This document shows, one piece after another, positions 1 to 64,000 of a stretch of DNA of 64,000 nt. Source of the stretch: Pseudoalteromonas tunicata (GTDB lineage Bacteria; Pseudomonadota; Gammaproteobacteria; Enterobacterales; Alteromonadaceae). Location of the stretch: NCBI RefSeq assembly GCF_002310815.1, contig NZ_CP011032.1, positions 3,264,001-3,328,000 of the forward strand, read 5' to 3'. A program made the position numbers and the translations under genes. The notes beneath the pieces are model-generated. The model ran no database searches, was not told where the DNA came from, and worked only from the letters and a program-made list of their open reading frames with translations. How positions within the stretch are numbered: position 1 is the stretch's first letter; each line of letters opens with the position of its first letter.

Positions 1-579
1 CTCCGTCCAAGTTAAATCAAGCGCTTCACATAACCAATGACCCAAAAACATATGCGCTTCTTGAATACGAGCTGTTTCATCATTAGCAATAATAATGGCA
101 AGTTTGGCAATGTCTTTTACTAAACCGCCATCACGGCCCGTAAGCGCAACGGTATAAGCGCCAATTTCGTTGGCTGCTTCGAGGGCTAGATTAATATTTT
201 TGCTGGTACCAGAGGTGGTTAAACCGATAACTAAATCTTGTGGTTTACATAACGCCTGAACTTGGCGTTCAAACACTGTATCAAAGGTATAGTCATTTGA
301 ATGAGCCGTTAATATTGACGTATCGGTGGTTAAGGCAATAGAAGCCAGTGGCCCGCGCTCTTTTTTATAACGCACAACAAATTCAGCCGCTAAATGCTGA
401 GCGTCGGCGGCACTACCACCATTACCAAACCACACAACTTTACCACCTTGTTTTAAAGTGATAAGACATTGCTCTAAAAGCGCTAACGCTTGAGTTTGAT
501 GATTTTCTAAAGTATCAAAGGCAGCGCGATGACGCGCTAAACTTGCAAGATAACTTTGGGCTGTTGTTGTCGAATTCAT
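1..579 (-). CDS. gmhA: Phosphoheptose isomerase (SIS domain), partial at window edge
   Basis: Isomerises D-sedoheptulose 7-phosphate to D-glycero-manno-heptose 7-phosphate, the first step toward the ADP-heptose of LPS inner core; cytoplasmic. My translation from the ATG at 577-579 gives 193 residues with no stop, so the gene runs off the left edge, probably by only a few codons since the family is about 190-197 residues. Visible motifs are the SIS phosphate loop FGNGGSAADAQHLAAE near residue 50, TTDTS, LTTSGTS near residue 112, and RIQEAH near the C terminus, which carries the Gln/His pair expected of GmhA. An AAGGA ribosome site lies about 6 bases before the ATG. It is downstream of the wzi-like gene on the same strand. 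A DiaA-type SIS protein is a less likely alternative. Confidence 0.88.
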   Translation of the reverse strand, partial: MNSTTTAQSYLASLARHRAAFDTLENHQTQALALLEQCLITLKQGGKVVWFGNGGSAADAQHLAAEFVVRYKKERGPLASIALTTDTSILTAHSNDYTFDTVFERQVQALCKPQDLVIGLTTSGTSKNINLALEAANEIGAYTVALTGRDGGLVKDIAKLAIIIANDETARIQEAHMFLGHWLCEALDLTWTE

Positions 580-638
580 TATTAATCCTTCATAGAACAT
601 GGCCTAAGTGCCATTTCTAACTATATAAAATGCCTGAG

Positions 639-2051
639 TTACCAAAACCAAGCGACAGATAAGTGACCGTATTTCTCATCAAAAACATCTGTGCCATACG
701 TCAGTTGGCTTTCAACCCGATACTCTTGCCATTTTCGGCTATTACTGAGTTGAAATTCAAGCGATGGCGTGTAATCAGCCACTTGCGAGTCTTCATTATT
801 AATTTTGGTCACTTTAAAATGCCACGATGATTGAATATTTTCACTGTAACCGACATCAACCACATGAATTTGTGAACGTGTGCCATCAGAAAAAACACGC
901 TGATCGCCCGCAAAATGGCCATACACAGCACCATCGTTAGTATTACCAAACTTATAAATAGAGTTAGTGTACCAACGTGTATTCCAGGAGCTATATTCGT
1001 AACGCACCGACCAATTCGAAGTTAATTTGGGTAAATAAATCCCACTATTAAAGGAGGTATTACCAAAACCATAGTTACTGTATTGATCGGTATCTTCGCC
1101 GCCATATTCAAAATAAAGTTCTGTTGGTGTTACCCAATTAAAATTAAAACTCGACGTGACCGAAGCTAATTGATCACCAAGTTCTTCATCATCACCATGC
1201 TTATTGTCATTACCGCCCGGATCAAAATAAGCTTTAATAATATCATTCGTGCTCACTTCTCGCGGACCACCGCCAAAATGTAAAATTCGGTTTAAGCCTA
1301 TTTTCCAGCCTTCTAACGGCTCAATACTTAAATGTGTGCCAGCAATACGAGGACGACCATCATGCCATTCACCTTGTGATTCAATACCTTGCTTTACTTT
1401 CTCTAACTTGGCGTAAAACAATTCAAAATCAAGATTCCACCAATCGGCCAGAGGTTGTGAAAAACCAAGCGATACCGAAGGAGATGTTTTTGCATTGGTT
1501 GAGATTAATTGTGCGCCGTATTTAAACGGTGAAAACCAATGTTCTTTATAACCAATATCAAGTTGTAAAGTATCACCAGCCACACTAAAAAACGTATTGT
1601 AAGCAACTAAATCACCGGAACTAAAACGATAATCGACACCAATTTGTACCAGTGTTGATTCACTTGGGCGCCAGACACCTTCAAAAAATCCTTGGCCCCA
1701 TTCATCCGATTGCAAACCGCGTTGATTGGCAATGGCGACCGTTTTATCGTATTTCATTGTCGCTTTTAAACCGCTACGACTAATTTGATCCTGACCACGA
1801 TACGGCTTAAGCGCAATACGAATGGCATCATATAAGCCATTATCAACCTTACGTAATTGGCGCAGCGCAATATCGATTTCATTAAATGAATAAGGCTTAC
1901 TCATTGGTGTGCCGGTGGTTAATACAAACATGGTATCAACTTGTTGCTCAAGGTGAGCATCAACATAAAGCGGCAAATAAGCCGATGGTTTTGCACTTGC
2001 TTGCCAAGTTGCGGCAACCAGCAGTAAAGAAGATAAATATTTTAATTTCAT
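639..2051 (-). CDS. Wzi-like capsule assembly outer-membrane protein (paralogue 1)
   Basis: A 470-residue protein with an N-terminal signal peptide (cleavage likely after ASA, residue 20) and a C terminus ending in Trp-Phe-Trp, typical of an outer-membrane beta barrel. The many alternating aromatic/polar stretches and overall length fit the Wzi/Caps_assemb_Wzi family, whose E. coli member is a lectin barrel that anchors capsule at the cell surface. It lies between gmhA and waaA, in an LPS/surface-polysaccharide setting. A second member of the same type is at 6828-8276. Assignment is from length, barrel character and context; the exact ligand cannot be told. Confidence 0.72.
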   Translation of the reverse strand: MKLKYLSSLLLVAATWQASAKPSAYLPLYVDAHLEQQVDTMFVLTTGTPMSKPYSFNEIDIALRQLRKVDNGLYDAIRIALKPYRGQDQISRSGLKATMKYDKTVAIANQRGLQSDEWGQGFFEGVWRPSESTLVQIGVDYRFSSGDLVAYNTFFSVAGDTLQLDIGYKEHWFSPFKYGAQLISTNAKTSPSVSLGFSQPLADWWNLDFELFYAKLEKVKQGIESQGEWHDGRPRIAGTHLSIEPLEGWKIGLNRILHFGGGPREVSTNDIIKAYFDPGGNDNKHGDDEELGDQLASVTSSFNFNWVTPTELYFEYGGEDTDQYSNYGFGNTSFNSGIYLPKLTSNWSVRYEYSSWNTRWYTNSIYKFGNTNDGAVYGHFAGDQRVFSDGTRSQIHVVDVGYSENIQSSWHFKVTKINNEDSQVADYTPSLEFQLSNSRKWQEYRVESQLTYGTDVFDEKYGHLSVAWFW

Positions 2052-2218
2052 AAATTTGCTGTAAATAAAATAAGGCCGCTTGATGGTATCAAATCTTATC
2101 TGAACTTTATAGAAAGTGGCTGTTGAAAATTGTTAGATAGAAGATTTTAGCCAGATAGAGTGTCGAAAATATGTAAAAAACGCTACTATATCGGCAATTT
2201 TTACCCCAAAGAAATCTC

Positions 2219-3487
2219 ATGGCACGATTTATTTATAGTTTGCTGTTGTATCTGCTCAGCCCTTTGGTTTTTATCCATTTATGGCTACGAGGCAAAAAAG
2301 CCCCTGAATATCGTAAGCGATTGAGTGAGCGCCTAGGTTTTTATGCTCAAAAAGCAACGACCCAATCAGTAGTTTTTCACTGTGCATCACTCGGTGAGGT
2401 CATAGCGGCAACCCCTATGATCAAAAAGCTTCAACAGCAGCAAGAGTTAAATATAGTCCTAACTTGCAATACACCAACGGGCAGCGCTCAAATAAAAAAA
2501 ACCTTTGGCGATACTGTTAAGCATGTTTATTTACCACTTGATTTTTGTGGCGCAGTGGCGCGATTTTTGACTCACTTTAAACCTAACGTACTGATTATTT
2601 TAGAAACAGAGCTTTGGCCAAATTTAATTACCACAGCCAAAAAACGCAATATCCCCGTATTATTGCTTAATGCACGCCTCTCTGAAAAATCAATGCGAGG
2701 CTATCAAAACGTAAAACCGTTAACTCATGCTATTTTGAGTGGTATTTCCCATATCGCTGCTCACAATCAAACAGACGCAGAGCGTTTTGTTGCGTTGGGC
2801 TATCCTCAATCACAGCTTACAATCCCAGGCTCAATTAAGTTTGATGTTTCGTTATCAGCAAGCACATGTGAGCACGCAAACTCATTTCGCCAGAGTTTAG
2901 GGCCTCGCCCATTTATTTGGATTGCAGGTTCAACGCACGAAGGTGAAGATGCACAGTTACTTGATGCCCACCAGCAGCTTTGCTGCTCAATTCCCAATGC
3001 ATTACTTATTTTAGTGCCACGCCACCCTGAACGATTTGATACGGTTGCCGATTTAGTGCATCAACGTAGTTTTAAGCTATCGCGTAAAAGCCACCACCCT
3101 AGCAGCTCACAATTGACCACTTGCCAAGTGCTGCTTGGTGATACCTTAGGCGAACTTTCGACTTTATATGGCGGTGCTGATACGGCATTTATTGGCGGCA
3201 GCTTAATTGAACGTGGCGGACATAATCCACTTGAAGCAGCAGCTTTTGGAATTGCCGTTTTAACCGGTCCACATACCTTTAATTTTAACGACGTATATCA
3301 AGGAATGTTTGCCAACCAAGCTTGTAAACTAGTCACCAACAGCCACAACTTAGCCGATACTTTGCTGGTACTTGCAAACAATCCTGCACAAACCAAAAAA
3401 ATGGGCCAAGCTGCGCTTCACTTTGTAAAACAAAATCAGGGTGCGGTTGATCACTGCATCACGCTTATTTCTCACTATTTGGATTAA
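2219..3487 (+). CDS. waaA: 3-deoxy-D-manno-octulosonic acid (Kdo) transferase
   Basis: Transfers Kdo from CMP-Kdo to lipid A precursor at the inner face of the inner membrane. The 422 residues match the family length. The N terminus has the single membrane anchor (residues about 4-22), followed by the conserved acceptor-site region with FHCASLGEV (Glu at about 59) and ILETELWPN, and the C-terminal GT-B half with GGSLIERGGHNPLEAA, the CMP-Kdo binding signature. It is divergent from the wzi-like gene and followed 3 bases later by the DUF1415 gene, so the two are probably cotranscribed. The waaA and coaD neighbourhood is a classic gammaproteobacterial arrangement. Confidence 0.95.
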   Translation: MARFIYSLLLYLLSPLVFIHLWLRGKKAPEYRKRLSERLGFYAQKATTQSVVFHCASLGEVIAATPMIKKLQQQQELNIVLTCNTPTGSAQIKKTFGDTVKHVYLPLDFCGAVARFLTHFKPNVLIILETELWPNLITTAKKRNIPVLLLNARLSEKSMRGYQNVKPLTHAILSGISHIAAHNQTDAERFVALGYPQSQLTIPGSIKFDVSLSASTCEHANSFRQSLGPRPFIWIAGSTHEGEDAQLLDAHQQLCCSIPNALLILVPRHPERFDTVADLVHQRSFKLSRKSHHPSSSQLTTCQVLLGDTLGELSTLYGGADTAFIGGSLIERGGHNPLEAAAFGIAVLTGPHTFNFNDVYQGMFANQACKLVTNSHNLADTLLVLANNPAQTKKMGQAALHFVKQNQGAVDHCITLISHYLD

Positions 3488-3490
3488 CTT

Positions 3491-4042
3491 ATGTCACACG
3501 AACTTGCCATTTTACAGACCAAACAATGGGTGAGTGATGTAATTGTAAAATACAATTTTTGCCCATTTGCGCGAGCTGAAGTCGAAAATAATAAAATTCA
3601 TTATCAAGTTTGCCCACAAAACACCGTAACTGATGCTGTAATGGCGATGCTAGATGGATGTTTTTTGCTGGATAAACAACCAGAAATTGAAACCAGTTTA
3701 TTAATTTACCCCGAAGGGTTTGCGGATTTTGATACTTTTTTAGAGCTGGTTGACTTAGCAGACGCCATGCTGGCTGCTCAAGGATTTTCAGGCCATTATC
3801 AAATAGCCACTTTTCATCCTGACTATATTTTCGCCGATTCAGATGAGCATGATGCAGCTAACTATACTAATAGAGCGCCTTATCCGACTCTTCATTTAAT
3901 TCGAGAGTTAAGCATGTCTCTGGCACTTGATAATTACCAAGAGCCCGAATCAATTCCTGAGCACAATATTAAACTAGCGCGCCGCAAAGGCATCGATTTT
4001 TGGCAGCAACTGTTGCAAAATTGTATCAATACACCGAAATAA
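3491..4042 (+). CDS. DUF1415 family protein
   Basis: A 183-residue soluble protein. The N terminus, with a Trp and then KYNFCPFA, and the central FLELVDLADAML and ATFHPDY segments are what I recognise as the DUF1415 family, which has no established function. The Cys in NFCPFA and the HPDY motif are the obvious conserved candidates for function. It begins 3 bases after the waaA stop and ends in an intrinsic terminator, so it is the distal gene of a waaA operon. No signal peptide or membrane segment is visible. Confidence 0.75.
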   Translation: MSHELAILQTKQWVSDVIVKYNFCPFARAEVENNKIHYQVCPQNTVTDAVMAMLDGCFLLDKQPEIETSLLIYPEGFADFDTFLELVDLADAMLAAQGFSGHYQIATFHPDYIFADSDEHDAANYTNRAPYPTLHLIRELSMSLALDNYQEPESIPEHNIKLARRKGIDFWQQLLQNCINTPK

Positions 4043-4072
4043 AAAACGCAGCCTATGGGCTGCGTTTTTTAT
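4041..4072 (+). terminator. Intrinsic terminator after waaA operon
   Basis: GC-rich stem GCAGCC/GGCTGC extended by A/T pairs, with loop TATG and a T run. It overlaps the DUF1415 stop codon and sits between convergent genes, so it may act on both strands (rimK ends at 4088). Confidence 0.85.
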
Positions 4073-4087
4073 TGTACTTTGCTGATT

Positions 4088-5002
4088 TTAGCCCTGAATA
4101 CGACAACCAATTTTACTAAATTTTTGCTTACTAGTGTGGCTTTCAATAAATTCTATGATGGCTGCAGCCACATCAATTCCTGTAGCACCTTCAATGCCCT
4201 CAAGACCTGGAGATGAATTAACTTCCATGACCACAGGGCCTCGGTTTGAGCGCAAAATATCAACCCCAGCAACATTAAGCCCCATCGCTTTGGCTGATTG
4301 AATGGCTGTTTCGCGTTCGGCTTTACTGAGTTTCACCACTTCAGCACTGCCACCCCGATGCAAGTTAGAGCGAAACTCACCTTCGGGCGCTTGACGTTTC
4401 ATTGCAGCAACCACTTTGCCGCCCACCACAAAACAACGAATATCCGCACCACAGGCTTCTTTAATAAACTCTTGTACTAAAATATTGGCATTAAGCCCCA
4501 TAAAAGCCTCAATAATACTCTCAGCTGCATTTTGGGTTTCTCCCAGCACAACACCAATCCCCTGCGTTCCTTCAAGCAGCTTAATAACTACCGGTGCGCC
4601 TCCTACATTTTTGATCACATCACCAATTTTATCGGGATGGCAAGCAAAACCGGTGCGAGGTAAACCAATTCCTTTTTTCGATAACAACTGTAATGAGCGC
4701 AGCTTATCCCGCGAACGAGAAATAGCAATTGAGCTATTGAGTGCAAAGGTGTCCATCATTTCAAATTGGCGTACTACTGAAGTACCATAAAAAGTGATCT
4801 CTGAACCAATTCTTGGGATCACAGCATCATATTTAGGTAACGCTTCGCCATCGTAACGTACTTGAGGATTGTTGCTGGTGATATCCATATAGCAATGCAA
4901 GGTATTGATCACATCAACCTGATGACCACGCTGTTCACCCGCTTCTTTAAGGCGCTGTGTTGAGTAAAGTTGTGGTCCGAGGCTTAAAATGGCTATTTTC
5001 AA
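4088..5002 (-). CDS. rimK: RimK-type ATP-grasp glutamate ligase
   Basis: Adds glutamate residues to the C terminus of ribosomal protein S6. The 304 residues are close to E. coli RimK (300). The N-terminal pre-ATP-grasp part begins [18 protein letters not shown]. The ATP-grasp core shows [13 protein letters not shown] (about 142-154), [20 protein letters not shown] and the metal-binding [14 protein letters not shown] near the C terminus, where Glu and Asn bind Mg. The gene stands alone between a shared terminator and a divergent maoP-like gene. Related ligases act on other substrates, so the S6 target is by homology only. Confidence 0.9.
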
Positions 5003-5197
5003 AGTAAAAGTCCGCTAAATCAGCAAAATAATGAGAAAAGTCTCACTAAATAAAGGCGGTATTTAAAGAGCTTTAGTATGACATTACTAGCATTTTAACG
5101 ATGAATTTTTTTACTCTTGCCAATAAAAAAAATCTATTTTACGAAAATAAAATCATGATACATATTTAGCCCGACAAGAAGTCTAACGGAGAAAATT

Positions 5198-5527
5198 ATG
5201 CGTAATGGTCTATTTGAATTTTTCGACGATGTTAACTTCCCTATGGGATTTCGTCGTTCTGGCTCATTTTCCATTCCGGAATCGGAGCTATTAAGCAGCT
5301 ACGGTGATATTTTAAGCAAACTTGCTAATCAATCGCTAGCGCCTGAATCACCAGATGAAGTTGATTTTGTTGAGGTCTGTTTAGGAAATAAGCCAGCTCA
5401 AACAAAATTTGAGAAAACATGGCTAAAATATAAGCATGAGATTTCGCGCAAAGACAAGTTTTACAGTGCTTTTGGCAAGAAAGAAACCGTAAAACCAAGC
5501 ACGGACTTTTCTGTTATTGAACTTTAG
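5198..5527 (+). CDS. maoP: DUF413 / MaoP (YifE)-like protein
   Basis: A 109-residue protein of the DUF413 family. The pattern FFDDVNFPMGFRRSGSF, then SELLSSYG, FVEVCLGNKPAQTKFEKTWLKY matches E. coli YifE/MaoP, which acts with the maoS site to organise the Ori macrodomain. Whether that role holds here is inference. A strong GGAG-type ribosome site (acggagaaaattatg) fixes the start. It is divergent from rimK and convergent with the TetR gene, with a palindromic stem between the stops. Confidence 0.78.
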   Translation: MRNGLFEFFDDVNFPMGFRRSGSFSIPESELLSSYGDILSKLANQSLAPESPDEVDFVEVCLGNKPAQTKFEKTWLKYKHEISRKDKFYSAFGKKETVKPSTDFSVIEL

Positions 5528-5550
5528 TGCTCTAATCACAACTCATTAGA

Positions 5551-5578
5551 TAACCAGAGATAAAATTATCTCTGGTTA
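5551..5578. terminator. Stem-loop between convergent genes
   Basis: A 13-bp perfect inverted repeat (TAACCAGAGATAA and its complement, 2-base spacer) between the maoP-like and TetR stops. It lacks a strong T run, so a bidirectional terminator is likely but not certain. Confidence 0.6.
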
Positions 5579-5583
5579 CTGTA

Positions 5584-6225
5584 TTACTCTTGGATTGCCA
5601 ACTGTTGATAATGCTGTTGTAACTGAGAGATTTTATCTAACCCTTCACCATAGCTATACGGCTTAAACAATAATAAAACCTTCACTAAACCTTTATAAAT
5701 ATCCGTTTTTACTAGATCTGAATCAAATTTATGAATTTTTAAATACGGCGTCCAAAAACTCACCATAATTTTGATAGTATGCGCAAATTGAGGAATATCC
5801 CCTTCATCAATTTCGATAATACCTGCGACTTTTAATCCTCTGACAACATCAGAAACTTGTTCAAGTAAATTAGCCTGCAACGCTAAATACTCTTTTTTCA
5901 GCTGCTCATCACGAGACAAAATATCACCCAAATTATCGTAGAAAAAATGAAACTTCCACATGAGTTCAAATAATGAATCAAGATAACCCACTAACTGGTC
6001 AAGCAGCTCTTCATCTGCACGCAATGGCACAAAATGGGTCTGTAAATGCTCACGGTAAAGCGCAAAAATATGGCGTAAAATATCTTCTTTATTTTTAAAG
6101 TGGTAGTACAAATTACCTGGGCTAATGCCTAAATGTGCAGCTATGTGATTAGTACTGATTGCCCGTTCGCCCTGTTGATTAAACAGCATAATACTTGCCT
6201 GAATAATCTTATCCTTAGTACCCAT
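5584..6225 (-). CDS. TetR family transcriptional regulator
   Basis: A 213-residue regulator. The N-terminal helix-turn-helix (residues about 5-50) reads IIQASIMLFNQQGERAIST then NHIAAHLGISPGNLYYHFK, the typical TetR DNA-binding pattern; the rest is an all-helical ligand/dimer domain with an aromatic-rich FELMWKFHFFYDN region. It is divergent from coaD with about 120 bases between, so it might autoregulate there. The ligand and targets are unknown. No adjacent efflux pump or fatty-acid gene suggests its regulon. Confidence 0.88.
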   Translation of the reverse strand: MGTKDKIIQASIMLFNQQGERAISTNHIAAHLGISPGNLYYHFKNKEDILRHIFALYREHLQTHFVPLRADEELLDQLVGYLDSLFELMWKFHFFYDNLGDILSRDEQLKKEYLALQANLLEQVSDVVRGLKVAGIIEIDEGDIPQFAHTIKIMVSFWTPYLKIHKFDSDLVKTDIYKGLVKVLLLFKPYSYGEGLDKISQLQQHYQQLAIQE

Positions 6226-6315
6226 ATTATTTTACTTCCATAGTGCAAATTGGCGCACATTATAAACAAACTTACCCTTAAGCTAAAGGCTGCTATTGAG
6301 AACAAACACTGATAA

Positions 6316-8276
<1,961 letters not shown>

Positions 8277-8292
8277 ACAAGACGATGAGTTA

Positions 8293-8311
8293 AAAATTAA
8301 AAAGCGCTAAT
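8293..8311 (+). terminator. Left half of a terminator split by an IS
   Basis: AAAAAGCGCT before the IS pairs with AGCGCTTTTT just after it (9738-9747). Removing the IS and one target copy restores a 10-bp stem, 5-base loop and T run, the likely terminator of the coaD-wzi transcript and, in reverse, of the 171-residue gene. Confidence 0.75.
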
Positions 8312-8359
8312 TGAAGTGACCCCCAATAGTTGGACTATCCAATTACTGGGGGTCTTTTT

Positions 8360-8860
8360 ATGTCCAAATACCACAGAGTATTTAAGTTAAAGCTGGTGCG
8401 ACTAGCGCAAGAAGAGAGTTCGGGAACCTTAGGTTCAAAGTTTTAAGTACGCTCTAACCTTATTCGTTATTGGTCTCAGGTTTATCGCATCAATGGCGTT
8501 AATAGTTTTGTTCATGAGCAACTTCCTTACTCCTTCGAATTTAAACTTCATGTACTTAAAACTATGTCAGTGAATAATTGGTCACTGTCTTATACCAGTG
8601 CCTATTTCGACTTATCATCCCCTGGTATTTTATTTCGATGGCAAAAGCTTTATGCTTGCGATGGTACACCCCGTTTAAAACCAAAGAACAAAGGTAGGCC
8701 ACGCGTGACTAGTCATTCTTCTACTCCTAAACCATCATCAGAGATGACTGAAAAAGAACTTAGAGAAGAGCTTGATTATTTACGTGCAGAAAACGCTGTC
8801 TTAAAAAAGTTAGAAGCCTTGACTCAAGCCAGAAAGAAAAAAGCAAAGACAAAACGCTAG
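8360..8860 (+). pseudogene. IS orfA interrupted by an in-frame TAA
   Basis: OrfA of IS150-type elements binds the inverted repeats through helix-turn-helix domains. Reading from the ATG at 8360 the frame gives MSKYHRVFKLKLVRLAQEES and then a TAA at 8444-8446. The same frame is open again through LIRYWSQVYRINGVNSF, a second HTH region, and a heptad-rich helix with LREELDYLRAENAVLKKLEA up to the TAG at 8860. A single base change (for example from TAC or CAA) explains the stop. A downstream restart at the ATG at 8564 would lose the first HTH. Frameshifting to orfB probably occurs at the A6 run 8837-8842. Confidence 0.85.
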
Positions 8861-8928
8861 TTGTCGAAGAGCTCAAGGCAATATACAGCTTACAACACTT
8901 ATTAAAGGTTACAGGGCTTCCCAAAAGC

Positions 8929-9702
8929 GTGTATTACTATCATCGCAATGCACTCAATAGGTCGTGTCCCAATGCTGATTTACGCGTAAAAATAGGTGAT
9001 ATCTATCACAAGCATAAAGGGCGGTACGGCTATCGTAGGATAACTTATGCGCTAAGAGCGATGGGCTTAGTCGTTAACCATAAGCGTGTACAACGCCTGA
9101 TGAACGAGCTTGGTTTAAAGTCCAAAGTGAGACCCAAACGCTATAAGTCTTACAAAGGTGAAGTCGGTCGAATCGCTGAAAATGTCCTAAAACGTGAATT
9201 TACGGCAAAGAAGCCAAATCAAAAATGGGTGACCGATGTAACAGAATTTAAGGTCAATGGCCAAAAAGTATATCTGTCACCGATAATAGACCTGTTTAAC
9301 CAAGAGGTGGTCAGCTACGAGGTACGAACATCTGTTACGTTACCCTTAGTCACTGATATGCTCAAAGCTGCGACAGCAAAACTGCTGAAGCACGAGAAAC
9401 CCCTCATACACTCAGACCAAGGTTGGCAATATCAAAATTACCAATACCAACAACACCTGAAAAAGTACGGGTTACTTCAGAGTATGTCCAGGAAAGGAAA
9501 CTGCTTAGACAATGCCGTTGCAGAAAACTTCTTCGGCATATTAAAAACTGAGATGTATCATAATGAAACGTTCAAAGATGCGAATGAACTCATTGAAAAC
9601 ATCAAAGAATACATCGACTATTACAACAACGAACGCATTAAGCTAAAACTAAAAGGCCTGAGTCCGATACAATATCGAAATCAGGCCTTGGTTGCCGCTT
9701 AG
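8929..9702 (+). CDS. IS3-family transposase OrfB (DDE integrase core)
   Basis: Catalytic part of the IS3 transposase, normally made as an OrfAB fusion by -1 frameshifting. The open frame really extends upstream to the A-rich slippage site (KTLVVEELKAIYSLQHLL precedes the first Met). An HTH_21-type region (KGRYGYRRITYALRAMG) is followed by the integrase core with the catalytic triad: Asp in WVTDVTEF, Asp in IHSDQGWQY, Glu in DNAVAENFFGILK, then the C-terminal YYNNERIKLKLKGLSPIQYR. All key residues are intact. Because orfA has a nonsense codon, full-length fusion transposase cannot be made from this copy without readthrough. Confidence 0.93.
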   Translation: MYYYHRNALNRSCPNADLRVKIGDIYHKHKGRYGYRRITYALRAMGLVVNHKRVQRLMNELGLKSKVRPKRYKSYKGEVGRIAENVLKREFTAKKPNQKWVTDVTEFKVNGQKVYLSPIIDLFNQEVVSYEVRTSVTLPLVTDMLKAATAKLLKHEKPLIHSDQGWQYQNYQYQQHLKKYGLLQSMSRKGNCLDNAVAENFFGILKTEMYHNETFKDANELIENIKEYIDYYNNERIKLKLKGLSPIQYRNQALVAA

Positions 9703-9724
9703 AAATGAGTCCAACTTAATGGGG

Positions 9725-10240
9725 TCACTTCAAATTAAGCGCTTTTTTTCTTTTCACATAATTAAAGAGCTTAATAATACCGAATATATCCCTATCGACA
9801 ATTAGGGCTACTATCATAGAAAAATCTAAAACATTCACTCCCAATGAATATAAATCCCAGAGAAGCCAAGGTGTTGTATTTTTAAATATAACGATATCTA
9901 GATGCATAAATAAGAATAATAACGTATTGATAGAGAGGCCAATATAAGTATAAATGACACCAGGCGAAGCCTTAGTTTTTAATAATCTTTGCCCTATATA
10001 AATAATGCAGAGTGTTACAAAATCATAAATAGACCAAGTTTTATAAACCTCAGTTTGATCAAAAAGCTCATAAAGATGATCGCTTATAAAGTAAGAGCAA
10101 AATATCGCAAACGAGCAAAACACAAGTAGATTATCAGTTTTGACTGAAATGCATCGAAAATACAAATTTAGAAAAAAAGACATTAGGAACCCCCAAACAA
10201 TAAAGGTTCCTAAATACAATGCTAAATTACTCGTTAACAT
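9725..10240 (-). CDS. Small multi-pass membrane protein, function unknown
   Basis: A 171-residue hydrophobic protein with about four to five membrane segments and a basic C-terminal tail (VKRKKALNLK). I do not recognise the family. Its last two codons and TGA stop lie in the right end of the IS: without the insertion the frame would read AAT TAG, ending two residues earlier. The change is at the extreme tail and is unlikely to matter for function. A 61-residue gene lies 13 bases upstream on the same strand, so the two may be cotranscribed. Base composition is lower in GC than its neighbours, as is common for lineage-specific genes. Confidence 0.6.
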   Translation of the reverse strand: MLTSNLALYLGTFIVWGFLMSFFLNLYFRCISVKTDNLLVFCSFAIFCSYFISDHLYELFDQTEVYKTWSIYDFVTLCIIYIGQRLLKTKASPGVIYTYIGLSINTLLFLFMHLDIVIFKNTTPWLLWDLYSLGVNVLDFSMIVALIVDRDIFGIIKLFNYVKRKKALNLK

Positions 10241-10253
10241 ACACCCACTTTAG

Positions 10254-10439
10254 TTAAACTTTGATAACACCACCACCGCGTTGTAGTTGTGCACCACCAA
10301 GTTCCATAGCCTGTTGAGAAAAGGTAACCTTATCAGACTGTAAGGTGTTTGTGCTAGCGCTTTGCGATTGAATTGGTTGAGTATTTTGTGTTTTTTGATA
10401 AGCAAGAGCCGATACACCACTATTTGCGTTAATTTGCAT
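10254..10439 (-). CDS. Small secreted/motility-type peptide, unknown
   Basis: A 61-residue polar protein, Gln/Ser/Asn-rich, with no membrane segment and no Cys. The central SDKVTFSQQAMEL resembles the S/T-D-x-V-T-hydrophobic-S-x-x-A motif seen in many short gammaproteobacterial proteins of unknown role and in some flagellar export substrates; that likeness is from memory. An AAGGAA ribosome site 7 bases upstream supports translation. It precedes the 171-residue membrane protein by 13 bases. Confidence 0.5.
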   Translation of the reverse strand: MQINANSGVSALAYQKTQNTQPIQSQSASTNTLQSDKVTFSQQAMELGGAQLQRGGGVIKV

Positions 10440-10664
10440 TTTTATTTTCCTTATAAATTAAATCAATATAACCAACAAACAAATTCAACTGTCAAAATTT
10501 TGTCTGTTTGTTGCGTCGTAAAAGCATTTTTATCTTTCAGATTCATTTAAAGCAAAATTAGGGCCAAGTTTTAAAAAATACAACATCATATTTATCAAAT
10601 GGTTAGCAAGGTAATTATTTCCGCCCTAGCCAGTTTCAACTTTTTATCACTTATTTTTTAGTGC

Positions 10665-10688
10665 AAAAAAAGCACGCCGTGGCGTGCT
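10665..10688 (-). terminator. Intrinsic terminator of the arg operon
   Basis: Stem AGCACGCC/GGCGTGCT with a 2-base core loop, followed on the minus strand by a T7 run. It lies 34 bases past the argH stop. Confidence 0.88.
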
Positions 10689-10721
10689 GTGTTTTACTCT
10701 TGTAATTATCGTGATAACAAC

Positions 10722-12095
10722 TTAAATGAACTGCTGTTTTGCAGCAGCCATTGCTTGGCTAACTTGCTGTTTTGAAGTACCGCCCTTTGCCACTCGCGCA
10801 TTAATACAAGCATCTAGCTCAAGTACCGGATAAACATCTTGTTCAATCACAGTGCACACCGCTTGAAATTGCTGAATACTTAATTGCTCTAAACTTTTAT
10901 TTTCAGCAATGGCAACTTGTACCAACTGACCAACAATATGATGCCCTTCGCGAAATGGAATGCCTTTTTTGACTAAATAGTCGGCCAGTTCTGTTGCATT
11001 AGCATGCCCGCCACGCGCTGCAAGTTCAGTACGTTTTGCGTTCACTTTAACTCCCGATAAACAGGCTTGCGCCATGTGCAAACAAGCCAACCAAGTTGGT
11101 AGTGCATCAAACAAGCCTTCTTTATCTTCTTGCATATCTTTGTTATAGGCCAAAGGTAAGGCTTTTAACGTCATCATCATCCCGCTAAATGCGCCAAAAA
11201 CACGGCCAGTTTTACCGCGAATTAGCTCTAGCGCATCTGGATTTTTCTTTTGGGGCATTAATGATGAACCTGAAGTGACATTATCAGCAAGCTCAATAAA
11301 TCCGGCTTCGCCAGTATTATAAAAAATCATGTCTTCGGCTAAGCGTGACAAATGCATCATTGATATCGAGGCACAGCTTAATAACTCAACCACAAAATCA
11401 CGATCTGATACTGCATCTAAGCTATTGTTACTCGCTGATAAAAAACCCAAATTAGTGGCAAGAAGTTGCCGATCGATCGGATAAGCTGTTCCGGCTAGTG
11501 CGCCAGATCCTAACGGACAGACATTTAGACGCTCAATTGCACCGCGCAAACGGCTTTCATCTCGGCTTAACATTTCAAAATAGGCCATGCACCAATGGCT
11601 AAATAATACCGGTTGAGCACGCTGTAAATGGGTGTAACCGGGTAAAATAGTACCAAACTCACGCTCTGCCAGCGCTAAAATAGTCTGTTTTAGATCACCT
11701 AAAGCAACTAATAATAACTGTGCTGTCTTACGGCTCCACAAACGAAAATCCGTTGCAACCTGGTCATTACGGCTGCGCCCTGTATGTAATTTTTTACCTA
11801 AATCACCGACTTTCTCAATGAGTGCAGCTTCAACAAAAGAATGAATATCTTCAGCATCTGATTGTTGTAATAACTGTGGCTGTTCGCTTACTTCAACTAA
11901 CAATTGATTCAGTGCTGCAACAAGTTGCTCAAGTTCTGTCGGTGTTAAAATTCCCACTTGCTCAAGGGCGCCTGCCCATGCGATTGAGCCTTCAATATCT
12001 TGTTCTGCGAGTTGGTAGTCAAAAGGAAGAGAGTCGTTAAATTGTTTAAATGCTTGATCGGGTCCTGTTGAGAACCGTCCACCCCATAATGCCAT
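10722..12095 (-). CDS. argH: Argininosuccinate lyase
   Basis: Last step of arginine synthesis: argininosuccinate to arginine plus fumarate. The 457 residues equal the E. coli enzyme. The fumarase/aspartase superfamily signature [12 protein letters not shown] is near residue 272, with [13 protein letters not shown] (about 102-114) and [16 protein letters not shown] [16 protein letters not shown]. It is the last gene of argCBFGH. In several marine gammaproteobacteria, including some Pseudoalteromonas, ArgH carries a C-terminal N-acetylglutamate synthase domain (ArgHA). Here the protein stops after the lyase, so the first arginine enzyme must be encoded elsewhere. Confidence 0.96.
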
Positions 12096-12164
12096 GTGTT
12101 TGCCTCATTATCCCAAAGTCCGGTGAAGCAATACTGCTTCACCGCGATACTATATTTTATGTCT

Positions 12165-13373
12165 TTATTTCGTGCTTTTGTTTAACGCCGAAATACGACT
12201 TGCTAACGAATACAAACGAATAAAACCTTCTGCGTGAGATTGGTCATACACATCATCAGCACCAAAGGTGGCAAATGCTTCGCTATAAAGACTATTTGGA
12301 GATTGTTTTTGTACCGCTGTGACTTGGCCCTTGTAAAGTTTAAGAACCACTTCGCCAGTAGCACATTGGGCTAGTGCCTCAGCACCTGCAAGTACCGAAT
12401 CTTTTAGCGGCGTAAACCAACGACCATCATATACTAAATGTGAAAACTCGCCGCCTAACGTGGCTTTCCATTTACGGCTTGCTTTATCAAGTACCAATTC
12501 ATCAATTGCTTGAAGTGCAGCCATAATAACTGTGCCACCTGGGGTTTCATAACAGCCGCGTGATTTCATGCCCACTAAACGGTTTTCAACGATATCAACC
12601 CTGCCTACGCCATGCACCGAAGCAATTTCATTGAGTTTAACTACACATTGATATGGGCTGAGTGATTCACCATTAACCGCGACAACTTGACCTTTTTCAA
12701 CACTTAATGTCACGTATTGGGCTTCATTTGGCGCTTGCTCTGGTGAGTTAGTCCACATCCAAACTTGCTCACTTGGTTGATTCCAAGGATTTTCAAGCTC
12801 ACCACCTTCATGTGAAATATGCCATGCATTGGCATCTCGACTATAAATTTTGGTTGCCGATGCTGCGCATGGAATATTTCGCTCAGCTAAATAATCAAGC
12901 AGCGACTCACGACTGGTTAAATCCCATTCACGCCAAGGAGCTATTACTTTTAAATCAGGAGCTAAAGCCGCAAAACACCCTTCAAAACGAACCTGATCAT
13001 TCCCTTTACCTGTACAACCATGAGCAAGAGCATCAGCGCCCACTTTACGCGCAATTTCAACTTGTGCTTTGGCAATAATTGGACGCGCCATTGAAGTCCC
13101 TAATAAATAGGTTCCTTCGTAAATTGCACCGGTTTTTAAGGTTGGGTAAATATACTCTGCGACCATTTCTTCTTTTAAATCGACGATATAACACTCTGAA
13201 GCACCAGAGGCGATAGCTTTTGCTTCAACGCCTTCTAATTCTTCTGCGCCTTGGCCAACGTCGGCAACAAATGCAATTACTTCACAGTGATAGTTCTCTT
13301 TTAACCAAGGTACAATCGCCGATGTATCTAAACCGCCTGAATACGCTAAAACGACCTTTTTAATTGAACTCAT
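12165..13373 (-). CDS. argG: Argininosuccinate synthase
   Basis: Condenses citrulline and aspartate with ATP to argininosuccinate. The 402 residues match the short, common bacterial type. The PP-motif AYSGGLDTS at residues 10-18 binds [15 protein letters not shown] (about 119-130) and [18 protein letters not shown] are characteristic substrate-binding regions. It is 9 bases after argF and 69 bases before argH in the operon. Confidence 0.97.
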
Positions 13374-13382
13374 TTTGGTTCC

Positions 13383-14303
13383 TTAAACAAAATTTGGATT
13401 TAATAAAGTAACAAGCAAGGCATTTTGCGCATGCATACGATTCTCGGCTTGTTGAATAATTCTTGAAGCAGGCCCGTCCATCACTTGTGACGTAATTTCA
13501 AATTCACGATGGGCTGGTTGGCAATGTAAAACGGTGCTTGCACCCGTTAAATCAACTAATTGCTGATTTAATTGATAAGGCATATATTGCTCTTTCACTT
13601 GCGAAAGCGGTGTTTTATCACCCATTGAAACCCAAGTATCTGCATAAAGCACATTAGCACCCACAGCAGCTTCGATACGATCGCTAATTTGTATTGAAGC
13701 TCCATTTGACGCTGCAATTAGCTCTGCTTGTTTTACAATTTGTGCATCTGGCGAGTGTCCTTTTGGACAAACCACGACAAAATCCGTACCAAAAGTCGCA
13801 GCCAATAACATTAATGAATGAGCGACATTATTGCCTTCACCAAAATAGGCTAATTTAAGCTCACTGACATCACCGTGTACTTCTTGCATGGTCATAAAAT
13901 CAGCAAGCGCTTGGCATGGGTGGTACAAGTCACACAAACTGTTTACCACAGGTACGCTGGCATGCTCGGCTAAATCGCGAAGAGTATTGTGCTGATTGAC
14001 TCTGGCGACAATACAATCAGCCCAAGTTGAAATATTAAGAGCAAAATCTTTAATTGATTCACGCGTTCCCATCCCACCATTTTGCTGGTCGAGATACACC
14101 GCGTGCCCACCTAATTTATGAATACCAATATCAAACGATAAACGAGTTCTTAAGCTTGGTTTTTCAAAGAGTGTCACAACCGATAATCCAGCTAATGCTT
14201 GATTAAAATCGCTTGGATGTGCTTTTATTTTTTGCGCTAACGATAAAATGTCTAGTAATTGTTTTTTATCAAACTCTAATCCGTGTAAATAATGTTTTAA
14301 CAT
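13383..14303 (-). CDS. argF: Ornithine carbamoyltransferase
   Basis: Makes citrulline from ornithine and carbamoyl phosphate. The 306 residues fit. The carbamoyl-phosphate motif is KPSLRTRLSF (about residues 53-62), with Leu where Ser/Thr is usual in the STRTR consensus. HPCQALADFMT (about 130) is present. The ornithine loop DTWVSMGDK is intact, which favours ornithine over N-acetylornithine. The C-terminal motif is HCQPAHR rather than the common HCLPAHR; both small variants are within the family's range. It lies 8 bases after argB. Confidence 0.93.
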   Translation of the reverse strand: MLKHYLHGLEFDKKQLLDILSLAQKIKAHPSDFNQALAGLSVVTLFEKPSLRTRLSFDIGIHKLGGHAVYLDQQNGGMGTRESIKDFALNISTWADCIVARVNQHNTLRDLAEHASVPVVNSLCDLYHPCQALADFMTMQEVHGDVSELKLAYFGEGNNVAHSLMLLAATFGTDFVVVCPKGHSPDAQIVKQAELIAASNGASIQISDRIEAAVGANVLYADTWVSMGDKTPLSQVKEQYMPYQLNQQLVDLTGASTVLHCQPAHREFEITSQVMDGPASRIIQQAENRMHAQNALLVTLLNPNFV

Positions 14304-14311
14304 AGTTTGTC

Positions 14312-15073
14312 CTATGGCGTAATTTTGGTTCCTACATGCTCACCTTTAAGCAATGCGTTGAGATTTTCTGGCTTTTGCCAACTAGAAATGTAAACGCCAC
14401 GTCGTAAATGTTGGGCAGCGAGTAAGCTTGTCTCTACCTTGACTTGCATCCCACCCAGAATTACTCCTGAATCAATTAACTGTGTTATTTGTCCACTATT
14501 TAGCTGATGTAGAGGCTGTTTATTTTGATCTAAAACCGCCTCAACATCGGTCATAAAAATCAACTCTGCATCTAAAGCTTGGGCAATTGCCGCAGCGGCT
14601 TCATCTGCATTAACGTTGTACCAATTGCCTTCAAGGTCAAAACCAATTGAACTTACAATAGGTAAAACATTTTTTTCTAATAAGATAGGAAGTAAATTAA
14701 AACTCCCCGTTTCGCATGAGCCAACTTGCCCTAATGCTTTTAATTTTTGTGTACTTGTTACACCGGCTTCAAACAAACTAATGCCAACTGGCGTTAAATT
14801 GACAGCCAAAGCCTGACCCATCAATTGCTTATTAGCACAACCTGCCAATGCGCCGACGATATAAGGCATTTGCTCACGCGGACTGATCCTAAGACCTAAA
14901 TGCTTAGCACTGGCAAAACCAGCTTGTTGCAGCCAAGTATCAACTAATGCACCACCACCATGAACAACAATAAATTGATCATCTGGATGCTCTGCAAAAA
15001 CGGCAAATAGTGCTTGCGCAGCATTATCACTATTGAGGACTGCACCACCGAGTTTAATAACCCACTTACTCAT
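14312..15073 (-). CDS. argB: Acetylglutamate kinase
   Basis: Phosphorylates N-acetylglutamate, the second step of the acetylated ornithine route. The 253 residues and the short N terminus (KLGGAVLNS at once) fit the E. coli-type dimeric enzyme without the extra helix of arginine-sensitive hexamers, so feedback inhibition is not expected at this step. VVHGGGALVD (about 37-46) is the substrate loop and the Asp/Lys residues of the amino-acid kinase fold are visible (MTDVEAVLD, GGMQVKVE). It overlaps the end of argC by 8 bases. Confidence 0.96.
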   Translation of the reverse strand: MSKWVIKLGGAVLNSDNAAQALFAVFAEHPDDQFIVVHGGGALVDTWLQQAGFASAKHLGLRISPREQMPYIVGALAGCANKQLMGQALAVNLTPVGISLFEAGVTSTQKLKALGQVGSCETGSFNLLPILLEKNVLPIVSSIGFDLEGNWYNVNADEAAAAIAQALDAELIFMTDVEAVLDQNKQPLHQLNSGQITQLIDSGVILGGMQVKVETSLLAAQHLRRGVYISSWQKPENLNALLKGEHVGTKITP

Positions 15074-16082
15074 GATGTGCTCCCACTAATGTATAAGCAG
15101 CACTTAAGCCCATTGAAATGTTTATGCACTGCAATGCTTGACCTGCTGCACCTTTTAATAAGTTATCAATCGCACTCATCACAATGAGGCTTTGCCCTTG
15201 TTGTTGCCAACCGATATCAACAAACGCTTGGTTAACTACACCATTAATTGATGGGATCTTATTGCCTAATAAACGAATTAGCGGTTGATCAGCCAAACAT
15301 TGATACGCATCATTAACTTGCTGCTCGGTAACGCCTGGTTTTAAATCCACATAAATAGTTTCTAAAATGCCACGAGGAAAATTACCTAAATGCGGTGTAA
15401 ATAGCACTTTATGCCCTAAATAGCGCTCAATCTCAGGACTGTGTCTGTGGTTAAACAAACCATAAGGTTTTAAACTCACTTCACAAAACCCCGTTGATAT
15501 ATTTGCTTTACGACCGGCGCCACTGACACCTGACACAGCATTAATAATAATTTTTTGCTCACTCACTAAACCTGCATTAACTAACGGTTTGAGTGCATTT
15601 AACGCCGCCGTTGGGTAACAGCCTGCAACTGCAACGAGCTGGGCTTTTTCAATAGCGTCACTGTTCCACTCAGCCAAACCATAAGCGGCTTGATTTAGGA
15701 GCGCTTCATTTTCATGAGTAAAACCATAGTATGTTTGATAATCTTGATTGTTTGCTAAACGAAAGCCACCTGATAAATCAAATACCTTTTTACCCATATC
15801 TAAAAATAACGGCGCTAAATCAACACTCACTTTATGCTCTGTGCATAAACAGACATAATCGGCCTGTTGCTGAATATAACTCATTGCATCGCTCGTTAAA
15901 GGCTGTAACGGTACATCAATAACACCAACATATTGCGGGTATAAATCGCTGAGCAACTTTCCTTTATCCAAGCTTTGTTCTGAAACAAATAAACCAGCTA
16001 AGGTTAATTTAGGATGTGCAACTACTAACTTTGCTAACTCTGCACCGCTATAGCCACTTGCTCCAACAATAATTACGTTCAT
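15066..16082 (-). CDS. argC: N-acetyl-gamma-glutamyl-phosphate reductase
   Basis: NADPH-dependent reduction of N-acetylglutamyl phosphate to the semialdehyde. The 338 residues match. The N-terminal Rossmann motif is IVGASGYSGAEL (residues 5-16); the catalytic Cys lies in AVAGCYPTAALNAL (Cys at about 155); HxHSPE-type NHRHSPEIERYLG follows near 216. It is the first gene of the minus-strand argCBFGH operon and is divergent from argE over about 185 bases that hold an ArgR-like palindrome. Confidence 0.97.
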   Translation of the reverse strand: MNVIIVGASGYSGAELAKLVVAHPKLTLAGLFVSEQSLDKGKLLSDLYPQYVGVIDVPLQPLTSDAMSYIQQQADYVCLCTEHKVSVDLAPLFLDMGKKVFDLSGGFRLANNQDYQTYYGFTHENEALLNQAAYGLAEWNSDAIEKAQLVAVAGCYPTAALNALKPLVNAGLVSEQKIIINAVSGVSGAGRKANISTGFCEVSLKPYGLFNHRHSPEIERYLGHKVLFTPHLGNFPRGILETIYVDLKPGVTEQQVNDAYQCLADQPLIRLLGNKIPSINGVVNQAFVDIGWQQQGQSLIVMSAIDNLLKGAAGQALQCINISMGLSAAYTLVGAHHE

Positions 16083-16230
16083 GACACCTCAAAACTCTTT
16101 AATGATGCGATAATTTCGCTTTGCTATTTTATGAAAAATGCTATCGTCCACTTTGCAGGCAAAATGTTGCAAAAAAACGACGTGAGCCTTCAAATACAAT
16201 TGCTATGCAGCATAAATAGAATTAAATTAA

Positions 16231-16249
16231 TATGCAATATTATTGCATA
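16231..16249. promoter_or_regulatory. Candidate ARG box (ArgR operator)
   Basis: A perfect 19-base palindrome, arms TATGCAATA and TATTGCATA around one base, with a further A/T-rich TAATTATTTTT beside it. It lies between divergent argC and argE and resembles the ARG box (wnTGAATwwwwATTCAnw) with GCA in the arms. Repression of both operons by ArgR-arginine is inferred. Confidence 0.65.
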
Positions 16250-16267
16250 ATTATTTTTGAGGTTTTC

Positions 16268-17413
16268 ATGGCTCAGCCTAATTTTTTACAAATGTACCAA
16301 GATTTAATAGCAAGTCCTTCTATCAGCGCGACTGCTGAACATCTAAACCTTAGCAACCGAGGTGTGATTGATCAACTTGCAACATGGGCTCAATCGCTTG
16401 GATTTGAATGTGAGATCACCGAGCTTGAACTCGCTCCTGGCAAATTCAATTTAATCGCCAAACTCGGTCAAGGTGAAGGTAGTCTAATGCTTGCCGGCCA
16501 CACCGATACTGTGCCATTTGATGAAAGCCGCTGGAGTTTAGATCCATTCAAACTCACATTAAAAGATGACAAATTATTTGGTTTAGGCAGCATCGATATG
16601 AAAGGATTTTTTGCCTTTATTTTTGATGCATTACAATCGATGGATTTGACTAAAATAAAACAACCTTTAATTATTTTAGCCACAGCCGATGAAGAAACCA
16701 CCATGGCAGGCGCTCAACAAGTTAGTCAGCACCCTAATTTAAAACCTAGCCGCTGCATTATTGGTGAACCTACTGATATGGCGCCAGTTTTTATGCATAA
16801 AGGTCATATGTCGAGTGTGATCAGAGTAATCGGTAAAGCTGGCCATTCGTCCGATCCAGATGCTGGATTAAACGCAATTGAAATCATGCACTTAGTGACA
16901 GCTAATTTATTAAAGCTTAAACAGCATCTTAAGAATAACTATTCAATTGGGCATTTTGCTGTTCCTTACCCAACATTAAACCTTGGCCATATCCATGGTG
17001 GGGATAATGCAAACCGAATTTGTGGTTGCTGCGAATTGCATATTGATATCCGCCCTTTGCCTGGCATTAGTATTCCAGAGCTACAAGCTTTATTACTAAA
17101 TGCCATTAAAGATATTAATGAAAAATACCCAAATGCTGTTGATGTGATTGATTTGCATGATCCAATTCCAGCATTTACAGGCTCTATCGATAACAGTTTA
17201 GTGAAACTTGCCGAGAAAATTTCCGGCCAACCAGCACAAGCGGTAAATTACTGTACAGAAGCACCGTTTATTCAAATGCTTGGCTGTGAAACTATTGTTA
17301 TGGGGCCAGGTTCAATCAGGCAAGCTCATCAACCAGATGAATATTTAGCGGTAGAGAAAATAAAGCCGACACAGGCCATGATTAAAGAATTAATTTTACA
17401 AAGCTGTTTTTAA
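16268..17413 (+). CDS. argE: Acetylornithine deacetylase
   Basis: Hydrolyses N-acetylornithine to ornithine; M20 metallopeptidase family with two zinc ions. I start it at the ATG at 16268 (MAQPNFLQMYQDL), preceded by a GAGG site 8 bases upstream. The in-frame ATG at 16232 would put 12 extra residues inside the operator palindrome. The protein is then 381 residues, near the E. coli 383. Metal ligands are visible: LAGHTDTVP (His, Asp), GSIDMKG (Asp), ADEETTMAG (Glu-Glu), GEPTDM, and the C-terminal GSIRQAHQPDEYL (His). It is divergent from argC. Confidence 0.95.
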   Translation: MAQPNFLQMYQDLIASPSISATAEHLNLSNRGVIDQLATWAQSLGFECEITELELAPGKFNLIAKLGQGEGSLMLAGHTDTVPFDESRWSLDPFKLTLKDDKLFGLGSIDMKGFFAFIFDALQSMDLTKIKQPLIILATADEETTMAGAQQVSQHPNLKPSRCIIGEPTDMAPVFMHKGHMSSVIRVIGKAGHSSDPDAGLNAIEIMHLVTANLLKLKQHLKNNYSIGHFAVPYPTLNLGHIHGGDNANRICGCCELHIDIRPLPGISIPELQALLLNAIKDINEKYPNAVDVIDLHDPIPAFTGSIDNSLVKLAEKISGQPAQAVNYCTEAPFIQMLGCETIVMGPGSIRQAHQPDEYLAVEKIKPTQAMIKELILQSCF

Positions 17414-17429
17414 AGTATTGCAATGACGT

Positions 17430-17458
17430 AATGCCCAATGCATTTATGTATGGGCATT
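17430..17458. terminator. Stem-loop between argE and the VOC gene
   Basis: Stem AATGCCCA/TGGGCATT with a 13-base loop and a short A/T tail. It lies between convergent stops, so it could act in both directions. Confidence 0.6.
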
Positions 17459-17859
17459 TATTCTAGTTCTGGCTCAATATCACTGCTTAATGCAATAAGT
17501 GTCCCTTCAATTGAGCGCACATAAGCCACTGTGTGACCCCATGGCTTTTCCACTGGCGGACTTAAAGGCTCGGCTCCAGCTTGGATTGCTTTAGTATAAG
17601 CAGCAACAACGTTGTCACTATGAAAGCTAATTTCAAATCCCAGTGCCGGTTGTTTGGGCTGAGCCCGAATATAGTTTTGTTTAAAATGTGATTGCGCTAA
17701 TGGGTGCGCCGCAAAAGCTAATTTTACGCTGCCAGTATTTAATTCACCATACTGGCCAGACTCATGCAATTTAGTTGCGCTAATACCAAATGCTTGATAA
17801 TAAAAGTCTAAGGTCTCTTCGACATCATCGACATAGATAACGGTACTGAGATACTCCAT
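17458..17859 (-). CDS. VOC-superfamily (glyoxalase/bleomycin resistance-like) protein
   Basis: A 133-residue protein with the paired beta-alpha-beta-beta-beta fold of the vicinal oxygen chelate group: VIYVDDVEETLDFYYQAFG at the N terminus and FEISFHSDNVVAAYTKAIQAGAE then KPWGHTVAYVRSIEGTLIAL in the second half. The His and Glu positions expected of metal-dependent members are partly present (C-terminal Glu in IEGTLIAL), but the substrate cannot be told. It is a single gene, convergent with argE. Confidence 0.8.
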   Translation of the reverse strand: MEYLSTVIYVDDVEETLDFYYQAFGISATKLHESGQYGELNTGSVKLAFAAHPLAQSHFKQNYIRAQPKQPALGFEISFHSDNVVAAYTKAIQAGAEPLSPPVEKPWGHTVAYVRSIEGTLIALSSDIEPELE

Positions 17860-17889
17860 TATTTCCCCTACAAAAACATCATACCACTT

Positions 17890-18096
17890 TAATTAACCTT
17901 AGCTCTGGATAAAATATTTACCAACATACTGAATTAAAAGTAAATATCTAATTTATTTATCTCTACTCAGGTAGTTTCAAGGCAAACTAGGCGAATTGAT
18001 GCGTCGATGGCAAGCTTAATGCAAATTAATCCAACGCTATTAGCGTTGCAAACAGCAGCCAAAGATAGATTCATTATCCAGAATTAAGGTTAATTA
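17890..18096. repeat. MITE-like dispersed repeat, copy 1 (207 bp)
   Basis: The ends are inverted repeats: TAATTAACCTTAGCTCTGGA at the left and the complement of TAATTAACCTTAATTCTGGA at the right. There is no open frame. The interior shares blocks with the element at 60301-60501, notably GAATTAAAAGTAAATATCTAA and TTAATCCAACGCT. It fills most of the 335-base gap between the VOC gene and the der terminator; nothing else is seen in that gap. Confidence 0.8.
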
Positions 18097-18168
18097 CTTA
18101 AGCATAAAATATGAGCATTTTCTAGTCTTTGTTTTGTACTTAAGCGGTAGCTGAAAAATCAGAGCTAA

Positions 18169-18193
18169 TAAAAAAGCGCCTTGCGGCGCTTTC
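18169..18193 (-). terminator. Intrinsic terminator after der
   Basis: Stem AAAGCGCC/GGCGCTTT with a 4-base loop and a T run on the minus strand, immediately past the der stop. Confidence 0.85.
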
Positions 18194-18194
18194 T

Positions 18195-19673
18195 TTATTT
18201 TTTATTGGTATGCATTTTTGAAATGCGTTTACGTTGACGTTCTTGCGACATCGTCATTTTATTAATGCGACCTGCAAACGGGTTATCACCTTCTCTAAAT
18301 TCAATCTTGATTGGTGTGCCCATAATTTTTAATGATTTACGATAATAATTCATTAAATAACGCTTATACGAATCGGGTAAATCATTTAATTGATTACCAT
18401 GGATCACAATAATAGGAGGATTATATCCACCTGCATGCGCATACTTAAGCTTCACGCGACGACCAGCAACTAAAGGTGGTTGATGATCAGATTGTGCCAT
18501 ATCCATAATACGACGTAGCATTGCAGTCGAAATACGTTTAGTCGCAGATTGATAAGCTTCATCTACAGATTCAAATAAATGACCAACACCTGTACCGTGT
18601 AATGCCGAAATAAAGTGAATACGTGCAAAATCAATAAACCCTAAGCGACGGTCTAATTCAGTTTTAATACGCGTTTTAACGTACTCATCTAAGCCATCCC
18701 ATTTATTAACAGCAATAACTAATGAGCGGCCAGAATTTAATGCAAAACCAAGTAAGCTTAAATCTTGATCGCTAATGCCTTCGCGAGCATCAACCACAAG
18801 TAAAACAACATTTGCATCTTCAATCGCTTTAAGTGTTTTAATAACTGAGAATTTTTCAGCTACATCGCTCACTTTTTTACGCTTACGCACACCTGCGGTA
18901 TCAATCAAAACATACTCTTGGTCATTACGTGTCATCGGTATATAAATCGAATCACGTGTAGTACCTGGCATATCGTAAACAATAACGCGCTCTTCACCTA
19001 AAATACGATTTGTAAGCGTTGACTTACCCACATTTGGGCGACCAATAATGGCGAGTTTAATTGGTTTATCAGAAAACTCTTGATACTCATCAGGCTCTTC
19101 TGCACCTTCTTCAAACTCATCAAATTCATTGATTTGTTCAAGCTCTTCTTCAACACCATTCAGACGATTAAATTCTTCAATCACTGGTTGTAGCGCAGTT
19201 TCTAATAACTGAGTCACACCACGACCATGAGAGGCTGCAATTTGATACACTTCGCCAAGTGCTAATTGATAAAACTCAGCACAACTTGAATCAGCATCTA
19301 AACCATCAATTTTATTCGCGACTAAAAAAATTGATTTCTGAGTATTGAGCTTACGTAAATGATTAGCAATAGCTTGATCGGCAGCAGTCATACCCGCTCG
19401 CGCATCAACTAAAAACATGACAACATCAGCTTCTTCAATGGCGAGCAATGATTGCTCGGCCATTTCAAGTTCAATACCTTCTTCCGAGCCGTCGATTCCG
19501 CCAGTATCCACGACGATAAACTCGTATTCATCATACTTTGCTTGGCCGTATTTACGGTCACGCGTTAGGCCAGGAAAATCGGCCACTAATGCGTCACGGC
19601 TACGAGTTAAACGATTAAATAATGTGGATTTACCAACATTTGGTCGCCCCACGAGAGCGATCACAGGAAGCAT
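18195..19673 (-). CDS. der: Ribosome-assembly GTPase Der (EngA)
   Basis: Double-GTPase needed for 50S subunit maturation. I choose the ATG at 19673 ([17 protein letters not shown]), preceded by AAGGGG at 6 bases, over a TTG two codons upstream, giving 492 residues. Both GTPase domains have [10 protein letters not shown] loops (start, and about 212 in the protein), DTGG/DTAG switch II and NKxD motifs (VANKIDG, AVNKWDG). An acidic linker rich in Glu separates them. The C-terminal KH-like domain with [15 protein letters not shown] is present. A hairpin followed by T runs separates it from bamB upstream. Confidence 0.97.
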
Positions 19674-19699
19674 AAACAACCCCTTATAAAAACAACAAA

Positions 19700-19720
19700 A
19701 GGCTTCGCGACGCGAAGCCT
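19700..19720 (-). terminator. Palindromic stem between bamB and der
   Basis: A 10-bp perfect inverted repeat AGGCTTCGCG/CGCGAAGCCT followed on the minus strand by TTTTGTTGTTTTT. It probably ends or attenuates the bamB transcript just before the der ribosome site. Confidence 0.7.
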
Positions 19721-19804
19721 AAATACCAATCAACTAAAATAAGCTAGCGATTAACGCGGTTTGTTATTAAATGTGATTGGTATCAACATAATAACAACTT
19801 AAGT

Positions 19805-20980
19805 TTAAGGTGCCGCAATGGCACTGACTTCACCGTCGCGGGTGTAGATAATTAGCTTATCTTCCGCAACGATAGGCTCAACAAAAAAGCCTGAACTATC
19901 AAACTCTTCACGAGAAACTAGTTCACCAGATTGTTTATCAAGCCAATGTAAATTTCCTTCTTGATCCCCCAAGGCTAAGTAATTGCCAATTACCGCAGGA
20001 CCCGTTAGGTACCAGCCATTTAACGCAGGTTGACTCCAACGCTCAATACCCGATGATTTATCTAGCGCGTAAATTGTACCCGCGGTGTCTACCAAATAAA
20101 TATTTTGTAAATCAGCTGAAAGCTCACGGTAACCGCTGTATTCACGCTTCCAAATAACATTGCCACTACGAATATCAATAGCTGCTAAATTACCATTATA
20201 GGCCAATGAAAAAACTTGGCCGCCTGAGACAACAGGCTGAGTATCAACATCAACTAAACGCTCAAACTCAGAGGCACCTTTGGCAATAGCAACGTCAGCT
20301 TTCCAAGCAGCAAAGCCACTTTCTGAAATTAACACAGCTAATTTACCACTTTCTTCACCTACCAATACGCCGCCATTGGCCGCAACAGGTGAGCTCATTC
20401 CGCGCAGCGTAAGCGCTGGCACTTCTTGCTCATAAGTCCAACGTAAATCACCCGTATCTGGATGTAATGCAACTAGTTTACCTGAACCTAAATTGACATA
20501 AATTAAGCCATCGCCCGCAGCAGGTTTTGATAATGACTCACCCGGCACTTTTACACGCCAAACAATGTCCCCTGTTTCACGATCAAGTGCTAACACTTCA
20601 CCATGTTCAGAACCAATAAAGAGCTTGCCGTAAGCTTGTAAAATACCGCCCGATAACTTGGCGCTATCGTCATCTTCCCACGGCCAAAAAGCAATTTTTT
20701 TACGAGCGTCTTGACGCCATTTTACTTTGCCATCGGCGAGAGACAATGCTTCAATTTGACCATAACGCGCAGCTACATAAACTGTATCTTTGTAGCTTGT
20801 TGGTGTTAAACGCGAGAAATAATGTTCAACGCCATCACCAATTGATGTTTGCCACACCACTTTGGTTTCAAATTTATTTACGATTTCAGGCAGTACTAAT
20901 TCGTCTTCATCATCACTTGAAGAACACCCAACTAACGACGCCATGCATAATGCTAAGGTCGCCATGGTAATTTTTTTCAT
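19805..20980 (-). CDS. bamB: Outer-membrane assembly lipoprotein BamB
   Basis: Beta-propeller lipoprotein of the BAM complex that inserts outer-membrane barrels. The 391 residues begin with a lipoprotein signal with lipobox LVGC (Cys19), then an acidic Ser/Asp spacer. The body shows repeated PQQ-type blades: YVAARYGQIEALSLADGKVKW, FIGSEHGEVLALDRETGDIVW, YVNLGSGKLVALHPDTGDLRW, AYNGNLAAIDIRSGNVIW and others. It lies 10 bases after yfgM in the usual hisS-yfgM-bamB-der order. Confidence 0.95.
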   Translation of the reverse strand: MKKITMATLALCMASLVGCSSSDDEDELVLPEIVNKFETKVVWQTSIGDGVEHYFSRLTPTSYKDTVYVAARYGQIEALSLADGKVKWRQDARKKIAFWPWEDDDSAKLSGGILQAYGKLFIGSEHGEVLALDRETGDIVWRVKVPGESLSKPAAGDGLIYVNLGSGKLVALHPDTGDLRWTYEQEVPALTLRGMSSPVAANGGVLVGEESGKLAVLISESGFAAWKADVAIAKGASEFERLVDVDTQPVVSGGQVFSLAYNGNLAAIDIRSGNVIWKREYSGYRELSADLQNIYLVDTAGTIYALDKSSGIERWSQPALNGWYLTGPAVIGNYLALGDQEGNLHWLDKQSGELVSREEFDSSGFFVEPIVAEDKLIIYTRDGEVSAIAAP

Positions 20981-20990
20981 GGCCGTTACC

Positions 20991-21626
20991 TTATAATGCT
21001 GGCGTGTCGACAGCTAAATCATCTAATTTCATTTGTAATGTTGCGTTATTTGTCAAACCACCAGCATCTGCAGCGGCTTGATATGCGCTACGAGCTTGGC
21101 CTAAATCGCCTTGAGCTCGATATACATCACCTTTTAATTCGGCAACACTTGCTTTGAACGCTTCAGGCATGGTTACTGATAAAACTTTTAATGCCGCATC
21201 GTAATTTTTAAGCTCAAGCTCAATACGGGCAATACGAGAATTTGCAATCGCGTTTAACTCAGGATTTTTATTATTTTGTGTGATCCACGTTAATTTTTCT
21301 TTCGCTAAATTAAAGTCTGCTTTTTCAACCGCTTCTTTAGCAGCAACAAACGCTGCTAGTACCGCATAGCTTGAATCTTTATTATTTTTAATGAATTCAT
21401 CTGCGCCAGCAAGTGCATTGGTTTTATTTTGCGCATCAGCTTTAACTAGCTTTTCATACGCATCAGAAGCCGCTTCAGCCGATTCAACTTGGTTTTGGTT
21501 ATAGGCTTTCCAACCATATAAGCCACCTAGACCCAATACCACACCAATCACTAATGCAGTGCCGTTTTCACGGAAAAATCGCTTTATTGCTTCTGCTTGT
21601 TGTTCTTCTGTTGAATAAATTTCCAT
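20991..21626 (-). CDS. yfgM: YfgM, ancillary SecYEG translocon subunit
   Basis: A 211-residue inner-membrane protein with a short cytoplasmic N terminus, one membrane segment (about residues 22-44, ALVIGVVLGLGGLYGWKAY) and a periplasmic TPR domain. In E. coli it links SecYEG to periplasmic chaperones and affects the RcsB response. The EEQQAEAIKRFFRENG start is typical. It is between hisS and bamB with 9- and 10-base gaps. Confidence 0.92.
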   Translation of the reverse strand: MEIYSTEEQQAEAIKRFFRENGTALVIGVVLGLGGLYGWKAYNQNQVESAEAASDAYEKLVKADAQNKTNALAGADEFIKNNKDSSYAVLAAFVAAKEAVEKADFNLAKEKLTWITQNNKNPELNAIANSRIARIELELKNYDAALKVLSVTMPEAFKASVAELKGDVYRAQGDLGQARSAYQAAADAGGLTNNATLQMKLDDLAVDTPAL

Positions 21627-21635
21627 TATAACTTC

Positions 21636-22910
21636 CTATATCAGGTCGGCTAATAAAGTGGCCACTTGGCTTAGTTCAAGTGTTTGTTGGTCTTTGTGTT
21701 CTCTTAAATATTTGACCGTTACAAGCCCTTGCGCTAACTCGTCATCACCTAAAATCAAGGCAACCACGGCATCACTTTTATCTGCACGTTTTAATTGTTT
21801 TTTAAAATTACCGCCACCAGCATGCACCATGATGCGAATACCTGGCACTTGTTCTCTCAATTGCGCTGCAATTACAGGCGCTTGAATACTCGCTTTGTCA
21901 CCTAAAGAAGCTAAATACACATCTGAAGTACGACGAATGTCACCTACGCAGTCTAATTCTTGTAATAATAAGACCAAGCGCTCCATTCCCATGGCAAAAC
22001 CAACCGCTGGGGTTGCTTTTCCACCAAGTTGTTCAACTAGGCCATCATAACGACCACCGGCACACACTGTACCTTGTGCGCCTAAACTTTCTGTAACCCA
22101 CTCAAATACCGTACGATTATAATAATCTAGGCCTCGAACCAGCTTTTCATTAACCTGGTATTCGACGCCAGCTGCATCTAAACGTTCACATAAATTTGCA
22201 AAATGTTCTGCTGACTCTGCATCTAAGTGCTGAGATAACTTAGGCGCATTGCCTAAAATAGCTTGTACATCAGGATTTTTAGAATCAAGTACACGCAGTG
22301 GATTTGAATACATACGACGCTTTGAGTCTTCATCAAGATGCTCAATGTGTTGCTCTAAATACGCCACTAGCGCATTACGATATTCTTCACGTGCTTGATT
22401 AGAACCTAACGAGTTAAGTTCTAAACGCACGTACTTTGACACGCCAAATGCTTGCCATAAGCGAGCGGTTAATAAAATAACCTCAGCATCCATATCCGCA
22501 GTCGCAACACCAAATGACTCTAAACCAAATTGATGAAACTGGCGGTAACGGCCTTTTTGTGGGCGTTCGTGGCGAAACATTGGGCCCATATACCACAAAC
22601 GTTGCTCTTGGTTATATAACAAACCATTTTCGTTACCAGCACGCACGCACACCGCAGTCCCTTCAGGACGAAGTGTTAAACTGTCGCCATTACGGTCTTC
22701 AAAGGTGTACATTTCTTTTTCAACGATGTCGGTCACTTCACCAATTGAACGTTTGAATAAATCGGTTGATTCGACAATTGGAAAGCGAATTTCTTGATAA
22801 CCAAAAGAGGCGACGGTATCTCGTAATATAGTTTCGACTTTTTGCCAAACTTGGGTATCGCCTGGCAGGCAGTCGTTCATTCCACGGATTGCTTGAATTT
22901 GTTTGGCCAC
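21636..22910 (-). CDS. hisS: Histidine-tRNA ligase
   Basis: Class II aminoacyl-tRNA synthetase, 424 residues as in E. coli. Motif 1 region is [12 protein letters not shown], motif 2 [18 protein letters not shown] (about 113-130), the histidine-specific loop [14 protein letters not shown] (about 259) and [13 protein letters not shown], motif 3 GFAMGMERL. The C-terminal anticodon-binding domain follows. A stem-loop separates it from ispG. Confidence 0.98.
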
Positions 22911-23032
22911 TGATTATCCTATCAATACTATTTAACTGGGTTACTTACGCAGCCAAGATTAATATTTGCGCACATTGCTGCAACTTGGCTTCGTTAAAAT
23001 AAAGAATTATAACGATCTGGACTAAAACGTAA

Positions 23033-23055
23033 ACGACAAAGCACGGCTTTGTCGT
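23033..23055 (-). terminator. Stem-loop after ispG
   Basis: Stem ACGACAAAGC/GCTTTGTCGT with a 3-base loop, followed on the minus strand by TTTACGTTTT. It is a likely weak terminator between ispG and hisS. Confidence 0.65.
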
Positions 23056-23067
23056 GTTATTTAATCA

Positions 23068-24186
23068 TTATTCGACGATTTTGATATCGATAGGGCTTTG
23101 CAGCTCTTTTTTCGCTAAATACTCACGTACTTTTTGTTCTAATTGCTCTGCCGCATTGTCATTATCGATCCGCTCTTTTTGACGTTCGCCATTAATATAC
23201 AAGCCTGAACGACGACTTGCGCCAGCCAAACCAATATCACTGACTAACGCTTCACCAGGGCCATTCACAACGCAGCCAATTACCGATACGGTAATTGGTG
23301 TAATAATATCTTCTAAGCGCTCTTCGAGCTTATTCATGGTTGCAACCACATCAAACTCTTGGCGAGAACAACTAGGGCAAGCAATAAAGTTAATTCCACG
23401 CGAACGAATGCGCAGTGATTTTAAAATATCAAAACCGACTTTAATTTCTTGTACCGGATCGGCAGCAAGAGAAACTCGTAATGTATCACCAATACCTTCG
23501 GCTAACAGCATGCCTAAACCGACCGCTGACTTAACCGAGCCTGAGCGAAAACCACCGGCTTCGGTAATACCTAAATGCAATGGCTGATCAATTTCCTTAG
23601 CAAGTAAACGATAGGCGCCTACCGCTAAAAATACATCAGACGCTTTGACAGATACTTTAAAGTTATCAAAATTAAGGCGCTGTAAAATATTCACATGACG
23701 CATGGCAGATTCGAGTAACGCTTCTGGTGTTGGCTCACCATACTTTTCTTGTAAATCGCGCTCAAGTGAGCCGCCATTAACACCGATCCGAATTGGAATA
23801 TTGCGCTCACGGGCTGCATCAACCACTGCTTTGATACGATCTTCGCTGCCAATATTACCAGGATTAATTCGTAAACAATCAACGCCATATTCAGCCACTT
23901 TTAAGGCAATACGGTAATCAAAATGAATGTCTGCAACTAACGGAATATCAACTTGTTGTTTAATTTTACGAAATGCTTCGGCAGCATCCATGGTAGGCAC
24001 AGAAACGCGCACTATGTCTGCCCCAGCCGCTTGAATAGCTTGAATTTGTTTAACTGTCGCTTCGACATTCAGGGTGTCAGTATTAGTCATAGACTGCACT
24101 GCAATCGGTGCACCATCGCCAATAGGCACATTACCTACATAAATGCGGCGAGATTTGCGTCTTACAATAGGAGATTCTGAAAACAT
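23068..24186 (-). CDS. ispG: 4-hydroxy-3-methylbut-2-enyl diphosphate synthase
   Basis: Penultimate step of the MEP isoprenoid pathway, using a [4Fe-4S] cluster. The 372 residues match E. coli IspG. The cluster Cys residues are in [11 protein letters not shown] (two, about 270-273) and [12 protein letters not shown] (one, about 305). The TIM-barrel part shows VQSMTNTDT and RINPGNIG. It is 6 bases after rodZ, in the conserved pilF-rodZ-ispG-hisS order. Confidence 0.97.
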
Positions 24187-24192
24187 AAACGA

Positions 24193-25140
24193 TTACTCTG
24201 TTAAAGGAAGACTGAACTTAGCAAGGCGGTGAGATGGAAACTTTGACATATCAATCTGCTCGCCATCAAACTCAACCTCAACTAAATGAGGTTTGCCGAC
24301 AACCACAGCAAAAGGCGCTTTACCTTCAACTGTCATGGTATAACCCGCTTTTTTAACACCAAATGCTACCCGAGCAGCCGACGAATCAAAAATTTCAACC
24401 CAACTATCGTTGTTAAAGTACATCACAACTTTATTAAGCGAGTTATTAGCTTGCTTGTCATTTTTTTTTATTACTGCAACAACAGGTTCAATAACTTGTG
24501 TCGCTTCATTTAATTCTTGCTCAACTTGCGTTGATTCTGGCGTTTGTTCACTTTGCTCAACTTGTGTCTGCTCACTTAACTCATTAGTTATCTGTTCAGA
24601 ATTTAATCCAAGTTGTGCATCTTGATTTTGCACAGGTTGCTTTTGAAGAGAATCTTGCGCTACAACGCTTACGCTTTGTTGCTCAACATTTTGAATTTCA
24701 GGGCTAGCTATTGGGGCTGGCGTGGTATCACGATTTTGCCACCACCACAAAACCGACAAACCAATTACCAGTGAAAGCACAGCATAACTGAATAACATCA
24801 AACGATTATCGTGCGCTTCTTTTTCTGTCCGACGCGAAAAACTTTGCATCTTACTAATTGTGGGGCCTTCTGTTTGTGCATCATATAAAGAAAGTACATA
24901 ACTTTCATCAAGCGATAAAAATTTGCAATACGATTTAATATAGCCTTTTACAAAAGTAGCCGGACCAAGTAAAGCAAACTGATTGCTCTCAAGGTTAGTT
25001 AATTGCGCGGCACTAAGATTTAAACGTTTAGCAAATTCATCAACCGAAATTTTCGCAGCTTCACGCCCTGCGGTTAAAAAACTCCCAACTAACGGTAGTG
25101 GGGTTTCAACTGTATTATCCGTTACTTCTTGTTCTATCAT
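24193..25140 (-). CDS. rodZ: Cytoskeleton protein RodZ
   Basis: Links MreB to the elongation machinery. The 315 residues contain a cytoplasmic HTH_25 domain (about 18-85, GREAAKISVDEFAKRLNLS), a basic juxtamembrane stretch (SRRTEKEAHDNR), one membrane helix (about 111-130), a low-complexity Gln/Glu/Ser/Thr-rich periplasmic linker (about 140-225) and the C-terminal beta-rich DUF4115 domain (SWVEIFDSSAARVAFGV). It overlaps pilF by 4 bases and precedes ispG by 6. Confidence 0.93.
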   Translation of the reverse strand: MIEQEVTDNTVETPLPLVGSFLTAGREAAKISVDEFAKRLNLSAAQLTNLESNQFALLGPATFVKGYIKSYCKFLSLDESYVLSLYDAQTEGPTISKMQSFSRRTEKEAHDNRLMLFSYAVLSLVIGLSVLWWWQNRDTTPAPIASPEIQNVEQQSVSVVAQDSLQKQPVQNQDAQLGLNSEQITNELSEQTQVEQSEQTPESTQVEQELNEATQVIEPVVAVIKKNDKQANNSLNKVVMYFNNDSWVEIFDSSAARVAFGVKKAGYTMTVEGKAPFAVVVGKPHLVEVEFDGEQIDMSKFPSHRLAKFSLPLTE

Positions 25141-26621
25141 AATGAGTATGTTTTTGGATTCACTAATAAAATTTTACGACCTGGTGTTAAATAAGCATCA
25201 GTTGCTAGCTCATTCCACTCCACTAATTTTTTCATCAAAATATTGTATTTTACTGAGATGCTGAACAAGGTATCACCCTCTACCACATGGTGATAGACAT
25301 TTGGGTCATTCAAGTACACTTTGGTGCCGCTATAAACCTGATCACTTTCAGTTAATGCATTCCATTCTAGTAGCTTTTGTAATTTCACATTGTATTTAAC
25401 TGAAATACTAAAAAGATTTTCACCTTTTTTGACTACATGGTACGGCGGCTCAATCATGCCAAGTTCTTTACGATCTGCAATCACGACAGCTATTTTTTCA
25501 GATGCAGCCTCTTCATTTTTTGCTTTTTTCGTTTTAGGTTTTTCGATGATTGCCGCTTCAGCCTCTTGCTCAAGGGCAGCAACAGCATTGGCGCTAAGCG
25601 GGACTTCGTTAAAGGTGACCTTGTCCTCTGCTGGCGTAATTTTAATTAAAGGCGCATTGATAATCACAGCGTTTTTTTGCTCGCTTGCTTCAACAGATGT
25701 TGTAGCCGCATTTTCATTTGCTTGCTGTACCGGAGCCTTACGCTTCACTATCTTAATTTTTGGCTTATCAACATCCTTTACTAAATCTTTTTGCAACTTA
25801 CGCAATTCACTTTTACGGTATTGCTCACGTAATTTTTCAAACTCACTGTCTACCAATTTATTTTCACGCACAATTAGTGCTTCATAGGAAGTGCGGTACG
25901 TTTGTTGTAATGTTTTGGCAACCGTATTGGCTTTTTCGAGATGGCCCATGTTGCTTTGAATTAAGTACGACAGTAATAACGACCGTGATGAAATTCGACC
26001 CGAATTTTCATAACGCTCTAATAAATCTTCGGCTTTATGGAAATCACTTTTGGCATAATATAACGAAGATAGATTAAGCAACGATGAACCACGCAACGGA
26101 CTGTGTTTAACCGATGAAATTAAAAAGTCACTCGCTTCGCTAAAATGATCGTTTTCAATTGCACATAAAGCTAAATTTTCATAACTTTCAGCGACACGGA
26201 TATAGCTTGGAATCGCAATTGCAGCGAGTAAATATTCTTGCGCTTCGTCATATTCGCCATTACTACATAAAAACACCCCATAGTTATTTAGGGTATTGGG
26301 ATCGTTAGGATCAAGCTCTATGGCGCGTAAGTATGATTTTTTGGCCAGCTCAACTTCACCCACAGCAGAGTAATAATAAGCGGTGGTGTAGTGAACTTCA
26401 GGTAATTTTGGAGCAAAACCGACTGCTCGCTCTAAGTTATATTTAGCTTGTGAACTATCACCTGAGGCTAAATATTTCAGAGCGAGGGAAACTCGCGTTC
26501 GAGCTGCATCATCATTATTTATCCTTTTTTCTACAACGGGTTTATCACTGCCTAAGTAAACACTTTCAGTTACACATCCTGTCATCGCCAAAACACTGGC
26601 GGCTAATAATAAATGTCGCAT
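25137..26621 (-). CDS. pilF: PilF/PilW-type TPR lipoprotein fused to two LysM domains
   Basis: PilF/PilW is the pilotin that helps the type IV pilus secretin reach the outer membrane. This protein has a lipobox (TGC, Cys16), then TPR repeats (about 43-215; for example YNLERAVGFAPKLPEVHYTT and AIELDPNDPNTLNNYGVFLC). A charged, Lys/Glu/Ala-rich linker and two LysM domains follow at about 394-440 (YHVVKKGENLFSISVKYNVK) and 442-488 (YHHVVEGDTLFSISVKYNIL). At 494 residues it is about twice the usual pilotin length (about 250). LysM would give peptidoglycan binding. Position after rlmN and before rodZ is the normal pilF site. Confidence 0.88.
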   Translation of the reverse strand: MRHLLLAASVLAMTGCVTESVYLGSDKPVVEKRINNDDAARTRVSLALKYLASGDSSQAKYNLERAVGFAPKLPEVHYTTAYYYSAVGEVELAKKSYLRAIELDPNDPNTLNNYGVFLCSNGEYDEAQEYLLAAIAIPSYIRVAESYENLALCAIENDHFSEASDFLISSVKHSPLRGSSLLNLSSLYYAKSDFHKAEDLLERYENSGRISSRSLLLSYLIQSNMGHLEKANTVAKTLQQTYRTSYEALIVRENKLVDSEFEKLREQYRKSELRKLQKDLVKDVDKPKIKIVKRKAPVQQANENAATTSVEASEQKNAVIINAPLIKITPAEDKVTFNEVPLSANAVAALEQEAEAAIIEKPKTKKAKNEEAASEKIAVVIADRKELGMIEPPYHVVKKGENLFSISVKYNVKLQKLLEWNALTESDQVYSGTKVYLNDPNVYHHVVEGDTLFSISVKYNILMKKLVEWNELATDAYLTPGRKILLVNPKTYSL

Positions 26622-26735
26622 CGCGAATTCTCTATTTTAAGGTCCGAATGTTGAGTTTAACCCAACATCCTATTGTTTCATCTATTTATTTTTCAAATGC
26701 TTTGAATCAATAAAGTCAAAATAGTTCGATAAAAC

Positions 26736-27914
26736 TTAGCTGTTTGGATTTGAAACCATAGTCACGGCGATTTCATTTTCTTTTTGCAGCTGACGCTTAG
26801 CTAAACGCTTGGTTCTATCAACCACATCCCCCACTAATTGCCCACATGCCGCGTCAATATCATCACCACGGGTACGGCGTACAATACAAGTAATACCAGC
26901 AGCTTGTAGGATTTTAGAAAAACGGTCGATTCGGCTATTACTTGAACGGCCATATTCGTTACCCGGAAATGGATTAAATGGGATCAAATTCACTTTAGAA
27001 GGCGTACCTTTTAAGGTCTCAACTAATTGATGTGCTTGTTCCATGCTATCATTAATACCGTCCAACATCACATATTCAACCGTCACGTCTTTATTTGCTT
27101 TCGAACCATCGATATAACGACGACACGCAGCTAAAAACTCTTCAATTGGGTACTTTTTATTGATAGGTACTAATACATCACGCAATGCGTTATCCGGTGC
27201 ATGTAATGAAATTGCCAAAGCAACATCAATCCGCTCTTTTAAAATATCAAGCGCAGGCACAACACCCGATGTACTTAAGGTTACACGGCGTTTTGATAAA
27301 CCAAACGCCCAATCGTCCATCATCAATTCCATTGCTGGCACAACGTTATTGATGTTAAGTAAAGGCTCGCCCATTCCCATCATCACTACGTTTGTTACCG
27401 GACGACGAGTACTATCACCGTATAAACCTATGTCTTTAGCCACACGCCATACTTGGCCGATGATTTCAGATACTTTTAAATTACGGTTAAAGCCCTGTTG
27501 TGCAGTTGAACAAAATGTACATTCCAAAGCACAGCCAACTTGTGACGAGACACATAACGTAGCGCGTTCTTTTTCAGGGATCCAAACAGTCTCAACTTCT
27601 TGACCGCCCTCAAGCAGTAAAGCGTATTTAATGGTGCCATCGGCAGCCACTTGTTTAGCCGAGATTTCAGGTGCAACAATTTCGCATTCACGCTCTAAAC
27701 GTGCTTTAAGCTTTTTATTGATGTTGCTCATTTCATCAAAGTTATCGACGCCAAAGTGATAGATCCATTTCATCACCTGATCACCACGAAACGGTTTCTC
27801 ACCAAATGAGACAAACAGTTCACGCATGCCTTCACGGTTCAAATCAAGTAAATTAATTTTCTTCTTTGTCGTATTGCCTTGTGCAATACCACTCACTGCT
27901 TGCGCTTCGCTCAT
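26736..27914 (-). CDS. rlmN: Dual-specificity 23S rRNA/tRNA methyltransferase RlmN
   Basis: Radical-SAM enzyme that methylates A2503 of 23S rRNA and A37 of some tRNAs at C2. I start it at the ATG at 27914 (MSEAQAVSG), which has GAGG 8 bases upstream, rather than a GTG six codons earlier. The radical SAM motif is CALECTFCS (CxxxCxxC, about 128-136 of the longer form). [10 protein letters not shown] and the C-terminal [12 protein letters not shown], carrying the methyl-carrier Cys, are intact. It lies between ndk and pilF on the same strand. Confidence 0.96.
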
Positions 27915-28023
27915 TGAAGAGACCTCGACCACTTTGATAAAACTTACCTGCCACTAGGGCATCTTGATAACACCACAATGTGCTGACACAAACACTGTAA
28001 TTGCTTGTGTAAGCATACTGACA

Positions 28024-28048
28024 AGAAAAGGGCGCAAGGCCCTTTTCT
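28024..28048 (-). terminator. Stem-loop between ndk and rlmN
   Basis: Stem AGAAAAGGGC/GCCCTTTTCT with a 5-base loop; the minus strand continues with TTGTC, so it is a likely ndk terminator with a short T tail. Confidence 0.7.
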
Positions 28049-28099
28049 AACTGCTACGATCCGCATCTATTTGATTTAAGGATAAATCCTAACCAAATA

Positions 28100-28531
28100 T
28101 TAACGAGTACGTGGACAGATTTCTTCGTCAGAGAAGAAGTATGCGATTTCGCGTGCAGCTGATTCTAATGCGTCAGAACCGTGAACAGCGTTTTCGTCGA
28201 TGCTGTCTGCGTAATCTGCACGTAAAGTACCTGCAAGTGCGTCAGCTGGGTTAGTAGCTCCCATGATTTCACGGTTTTTAAGAACAGCGTTTTCGCCTTC
28301 TAAAACTTGAACCATTACTGGACCAGAAGTCATGAAAGATACTAAAGCGCCAAAAAATGGACGTGCGCTGTGCTCAGCGTAGAAACCTTCAGCTTTCTCT
28401 TTAGAAAGGTGAACCATTTTAGATGCAACGATTTTAAGACCAGCAGACTCAAAACGGTTATAGATTGCACCGATGTGGTTTTTAGCAACTGCGTCAGGTT
28501 TGATGATTGAGAAAGTACGCTCTAAAGCCAT
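28100..28531 (-). CDS. ndk: Nucleoside diphosphate kinase
   Basis: Exchanges terminal phosphates between NTPs and NDPs. The 143 residues match. The start [17 protein letters not shown] is typical, and the active-site His is in [12 protein letters not shown] (about residue 117). A consensus ribosome site (TTTGGAGCATAAAG) precedes the ATG. It has its own upstream region, divergent from trhP. Confidence 0.98.
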
Positions 28532-28839
28532 CTTTATGCTCCAAATTAATTAGTAAGATTGTTTAAATTCAACGGCGGCGGATTATACGCTTTTTTCAAG
28601 CAAAAGCCTATTAAATTTGCGCAATAATCCCCCATTTGATCTGAGAGATCATAAAAAAGGATCGTAACAGGATTAAATGACATTTTTTCTAAAGCAGGTA
28701 AAAAGCCAAAAACATGATCTAACGCAAATAATAAGCCCTTTATTTACGCTACGCTTGCCCGCTTTTTTAATGGCCGCTAAAACACCGCGGCTGATTCATG
28801 CAACTGATCCGTACTCAGTTCGATGTGTGAGGAATACTT
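28532..28839. other. Divergent intergenic region ndk / trhP, no gene seen
   Basis: 308 bases that must hold both promoters. I see A/T-rich stretches but no convincing gene, repeat or long palindrome. An 81-codon plus-strand frame running from here into trhP has no ribosome site and is in another frame from trhP. Confidence 0.6.
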
Positions 28840-30216
28840 ATGTCTACCCTTTTTACTCCAGAATTACTTTCGCCTGCGGGCAGCTTAAAAAATATGCGCT
28901 ATGCCTTTGCTTATGGCTCTGATGCAGTGTATGCCGGTCAGCCACGTTATAGCTTGCGGGTGCGCAATAATGAATTTGATTTAGACAACCTCGCACTTGG
29001 TATTAAAGAAGCCCATAAGCTTAATAAAAAACTCTATGTGGTCTCAAATATTGCGCCGCACAATGCAAAAGTGAATACCTATTTGCGCGATATTGAACCT
29101 GTAATTGCGATGAAACCCGACGCCTTGATCATGTCTGATCCTGGCTTGATCATGCTAGTGCGTGAAAAATGGCCCGAGATGCCCATTCATTTATCGGTGC
29201 AAGCTAATGCGGTCAATTTTGCCACCGTAAAATTTTGGGCCAAACAAGGCATTGAGCGTGTTATTTTATCGCGGGAATTATCGCTAGAAGAAATTGGTGA
29301 AATCCGCACCCTTTGCCCAGAAACAGAACTTGAAGTTTTTGTCCATGGCGCACTGTGTATGGCGTATTCTGGCCGTTGTTTGCTCTCTGGTTACATTAAT
29401 AAACGCGACCCAAATCAAGGCACCTGTACTAACGCATGTCGCTGGGAATATGATGTAAAACCTGGTAAAGAAACCGAAACCGGCGAAATCGTGCATCAGT
29501 TCGACCCTAAAAAAATTATTCCGACCTTAGGTGCTGGCGAACCAAGTAAAGAAATTTTTATGCTTGAAGAACAAGGTCGCCCTGGCGAATACATGCCAGC
29601 GTTTGAAGATGAACATGGCACTTACATCATGAATTCAAAAGATTTACGTGCAGTGCAATATGTTGAACAACTCACAAAAATGGGCGTGCATAGTTTAAAA
29701 ATTGAAGGCCGCACCAAGTCATTTTATTACGTTGCGCGTACAGCGCAGGTGTATCGTAAAGCCATCGATGATGCTGTTGCAGGTCGACCATTTGATATGA
29801 ATTTACTCCATAGCTTAGAAAATTTAGCTCATCGCGGTTATACCGAAGGCTTTTTAAAACGCCACAATCACCAAGCCTATCAAAATTATGATTATGGTCA
29901 CTCGGTATCAGATCAGCAGCAATTTGTGGGTGAGATATTAGGCCGCAATCAAAATGGCTTAGTTGAAATTGATGTTAAAAATAAATTCTGTACTGGCCAC
30001 TCGCTCGAATTGATGACACCACAAGGCAATATCAATTTCACATTAGATCATATGGAAAACAAAAAAGGCGAACGTATTGATGATGCCAAAGGCTCTGGTC
30101 ATATCGTGCAAATTCCAATTCCTGTGGATATTGATTTAAGCCATGCCCTCTTGATGCGAAATCTTGATAAAGACCAAGATACACGAAATCCATTCAAAGC
30201 CAGTTCTTGTGTTTAA
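28840..30216 (+). CDS. trhP: tRNA 5-hydroxyuridine modification protein TrhP (YegQ, U32 family)
   Basis: U32-peptidase-family protein that, in E. coli, is needed for prephenate-dependent formation of 5-hydroxyuridine at tRNA position 34. The 458 residues match YegQ. The N-terminal TIM-barrel starts with FTPELLSPAGSLKNMRYAF. A cluster of Cys residues (GALCMAYSGRCLLSGY and GTCTNACRWEYDV, about 170-210) probably binds an Fe-S cluster. The C-terminal beta domain is of U32_C type (EILGRNQNGLVEIDVKNKF). An AGGAA ribosome site supports the start. A yfhL-type ferredoxin follows with a 2-base gap. Confidence 0.93.
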   Translation: MSTLFTPELLSPAGSLKNMRYAFAYGSDAVYAGQPRYSLRVRNNEFDLDNLALGIKEAHKLNKKLYVVSNIAPHNAKVNTYLRDIEPVIAMKPDALIMSDPGLIMLVREKWPEMPIHLSVQANAVNFATVKFWAKQGIERVILSRELSLEEIGEIRTLCPETELEVFVHGALCMAYSGRCLLSGYINKRDPNQGTCTNACRWEYDVKPGKETETGEIVHQFDPKKIIPTLGAGEPSKEIFMLEEQGRPGEYMPAFEDEHGTYIMNSKDLRAVQYVEQLTKMGVHSLKIEGRTKSFYYVARTAQVYRKAIDDAVAGRPFDMNLLHSLENLAHRGYTEGFLKRHNHQAYQNYDYGHSVSDQQQFVGEILGRNQNGLVEIDVKNKFCTGHSLELMTPQGNINFTLDHMENKKGERIDDAKGSGHIVQIPIPVDIDLSHALLMRNLDKDQDTRNPFKASSCV

Positions 30217-30218
30217 TC

Positions 30219-30467
30219 ATGGCATTACTTATTAATAACAAGTGCATTAACTGTGATATGTGTGTGCCTGAATGCCCTAATGAAGCCATATTTATGGGCA
30301 CAAAAATTTATCAGATAGAGCCAACTAAATGTACCGAATGTATCGGGCATTATGATACACCAACCTGTATCAGTGTTTGCCCGATTGATTGTATTAAACC
30401 CGACCCAGCTCACCGTGAAAGCCTTGACGAACTGGCGCAAAAATACCTCAAGCTCACTGAGCTATAA
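30219..30467 (+). CDS. yfhL: YfhL-family 4Fe-4S dicluster ferredoxin
   Basis: A small electron carrier with two [4Fe-4S] clusters. I start it at the ATG at 30219 (MALLINNKCINCDMCVPECP), 2 bases past the trhP stop, as in E. coli YfhL; an upstream ATG would overlap trhP. The first cluster motif is CINCDMCVPEC, the second CTECIGHYDTPTCISVC, with the enlarged spacing typical of this Allochromatium-type family, and a further Cys in IDCIK. The 82 residues fit. Coupling to trhP suggests it supplies electrons or is otherwise linked to tRNA hydroxylation, an inference. Confidence 0.92.
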   Translation: MALLINNKCINCDMCVPECPNEAIFMGTKIYQIEPTKCTECIGHYDTPTCISVCPIDCIKPDPAHRESLDELAQKYLKLTEL

Positions 30468-30472
30468 AACAA

Positions 30473-30495
30473 AAAAAGCGCCTCGGCGCTTTTTT
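30473..30495 (+). terminator. Intrinsic terminator after trhP-yfhL
   Basis: Stem AAAAAGCGCC/GGCGCTTTTT with a 2-base core loop and a T run, just past the yfhL stop. Confidence 0.88.
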
Positions 30496-30512
30496 ATTGC
30501 ATGTGAGATTAA

Positions 30513-30566
30513 TTTAACCTCAGTTTTGAATAAGATATTTTCCAACGTATTGGGGCTAATTTATTT
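30513..30566. repeat. Possible fragment of the MITE-like repeat (left end)
   Basis: TTAACCTCAGTTTTGAATAA then GATATTTTCCAACGTATTG resembles the left end of the repeats at 17890 and 60301. CTAATTTATTTG, shared with copy 1, continues into the last codons of the minus-strand gene ending at 30556. No right end is seen. Confidence 0.5.
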
Positions 30567-32508
30567 GGGTTGCCAATCGAAACCAATTTTTGTTGTAAGC
30601 CAGTGAACCAAATAAGGCGTGGGCTTTTGCGACTTGGCCAAGAGTTTCAAGCTCTGCGGTTACGTCATTAATCGCAATTAATTCCTTGCCCACATAATCA
30701 TAACGGTAATAACTTATTGGCTTTTCTGGCTGTAAGATGGCGACTTTATCGCCTTCTAAATAAGCAAAGTTTTTATCAAACTGCATCATGGCCCGCTGGT
30801 TAATATCCGTTCGGTTTAAATCTCTGCCTAACATTGGCGTCGCAGCATTGATCCCCATTAAGCTCAGTACTGTCGGTGCTAAATCAATTTGGCTAACTGT
30901 GCGCGTATCTCGTTTAACATCAATATCTTTGCCCAAAATCACCCCTGGGATATGAAATGATTTGATTGGCACTAAATTTGCGCCAAATACTCGAGCATCG
31001 TGATCGGCAACCACTAAAAAAATGGTATCTTGCCAATAAGATTGAGTTTTTGCTTTGGCGATAAACTCACCCAAAGCAAAATCAGCATAACGAATGGCAT
31101 TGTCTCGCGAACGCTCAGTTTCATCGATTCCCGTCACTTTTCCAGCAGGGATCTCAAATGGGTCGTGATTACTCGAGCTAAAAATCAAACTAAAAAAGGG
31201 TTTATCCTGCAAATGAAATTGCTGTAATTCTTTATCGGCCTGACGAAATAAATCACCATCAGATGCGCCCCAAGAACCCACAAACTCAGGCTGCTCAATA
31301 TCATCAAAATCAACAATATCAGCAAAACCATTACCTAAAAAAAAGCTTTTCATATTATCAAAATGGCTTTCACCACCGTAAATAAATTGGGTTGCATAGC
31401 CTTCTTGTTGCAATAAGGCGGCAAGGGTAAAAAAGTTATGTTGCGATTTATCAAGCTTTACTACCGCACGAGCAGGTGTTGGAGTAAAGCCTGTCACTAC
31501 CGCTTCTATACCTCGTACTGAGCGAGTACCCGTGGCGTAGAGTTGATCAAATGACCAGCCTTGATTGAGTAATTTATCAAATTCTGGAGCTAAATTTTTA
31601 CCACCTAGACTTTGTACAAATTGCGCGCCTAAACTCTCTTGCAGCACAATTACCAAATTTTTAGGTTTACCTTGATACACAGCTGGATTTGAGGCCAAAG
31701 TGGGCAGCTCAGTGTGATTAAAGCCGGTGCTGGGTTTAGCCGTTTGAGCCTGAACATGCGCAATAATGCTCACCTCATCCATAGTGCCATAAATTTTACT
31801 GGCACTCGCTTCATTTCCTAATTGCTTAATTGCAAAGGCCAAGCTGTAACTCGAATTAAGTGTTAATGAATTAACCAAGGGATCGGTCGAAAAATACGCC
31901 AACGATGGATTAATAGGCCGATGTTGTAGTGTACCTCTGGCGGCTAAAAAAATCATTACAACAACTAGTAATCCACTAAATAAACTAGGTAAAAGTGGCT
32001 GAGGTTCATGTTGACTATTACACCATGCTTTGAGCAAACCAAAGGTGAAATACATCACAATTGTACAACCAATGCTTGCCAATACTACTTCAAGCAAATG
32101 CCCAGTTAACAGCATCGAAAATACTTCTTGTGGGTAGAGTAAATATTCAACAAACAAACGGTTTGGCCGCAAATCGTATTCCATAATAAATGCTGGGGTT
32201 GAAAACTCCATGAACACTAAAATAAATGCACTTAGCACAAGCCAAATGAAAATAATCGGTCGCATCACTGCAGAAAGAAAGCTAAAACAATGAGCAATTA
32301 TTTGTAATAAAGTAGGAATAATCAGCAAGTAAGCAACTGTGCTGATATCGATGCGAAGCGCACCTAATAAGAAATTAAACCAATCTTGCGTGGCTGATAC
32401 TCGTTCAAACTGCCAAAGCGTCAATGCTGTTCGAGACAAAAATAACCACAAGAGCGAAAATAAAAAGAAGTAAAGCAGAGGCTTATAACTAGACAACACA
32501 CGAGCCAT
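30556..32508 (-). CDS. LTA synthase-like membrane phosphotransferase (sulfatase fold)
   Basis: A 650-residue inner-membrane enzyme of the LtaS/phosphoglycerol or phosphoethanolamine transferase type. The N terminus has about five membrane helices (residues about 10-185). The periplasmic sulfatase-fold domain shows LVIVLQESLGAQFVQSLGG (metal-binding Glu), the likely Thr nucleophile in YATGTRSVRGIEAVVTGF, FGGESHFDN-type YGGESHFDNMKSFF, and metal-site VVADHDARVFG. Gram-negative members modify membrane glycans or lipids, and the exact donor and acceptor cannot be told. It is a single gene; its stop lies in repeat-like sequence. Confidence 0.82.
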   Translation of the reverse strand: MARVLSSYKPLLYFFLFSLLWLFLSRTALTLWQFERVSATQDWFNFLLGALRIDISTVAYLLIIPTLLQIIAHCFSFLSAVMRPIIFIWLVLSAFILVFMEFSTPAFIMEYDLRPNRLFVEYLLYPQEVFSMLLTGHLLEVVLASIGCTIVMYFTFGLLKAWCNSQHEPQPLLPSLFSGLLVVVMIFLAARGTLQHRPINPSLAYFSTDPLVNSLTLNSSYSLAFAIKQLGNEASASKIYGTMDEVSIIAHVQAQTAKPSTGFNHTELPTLASNPAVYQGKPKNLVIVLQESLGAQFVQSLGGKNLAPEFDKLLNQGWSFDQLYATGTRSVRGIEAVVTGFTPTPARAVVKLDKSQHNFFTLAALLQQEGYATQFIYGGESHFDNMKSFFLGNGFADIVDFDDIEQPEFVGSWGASDGDLFRQADKELQQFHLQDKPFFSLIFSSSNHDPFEIPAGKVTGIDETERSRDNAIRYADFALGEFIAKAKTQSYWQDTIFLVVADHDARVFGANLVPIKSFHIPGVILGKDIDVKRDTRTVSQIDLAPTVLSLMGINAATPMLGRDLNRTDINQRAMMQFDKNFAYLEGDKVAILQPEKPISYYRYDYVGKELIAINDVTAELETLGQVAKAHALFGSLAYNKNWFRLATQIN

Positions 32509-32585
32509 TTAAAGTACCCAATAACAAGTTAATCGTTGTTAACATAACAATTTTGTCTTAAGGCAAACTTAAATGGCTTTAACAA

Positions 32586-32624
32586 AAAAGGTTAACCCGC
32601 GCACTTTAAATGGGTTAACCTTTT
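32586..32624 (-). terminator. Stem-loop after the HexNAc-kinase-like gene
   Basis: Perfect 13-bp stem AAAAGGTTAACCC/GGGTTAACCTTTT around a 13-base loop, 39 bases past the kinase stop. It separates this unit from the downstream LTA synthase-like gene. Confidence 0.7.
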
Positions 32625-32662
32625 ATTACAAATTTAATTTTTTTATTTACACGCTATGCACT

Positions 32663-33730
32663 TTATTTAAACAATATTGCCTGCAATTGCGCTTGTTTGT
32701 TCAGCAGATCACGATATAAAGCAAATTGATTACGGGCACGATCTAAATTATGCGTTGGATATTTAGTACCAAAATAGTTATCGCCATCGATATAGTCTGT
32801 TAAAAAACGCACGCCAATCATAAAAGACATAACTTTTGCGCCTAACCAAAAACTTTGCTTTTCTTGTGTTGTTATTATTTGTTGCAGCGGTGCGACATAA
32901 CCATCAACAATGGCTTGAAAAATATTTTCTCGCACCTGTACGCCGTCAAGATTAGTTGAATCTTCTGCTTCTGGTGAGCAAAAAGTACGGACCATATCGC
33001 CAAAATCAAACATCCAATAACCAGGCATACAGGTATCTAAGTCAATCACAGCTTTTGCTTGCTGCGTTTTATTACAAAAAAGCATGTTATTGATTTTGGT
33101 ATCATTATGACAAGCACGAATGGGTAGCTGCGGCATCAGCTCAGCTAACTCTTGTAATAACTGCGTTTGCGCTAAACAAAAATCCACTTCGTGCTGACAG
33201 TCGCTTAAACGCCCAACTGGGTTTGCATCAATTACACGCTTAAGTGCATCTAACCGCATGGCAAGGTTATGAAAATCAGGGATCACCGCATGCAATTTTT
33301 CAGCATCAAAATCTTGCAGCGCAGCAGCAAATTGTCCAAACGCATTAGCAGCTATTTGTGCTTGCTCTTGATTATCAACCACATCTTCGCTGTAACTGCG
33401 ACCAATAAACTCAAGCGCACGCCAACTATCACCATCGATTTCAACAAGATAGTTATCATCTGTTGTTGCTACATGTTTGATCACTTCTAATTGATAGGCA
33501 TCATGATGTTTTTTATCACTTAAGTGATGTTCTATTTGGCGCGCATTATTCACTAATGCATTAGGATCTGGAAAAACATGAGTATTGAGTTTTTGCACCA
33601 CAATGTGTTTAGTCGGGCTTTTGAGCAATAAAGTGGTATTGATATGACCATTACCAATAGGCTTAATGCTAATATCATGCTCACCTAAGCCAAAGTGTGA
33701 AGATAAAATAGTTGCTTGTTTTTGGTACAT
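32663..33730 (-). CDS. Aminoglycoside-phosphotransferase-fold kinase, N-acetylhexosamine kinase-like
   Basis: A 355-residue APH-fold small-molecule kinase. The N-lobe begins IKPIGNGHINTTLLL (about 22-36), the form typical of N-acetylhexosamine 1-kinase (NahK), with the ATP-binding Lys in VVQKLN. The catalytic loop is CHNDTKINNMLF (about 206, Asp base) and the metal motif AVIDLDTCMPGYWMFDFGD (Asp). The upstream gene, 23 bases away, is a sugar-phosphate nucleotidyltransferase-like protein. Together they would turn a hexosamine into the 1-phosphate and then a nucleotide sugar, a salvage route. Substrate is inferred. Confidence 0.8.
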   Translation of the reverse strand: MYQKQATILSSHFGLGEHDISIKPIGNGHINTTLLLKSPTKHIVVQKLNTHVFPDPNALVNNARQIEHHLSDKKHHDAYQLEVIKHVATTDDNYLVEIDGDSWRALEFIGRSYSEDVVDNQEQAQIAANAFGQFAAALQDFDAEKLHAVIPDFHNLAMRLDALKRVIDANPVGRLSDCQHEVDFCLAQTQLLQELAELMPQLPIRACHNDTKINNMLFCNKTQQAKAVIDLDTCMPGYWMFDFGDMVRTFCSPEAEDSTNLDGVQVRENIFQAIVDGYVAPLQQIITTQEKQSFWLGAKVMSFMIGVRFLTDYIDGDNYFGTKYPTHNLDRARNQFALYRDLLNKQAQLQAILFK

Positions 33731-33753
33731 CTAAAATTCTCTTTATTTCAGCT

Positions 33754-34644
33754 TTAAGCCACTGAATCCCTGAATATGTGATTAAGTTCAGCAGTGATCG
33801 CTGCCAATTCGTCTCGATAGGTAATACCAAGCCACTTATCTTGAGCTTTAATCACGGTAACAGCTGCAAGCTGCTCAGTAATTGCCCTTTGAATTTGATT
33901 CGGCAAATAATACTCGCTTTTGACAACGGTGTCAGCCTCTAATAAAAAGGTACTAAATCCGGCTTCGAGTAAAGTAAAAAGTGCTTCATCAACTAACCAA
34001 CAGGTCATTGAGACCAATGCCGAATCCGGTAAAGGTTCCATTTCTCCAGCTGGGTTTTGTCCCATTAATTGCCCAATATAAGGTGCAATATTCAAGTATT
34101 CAGTAACTGAGGTTAAATAACCGTGCTGATTAATTTGGCATATTCCACGATTGACACCACCTTGGCTCGATAAGGTATTTAAAATGGGATAAGCCAACAT
34201 TGCCCAATCATTACTTTTTTGATGGTGCGCAGCCAATTGTGCAAAGGCATGGGGACCATAATAATCATCTGCTGTGATGACAATGGCTTTTCCCATTACA
34301 TAAGGTTTTGCAGCCAGAAGTGCATGGCCTGTGCCCCAAGGTTTTACCCGAGTAGCTGCAAGGTGTTGAAATTGCTCAGGCACATCTTCAATCGCTTGAA
34401 TAGCCAGTTCAACCTGTAAGTGGCTTGGCAAACGCGGCAGTATTTGCTGCTCAATAATAGGTAGGATGGTCTGATTAACCACCAATACCACTTTGCTAAC
34501 ATAAGGGGCTGCATCTAAAATACTAAGCTCAAAGATAGTGCGGTTAAGCCCTTCAATTTCAGCCAATTGTTTGGCGCCACCAAAGCGGCTACCTAACCCA
34601 GCGGCTAAAATAACCAAGGTTAACGGTTGTGTTTGTACCTGCAT
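33754..34644 (-). CDS. Sugar-phosphate nucleotidyltransferase-like protein
   Basis: A 296-residue GT-A-like NTP transferase. The N-terminal signature VILAAGLGSRFGGAKQLAEI (about 10-29) has the GxGxRxG...K pyrophosphorylase motif; AIVITADDYYGPHAF holds the metal-binding Asp region. It is probably cotranscribed with the NahK-like kinase downstream. The pairing suggests it activates a hexosamine or hexose 1-phosphate, but the family also contains proteins of unproven activity. Confidence 0.8.
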   Translation of the reverse strand: MQVQTQPLTLVILAAGLGSRFGGAKQLAEIEGLNRTIFELSILDAAPYVSKVVLVVNQTILPIIEQQILPRLPSHLQVELAIQAIEDVPEQFQHLAATRVKPWGTGHALLAAKPYVMGKAIVITADDYYGPHAFAQLAAHHQKSNDWAMLAYPILNTLSSQGGVNRGICQINQHGYLTSVTEYLNIAPYIGQLMGQNPAGEMEPLPDSALVSMTCWLVDEALFTLLEAGFSTFLLEADTVVKSEYYLPNQIQRAITEQLAAVTVIKAQDKWLGITYRDELAAITAELNHIFRDSVA

Positions 34645-34757
34645 GTACCACTGCCCTGCGGTGTCACCGCGACCAACTCAAATAAGGGCAGTTATTGTAC
34701 GCATCTTTTAGATAAGTTTCTATTTTTTGTTTTTTACATTAAAACAATAGGTTAGAT

Positions 34758-36224
34758 TCAATCTTTGATATTGAGGCAAAGGTATTTTTGCTGTAAATAC
34801 TCATCAAGCCCAGCTTGGCCACCTTCACGGCCAAGTCCCGATTGTTTAATACCACCAAATGGCGCAATTGCATTAGAAATAAGCCCTTCGTTAATGCCAA
34901 CCATACCAAAAGTCAAGGATTCAGCAACTCGATGCACTTGATTGATATTTTGCGAATAAAAATAAGCTGCTAAACCGTATTCGGTTGAATTTGCTAACTC
35001 AATCGCTTGTTGCTCGCTTTCAAATTGACTGAGTAATACTACAGGGCCAAATAACTCCTGCTGAAAAATAGCCATATCTTGATTGATGTTACCGAGCACA
35101 ACTACCGGTAAAAAATTATCCTTGCTGCATTTGGCCTCTGCAAATGCTGTTTCGCCAAAGACCCAACTTGCACCTTCGCAAATTGCCTGCTCAATGGTTG
35201 CAACTAAGCGCAACTTTGCAGCTTGGTTGATCAATGGCCCAAGATCAGTATCGTTTGAAAGTCCATTTCCTGTTTTTAAGGTCGCCACTTTAGTGAGTAA
35301 TTTGGCCGTAAAATCCCCAGCGATTGACGCATCAAGTAATACTCGATTAGTCGCAACACAGGCTTGCCCTGCGTTTCTAAATTTACTTTTTATCAGCCCA
35401 TCAACTGCCTGATCGAGATTTGCGCTGTCAAATACGATAAAAGGCGCATTACCACCAAGCTCCATTGAAGTACGTTTCACTGTATTAGCCGCTTGCGCTA
35501 ATAAAATACGCCCCACTTGCGTAGATCCGGTAAAGGTGACTTTTTTTACTCGATGATCGGCCAATAATTTGCTTACAAGACTCGGCGCATCATCGGTCAA
35601 TAAGACATTAAATGCTCCTTTAGGAAAGCCTGCACGGATGGCTAAATGCGCCAATGCGAGTGCTGACAATGGCGTTAATTCTGAAGGTTTTAAAATAACA
35701 CTACAACCTGCGGCAATGGCTGGCGCCACTTTGCGAGTGATCATAGCAATTGGAAAGTTCCACGGCGTAATAGCAAGTACCACACCAATCGGCTGTCTTA
35801 TGGTGCTTAACTGCTGGTGATTATTATTACTTGGAATTTGCTGGCCATAACTGCGTTTACATTCTTCTGCAAACCAGCGAATAAACTCAGCGCCATAGAT
35901 CACTTCGCCTTTAGCTTCTGCCAGCGGTTTGCCCTGCTCAAGAGTCATAATTTCTGCTAATGCATCAATATAATCGATAACTAACTGATACCAACGCATC
36001 AATAAGTCACTTCGTGCTTGAGAGTGCATTGATTTAAGTGTGCCAAACCCTAGCTCTGCACTTTGCACTGCATGCTCAATGCCTGCGTCATCAACACAAC
36101 TGACTGAGGTTAAAAGTTTTTCTGTAGCAGGATTATCAACCGTTATAAAAGTCTTGGTTACAAAAGGCTGATTAGCAATGACAGAATCTGTAAAGACAAG
36201 CGGCTGGCTAAGTGGTGAAAACAT
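34758..36224 (-). CDS. NAD(P)-dependent aldehyde dehydrogenase, succinate-semialdehyde type
   Basis: Start chosen at the ATG at 36224 (MFSPLSQPLVF), which has AGG 8 bases upstream and gives 488 residues, the normal GabD size; the longer frame adds 38 unlikely residues. Visible are ITPWNFPIAMITRKVAPAIA (about 158), the nucleotide loop FTGSTQVGRIL, the general-base Glu in MELGGNAPF and the nucleophile Cys in NAGQACVATNR. These patterns, with the C-terminal FGGIKQSGLGREGG, fit succinate-semialdehyde dehydrogenase. No GABA transaminase gene is adjacent, so the substrate is uncertain. Confidence 0.85.
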   Translation of the reverse strand: MFSPLSQPLVFTDSVIANQPFVTKTFITVDNPATEKLLTSVSCVDDAGIEHAVQSAELGFGTLKSMHSQARSDLLMRWYQLVIDYIDALAEIMTLEQGKPLAEAKGEVIYGAEFIRWFAEECKRSYGQQIPSNNNHQQLSTIRQPIGVVLAITPWNFPIAMITRKVAPAIAAGCSVILKPSELTPLSALALAHLAIRAGFPKGAFNVLLTDDAPSLVSKLLADHRVKKVTFTGSTQVGRILLAQAANTVKRTSMELGGNAPFIVFDSANLDQAVDGLIKSKFRNAGQACVATNRVLLDASIAGDFTAKLLTKVATLKTGNGLSNDTDLGPLINQAAKLRLVATIEQAICEGASWVFGETAFAEAKCSKDNFLPVVVLGNINQDMAIFQQELFGPVVLLSQFESEQQAIELANSTEYGLAAYFYSQNINQVHRVAESLTFGMVGINEGLISNAIAPFGGIKQSGLGREGGQAGLDEYLQQKYLCLNIKD

Positions 36225-36334
36225 AAGAAAACCTAGGGGAATATAAAACACAGTACAATTATTATTGGGGCTTAATACGTTTGATACAAGAGCAAGACCA
36301 TATAAGTCAACTAAGCCTGATGTGAGGCTATCGA

Positions 36335-36366
36335 GCACAAAAAAACCGCTTGGTAGCGGTTTTTGT
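36335..36366 (-). terminator. Intrinsic terminator of the isc operon
   Basis: Stem AAAACCGCT/AGCGGTTTT with a 4-base loop and a minus-strand T7 run, 28 bases past fdx. Confidence 0.85.
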
Positions 36367-36393
36367 CTTTCACATCATTCTTTAAAGCAACGA

Positions 36394-36732
36394 TTAATGA
36401 TCTTCATTAACGATGTTTAAGTTGTATTTTGGAATTTCAACGACCAAGTCTTCATCGGCTATGATTGCTTGACAACCTAAGCGCGACTCGGGTTCTAGAC
36501 CCCATGCTTTATCAAGCATATCATCTTCAAGCTCATCACTTTCTGTAAGAGAATCAAACCCTTCACGCACAATGATATGGCAAGTTGTACACGCACATGA
36601 TTTTTCGCATGCATGTGGAATGGAAATGTTATTTTTTAATGCAACATCAAGCACGGTTTGCCCACTTTGCGCCTGAATCACTGCGCCATCTGGACATAAT
36701 TCGCCATGAGGAAGAAAAATAATTTGTGGCAT
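36394..36732 (-). CDS. fdx: [2Fe-2S] ferredoxin of the ISC system
   Basis: Electron donor in Fe-S cluster assembly. 112 residues, as in E. coli Fdx (111). The cluster Cys residues are in HACEKSCACTTCHIIV (about 42-52) and the final LGCQA (about 88). It follows hscA with a 1-base gap and is the last gene: no iscX frame follows before the terminator. Confidence 0.96.
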   Translation of the reverse strand: MPQIIFLPHGELCPDGAVIQAQSGQTVLDVALKNNISIPHACEKSCACTTCHIIVREGFDSLTESDELEDDMLDKAWGLEPESRLGCQAIIADEDLVVEIPKYNLNIVNEDH

Positions 36733-36733
36733 G

Positions 36734-38596
36734 TTAAACCTCGTCTACCGACTGCCCTTGCAGTGCTTTTTTAATTGACGCATCCATTCGTAAGGATGCA
36801 AATTCTGAGCTGGCTTTATCTACTTTTTCAATTGCGTTTTTAAGTTGATCTGGTGTTGTTGCTGTTTCATAACATACAACTAGTGCTGCAATTTCAAGGC
36901 GAAGCGCTGCTAATTCACTTTCATCTAATAAGTAACTGTCTTCGTTTAATGATGCATTTAACGATTCAATCACACGTAACGCTTCAACTTGTTGCTCTTT
37001 GAGCATTCGCGCTTGCATATCTTCTTTGGCAAAGCTCATTGAATCGCGCAGCATTTGTGTTACTTGATCATCCGACAAACCGTAAGAAGGCTTAACTTGG
37101 ATTTCAGCTTGCACACCTGATGACTTTTCCATCGCGGAGACACTTAAAATACCATCTGCGTCTACTTTAAAGGTTACGCGAATATGCGCTGCGCCTGCCA
37201 CCATAGGTGGAATGCCTTTTAAGCTAAATTTTGCTAACGAGCGGCAATCTGTAACTAACTCACGCTCACCTTGCAATACATGGAGCGACATTGCAGTTTG
37301 GCCATCTTTAAAAGTGGTGAATTCTTGCGCGCGAGCAACTGGGATCGTGGTATTACGCGGAATAATTTTTTCAACTAAACCACCCATGGTCTCAAGACCT
37401 AATGAAAGTGGTAATACATCAAGCAATAACATTTCAGAATCAGGTTTATTACCGACTAAGATGTCAGCTTGAATCGCAGCACCAATGGCTACAACTCGAT
37501 CAGGGTCGATTGAAGTTAGGGGTTCTTTTTCAAAAAAAGCACCTATTTCACTACGAACCAACGGCATACGTGTTGAACCACCAACCATTACCACTTGCAG
37601 AATCTCTTCTTTTTCTACTTCGGCATCTTTTAATGCACGACGACAAGCACGTAAGGTTTGTTTCACTAATGGCATTGCCAGTTCGTTAAAGAGTGCTTTA
37701 TCTACGACCACAACATGGGATTGACCATTAAATTCAAGGCCAACATTAATTGAATTGTAGTTAGTTAATGCTTCTTTACAGGCACGCGCTTTATTACTAA
37801 AAAGGCGAGATGTTTTAGCGTCTAATTCACTTACACCGGTTTGTTGTTTAAAATGCTCAACCAATAAAGCATCAAAATCATCACCACCTAAGCTTGAGTC
37901 ACCGCCGGTTGCTAATACTTCAAATACACCTTGGTGCAAGCGCAAAATAGAAATATCAAACGTACCACCGCCTAAGTCATAAACGGCAATTAACCCTTCT
38001 TGACCCGAATCGAGTCCATAAGCAACTGCGGCAGCTGTTGGTTCATTTAATAAGCGTAAAACGTTTAAGCCCGCAAGCTCTGCGGCATCTTTTGTACCTT
38101 GGCGCTGCGCATCATCAAAATAAGCAGGTACAGTAATAACAGCACCTAAAATATCATCACCACCAAATGAATCTGTCGCGCGCTGTTTTAATACTTTTAA
38201 AATTTCGCTTGAAACTTGAATAGGATTAACATCGCCTTGACGGGTCGCAATGCTTAAACTGCCGTTTTGCTCACTAAGTTGATAAGGTAACTCAGGATAA
38301 CGTGCAGCTAAATCAGCATGAGATTTACCTAAAAATCGCTTGATTGAGACCAATGTATTGGTTGGGTCTTCGACTGCGTTATTCATTGCAGCACTGCCAA
38401 CAACAATACCTTGTTCAGTGTAAGCAACCACCGAAGGCAACATGGTCGAACCATCAAAATCAGCCAACACTTTTGCTTCGCCACTTTGCACTGTAGCCAC
38501 CAATGAATTAGTGGTGCCCAAGTCAATACCAATAGCGAGTTTATGTTGGTGAGGTGCCGCGCTCTGCCCCGGCTCAGCAATCTGCAATAGTGCCAT
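36734..38596 (-). CDS. hscA: Hsp70-type chaperone HscA
   Basis: Specialised DnaK-like chaperone that, with HscB, releases the cluster from IscU. 620 residues, close to E. coli HscA (616). The ATPase domain shows [15 protein letters not shown] (about 22), [13 protein letters not shown] and [11 protein letters not shown]; the substrate-binding domain has [14 protein letters not shown]. It is 21 bases after hscB. Confidence 0.97.
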
Positions 38597-38617
38597 AATT
38601 ATGCTTTAACTTACTCT

Positions 38618-39145
38618 TTAGTCTTCAAATAATGAATCTTCAATTCGCGCTAGTTCATCTTTTAATTTGTAGATAAACTTTAATTTTCGTACTACATCAG
38701 CAGCTTTATGCTGCGCTGCTGTTTCGCTACTGCTGATAAGCGACAATAACTCTTGATGCAAGGTGCTCATTAGCTGTTTAATTTGCTGTTCAATATCAGC
38801 AATGGCATCTTCTGGCTCAGCAGCTGAACTAATTTCTTCAAGCGCCTCTCGTAGCTCCATTTGCTGCATCAAAAACATCGGATCTTGTAGTGTTTGCTGT
38901 TCAGCTCGAATATCTACACCACGCTCTGCAAGCATGTATTCGGCACGTTTTAACGGATGTTTTAATGTTTGTAGCGCATCGTTTACTTCTGCCGCTTTTT
39001 GCACCGCTAATAGCTGCTCTTGCTCGCTATGATTGGCAAATTTATCTGGGTGAATAACTTTTTGAAGTTCAAGATAATGTGCATTAAGCAAGGTTAAATC
39101 AACTTGATAATCAACAGGTAAAGAGAGAAGGTCAAAATAACGCAT
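38618..39145 (-). CDS. hscB: J-domain co-chaperone HscB
   Basis: Delivers IscU to HscA. 175 residues. The J domain (about 1-75) carries the HPD motif in KVIHPDKFANHSEQEQ; the C-terminal three-helix bundle binds IscU. A stem-loop in the 87-base gap before it (from iscA) may tune expression. Confidence 0.95.
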   Translation of the reverse strand: MRYFDLLSLPVDYQVDLTLLNAHYLELQKVIHPDKFANHSEQEQLLAVQKAAEVNDALQTLKHPLKRAEYMLAERGVDIRAEQQTLQDPMFLMQQMELREALEEISSAAEPEDAIADIEQQIKQLMSTLHQELLSLISSSETAAQHKAADVVRKLKFIYKLKDELARIEDSLFED

Positions 39146-39177
39146 TCATTTTCCTAATTCACATTTCAAAAAGGACA

Positions 39178-39203
39178 AAGCCCTAACCTAAAGGTGAGGG
39201 CTT
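39178..39203 (-). promoter_or_regulatory. Stem-loop in the iscA-hscB gap
   Basis: 12-bp stem with one mismatch (AAGCCCTAACCT and its near complement), followed on the minus strand by TGTCCTTTTT. It looks like an attenuator or processing site separating the iscRSUA and hscBA-fdx parts of the operon. Confidence 0.55.
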
Positions 39204-39232
39204 GATAAGGTCGCTAAAAGGCAAAACGCTTA

Positions 39233-39556
39233 CTAAACAGTAAAGCTTTCACCACAGCCACACTCACCACTTTGGTTTGGATTGCTAAATTTGAACCCTT
39301 CATTAAGGCCTTCTTTAACAAAATCCAGTTGTGTGCCATCGATATAAACAAGACTTTTTGCATCAACAATCACAGTGACACCATCTTGCTCAAAGGTTTC
39401 ATCACCTTCAGCTAGTTCATCAACAAACTCAAGTACATAGGCAAGACCAGAACAGCCAGTAGTTTTAATACCAACACGCAAGCCAATTCCTTTACCACGG
39501 TTTTGCAAAAAAGTACGAACGCGATTAACAGCTGATTCTGTCAGTGTGATTGCCAT
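39233..39556 (-). CDS. iscA: A-type iron-sulfur carrier IscA
   Basis: Accepts clusters or iron and passes them to apo-proteins. 107 residues as in E. coli. The three Cys ligands are in TTGCSGLAY (about 35) and GECGCGESF (about 99 and 101). It follows iscU by 9 bases. Confidence 0.97.
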
Positions 39557-39565
39557 AGTTATCTC

Positions 39566-39949
39566 TTATTTACCGTGCTTGCTCTTATAGTCTGCAATTG
39601 CTGCTTGAATTGCGTCTTCTGCTAAAATTGAGCAGTGAATTTTTACTGGTGGAAGCTCTAATTCAGCGCTGATATCTGTATTTTTGATTTCAGCAGCTTG
39701 ATCTAGTGTTTTACCCTTAACCCACTCAGTTACTAATGATGAGGAAGCAATTGCACTACCACAACCATAAGTTTTAAATTTAGCATCTTCAATAATACCT
39801 TCTGGAGATACTTTGATTTGTAGCTTCATTACGTCGCCACAGGCAGGAGCCCCTACCATTCCAGTTGCTACCGATGGATCGTTTTTATCAAACGCACCCA
39901 CATTACGTGGATTTGCAACATGATCTAATACTTTATCGCTGTAAGCCAT
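39566..39949 (-). CDS. iscU: Iron-sulfur cluster scaffold IscU
   Basis: Scaffold on which clusters are built. 127 residues. The three cluster Cys lie in VGAPACGDVMKL (about 37), TYGCGSAIASSS (about 63) and KIHCSILAEDAI (about 106); the LPPVK HscA-recognition motif is just before the last Cys. It lies between iscS and iscA. Confidence 0.98.
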   Translation of the reverse strand: MAYSDKVLDHVANPRNVGAFDKNDPSVATGMVGAPACGDVMKLQIKVSPEGIIEDAKFKTYGCGSAIASSSLVTEWVKGKTLDQAAEIKNTDISAELELPPVKIHCSILAEDAIQAAIADYKSKHGK

Positions 39950-40015
39950 TTTTATTACCTCAATACCTGCTATTCATGCCGGGTGTGACCATTGCTTAAT
40001 CACACCACCTTAGGT

Positions 40016-41230
40016 TTAATGGGCTGCCCACTCAACCGAGTCTAAATCGATACCATCTTTAAACATCTCCCAAAGTGGTGACATTTCACGTAGACGGCCA
40101 ATTGACTCTTTAATTAATGTAACTGTGTAATCAATTTCTTCTTCAGTCGTAAAACGACCAATACTAAAACGAATCGAGCTGTGCGCTAATTCATCATTAC
40201 GACCAAGAGCACGCAAAACATAAGACGGCTCTAAGCTTGCTGATGTACAGGCTGAACCTGATGATACTGCGATATCTTTAAGGGCCATTAATAATGACTC
40301 ACCTTCGATATAGTTAAAACTGATGTTGATAATGCCTGGCACAGATTGCTCACGCGTACCGTTAAAGTACACTTCTTCAATGTCCATTACGCCATCAATT
40401 AAACGTTGGCGTAATTTTTCGATACGAGCGTGATCAGCTGAAAAATCTTCTTTTGCGATACGGAATGCTTCACCCATCCCCACAATTTGATGTGTTGGTA
40501 AAGTACCTGAACGCATACCACGTTCATGTCCACCACCGTGCATTTGCGCTTCTAAACGGGCACGCGGTTTACGACGAACATATAGCGCACCAATCCCTTT
40601 AGGACCATAGATTTTGTGTGCTGAAAACGACATAAAATCAACTTTAAGTGCTTGTAAGTCAACCTCAACTTTACCTGCACTTTGCGCACCATCAACATGG
40701 AACATAATTTTACGTTCGCGACACATTTCACCAATGGTAGCGATGTCTTGCACTACACCTAACTCATTGTTTACGTGCATAATACTAACAAGTACTGTGT
40801 CATCACGCATTGTTGCTGCAAGCTTATCTAAATCAAGTAGGCCGTTTTCTTCAACGTCCATATAAGTCACTTCAAAACCTTGACGCTCTAATTCGCGACA
40901 AGTATCTAAAACCGCTTTATGCTCTGTTTTAGCTGTAATGATGTGCTTACCTTTTTTGCTGTAAAAATTCGCAGCACCTTTAATTGCAAGGTTATTTGAT
41001 TCAGTTGCACCTGAAGTGAATACAATTTCACGAGGGTCAGCATTAATAAGTGCTGCTATATCATGACGCGCTTGATCGATTGCTTCTTCTGCATGCCAGC
41101 CAAAACGATGTGAACGTGATGCTGGGTTACCAAAATTACCGTCCATAGTAAGGCATTGCATCATTTTTTCTGCAACACGCGGATCAACCGGAGTGGTTGC
41201 TGCATAATCTAAATAAATTGGTAACTTCAT
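40016..41230 (-). CDS. iscS: Cysteine desulfurase IscS
   Basis: PLP enzyme that supplies persulfide sulfur for Fe-S clusters and tRNA thiolation. 404 residues, identical in length to E. coli. The PLP Lys is in [16 protein letters not shown] (about 206) and the mobile catalytic Cys in [21 protein letters not shown] (about 328). It is 23 bases after iscR. Confidence 0.98.
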
Positions 41231-41253
41231 TTTCTTTGGTGCTCCAGTCCTGC

Positions 41254-41742
41254 TTAGAGTTGACAGCTAACTTGAATGTTATCTAATTGTTGAAGGGCGT
41301 GTTGGACAGCTTTGTCCTGACGGATTGCCACTTCCTGGACATCGCGCTTGGCGACAAGTTCAGCTAATGTAATATTGTTTAAAAAATCTTCAATTCGAAT
41401 ACTTAAATCTGACCACAATGAGTGGGTTAAACAACGAACGCCTTTTTGACATCCGCCTTCACCATGACAACGGGTTGCATCGACTGACTCATCAACCGCA
41501 CTAATCACATCACCCACTGAAATTTCACTGGCTTCTTTGCCAAGCAAATAACCACCACCAGGGCCTCTTACCGAACGAACTAAGCCTTGTTTACGTAGGC
41601 GAGCAAATAATTGTTCAAGATAAGAGAGAGAAATTTCTTGGCGTTCAGAAATTTCAGCTAAACATACTGGGCCAACATTAGTATGCAAAGCGACATCTAG
41701 TAGCGCAGTAACTGCATATCTACCCTTTGATGTTAACTTCAT
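41254..41742 (-). CDS. iscR: Fe-S cluster-sensing regulator IscR
   Basis: Rrf2-family repressor of the isc operon in its [2Fe-2S] form. 162 residues as in E. coli. The winged HTH is at the N terminus ([18 protein letters not shown]), and cluster ligands are in [17 protein letters not shown] (three Cys, about 92-104, and His). Three IscR-type sites lie just upstream, supporting autoregulation. Confidence 0.97.
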
Positions 41743-41783
41743 GTTGACCTCACTAATAAGTATTTTAAGACCGCGAATTTTAA

Positions 41784-41808
41784 TAACCTGACTAAAAGAG
41801 TCAAGTAT
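41784..41808. promoter_or_regulatory. IscR type 1 site (proximal)
   Basis: CTGACTAAAAGAGTCAAGTA fits the ATASYYGACTRWWWYAGTC-type consensus with minor deviations. It lies 42 bases upstream of the iscR start. Confidence 0.75.
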
Positions 41809-41824
41809 TATCTCGCTACCAATA

Positions 41825-41849
41825 TTACCCGACTAATTTAGTCAAGTAT
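41825..41849. promoter_or_regulatory. IscR type 1 site (middle)
   Basis: CCCGACTAATTTAGTCAAGT with flanking TTA and AT; a near-perfect dyad. Centre-to-centre distance to the proximal site is about 41 bases. Confidence 0.82.
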
Positions 41850-41866
41850 TCATAAGGTGATTGTAT

Positions 41867-41891
41867 ATACCCGACTAATTTAGTCAAGTAT
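41867..41891. promoter_or_regulatory. IscR type 1 site (distal)
   Basis: ATACCCGACTAATTTAGTCA then AGTAT, full match to the type 1 pattern. It is 42 bases from the middle site and just past the cysE stop. Confidence 0.85.
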
Positions 41892-41908
41892 TATCTACTG
41901 ACAATTTG

Positions 41909-42733
41909 TTATATCTTAGGATCAAAGTCATCATGCTGTTGGCGCTTTTGTTTCGCTAATTGTTCTGCTTTACAAAAGTCTTGATCATCTAGATTGAGCT
42001 CAGGTAATTGCTGTTCACAGACATCACCACCCAACTTATTGAGCGCACAACTTAATTCATTAATTTTTGCATCGAGTAAATGAATATGATCGAGCATTTT
42101 ACCAATCGAATTAGCTACCGGATCTGGATTATCATAAGACACGGCATAAGCATCAAAGCCGTACTTTTCGGCTATGGCCGCTCGTTGCTGCTTGGCTGAA
42201 TCGGCTGCAAGTTCCGGTGCTTTTGCGGTTACAACTCGCCCAGGGATGCCAACCACTGTCGCGTGACTGGGCACATGTTTAACTACCACAGAGTTAGAAC
42301 CTATTTTAGCACCGGCGCCAATTGTGATTGGTCCTAAAATCTGTGCACCAGCACCAACAACCACCCCTTGCTCTAATGTGGGATGGCGCTTGCCCGTCTG
42401 CCAACTGGTGCCACCTAATGTTACACCGTGGTAAAGCGTTACATCATCACCAATTTCAGCCGTTTCACCAATCACCACGCCCATACCATGATCAATAAAA
42501 CATCGCCGGCCAATTGTTGCGGCAGGATGAATTTCAATACCAGTAAACCAGCGCGCTACCGTAGAAAAGGTTCGGGCTAAAAAAAACCAACCTGCTTGCC
42601 AGAGCTTATGATTAAGTCGATAACACCATAGAGCATGCAACCCAGGAGAGTTAAAAAAAACTTCCCAAAAATTTCGCGCTGCAGGATCTCGCGCAAATAC
42701 ACTGTGAACATCTTCTTTGATTCTGGCAAACAT
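41909..42733 (-). CDS. cysE: Serine O-acetyltransferase
   Basis: Acetylates serine for cysteine synthesis. 274 residues. The N-terminal helical domain ([19 protein letters not shown]) and the left-handed beta-helix of hexapeptide repeats ([23 protein letters not shown]) are typical, with the catalytic His in DHGMGVV and [10 protein letters not shown] longer C-terminal tail (from about 215) than the minimal enzyme is helical and ends in charged residues. It sits directly upstream of iscR, a sensible supply of cysteine for IscS. Confidence 0.94.
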
Positions 42734-42772
42734 GGCTGGTTTCTCTTGCTATTCGGCCGTTAAAAATGCTTA

Positions 42773-43522
42773 CTATTTTTGCTCGTTGTTTTTAGTAGCT
42801 TGTGAATCAAGTTTATCTACTGAGGTCAAAATGCCACGTAAAATATTCAACTCACCATCTTCTGGACGAGCACGATTAAATAAGCGTCGAAGCTTAGTCA
42901 TTACCAACCCCGGATGCTGCTTAATAATGAAACCAGTGTTTTCTAAGGTATTTTGAAGATGTTGATAAAATAGCTCTAATTGCTGCGAACTTGGATAAAC
43001 AGTTTCATCTACTTCTACTTTCTTTTCTTGCTGTTGTAAAAATGCCATACGCACTTCATACGTTAGCGTTTGCACCGCCATCGCAAGATTTAACGAGCTA
43101 TATTCAGGATTTGCCGGAATACATACATGATAATGGCACATTTGTAGCTCTTCATTGCTAAGCCCGCTGTTTTCACGGCCAAATACTAACGCCACAGGGC
43201 CTTTTTTAGCGCCATCAACCAACATCTGACCACATTCACGCGGCTCAACCATAGGCCAAGATAAGGTACGTGAACGCGCGCTAGTACCAATTACTAATGA
43301 ACAATCTGCAATCGCTTGCGCTAAATCATCAACCACTACAGCATTACCAAGCACATCAGTTGCGCCTGCAGCCAATGCAGAGGCATGGCTATCAATTTGA
43401 TTAACCGGATCAACCAAATACAATTTAGATAAACCCATGGTTTTCATTGCACGGGCAACTGAACCTATGTTGCCTGTATGAGATGTGTTAACCAGTACCA
43501 CTCTAATATCGTTTAATAACAT
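42773..43522 (-). CDS. trmJ: tRNA (cytidine/uridine-32-2'-O)-methyltransferase TrmJ
   Basis: SPOUT methyltransferase that methylates the 2'-hydroxyl of position 32 in tRNA. 249 residues (E. coli 246). The trefoil-knot motifs are visible: [20 protein letters not shown] (about 10-29), [15 protein letters not shown] (about 112-126) and [17 protein letters not shown] (about 135-151). It is 39 bases upstream of cysE in the same direction, divergent from suhB. Confidence 0.95.
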
Positions 43523-43737
43523 TTACTTTAAGCCTTGACTAAATTCGCTGGCAGGATTCTACCATAAGCCGATTAAAAATCGCCAAACTAGTTCATGATG
43601 AAGTCACATAAGCGTAAAAAGTTGCTCAAATGTTAAGCAAAATAAAATTTCAATTATGGTTTACATTGCAATAAAAATCGCTAGAATACGCCGGCTAATT
43701 GATTTGAATTGTTCTTTTACAACCTATAGGTAATTCT

Positions 43738-44541
43738 ATGCATCCAATGTTAAACATTGCGGTTCGTGCTGCGCGTAATGCTGGTAAGGTCATCCTTCGA
43801 GCGTGTGAAGATTTAAGCAAGTTAGAAGTCTCACAAAAAGGCACTAACGATTTAGTGACAAATGTCGACAGAGACGCAGAAGCGGTTATTCGTGATACCA
43901 TTTTGAAAGCTTACCCTACTCATAGTTTAGTAGGTGAAGAATTAGGCGAGCACAAAGGAACTGATAGCGATTACCTATGGGTTATTGATCCAATCAATGG
44001 CACAACAAACTTCGTTAAAGGTATTCCTCATTTTGCTGTTTCAGTAGCGCTTAAAGTAAAAGGCCGTACTGAACAAGCTGTTATCTACGATCCAATTCGT
44101 GGTGAAATTTTCTCTGCAAGCCGTGGTCAAGGCGCTCAAATAAACAGCAAGCGTGTTCGTGTTAGTAAATCGAACGAATTAGCTGGTACTGTTTTAGCAA
44201 CTAGCTGGCCTTACCGTCACAAACATCATTTAGAAGCCTATAGCAAAGCGTTTAATGCGTTATTTATACACGCTACTGATATCCGTAATTCAGGTTGTCC
44301 AGCATTAGATTTAGCTTATGCTGCAGCAGGTCGTGCTGATGGTTATTTCGCTATTGGCTTAAAACCATGGGAAAGCGCTGCAGGCCTATTATTAATTAAA
44401 GAAGCAGGTGGCATGGTAGTTGATTTTGCAGGCGGCAATAACTACGAAGTCAGCGGCAACATCATTTGTGCGGCACCAAAATTATCACAAAGCATGGTAA
44501 AAGAAATGCGCCCACATTTAACTGAAGCATTACTGCGTTAA
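43738..44541 (+). CDS. suhB: SuhB, inositol-monophosphatase family, with altered metal ligands
   Basis: SuhB is both an inositol monophosphatase and, in E. coli, a part of the rRNA antitermination complex with NusA/B/E/G. The 267 residues equal E. coli SuhB. The family motif DPxDGTxN reads DPINGTTN here, so the metal-binding Asp87 is Asn. The third metal ligand, the Asp of PWD, is Glu212 in KPWESAAG. Glu67, Asp84 and Thr90 are kept. Phosphatase activity is therefore doubtful, while the structural role can remain. It is a single gene, divergent from trmJ, with a strong terminator. Confidence 0.93.
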   Translation: MHPMLNIAVRAARNAGKVILRACEDLSKLEVSQKGTNDLVTNVDRDAEAVIRDTILKAYPTHSLVGEELGEHKGTDSDYLWVIDPINGTTNFVKGIPHFAVSVALKVKGRTEQAVIYDPIRGEIFSASRGQGAQINSKRVRVSKSNELAGTVLATSWPYRHKHHLEAYSKAFNALFIHATDIRNSGCPALDLAYAAAGRADGYFAIGLKPWESAAGLLLIKEAGGMVVDFAGGNNYEVSGNIICAAPKLSQSMVKEMRPHLTEALLR

Positions 44542-44562
44542 TTTTCAGCTTAAATCAAGCCA

Positions 44563-44592
44563 ACAAAAAAGAGCCCTACGGCTCTTTTTTGT
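44563..44592. terminator. Strong bidirectional terminator after suhB
   Basis: Perfect 13-bp stem ACAAAAAAGAGCC/GGCTCTTTTTTGT, 4-base loop, A and T tracts on both sides. It serves convergent suhB and the HEAT-like gene. Confidence 0.92.
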
Positions 44593-44601
44593 TTTAACAT
44601 T

Positions 44602-46518
44602 CTAGAGTTTTGGTGGAATATACTTATAGATAGCCATTTTTTCTTGAACAGTTAATTCCTTTATCAGCAAATTACGAAGTATCGATTCATTTTCAGGATA
44701 ATTGCTTAAATTTGCCCCTAACCCCTTAATAAACAACTGATTTAATGTTGAGTTAGTTGATTTTTGCACTTGAGCTGCAATCCACTGATTCTTTTCTGAT
44801 GTTTCGGGCATTTGAAGCATTACTTTGACTGCATACTCTTGTAGTTCTAACTCATTGATTCTTTCATATTCTTCTACAAATAAATCTATCACTTGCTTGC
44901 CCTCCATATTGCTTAAGGCATCAAATGCGGCAGCTTTTACCTTACCGTTAGGATTATTAAACATCTCAGAGATAACAGGTATCAAATCCGTATTACCAGT
45001 ATTTGCGATTGCAGTTAACAAAGTAATCGCTTCTTGATCAGATGAAATCGACGGTAGGCTGTCTGCTAATATATCCGCAACTTTATACTTAACCATCTGA
45101 TTTAACTTGTCATTCCCTCCCATTGAACCTAAAGCAAACAATGCCATATTAGCCAATTCTTGATTTTCAATATCATCAAAAGCTGATAAGTTTTTTCGTA
45201 ATAAGGAGAGCTGGTCAATAAATACTTCGGTTGGGAATTCAATATCTTGAATGTAAGTTATGGCTCGATATTTTATTAATGAATTAAACCGTGGTTCCGA
45301 AGCTGCATAAATTAATGCTAGTTGAGCTTCTTGATGACCAGAAGTAGCTAGCGAATACCATAACCTTAAATCGACTTGCTGAGTTAATAAGGCTGACGCG
45401 TCAAAGATATAGTCGACCAAATTATTACTTTGTTCAGGGTGTAAACGAAGATAATTTATTAACATATCTAAGGCTAAATCTTCATTATCATGCAAAAGTT
45501 CTTCAAATAACTGAGTTACTTCCTTAAGATTTTTATTCAGCACTAACTGATTTAATTCAGGGTTAGTGATATAAAACTGCTCAATTCCCATTAACTCACG
45601 CTGTGGTTTTATTGTAGATAAAGAAGCACTACTAAAACTTATTCTTCTATTAATTTGAGTACAAATGAATACAGCGGTTGTTTCACTTAACTCTAAATTA
45701 TCTGATTTTGATAACAGACTTTCTTTCAAATTAATAGACTCAGCCCAAATCGCACCAGAAACTACACTATATTTTGTATCAGAATTAACCACTGCGACAT
45801 TTAGCGCTCCATCAGCAGATGAAAATAAACCGTCTTTAAGATTTAACTCTAGATACTGTACTTTCGTTTTTTGTATTTCACGCGTTTTTTGTGAACTATG
45901 GTTTGATTGAACTCGATAGCTATTTAATGAAACTCCTAAAGAATCAAGCTCTCTAGTTTGCCAATTTAACTCTTGCGACTTGCTAGCAAAAACATGAAAG
46001 TACGGTAATATCTGTCCAATCAGCGACTTGAGTTGTTCCGAATAAATTAACTCAGGTTTATTTAGAATCAGTAAGCCTTGCTCACCAATACTGACTAAAA
46101 AGGGCAGCATCATCCATTGACGTTCTTGCTCTGTTATTGTCGTATTAGTTACAAGATCATTTAGTTGAACTTGAAATAATGGTAAACCTTCGGACTCATC
46201 CAAATAAGAAAAATGAATTTCTCCTGAAAATGACGCTTCAAATAATTGCTTCTCAAATTGCTGACTGCGCGGCTGTTGCATCAATTTGTTAATTAAATAA
46301 CTTGAGTTTACCCAACCTGTATTAATCAAAGAAAAACGATAAGCAATATATTGTTCTGTACTAGTATCCCTGTCTAGATTTTGGTTAATAAACTCATTCG
46401 ACTCTTGAGTTTCTATTTTTCTATTTATCTTATAGTCATTAACCCCATCAAAAAGAATATAACCAACAATAAATAGCCCAATAACCACAAGACAAATAGT
46501 TAATTTTAGATGTTTCAT
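44602..46518 (-). CDS. Membrane-anchored HEAT-repeat-like protein, possibly related to the vitellogenin N module
   Basis: A 638-residue protein with one N-terminal membrane anchor (about 6-24) and the rest outside the cytoplasm. Residues about 55-330 look beta-rich; 330-638 are helical repeats of HEAT type (MALFALGSMGGNDKLNQMVK, KAAAFDALSNMEGKQVIDLF). Some stretches recall large lipid transfer proteins: a Pro-Phe-led strand with a hydrophobic helix (PFLVSIGEQGLLIL then LIGQILPYF) followed by ELDSLGVSLNSYRV, like the E-x-D-x-x-G segment of vitellogenin N. That is pattern memory, not a search. It lies 51 bases downstream of the giant protein gene, so the two probably form an operon and may interact. 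Confidence 0.6.
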   Translation of the reverse strand: MKHLKLTICLVVIGLFIVGYILFDGVNDYKINRKIETQESNEFINQNLDRDTSTEQYIAYRFSLINTGWVNSSYLINKLMQQPRSQQFEKQLFEASFSGEIHFSYLDESEGLPLFQVQLNDLVTNTTITEQERQWMMLPFLVSIGEQGLLILNKPELIYSEQLKSLIGQILPYFHVFASKSQELNWQTRELDSLGVSLNSYRVQSNHSSQKTREIQKTKVQYLELNLKDGLFSSADGALNVAVVNSDTKYSVVSGAIWAESINLKESLLSKSDNLELSETTAVFICTQINRRISFSSASLSTIKPQRELMGIEQFYITNPELNQLVLNKNLKEVTQLFEELLHDNEDLALDMLINYLRLHPEQSNNLVDYIFDASALLTQQVDLRLWYSLATSGHQEAQLALIYAASEPRFNSLIKYRAITYIQDIEFPTEVFIDQLSLLRKNLSAFDDIENQELANMALFALGSMGGNDKLNQMVKYKVADILADSLPSISSDQEAITLLTAIANTGNTDLIPVISEMFNNPNGKVKAAAFDALSNMEGKQVIDLFVEEYERINELELQEYAVKVMLQMPETSEKNQWIAAQVQKSTNSTLNQLFIKGLGANLSNYPENESILRNLLIKELTVQEKMAIYKYIPPKL

Positions 46519-46568
46519 TTTTTCACAATAATCAAAAAAAGAGGGAGATAAACCTCCCTCAATTTTAT

Positions 46569-49500
46569 TTAGTTAATAGTAAATACAGGTGATGTACGCT
46601 TACCTTTTCCACCCAACTCCCCAATAATATCAAGCGCCAGACACCCTTCAGGCAATCGGTATGTTTGATTAAATTTACCTTTCAACTTTTTGCTGAACTT
46701 ACCACCGCAACCTTGAAGTAAAATTTCATCTGCAGGAATCTTTATTTTTTTAGTATATTTTTTACCAAACAATTTCCATGTTTTAAGCTTTTCACCACCA
46801 CCATAAACTTCCCCCTTAGCGTTAACCAAGGCATATTTTCCTGCTGGTTTTTTAACAAATAATTTGCTTCTAAATTTTTGCTTTTTAATATTTGGCACTG
46901 TGTAGGATGTAAGTTGCCCCCATGTTTTCCCTTTTCTCCACAGGTTTTTGGTATCTCTTGTACCATCCCAACTCATGATTTTTTTCTCTTTTTTCTTCCA
47001 TTTAAAACCAATCCACTTAGGCTTTTTCCATTTAGCCCAAAGCGTGACTTTGCCGTCAAGATGTCGACGAGTAAAATCTAATCGAGCTGTGACATTAGCA
47101 TACTCACCATGTAACATTTGAAAATTAGCAGTAAATGGAGCATCTAGGCGCAATAAATTCAAATCAACTTTAGCGCCAGCTTTAGCCACCCAAGCATTAA
47201 CGCTTACACCACCAGAGGCATCAACTGATGCATAAGGACCGATTAAGCCACTTAATATATTGCCACGAGCGACAGAGACATTACCAACGATACCTACTTC
47301 ACCTTTTATGGCGCCTTTTAAGGTGAATTTAATCCCAAAATAATAGTAGTGTTTCTTTTTTTCTTTCTTTTTATACTTTACGTAACGCTCATCACCATCA
47401 TCATCCTTGGTTGACCAAAGTTCGTAAATATCCTCATTATAATGGTCGCGGACATATCTTTGGTCTTCCCAGACTACTTGACCTAATATTTTGACTCTAT
47501 TTTTCCAATAACTATTATAAGGATCTTCTTTTAAGTCTCCGTCAAATTTCGCATCTAAAAACTTAAAGCTTTTTCCAAAAATATATAACGTAACATCTCC
47601 ATCCGCATCAAACATTCCCTCATATGGAATTTTCAATCCGCCAATACGATAACGCGCCTTACCAGATAACTCATATTTCAATCCAAACTTAGATTTTTCA
47701 CCCGCTGTCTTTTCGTGTTTCAATTCTGATAAAGTAACCACCTCAGATGCTTGTTGACTACTCAAGTAAGGTGTATTTATGAAAAAGCTATTTTGATTAA
47801 CTTCTTGTTTAGTAAGTTCAAAAAACTCAGACTCTTCAGTATCGGCAGAAGCCGCATTACTATTTTCAACGCGCTGGTGAATATAAATTACCGGAAGCCT
47901 AACGATGTTATTAATAAAATTATTCTGCCACTCATTAATACTTTGAGAAGGATTAATCTTTACAACTATCTCACCAACTACATCACTACCAAATGCATAA
48001 AGGGCATAATAAGCGGCCTCACTTAAATGCAAATCGACATCTAGAGACACCTCTGTATCTTGCTCTAAAGATGCGCATCTTTGCTGGTTTTCATATTCTT
48101 CACAGCTTGGTTTAATTGTTCTTGTAACACCTTTAATCCAGTCTGCTACCTTACCGTTATCATCAATACTTGAAATTGAGTCGGACTCAGTAAAATCTCT
48201 ATCAACAATTTCTGTTGTTAAGTTTAATGGAAATAAACCAATATCTGGCATATCCAAATAAACTTCGATATCAACAGGTTCCGTTGTATCTTGAAACAAA
48301 GATTGAAGTGTTAAGTCAATATTAATTAAAGGCTCAGCATTGTTCAAAGGTGAACTATCATTTGGTCGCTCAGGCAATAAAAAACTAAAGCGACTTAATG
48401 TTGCTGATTGTATTTTAATGTCAGGTAATCCAGTTGAAACAATAGATACTTCTTTTAAAGGCAACAACAAAGCCTGCTGTTCTAATTGGGACTCATAAAT
48501 TGAATCTAAAGAGATAATAAGCTCATAATCACCTGAAATAGAACCCCCTTCGATTTCAAGAGTGTGTTCTATAACCTGTCGGCCCGAATTAATAGTATCA
48601 AGCACTTTTTTGCCTACAAATACTGCATTGGAATAGTCACCATTAGCAACTAATGCAAAATCAAGTACCACTCCTTTTAAAGGCTTTTCTGATTTTAATA
48701 TAAAATTTAATGGTACGCTTTGACCTGAAACTAATTCCTCCGAGAGACTCACTTGCTCAATTTGAACTGTCGAACCACTAAAGAGACCATTAATATCAGC
48801 GTGACTAAGTGTCGAAATAAACAATGCACTTATTAGAAAGCTAGATATTATCAACTGTTTTTGGCGTAAAAATACAACTAAGACGATTAAAGCTAAAATA
48901 TCAAACATAGTGCCACCACTTCGCTGTTTGGGTTCTTCAGGTTTGACTTCCCCGTCACCTGAACCATCACCTGAGCCATCACCTGAGCCATCACCTGAGC
49001 CATCTCCTGAACCATCACCTGAGCCATCACCTGAGCCATCACCTGAGCCATCACCTGAGCCATCACCTGAGCCATCTCCTGAATCGATAAGAATTGCGAT
49101 CATCCCTGGGTCGACGATTACGCCATTTTTCAGACCATCATCATCATTAGGCCCACCATCTTCAATAACCAATTTTAAACAGTCGTTCGCATCAACTAAG
49201 CCTTCTTGATAACTCGGGTCCACCATTGGAGGACAAACCCCAGCAACAGAAACGGCAGAAAACAGCGCATTCTGATTATCAATAGTAAACTCACTCCATA
49301 CTCCATCTTGTTTATATTTAAGATAATTAGACTCAGGTACAATTGGTTTATTCAAAGGAATAACAACTGCAACCGAAGTTTGGTTATTAGGTATGTTTAA
49401 AATTTCAAAGTCATAAACATCGCTGATCTGATTATATTTTTCTGAGTCTATTGCCAATCCATTTAGTACAATTGATGAACTTTGCTTGCTGCTAGCAAGT

Positions 49501-52500
49501 TTTCCTACCTTCATTAGAAGTCCATCTTCTGTAAATGAGAAAGAGGCAGTTGCAGCGCTATTTAATAATGGCATCATGATTTGGTTTTCAGCTAAAAAAG
49601 CATCATCAAGATAGTCAGGTATTAAATCTCCATCACTATCTTTTAACCCCTCATCACCGTCAGATATGCCATCTCCATCACTATCTTTTGCAGGATCGGT
49701 GATTTCTCTTACTTGCTCACTCACAACAAAGCTAATAAACGCTGAACTACTCAATACAACAGGCGCATTATCACTAACACTCGCTATTATTTGATAAGTA
49801 CCTGCATCAAGCTCACTCGGATCAAATCTAAAATTAAGTGCTCCTTGAGAAGGTTGAGCGATATCCCCCTCTAATTCCCAACTCAAGATTAATTCATCTT
49901 TTATATTAGGATCTGCAATCGATGCAGTAACAGAAACCTCTCCGTTAGTTTGTGATATCCACGATGTCTCTTGACCATTTTGTCTAATACTCAATTGAAC
50001 AGATGGAGCTAAATTTGCTTCAGAAATCGTTAATTCAAAATTATCGCCTGTAATATTAGCAAGCTGAGATTCATCGCTTCCAACAGGTGCAAGATTAATG
50101 AAAAGAGACTCATTCCCCTCAACAAGTTGATCCGCTAAAGTATTAAACTTAATTTCCGCTGTAGTTTCATCTTGACCAAAAGTAACGATACCAGCTAAAA
50201 GATCATGATCTTCAGTCGAGGCGCTCCCTGAAATAGTATAACCGACAGATAACGGATAAACTGGTGAGAACCCATTTAGCTTGAGCTTAATCACAACTTC
50301 GTTTGCTTCACCCACTTGCATACTTTTACTTTCAAAAGTCACAATTGGCTTTACATTAACATATTGAATAGTTTGAGCTTTATTATTCTGAGCATCGCTA
50401 ACTTGAAGTTCGATTTGATGTTTTCCAGGGCGCAGTAAAAGCACATTCCGAGGAATTTCTACCACACCATCTTTTGCATCAATAGCATAATCTTGCTCAA
50501 AAACCTCTTCATTAATTCCGGTTAAGTAATCATTAGCATTTATCCAAACTTGTTGGCGAATCACAAACTCAGGTGCAACCGAATCTATTGCAGGATTAGT
50601 ACCATTTAGGTATTCATCAAGATTAGAAATACCATCTGAGTCAAAATCAGTATCACCATCAAATGGATTGGTATGATCAAGGTCATAGCGCACCTCGTAA
50701 TCATCAGGTAAACCATCACCATCGCTATCAATAAACTCAAATTTATTATAAATATCGGTACCACTTATCAACTCACTGCGATCTGAAACACCATCGTTAT
50801 CAGAATCAACAAAGTCAAACGCATCATAAGGGTTGGTACCTACTCTTAATTCCTCTGGATCGGAAACGCCATCGCCATCGTTATCGCTGTATTCCTTGGC
50901 ATCATTAGGATCATTAGCTTTTAAGATCTCATTATAATCAGGATCACCATCGCCATCAGTATCGAGGTAATCATTGATATTATTAGGATCTGTTCCATCA
51001 ATCAGTTCTTGACTATCTGGTACGGAGTCGCCATCACTATCTTTATCTGAGCTATCATTCGGATTTGTACCATTGAGTCTTTCCATGAAATCAGAAACCC
51101 CATCAAGATCGGAGTCTTTAAAAGATTTAGGGTCAGAGCTATCTGTACCATCGATTTTTTCGACATAATTTGGCACACCATCTTTATCCGTATCTAAGTA
51201 ATCTCGCTCTAAACCGGGTTCAGTCCCATCTAAGTCCTCAACGTAGTCAGGAACAAGATCACCATCCGTATCTAAATAAATAGAAGCATTGTTAATATCA
51301 GTATTATCAAGTAATTCCATAGCATCTGACACTTGGTCGCCATCAGAATCTTTAAAACTTCTAGGATCATTTGGATTGGTACCATCAAGTAATTCAGCTT
51401 TATCAAAGACACCATCCCTATCAGAGTCAAAATCGACACTTGTAGCATCAAATGGGTCAGTTCCAGCTAACTTTTCACCATAATCAGAAACACTATCACC
51501 ATCGCTATCAAGAAAATCATCTTCATTATTTGGGTCTGTGCCTGCGATCATCTCTTGAGTATCAGGGACTCCGTCACCATCGGCGTCAGGGTATGAACTA
51601 GCTCGATTTATATCGGTATTAAAGCGTCTTTCAACCGCATCAGCTGCACCATCACCATCAGTATCTAAAAAGCTCAACGAGTTAAATGGATCTGTTTGCT
51701 CTAAATTCTCAACATAGTCAGGTACACCATCAGAATCAGAATCAATAAAGTTATTCTTATCCTCAGTATCTGTTTCTAGTAGTATTTCTTGATAATCAGG
51801 TACGCCATCTTGATCACTATCTAAATATGAAAGTTTATCGTTTGGATTTGTACCTTGCGTCACTTCTAACTGATCAGAAACACCATCTTTGTCTGCATCA
51901 GGGAAACTAGCGCCATCAAGAGGGTCGGTCCCTGCTGCTATTTCATCTTCTTTGGTCACACCATCATTATCGAGATCATCGCCGTACGACAAATCAAATT
52001 GAATTAATAACTCTACATTGTCTATTTCATCTGAAATTACTAATTTTATAACATATGATTCTACTTTTAATTTTTTTACAATCTCGTCTCTGGTAATAAT
52101 TTCATTAATTGAAATTAAGCCATTTTCAGAGATATTAAATAATTGCCCATCAAACCCCTCTGCTATCTGGTAGCTCAATACAGTATCTTTATCTTTATCT
52201 ATTGCATCTATCTGTAACAATTCTTTTTGTTCGAAAACAAAGTGGCTCACTATTCGATCATTACCTTCAGATAGAATAGGTGACAACACCTCAGGCTTAT
52301 CATTAACACCAATGATGTTAAAGCTCATCTGTTGCTCTAAAATAACGCCAGTCTCTTTTTCAGAATTAGTGACTTCTAAAACAAATTTTTCAACAAGCTT
52401 TTCGTCACGATGTAATGGATTAATTAAATCTTTTACTGGTTCGACACTCTCGCCATCATCTGATTCAGGAAGTTCTGAATATAAAATATGGTTATACTGA

Positions 52501-54425
52501 TAAAACCAATTACCATCTTTAAATACCAGCTTACCGTATAAACCTTGATATTCTTTTTCAACGACTTTGACGTCATCTTTTTCAATGTCTGATACATTAA
52601 TTAAGAGGTCTTTTACAGCATATTGTCGACCGTTTAATTCATCTTCAGAGAAGTCTGCGAGTAACAATTCACCTGCGCTCATTGGTAAATCATCAATAGG
52701 TTTAATGTCTATTTGAACATTACCCGAAACAGAATGCTCAACATCTGAAACTAAAAAACTAAAGGAGTCTTTGCCATAGAAATTGGCATTAGGCAAAAAA
52801 ACAAGTGATTGTGCTTGAGCCAAAGTAAGCAAGCTTGACGCTGTAACGACTTCATCGCCCACAGATAAAAGACCATTACTTGGTAACGAAAATACCTTAA
52901 ATATTAAAATATCTTTGCTATCTCTATCTGTCGCAAAAAGAGGCACAGACACAGCGCTATCTTCATCTGTATTAATAACTATATTTGATGTTTCAGGTTT
53001 ATGTTTTATGTCTAATACAACAATATTGAACGGTCGTGAATCAGTTGAGTATTCATAATCACTGGCAGTCACTACAATATTTTCATAGACACCTATTTGA
53101 GCTTCTTCAGCTTTACCAAACACTTGACCACTTTTACTATCAATCGATAACCAGCTTGGGGCATTTACCAAACTAAAAGTGATTGAATCGCCATCAGGAT
53201 CATAAGCACTTGCTGTCGCACTAAAGGTTTCACCTTCTTTAATTTCTATACTATCAATTTGTCGATAATGATAAGGTGCATAATTCACATCACGCACATT
53301 AATGGTAAAGGGCGCTAAAACACCACTACCACCATGGGCATCATTTACTGTAATGGTAATATTTTGATATACGCCATTTTGTGCAACCCCAGAAAGTTTT
53401 CCGGTTACAGTATCAAAGGTGGCCCAATGCGGTTTGTTTGTAATTGAAAAACTAACAGTATCATTTAAATCGATATCACTTGCGACAGGTATAAATTGAT
53501 AGAATGATTGTTCATCAATCATGGTTTGTGCTGAGCCCGAAATAGTAGGGTTATCATTAATTGATGTTGTGATTACTGCTATTGATAAGGCATTACTGTC
53601 TAAATGACCGTCATTTGCTTGCACAGAAAACGTGGTTGTTACCGCATCATCAACGTTAACTTGATCTTTTATCGGGTTAAAAATCAAATTCCGTAATTTA
53701 GTTTGAGTATCTGAAACTGAAAAACCTGCTAGTGTATAAGTCCCCGCAGCGCCTGATAGTCCAGTACCAGACAAACTGCCATTCATGCCTTGATAATTGA
53801 GGGCGATTGTCAAAGCATTATTATCAGAATCAGTAAGAGTTACATTACTAAATGGTTTGAGGTTTTCATTATCATTAATAGCTATTGAAGTTGTTGTGGT
53901 TGAAATAAGTGGTGCTGAATTTGGATTAGCAAGCGTAATACTTGGTACCGGGCTTACCCCATCAATCTCGTTTCCACCTCCATCCGCTGTTATTACCCAC
54001 CTAAAATTATATTTACCTGCAGAAGATCCATTAGTAACACCGCGCATTGTTAGCACAACATCAGATCCTGCTGGAACAGCCTCACTAATTCTTATAAGTC
54101 TATAATTTGAATTTGAGCCATTAGAAGTAAAATCGCATGTTTTCTCAATCCCATCAATAACGACGGTTACAAATTCGCAACCAGTGGGAAATATAAAAGT
54201 ACTCTCATAAATAGCTACATATAAAATATACTGGCTATCTGTGACCTCAGTCACTGTAGTATATTCAAAAGTATAAGTCGTTTCAGCTCCTGGGGTGTAA
54301 TCGCCGGCTGTAAAACTAAAATTTTGCAATTGTGCAGCTTGTAATTGCTTTGCAAAAATAAGAATCAAAAACACACATGAAACGTAACATGCTTGCCTTA
54401 TTTTTTGATAGATTGCACTAGGCAT
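46569..54425 (-). CDS. Giant surface-type protein: cadherin-like, TSP3, Calx-beta, internal sorting and signal segments
   Basis: 2618 residues. A signal peptide (cleavage near 30) leads to: an N-terminal beta domain (31-160) with a Cys pair; a cadherin-like region (170-290); two He_PIG-type cadherin-like domains (about 290-380 and 380-475); a tandem-95-like domain (475-580); further beta domains to 810; 18 thrombospondin type 3 repeats of about 26 residues (about 813-1280, DxDxDGxxD Ca-binding loops); a Calx-beta domain (about 1360-1455); another TSP3 pair; and GDGS x10. SGGT (about 1836-1839) plus a hydrophobic stretch and RQK is a GlyGly-CTERM-like signal, directly followed by a second signal-like segment (1858-1876, ending SHA). 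A Lys/Trp-rich, beta-rich 742-residue domain finishes it. Probably an adhesin or Ca-dependent surface factor. Confidence 0.75.
48951..49079 (-). repeat. 12-bp tandem repeat encoding GDGS
   Basis: 129 bases, about 10.75 units of a 12-bp repeat reading GDGS ten times plus GDG in the giant protein. Units are almost identical (TCACCTGAGCCA on the plus strand, a few with TCT or GAA), so length variation by slippage is likely. It forms a flexible spacer just before the sorting-like signal. Confidence 0.95.
50590..51985 (-). repeat. Array of 18 thrombospondin type 3 repeats (about 78 bp each)
   Basis: Degenerate DNA repeat coding for units of the form DSDGDGVPDxxExxxGTDPNxxxxF. The units differ in sequence but keep the Asp positions, so they are under protein-level selection and are old. 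Confidence 0.9.
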
Positions 54426-54615
54426 TCCGAATCCTCTCCTGTTTAAATTGACTCACGAATGATCAAATTTTTATTGAATATCGGTGAGTTTAAACAATCT
54501 AAAACAACAAAGAGCAAAGTTACAAAACAAAAACAACAGAAAGGGGTACAAACGTAACACAAGGTAACAAACAGTAGAAAAAGCAACAAAAAACAATCCT
54601 TTTTAATTAGAAAAA

Positions 54616-55323
54616 CTAACTCGTTATAAGTAAAAATCCCTCCCCCCTAACGGTTACTATGACCTTTCCTAGTTCACTTATATTTAACATTTTTTTTCTC
54701 AGGCGAACGACTAACATATCGAGTGAGCGACCTTCAGCGTGCTCAGAGTTACCAAGTAACTGCTGTAACTTAGCTTTACTTACTACTTTGCCTTGATATG
54801 CAATTAAATGAATGAGTAACTGCTGCTCAAGTTTAGATAATAAGACAGACTCACTTCCTTTTGAAAGCTGCATAGTCTCCATATCAAGTAACATATCCAA
54901 AACACTAATAGAGCGATTCCCATATTCAACAGGCTTAATGCGGCGCATCAATGCCTGGCTTCTTAAGTAAAGCTCTTCAGGATTTATGGGTTTAGTAACA
55001 AAATCATCTGTCCCACAGTGGAAAGCTTTAATTCTATTTTGTTCAGAGCCATACATCGAAATCATAATTTTACCTATTGATGAGTTATCTTTTAGTTGAT
55101 TCATTAGCTCATAACCTGAAATATCAGATAAGGAAATATCACAGATAATTAAATCAACTGGGCCAAATTTATGGTTCTTACTATTTTGAATAAACTCAAT
55201 CACTGTACTACCTCGAATAAAAGCACTTACTTGATAGTTTTTTTGCTCAAAATTGATCGCTAAAACACGATTCAGTAGAGGGTCATCCTCAACAATTACA
55301 ACATGGTGACGTTTAATTATCAT
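54616..55323 (-). CDS. OmpR-family response regulator
   Basis: 235 residues: receiver domain (1-125) with acidic pair Asp13/Asp14, phospho-acceptor Asp62 (LIICDISLSD), Ser of MISMYGSE and Lys111 in FVTKPINPEEL; then a winged-helix DNA-binding domain (about 140-235, EQQLLIHLIAYQGKVVSKAKLQQLL and RSLDMLVVRLRKKM). It is immediately downstream of, and overlaps by 4 bases, the hybrid kinase gene, so the two form a cognate pair. The giant-protein gene begins 190 bases downstream on the same strand and is the obvious target, by position only. Confidence 0.93.
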   Translation of the reverse strand: MIIKRHHVVIVEDDPLLNRVLAINFEQKNYQVSAFIRGSTVIEFIQNSKNHKFGPVDLIICDISLSDISGYELMNQLKDNSSIGKIMISMYGSEQNRIKAFHCGTDDFVTKPINPEELYLRSQALMRRIKPVEYGNRSISVLDMLLDMETMQLSKGSESVLLSKLEQQLLIHLIAYQGKVVSKAKLQQLLGNSEHAEGRSLDMLVVRLRKKMLNISELGKVIVTVRGEGFLLITS

Positions 55324-57437
55324 TGTAGATCCACCAAACCTATTGTTTCTAATTGCACAATTGACTCATTAAACATTACTGTCAGTTGTATAATTTGTTG
55401 TTCATTTATTACCTCATGATAAAGTTCTAGATCTAATGCAGTTTTAGATACAGCTGTTAAGCCGAATTGAGCTGTTTTATTCGCGATTTTATGCAGTGAT
55501 ATTTGCTTTAACAAATGCTCGGTGTCGGTAACATTAGAGATACCCTCAATTAGTGCAAGCACTTCAATCTTTAGCAGTGAAACTTCAACGATAATTTCAG
55601 AAACAGACAAAACCTGTCTCAAGTAGCGAAAAACCTCTTTATTAAACAGCTCTTGCGAGTTATTACCCTGAAATTTATAGTTTAAATTAACTAAGCTATT
55701 AAGTGTATTTCTGAGCATATCAATATCAACTGGTTTTGCTAAAACATGCTGCAAGCCTATCTCTTGATATCTTAAACGGGACTGATAGTCGACTCTAGCT
55801 GTAAGAGCTATCACTTGGCTGGTAAGCTTGAGCGATTTAAAATATTCAAATAAACGCTCTCCATTAATATCAGGTAAATTCATATCCAAAAAAATGAAAT
55901 CAAAACTTTGTTTTTCAATCTCATGCATCGCTTTTTCCCCACTTTCAGCAATCGTTACTAAGTGGTTATCGATCTCAAGAAGACCTTTGGTTACTTTTTG
56001 ATTTAGTGGAATGTCCTCAATTAACAAGATCCTTAAAGATGGTATAGCATTGATACTTTGCGATTTTTTTTCCACTACAGGCTGTTCAATATAAGGAAAA
56101 TTAAAACTAAATGAACTGCCTTTCCCTTCTTTACTAGAGATTTTTAGGGTACTTCCAACTTGAGTTAGCATATCTTGGGATAAGGCTAATCCTAAACCCG
56201 CTCCGTCCTGCCATCCGTGGTTTGAAGCCCATGTAAAAGGTTGTATTAGGTTATTTATTTCACCTTTAGGGATACCAATTCCAGAATCTAATATTTCAAA
56301 AAACAAATTAGTTTCAGAAATACTAACCGACAACCTAATGAAACCATGCTCGGTATATTTAATTGAATTATCGAGTAAATTAACCAAAATATGTCGTAAA
56401 AACAGCGTATCTGTCGACACCGTAAAATCCTTGCTCAAGGTATAATTAAGCTCAACGGTTAAACAAAGTGCTTTTTCTTTGCTTTTGACTAAATTCAATA
56501 ACTGCATCAACCAAGGTAATAAAGCGATCGTTTCACTCTCTCTGTGTGAATGATGTTCAACTTGAGCTGATTGCAATACATAGGAAGAAAACTCCCCTAA
56601 ATGAATCCCTGTTTGAATGATAGTTTCACAATCCTTTTTATCCTCATCACTGTACATCCTTGAATGCATCAACCGAGCTAGACCTACAATACCGTTTAAT
56701 GGCGTTCGAATTTCATGACTAAATGCGGCAAGAAATTTTGATTTTTGATCAAGCTCTTGCTCAGCTTTGAGTTTTAACCTATTTAATTCAAACTCTTTTC
56801 TATCATTACATAAGAAGCTAAAGCTAAGTACTAAGCCATAAGGCACAAGGAAACCAGCGAGAGATGTAACAATATTAAGAGTATTCGGCGCTAAAAAATT
56901 TTCAACGCCACTGCCGATAGTGCACAAATAAATCCTAAAAAACATCAATACAATGATGTAAATACTCACTGAAATATAAACGGCTCGACTGATTTTAGAT
57001 AAGATTAAGTTACTTTTCCTAAGTGCTACCAGAACAATTAACTGACTCATTAACCACATAGCACTTACGAGGATAATACGAGCATTAACATTGTTATCAA
57101 TAAAAACGAAGTAGCTAAACAGAGGCGTAAATAAAATAAAATAAGAACAATACATCCAACCTCTTTTTATTGGCACGTCAAAAAAAGATAAACTGCCAAT
57201 CAGAGATAAAACAAAAGCCAATAATAAAAAATGATTTGCTAGGATGATGCTATAAAAAAAATGAACTTCAGTTTGTAAAGATAATAAGAACAGGGCAATA
57301 GCGAAACTAAAAATACTTAAAGTCCATTCCGACACACCAGAAATAAACCTATTCACTCGCCAAACAGGTATAAAATAAAGAGCGCTAATAAACGCTGTAA
57401 ATGAAGCAATAAAGGTTAATGATTTAGGATCTAACAC
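55320..57437 (-). CDS. Hybrid histidine kinase with receiver and Hpt domain
   Basis: 705 residues. Residues 1-210 hold about seven membrane helices, with no large periplasmic sensor. HisKA has His241 in FSHEIRTPLNG; the ATPase domain has the N box LVNLLDNSIKYTEHG (about 351), DSGIGIP (384) and DGAGLGLALS (411). A receiver domain follows with Asp518 in FIFLDMNLPDING and Lys568. The C-terminal part resembles an Hpt domain with LHKIANKTAQFGL (His649), so a His-Asp-His-Asp relay as in TorS or ArcB is expected, ending on the OmpR-type partner. The overlap with the regulator gene is 4 bases. Confidence 0.92.
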   Translation of the reverse strand: MLDPKSLTFIASFTAFISALYFIPVWRVNRFISGVSEWTLSIFSFAIALFLLSLQTEVHFFYSIILANHFLLLAFVLSLIGSLSFFDVPIKRGWMYCSYFILFTPLFSYFVFIDNNVNARIILVSAMWLMSQLIVLVALRKSNLILSKISRAVYISVSIYIIVLMFFRIYLCTIGSGVENFLAPNTLNIVTSLAGFLVPYGLVLSFSFLCNDRKEFELNRLKLKAEQELDQKSKFLAAFSHEIRTPLNGIVGLARLMHSRMYSDEDKKDCETIIQTGIHLGEFSSYVLQSAQVEHHSHRESETIALLPWLMQLLNLVKSKEKALCLTVELNYTLSKDFTVSTDTLFLRHILVNLLDNSIKYTEHGFIRLSVSISETNLFFEILDSGIGIPKGEINNLIQPFTWASNHGWQDGAGLGLALSQDMLTQVGSTLKISSKEGKGSSFSFNFPYIEQPVVEKKSQSINAIPSLRILLIEDIPLNQKVTKGLLEIDNHLVTIAESGEKAMHEIEKQSFDFIFLDMNLPDINGERLFEYFKSLKLTSQVIALTARVDYQSRLRYQEIGLQHVLAKPVDIDMLRNTLNSLVNLNYKFQGNNSQELFNKEVFRYLRQVLSVSEIIVEVSLLKIEVLALIEGISNVTDTEHLLKQISLHKIANKTAQFGLTAVSKTALDLELYHEVINEQQIIQLTVMFNESIVQLETIGLVDLQ

Positions 57438-57508
57438 AGTGACTTTATAAATATTTACTTAAATATCATTATCATTGAAAAAGCTTCAACAATATACATT
57501 TTTACCAT

Positions 57509-58342
57509 TTAATGTAAAAAATCATCTGTAGCTAACAATGGTTCTGAAACATTAATGTTTTCTAGCTCAAATGTATTGCGCGTATCCAATTTTAATTTAT
57601 TAAGATATTGCGCAAAATAACGCGTGAAAATGGCATCAAATTCGCCATTGTTCAACATGGTCGTTAAACCAGTTTGCAGTGCAGCTGACAGTTCGACTTT
57701 TTCTTTATTGACAAAGAAATAAAATGCCGTTGGATATTTGAGTAATAAATGAGGCTCAATCATTAGCGGTAAGTCTTTACGCGCCGCAAGCTCTGAATGC
57801 ACCTCAATCACTGAACGCGGAAAATAATCACCTCGCCCAAGCGCTAACAACTTAAACATTTGTTCATAATTTGCCTGTGCTAAAACGGTGTAGCCATTTT
57901 GAGTCAGTATTTTAGTATCTGGCCAATCATGTCCTTGCAGGGCTTTTAGTGATTTGAGTTGTGATGCATCGTTAATTGCTGCAAATTGAGCGCCGTACTC
58001 TTGATTAATTAATAATACTCGCCAGCCAATTAAACCTTTAAATAAGGGGACTTTGATTGCCGTGGCAAGCTGCTCACGGGCTGTGCTAGTCATGCCCCAA
58101 TGGATATCAACCTCACCTTGGCTTAGCATTAATAAGGTACGTTGTTGATGCGGGTGCACTGCGACAAAATTCAGTTCTGCTGAATAATTGGCAGCTTTAA
58201 GGGCCTGCTCTAATACTTCGATCAGGTAAATATCTCGTTGATAAAGAATGCGTTGCTCTTGAGCGACGTTAACCACATTAGCCGCTACGGGTATTGTGAT
58301 GCTCATCAACCCTAGCACCGCCATCGCAATTAATAATTTCAT
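57509..58342 (-). CDS. Periplasmic solute-binding protein (SBP_bac_3-like)
   Basis: Start chosen at the ATG at 58342 (MKLLIAMAVLGLMSITIP), which opens a clear signal peptide cleaved near AAN and has AGGTG 11 bases upstream. A longer frame starting at 58435 would overlap the previous gene and hide the signal. The mature 277-residue protein has the amino-acid-binding-type fold (YLIEVLEQALKAANYSAEL, GEVDIHWGMTS, KILTQNGYTVLAQ). No permease or ATPase gene is nearby; its neighbour is the EAL/GGDEF gene, so it may act as a sensor input rather than a transporter part. That is inference. Confidence 0.8.
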   Translation of the reverse strand: MKLLIAMAVLGLMSITIPVAANVVNVAQEQRILYQRDIYLIEVLEQALKAANYSAELNFVAVHPHQQRTLLMLSQGEVDIHWGMTSTAREQLATAIKVPLFKGLIGWRVLLINQEYGAQFAAINDASQLKSLKALQGHDWPDTKILTQNGYTVLAQANYEQMFKLLALGRGDYFPRSVIEVHSELAARKDLPLMIEPHLLLKYPTAFYFFVNKEKVELSAALQTGLTTMLNNGEFDAIFTRYFAQYLNKLKLDTRNTFELENINVSEPLLATDDFLH

Positions 58343-58421
58343 TTTTATTGAACACCTTACGCTAGCCTCAATGAAAACTAACGGGTTACGGTACAAAGGT
58401 AAAGCAATAAATGGTGTTAGT

Positions 58422-60212
58422 TTAATCGGCTCCACTGGCTAAGCGCATTCGAACAATGGGAGTCGCTGGTTTTCGCCGATGACATAGAAATAGGTAACTT
58501 TGTCGATAGCGTTTTGCTTCTTTTTTAGCATCCGTGGCAAGCGCTGAAACTTGATGACTATTTTCACAAAAAGCTAAATCAGGATTCACCAAACCAATAG
58601 ACAAGGTCAGTAATGGCACAAATTGTTCCTGCCCTTCACGATTTGGCGCCCAGTAACCGCCAGCTGCAATATGCTCAGGGGTAAAAAAACTTTGTGAGCG
58701 TCGTTCAAACTCTTTGATGATTAGCTGACAGGTATGCCAAGCATCTGTACCATCAAAAATCACCATAAAATCATCGCCGCCAATATGCCCCACAAAGCTA
58801 TTTGCAGGATCACAACTATCACTAATTACATCCGCAAGTAACTTAATCACTGCATCACCACTGGCATACCCATATAGGTCATTAAACTGCTTAAAATGAT
58901 TCAAGTCGACATAAGCTAAAAAGAAATTTTGCTGCCTTCTTAACCGCAGTTCAATTGCTTCAGTGATGGCCACATTACCGGGTAACATAGTCAAAGGATT
59001 GGCGTGTTGTGCATGGCGTACTTTTTGGTCTGTGATATGTTTTAATATTTTACGCAGTGGTACCACGCCCAAATAAGTTTGATGTTCAGTCACTAAAATA
59101 TGGCGACGAATATCAAAATCAAAATCGGTAATTTGTTGACTTACCATATCAAGTGTATCAAGTTTATCGACAATCAAAGGTTGTGTATCCATCACTCGTG
59201 TAACACTTTTTTTATCATACAAAGCATGACCATAAGGTGCTGCAAAAAGCTCTGCAAGCTGGTCACGATGTAACATGCCAACCGGTTGCTGCTGCTCATT
59301 TAGCACAGCTAAACTAATTAAACCTTTATTTTTCTCAAAACAAGTTTGCGCTGCGGCGCAGTGAGTTGATGCAAAAATAGCTTGCTGAGTTTCAACCAAT
59401 AAACCTATGGTTTGATCATCTAGTTCGGGGGAATTTTGCTGCTTAAGCGCTTGCTTTGCGAGTAAATCGCTAGAAAACAGTCTTGATGGCTCTATGCTTG
59501 GCCTTTCAAGTAAAAAGCCTTGCGCTAAACTCACGCCCAACCCTGTCAGTAAATCTAATTCTTCTTGATGCTCAATGCCTTCGGCAATCACTTGGGTATT
59601 TGTTGCTTTGGCTAAATCGATGATAGATTTTAAAAACTCTTTTTTTACAATACTTTGGTGGCAATGATCAATAAAGTATTTATCAATTTTAATAATATCA
59701 GGTTGTAGTTCTGACCATTTTCTTAAGCCAGAATGCCCTGCACCTAAATCATCTATCGCGATAGAAAATCCAAGCTCGCGGTAATAGGCCAACGTTTGCT
59801 GTAATAGCTGATGATTAGGCACTTCATCTTGCTCTGTCACTTCAATAACCACCTGCGCGGCACTTAAACCATGCTGTTCAAGCAAGTGCTGAGTTTCACC
59901 TTTAGGATGCTTAGGATCGAGTAAAGTTCTTGGGCTTACATTCAAAAATAACTTTCCACTTAACCCAAGCAATGCAAAATTTTCTATCGCTTTTTTCCGG
60001 CAAAGCAATTCAAGTTCAGACACTTTACCTTGCTGCTCTGCCGCTAAAAAGAGTTGGTTAGGAAACTCAAGCGGATGCCCTTTTGGCCCGCGCGATAAGG
60101 CTTCATACCCTAAAATACAGCTATTTGCTAAATCAAAAATAGGCTGGAATACAGTGCTAATATTTTGCTCTGTTAATAGTTGCACTAACAAATGAGCGCC
60201 ATTTAATTTCAC
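58422..60212 (-). CDS. EAL-CBS-GGDEF protein, cyclic-di-GMP turnover
   Basis: 596 residues, cytoplasmic. The EAL domain comes first (about 1-245): EAL at 37-39, NVSP, EVTEQ, DDLGAGHSG, KIDKYF, AEGIE and QGFLLERP are all kept, so phosphodiesterase activity is likely. A CBS-pair region covers about 260-395. The GGDEF domain (about 405-590) has VDLNHFKQFND and the signature GGDDF (478-482), with Asp for the usual Glu at the fourth position, so cyclase activity is uncertain. It is directly upstream of the solute-binding gene (about 80 bases between start and stop). Confidence 0.9.
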   Translation of the reverse strand: MKLNGAHLLVQLLTEQNISTVFQPIFDLANSCILGYEALSRGPKGHPLEFPNQLFLAAEQQGKVSELELLCRKKAIENFALLGLSGKLFLNVSPRTLLDPKHPKGETQHLLEQHGLSAAQVVIEVTEQDEVPNHQLLQQTLAYYRELGFSIAIDDLGAGHSGLRKWSELQPDIIKIDKYFIDHCHQSIVKKEFLKSIIDLAKATNTQVIAEGIEHQEELDLLTGLGVSLAQGFLLERPSIEPSRLFSSDLLAKQALKQQNSPELDDQTIGLLVETQQAIFASTHCAAAQTCFEKNKGLISLAVLNEQQQPVGMLHRDQLAELFAAPYGHALYDKKSVTRVMDTQPLIVDKLDTLDMVSQQITDFDFDIRRHILVTEHQTYLGVVPLRKILKHITDQKVRHAQHANPLTMLPGNVAITEAIELRLRRQQNFFLAYVDLNHFKQFNDLYGYASGDAVIKLLADVISDSCDPANSFVGHIGGDDFMVIFDGTDAWHTCQLIIKEFERRSQSFFTPEHIAAGGYWAPNREGQEQFVPLLTLSIGLVNPDLAFCENSHQVSALATDAKKEAKRYRQSYLFLCHRRKPATPIVRMRLASGAD

Positions 60213-60300
60213 TACTCAATACCCCGCGACTGCTGTGAGCCGGGAATTTAACACCCAATAATGACAATTTTATGGCATTGCGACAGTAAACAAAGGTTAC

Positions 60301-60501
60301 TTAACCTCAGCCTAGATAAGAGGTTGTTCTACATATTGAATTAAAAGTAAATATCTAAATTTGTTGATCTCTAGCCAGAGATTATCAAGCCTAACAAGGC
60401 TGATTAACGTGTCAATAGTGGGTCTAATACACGTTAATCCAACGCTGTTTACGTTTAAAAAAGCTGCATGAGATAGATTTATTATCTGGTATTGAGGTTA
60501 C
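60301..60501. repeat. MITE-like dispersed repeat, copy 2 (about 200 bp)
   Basis: The ends are inverted repeats: TTAACCTCAGCCTAGATAA at left and the complement of GTAACCTCAATACCAGATAA at right. It has no open frame and shares internal blocks with copy 1 at 17890-18096. It fills most of the gap between the EAL/GGDEF start and the lipoprotein stop. Confidence 0.8.
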
Positions 60502-60511
60502 TTATAACCCA

Positions 60512-61042
60512 TTAAAGTGAATGTTTTTTAATAGCCATTTCAACTTGTGAAAAGTGCGCTAATACTTCAATCAATTCGTTTTGAGCTTGCTCGCGTAAAT
60601 GTGGTTCATTAAAACCTAATTTTGCAATCGCTTGCACCGTCGCAGGATGAACTAATAAATCTTTAGCATGGTAACAGTTTGGATCGCTAAACGCCGGCAA
60701 GCGTCCATCAGCATGATAACCTGACTCAATATCAGCTAATGGTAGGGTTGGAATAGTATCAGCAGCTTGTTTTAATGCACTTAAATAGGCTTCACATTGA
60801 GGGTAAACTACTAAGAAATCATCAATAATACCCTTAGATAAATTGACTAATTGCTGCGCTTGTAACTCAATTTCTTGTGTATTGTGATTAGCTTTAATTT
60901 GTTCGACCAAAGCACTGGTTGCTGTTTTATATTGCGTTAATTGAGTCTCTTGCACTTGCTTAACCACCGTTTCTTGTGGCACAACAGGATCGCTACATCC
61001 ACTTAATAAACCAAATAAAATTATAATACTAATTGTTTTCAT
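60512..61042 (-). CDS. Small lipoprotein of unknown function
   Basis: Start chosen at the ATG at 61042 (GGAG 8 bases upstream), not the GTG three codons earlier, giving 176 residues. A lipobox LLSGC puts Cys at about 16. The rest is helical with two Cys (YPQCEAYL and DPNCYHAKDLL) and no family I recognise. A Fur-box-like sequence lies just upstream, so iron regulation is possible. It stands alone between repeat copy 2 and the secF terminator. Confidence 0.65.
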   Translation of the reverse strand: MKTISIIILFGLLSGCSDPVVPQETVVKQVQETQLTQYKTATSALVEQIKANHNTQEIELQAQQLVNLSKGIIDDFLVVYPQCEAYLSALKQAADTIPTLPLADIESGYHADGRLPAFSDPNCYHAKDLLVHPATVQAIAKLGFNEPHLREQAQNELIEVLAHFSQVEMAIKKHSL

Positions 61043-61058
61043 CAATGACACTCCAAAT

Positions 61059-61077
61059 AATAATAATTCTCATTATT
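61059..61077. promoter_or_regulatory. Candidate Fur box
   Basis: AATAATAATTCTCATTATT matches 14 of 19 positions of the Fur consensus GATAATGATAATCATTATC. It lies 17 bases before the lipoprotein start. Confidence 0.5.
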
Positions 61078-61120
61078 ACAATTTACAGCATACTTTGCAC
61101 CACTTTCATCTAATTTTTGT

Positions 61121-61150
61121 AAAAAAAAAGCCACTCAATAAGTGGCTTTT
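61121..61150 (-). terminator. Intrinsic terminator of secDF
   Basis: Stem AAAAGCCACT/AGTGGCTTTT, 5-base loop and a long minus-strand T run. It lies just past secF. Confidence 0.9.
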
Positions 61151-61171
61151 CTTCACTGTATTAAACAGCCT

Positions 61172-62119
61172 TTACGGCATGTTATCAAATTCAGCACCTT
61201 CTTTTTCAACTTCAACAGGGATCAAATCTTCTTTACTGATCCCTAAGCTGATAGCAATTGAACTTGCCACATAAACCGAAGAGTAAGTACCTATGAATAC
61301 ACCGATCAATAACGCAGTAGCAAAACCATGGATAATTTGACCACCCCAAATAAATAACGCCACTAATACCACAAGCGTTGTCATTGAGGTCATCAAGGTA
61401 CGATTTAACGTTTGTGTCAGTGAAATATTAATGATTTCAATGGTGTCATCGATGCGTACTTTTCGGAAGTTTTCACGAATACGGTCTGATACAACAATGG
61501 TATCATTAAGCGAATAACCGATTACCGCCAAAATAGCAGCAAGCACAGTTAAATCAAACTCCAAACCTAAAATCGAAAACAACCCCATGGTGATAATAAC
61601 GTCATGTCCAAGTGCAAGTACGGCACCAACCGCAAAACGCCATTCAAAACGCATCGCAACGTAAATCAAGATACAGATCAAGGCTGTTAGCATAGCTAAA
61701 CCACCTTGCTCTTTTAAGTCTTCACCTACGCTTGGGCCTACAAACTCAATACGACGCATTTGTGCATCAGGATAAACCTGTTGAATCGCAGTCATCATAT
61801 CATTGCCAATCATTACCGCTGTTACATCAGCACCACGTGGCGCTAAACGAACAAGGATTTCTTGGCTTGAACCAAATAACTGCACCGAAGCATCAGCAAA
61901 ACCGCTGCTTTCGAGCGAGCCACGCACTTTGTCTATATCCGCAGCTTGTGAAAAGCCAACCTCAACGGCGGTACCGCCGGTAAAATCTAAACCAAAATTT
62001 AGACCGCGAACTGCCATCGAAATAATAGAGATAACAATCAACAAGGCAGAAAATGCCATTGTTAATTTGCGTATCGACATAAAATCGATTGTGTCTTTAA
62101 CTCTTAAAAGTTGCATCAT
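61172..62119 (-). CDS. secF: Protein translocase subunit SecF
   Basis: Inner-membrane partner of SecD that uses the proton gradient to pull proteins across. 315 residues (E. coli 323). The first membrane helix is followed by GLNFGLDFTGGTAVEV (about 45-60), the periplasmic loop, then five helices with AVIGYSLNDTIVVSDRIREN (about 195-215). It follows secD by 6 bases. Confidence 0.97.
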   Translation of the reverse strand: MMQLLRVKDTIDFMSIRKLTMAFSALLIVISIISMAVRGLNFGLDFTGGTAVEVGFSQAADIDKVRGSLESSGFADASVQLFGSSQEILVRLAPRGADVTAVMIGNDMMTAIQQVYPDAQMRRIEFVGPSVGEDLKEQGGLAMLTALICILIYVAMRFEWRFAVGAVLALGHDVIITMGLFSILGLEFDLTVLAAILAVIGYSLNDTIVVSDRIRENFRKVRIDDTIEIINISLTQTLNRTLMTSMTTLVVLVALFIWGGQIIHGFATALLIGVFIGTYSSVYVASSIAISLGISKEDLIPVEVEKEGAEFDNMP

Positions 62120-62125
62120 TAACCC

Positions 62126-63982
62126 CTAGATAGACAATTTATCCAGGCGTTTACCGCCCCAGACTAAGTTAACTACAGCACGCGTACCAATAATAGCTGT
62201 AAACATTGATGTCACAATACCGATTGCTAATGTAACTGCAAAACCGGCAATAGGACCCGTTCCTACAGCAAATAGAATAACTGCTGCAATTAACGTGGTG
62301 ATATTGGCATCAAAAATTGTACTAAAGGCACTGTCGTAACCATGATGAATAGCTTGCTGTGGACTACGTCCATCTTCAAGTTCTTCACGAATACGTTCAA
62401 AAATAAGTACGTTGGCATCAACTGCCATACCAACAGTTAGTACGATACCAGCAATACCAGGTAAGGTCAGCGCAGCATCAGGAATAAGTGACATTACACC
62501 AACTATTAATACTAAGTTTGCTGCAAGTGCTAAGTTAGCCACTAAACCAAACGCTTTGTAATAAAGTAGCATGAGCACTAATACAAAAATAAAACCAAGT
62601 GCCACAGCAGTGAAACCTTTTTCAATGTTTTCAGCACCAAGGCTTGGACCTACCGTACGCTCTTCAACGATTTGAATTGGCGCAACTAAAGCACCTGCGC
62701 GAAGTAACATACTTAAGTTATGCGCTTCAGCTGGATTATCAATGCCCGTAATACGGAAAGAGCGACCTAAACGCGCCTGAATCGTTGCAACGTTAATCAC
62801 TTCTTCAACTTTAATTGGTGGTAATGCTTTACCATTTTCGTCGACTTTTCCTGACGGCTTATATTCAGTGAATACAGTGGCCATACGCTTACCAATCGCA
62901 TTTTTTGTATACGCAGCCATTTTTGAGCCGCCTTTACTATCAAGTGAAATGTTCACTTGCGGACGTTGATACTCATCGTTACCCGACTGCGCCCCCGTAA
63001 TGTGACTACCGGCTAAAATTAAATTCTTTTTCAGTAATACCGGATAACCTTGGCGTGCCATGATAATTTCACTACCAGGTGGCACTCGCCCTGCAACTGC
63101 ATCACGCACATCGGCAGATTCGTCTACTTCACGGAATTCTAGCGTAGCAGTGGCACCTAAAATCTCTTTCGCACGTGCGGTATCTTGAATACCTGGCAGC
63201 TGTACAATGATGCGTTCAGCACCCTGGCGCTGTACATTTGGCTCAGCAACACCAATTTGATTTACACGGTTACGAATAATGGTTTCATTTTGCTTAATTG
63301 CATAATCACGCGTCGCTTTTAATTTTTGCTCAGTCATGCTGGCCACTAAACCAAATTCGTTGCTACGATCGTCAACAAAAAGCAAATCACGGTAGCGGTC
63401 TTTTAAGAAACGCTCTGCTTGATCTTTTGTTTCTTGGTCACGTAATAAAATTTGAATTTCATCAGCGCCCGCAACACGGCGAACCGTTTTATAACGAATT
63501 TTTTGCTCACGTAAATCGCTACGGAAATCTTGATCCATTTGTTCAAGTGAATTTTCAATCGCGGTTTTCATATCAACTTCCATGGTGAAATGCACACCAC
63601 CACTTAAGTCAAGGCCAAGTTTCATTGGAGAGCCGCCTAAGCTTTTAAGCCATTGCGGAGTAGAAGGAGACATATTAATCGCAGTAATATAGCCATCACC
63701 TAGGCTATCGCGTAATAAGTCTTGCGCTTGTAGTTGCGCTTCGACATTTTTAAAACGAACTAATACTTGATCGTTTTCTAATACAGCAGATTTTGTTTCA
63801 ATCTTGTTATCTTTTAATACGATATTGATTTTATCTAATACAGCTAGATCTGCGCTTGCGCCGCGCGCTCCAGTAATCTGAATGGCCGGATCACGACCAT
63901 ACAGATTTGGAGTGGCATATAACAAGCCCGCTGCCAGTACCACTAAAACCAATAAGTACTTCCATACAGGGTACTTATTCAC
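62126..63982 (-). CDS. secD: Protein translocase subunit SecD
   Basis: 618 residues (E. coli 615). One N-terminal helix (about 8-24), a large periplasmic domain with P1 base and head ([15 protein letters not shown], about 123-137), then helices with [18 protein letters not shown] (about 517-534). The window ends 18 bases upstream, where yajC is expected but not visible. Confidence 0.97.
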
Positions 63983-64000
63983 TGTTTTGCGTCCTTTTTA

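Follow-up and report, generated by a model that had tools for sequence, protein, structure and literature searches.

Two exported proteins appear to be encoded by one gene of Pseudoalteromonas tunicata, joined in frame where the first protein's end signal and the second protein's start signal have both been retained. The gene lies in the window, the 64,000-nucleotide stretch of contig NZ_CP011032.1 analysed here (positions 3,264,001 to 3,328,000 of the forward strand; Table 1). From the conservation of both processing sites, we consider it probable that its product is a polyprotein which rhombosortase and signal peptidase I cleave. A sequence-only reading of this DNA had offered gene fusion or polyprotein as alternatives, which they are not: fusion has good support, since each side of the joint has separate relatives, and a polyprotein fits too. 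The joint is neither an error nor unique.

Table 1. Features of the fused gene and related loci (positions in the window)
Feature	Position	Strand	Remarks
Whole fused gene	46569..54425	(-)	2618 aa, ATG start, single uninterrupted frame
N-terminal signal peptide, 31 residues	54333..54425	(-)	Predicted from the form of the sequence alone
TSP3-type calcium-binding repeat run, ~residues 819-1282	50580..51971	(-)	PF18884 58.5 bits, cut-off 25; limits set by eye
Choice-of-anchor U domain, partial, residues 1743-1778	49092..49199	(-)	NF041766 29.5-31.8 bits, cut-off 32
GlyGly-CTERM-like stretch, 22 residues, putative rhombosortase site at the glycines	48855..48920	(-)	Reading of the joint and orthologues
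Internal signal peptide, 19 residues, putative signal peptidase I cut after SHA	48798..48854	(-)	Reading of the joint and orthologues
C-part, 742 aa mature	46569..48797	(-)	Remote relative of stand-alone exported lipoproteins
Downstream gene with HEAT-like repeats	44602..46518	(-)	HEAT_2 26.1 bits, cut-off 27.7
Split loci: L174/L223; L183/L222; L176			

The joint occupies residues 1836-1880. It opens with SGGT (1836-1839; 48920-48909), followed by a hydrophobic stretch of 14 residues (1840-1853) with an Asp at 1842, RQK (1854-1856) and Gln 1857; a second hydrophobic stretch, the internal signal peptide, then runs from the TTG-encoded Leu 1858 (48854-48852) to SHA at 1876 and gives way to DING (1877-1880). 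The sequence-only reading had recognised a GlyGly-CTERM-form tail here, and its order of SGG, hydrophobic and basic elements stands, while the stretch, at 14 residues with an Asp, is slightly less clean than the 13 claimed. Its N-terminal-type signal peptide with an Ala-x-Ala-like end was borne out: the AxA-type site is kept in relatives, and RQKQ as basic n-region, a 16-residue core and SHA before D give the form expected for signal peptidase I. The frame is open across the joint, as that reading held, with no stop in the 2618-residue ORF and stops in both other frames around the joint. Its sizes of ~1840 and ~740 residues were likewise correct. AlphaFold models were of poor quality.

The joint is conserved across species. 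The fused form recurs as a single protein in two Pseudoalteromonas orthologues, P0001 from P. citrea (3061 aa, 44% identity) and P0002 from P. xiamenensis (2865 aa, 42% identity), in which the letters of the joint have mostly diverged and its position is the same. Both read SGGSMF, a hydrophobic stretch, RR, a second hydrophobic stretch and an AxA-type end (VAA in P0001, SAA in P0002).

Relatives of the N-part divide into two forms within the genus. Among 110 (matches down to ~197 bits), 39 end at a GlyGly-CTERM-like tail, as reading of the tails showed (L067 was sorted here on that basis), and in 71 the frame runs on past the tail into a signal peptide and then a second protein. The 71 include the window's gene and its orthologue in genome G131; without them, the same joint is found in 69 of 108. 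Together with its recurrence in both orthologues, this exceeds what chance would give. The second protein is an OmpA-like barrel in 69 of the 71 and the window-type partner in two. A set of 120 fused-type database proteins, annotated for instance as 'outer membrane adhesin like protein' or 'tandem-95 repeat protein', was findable only if long, and shows that the joint is kept and not how frequent fusion is. One protein, P0003, counts against the polyprotein reading, carrying a C-part-like domain within another giant protein without such a joint.

The barrel-type joints carry a signal peptidase pattern. In the 69 aligned joints, position -1 is Ala in 66 and position -3 is Ala (52), Val (11) or Thr (4) in 67, with -2 free. 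AxA occurs in 55 of 69, where shuffling predicts 33.8, a weak statistic by itself; the telling feature is the column pattern, not the AxA count. The pN/pS ratio was low, at 0.13 for the GG stretch, 0.17 for the loop and signal peptide and 0.13 for the barrel (76 non-independent pairs).

These comparisons bear on the idea that the joint is a functionless product of recent stop-codon loss or of sequencing or assembly error. A single change could open the frame, and at three loci (Table 1) the giant protein and the barrel are separate genes with a 4-7 base overlap that lies in another frame, the barrel having its own ATG. Against this, three species share the fusion at 42-44% identity, 71 of 110 relatives have it, and pN/pS over the joint is low. 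All 37 named Pseudoalteromonas loci, a set that overlaps largely with the genes in the 71 of 110 count, are also open through the joint. We give this explanation next to no chance, and for the family as a whole the comparisons across species and relatives rule it out.

If the chain stayed uncut, or were cut once, the two hydrophobic stretches would form a membrane hairpin that keeps the two halves on the periplasmic side of the inner membrane or, in the barrel type, bridges both membranes. The geometry fits, with a short basic loop between the stretches, and no rhombosortase match accompanies the joint in genome G210. Yet a plain hairpin needs neither the invariant Ser/Gly motif nor the Ala at -1, and in the split relatives the second protein is made alone. 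The barrel itself passed the outer-membrane barrel family cut-off in five of six fused partners and the one split partner tested, and its last residue is Phe in 68 of 69; at 180 residues it would have to leave the inner membrane and get to the outer one. We therefore regard the hairpin as unlikely and prefer the doubly cut polyprotein. In a tree of 53 barrels, the four non-fused rows (three split, one solo) need four changes, at least two of them forced by well-supported branches, and the non-fused label shows no clustering beyond that of shuffled labels (four changes versus a shuffled mean of 3.9).

The second protein could also, or mainly, arise from an internal translation start. The window TTG is suitably placed, the loop of each orthologue contains a Met, and an ATG occurs in 11 of 71 joints (15 codons scanned; L067 left out). 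As first read, the window loop has no ATG and the TTG no ribosome site: GGAG, AGGA and GAGG are all absent just upstream. Across the 71 joints, 16 lack ATG, GTG and TTG altogether in the 15 codons, one of the three words precedes a start of any kind in three and an ATG in none, and the positions shift. The split-locus barrels, by contrast, do have an ATG preceded by GGGAG (L174), AAGGAA (L176) or AAAGGGAA (L183), the last judged ribosome-site-like by eye and outside the word list. An internal start thus seems decidedly improbable, less credible than the hairpin, and cleavage of one chain remains our preferred reading.

The window's C-part appears to be a remote relative of a lipoprotein encoded in a pair with a HEAT gene. 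It aligns with stand-alone lipoproteins (HHalign probability 88.4, E 2.8e-6, 438 columns) from a point beyond the signal region, and the downstream HEAT-like gene aligns with the lipoproteins' neighbour (HHalign probability 95.7). In 5/5 neighbourhoods examined, the remote relatives stand alone as lipoprotein frames, and a relative of the HEAT-like gene comes next. This gene is conserved beside both the fused gene and the stand-alone C-part relatives. A lipobox-like L-S/T-G-C was present in 14/14 extracted loci (of 27 weak C-part relatives); the internal signal peptides of the window's protein, P0001 and P0002 end in SHA, VAA and SAA, without its Cys.

The machinery for both proposed cuts is encoded in the source genome. 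Its rhombosortase (C1:1933910-1934359; 167.1 bits, cut-off 84) carries GLSG and His motifs; three further rhomboid matches all fall under the rhombosortase cut-off, and genes for signal peptidase I and the type II secretin GspD are both found. The sequence-only reading had called for a search for a rhombosortase gene, and also for separate genes on either side of the joint, which exist as the N-part relatives ending at the tail, the lipoproteins and the three split loci. It had looked to homologues always lacking the SGG motif or the AxA-type site, or to a genome lacking rhombosortase, to overturn it; none of these was found.

Within the genus, 107 of 108 genomes have a rhombosortase. At the level of the order it is present in 29 of 31 genomes chosen as fused versus 234 of 394 overall (Fisher p 1.3e-5, for genomes chosen after the fact and with kinship ignored). 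The 31 are, among the matches listed, those whose profile match starts at 1-3 or whose frame proved to be fused, and 26 of their joints were read. Seven genomes with weaker matches (profile start 2-3, frames of 833-2689 aa) were left out of the fused set (G214, G242, G302, G312, G361, G370 and G436), and all seven have a rhombosortase. G210 and G272 have the fused form and no rhombosortase match at E 1e-20.

Is the internal stretch a GlyGly-CTERM signal? Its tripartite form (Gly/Ser motif, hydrophobic stretch, basic end) is present at window residues 1836-1857 and kept in 2/2 orthologues. Against TIGR03501 (cut-off 15.5 bits), the window stretch gave no match, while the orthologue stretches scored 20.3 and 18.4 bits, two barrel-type joints 19.1 and 17.8, and the genome's own second copy 16.1. 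This test is weak both ways, because the genuine terminal tail L036 is likewise unmatched and some tested stretches score with other tail profiles too. A whole-genome TIGR03501 search (E 0.001) returned two places, both gene ends, and neither the window joint nor the second copy. GlyGly-CTERM is described as a C-terminal sorting signal, and here 762 residues follow residue 1856, with a second hydrophobic stretch immediately next. We therefore file the window's stretch as an internal variant rather than a standard member, and since known signals of this type are C-terminal, the variant is new.

The closest known system is GlyGly-CTERM/rhombosortase itself (TIGR03501/TIGR03902; VesB, RssP), which shares the SGG motif, hydrophobic stretch and basic end, the exported giant protein, and rhombosortase with type II secretion genes in the genome; it differs in that the window signal is internal, with a second exported protein behind it. 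The split barrel loci match in having two products, their order, the tail type and the signal peptide, but as two overlapping genes with their own stop and ATG instead of one frame. Bradyrhizobium fbcH (cytochrome b-c1) reportedly makes two envelope proteins from one gene through a signal peptidase cut between them; unlike the window's protein, whose products two different proteases would free, it is not known to involve a C-terminal sorting signal or a rhomboid protease. A parallel occurs with LPXTG sortase signals, which are Gram-positive-type: the metagenome protein P0004 has PKTGD, a hydrophobic stretch and RK, then an in-frame signal-peptide-like stretch ending ALQAMA before DEV. P0004 is unrelated to the window protein, and a family search with it matched no family over its cut-off.

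VesB chemistry is described in PMC6219818 and PMC11389362, and the latter states that VesB cleavage by rhombosortase requires a helix-breaking Pro and that GlpG can also cut VesB. Pro is absent from the window's GlyGly-CTERM-like stretch and rare among the 69 barrel-type stretches. The titles and abstract openings surveyed announce no internal GlyGly-CTERM or such polyprotein. In the consulted parts of the individual papers, PMC3237569 makes no mention of internal, fusion or polyprotein, PMC13393428 none of internal or polyprotein, and PMC6219818 and PMC11389362 none of polyprotein.

Combining these observations, we propose that the N-terminal signal peptide would lead the chain into the Sec translocon. 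In the inner membrane the GlyGly-CTERM-like helix would halt, its basic end on the cytoplasmic side, and the internal signal peptide would restart export, giving a short two-helix hairpin with both halves periplasmic. Signal peptidase I would cut after SHA to free the C-part, and rhombosortase, perhaps second, would cut at the glycines to free the giant calcium-binding N-part, which would probably receive a lipid-type group and reach the cell surface through type II secretion. A single messenger would thus yield two surface or envelope partners in equal amounts, a balance the cell might use. More broadly, we lean towards a widespread, repeatedly evolved polyprotein of marine gammaproteobacteria, its ~40-residue joint excised by both proteases to leave a lipid-tagged giant and an envelope partner in equal numbers, the partner perhaps receiving or holding the giant.

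Such sorting signals have been described as a protein's last element, and here one is internal in 71 of 110 relatives, with an apparently working start signal behind it. Should the cuts prove real, 'single giant proteins' in databases would in well over a hundred cases be two proteins each, and the barrel would not be the anchor that its position in the chain suggests. With this joint it could be tested directly whether rhombosortase depends on a free cytoplasmic tail, and the natural fused and split pairs are material for asking why cells join both proteins.

The window gene has an apparent end signal and an apparent second start signal of exported proteins in the middle of one frame. Before the joint, its product contains immunoglobulin/cadherin-like domains, a long TSP3 repeat run and Calx-beta in a family scan, together with a choice-of-anchor U match at residues 1743–1778 (29.5–31.8 bits, just below the cut-off of 32). 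A DGS-rich linker precedes the joint, at residues 1836–1880. The sequence-only reading had described this segment as a GlyGly-CTERM-like tail (SGGT, 13 hydrophobic residues, RQK) running into an internal signal peptide. That description is accurate on all but one point: 14 residues, with Asp in third place, make up the first hydrophobic stretch. The frame is open throughout, as claimed, and the remaining frames carry stops across the joint segment.

Features of the window gene, its neighbours and related loci (window positions unless a locus or genome is named)
Feature	Location	Strand	Remarks
Fused gene	46569-54425	minus	single open frame, 2618 codons
DGS-type three-codon repeat array	about 48940-49080	minus	immediately before the joint
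Downstream gene, HEAT-like repeats	44602-46518	minus	directly after fused gene
Upstream neighbours	54616-60212	minus	response regulator, hybrid histidine kinase, weak solute-binding match, EAL/GGDEF protein
Second fused gene, own genome, other replicon	L149 5765-11473 (also L138)	minus	1902 aa
Secretin-like frame, own genome	G000:C1:3462100-3463329	minus	TAA within GspD-profile match
Tandemly duplicated split pair (giant + barrel gene)	L223 11-15539		L174-type; 4-base overlaps at 6556-6559 and 14946-14949

The joint recurs in orthologues. Querying with the last 839 residues of the window protein, in a search admitting long proteins only, returned two good orthologues, from P. citrea (3061 aa, 44% identity) and P. 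xiamenensis (2865 aa, 42%). Each is a single predicted protein that keeps the form of the joint with mostly different letters (SGGSMFFVMVMMLLLALKRRM...AVAA/NE and SGGSMFWLLVFMMAVVMLRRLGKK...SAA/EL, respectively). The DGS array is far shorter in both, and its length probably varies between orthologues. A third match (P0003, 25%) has a domain like the C-terminal part within another giant protein and no joint.

The sequence-only reading had raised the fusion of two ancestral genes, and separate genes on either side of the joint were indeed found among homologues. A search with the region before the joint detected relatives in 88 of 108 same-genus genomes. We read the 3' ends of 110 matches, 30 at loci from the search and 80 fetched by position, with a lower limit of about 197 bits: 39 have a GlyGly-CTERM-like tail and then stop, and 71 continue in frame past the tail. 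Remote stand-alone relatives of the C-terminal part exist as well. Among the 71, only the window gene and that of genome G131 lead into the window-type C-terminal part; the other 69 continue for a further 177–184 residues. Five of six of these second domains scanned matched the barrel families OMP_b-brl or OmpA_membrane over cut-off, and 68 of the 69 end in Phe. No barrel was found by tblastn (E 1e-3) in the adjoining DNA examined beside the 39 terminal-tail relatives. P. tunicata itself has a second fused gene, with cadherin-like repeats, a GG-type joint and an OmpA-like barrel (OmpA_membrane 36.3 bits, cut-off 21).

Conservation across the 69 aligned barrel-type joints suggests that both signals are maintained as protein. 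Ser in column 1 and Gly in column 3 never vary, and the basic cluster is conserved. At the end of the signal peptide, position -1 is Ala in 66 of 69, -2 is unconstrained, and -3 is Ala (52), Val (11), Thr (4), Gln (1) or Ile (1). In most joints the first mature residue is polar, and Trp follows soon after in 68 of 69. Low pN/pS over 76 related, non-independent pairs (0.13 for the GG stretch, 0.17 for the loop and signal peptide, 0.13 for the barrel) points the same way. Within the internal signal peptide, 60 of 69 retain a central Cys (column 39), which is not preceded by a lipobox.

The second protein could instead arise from an internal translation start. With L067 excluded by hand, 16 of 71 joints lack any start codon within a 15-codon scan and 11 have an ATG; any start with a Shine-Dalgarno-like word occurs in three, and an ATG with such a word in none. 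An internal start thus appears unlikely as a general route, although Met in the loop of both window-gene orthologues means that window-type fused genes may yield an extra product in this way.

Across the order, 152 of 394 genomes matched a profile built from 24 fused joints and their barrels, many through the barrel part alone. The 30 loci returned comprised 26 with one frame through the joint (two being genes counted before), three with two overlapping genes, and one barrel gene without a partner. Among the split pairs, the product of the giant gene terminates in SSGGALNFWALGVLLAGLWRRQSKNNKQGVKTK (L174) or NSGGGALTWLLLIAFSLFIYRGVTNMLKGIRQ (L183), each stop lying in an ATGA overlap (the latter at L222 2449–2452; in L174 with the barrel's ATG), or in GSLSWLFLGLLLLSVYRQRNATC with a 7-base overlap (L176). 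The L174 pair stands in L223 as a tandem duplication. In a tree built from 53 barrels, the four non-fused rows, clustered no more than chance, require four changes, at least two forced by well-supported branches, which indicates that fusion or splitting has occurred more than once. The 37 named Pseudoalteromonas loci, most of them genes already in the genus set, are all open through the joint. A Shewanella-type query, in a search that could return long proteins only, yielded 155 proteins; all 120 matches listed have the joint and terminal Phe. AxA is exact in 93 of these, and in the other 27 position -3 holds a different small or aliphatic residue.

The sequence-only reading had also proposed cleavage by rhombosortase and signal peptidase, and the genome does encode a rhombosortase (167 bits) that carries the GLSG and His motifs. 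Three more rhomboid matches fall under the rhombosortase cut-off; signal peptidase I has three matches over cut-off, and GspD a full match (527 bits). A secretin-like frame is also present. Rhombosortase occurs in 107 of 108 same-genus genomes, and in 29 of 31 fused-form genomes versus 234 of 394 across the order (Fisher p 1.3e-5), the 31 having been picked after the fact, with kinship ignored and joints read in 26. The two fused-form genomes without it are G272 (80% complete) and G210 (99%).

We modelled a likely mechanism on VesB of Vibrio cholerae, as described in PMC6219818. The tail would provide one arm of a hairpin, followed by the signal peptide as the other; rhombosortase would release the first protein and signal peptidase I the second. 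In the barrel type the signal peptidase cut seems close to necessary, because an outer-membrane barrel should not remain tethered to the inner membrane, and we extend the mechanism to the window protein because it shares the joint. The window tail contains Asp and lacks the Pro that VesB cleavage by rhombosortase needs according to PMC11389362; Pro is also rare in barrel-type GG stretches. This rarity, and a negative whole-genome search for the tail profile, slightly lower our confidence in the mechanism.

A probable source can be proposed for the C-terminal part. Its profile gave weak matches (18–31 bits) in 26 other same-genus genomes, at 27 loci including a second one in G131. These are stand-alone frames of 618–674 aa, and the 14 of the 27 that were extracted by script all start with a lipobox-like L-S/T-G-C. 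Profile comparison aligned the C-terminal part with these lipoproteins from past the signal region (probability 88.4, E 2.8e-6, 438 columns). A HEAT-like repeat gene lies directly 3' of the lipoprotein gene in all five neighbourhoods read, resembling a conserved two-gene unit, and the fused genes of the window and G131 are followed by a relative of it (probability 95.7, E 8.8e-9). Both versions occur in G131 (L144 and L147). Most simply, a giant GlyGly-CTERM gene would have gained a copy of the lipoprotein gene at its 3' end, and this copy would have lost the lipobox but retained an export signal. The C-terminal part is predicted to start with immunoglobulin-like domains (model residues 7–301); the remainder modelled poorly. 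Upstream, a signalling cluster adjoins this surface protein gene.

The passages of PMC3237569 that describe GlyGly-CTERM place it at the extreme C-terminus of proteins with a signal peptide and no other transmembrane segment, with zero TM helices predicted between the two in 219 representatives; in window-type and barrel-type proteins, by contrast, the tail is internal. The TIGR03501 profile did not match the window's tail, nor the true terminal tail of a relative (L036); its search of the whole genome likewise left the window's tail out, and two other genes bear matches at their extreme ends. Because an internal place falls outside the published description, we file the window joint as an internal variant that would act like GlyGly-CTERM, not as a standard class member. 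The literature searched showed no account of such a variant. The fourth protein match (P0004), an unrelated metagenome protein for which two family scans gave no match over a cut-off, has at residues about 165–235 an LPXTG-like PKTGD, a hydrophobic stretch and RK, then an in-frame signal-peptide-like stretch ending ALQAMA/DEV. It is a possible Gram-positive parallel, hinting that other sorting signals may serve likewise.
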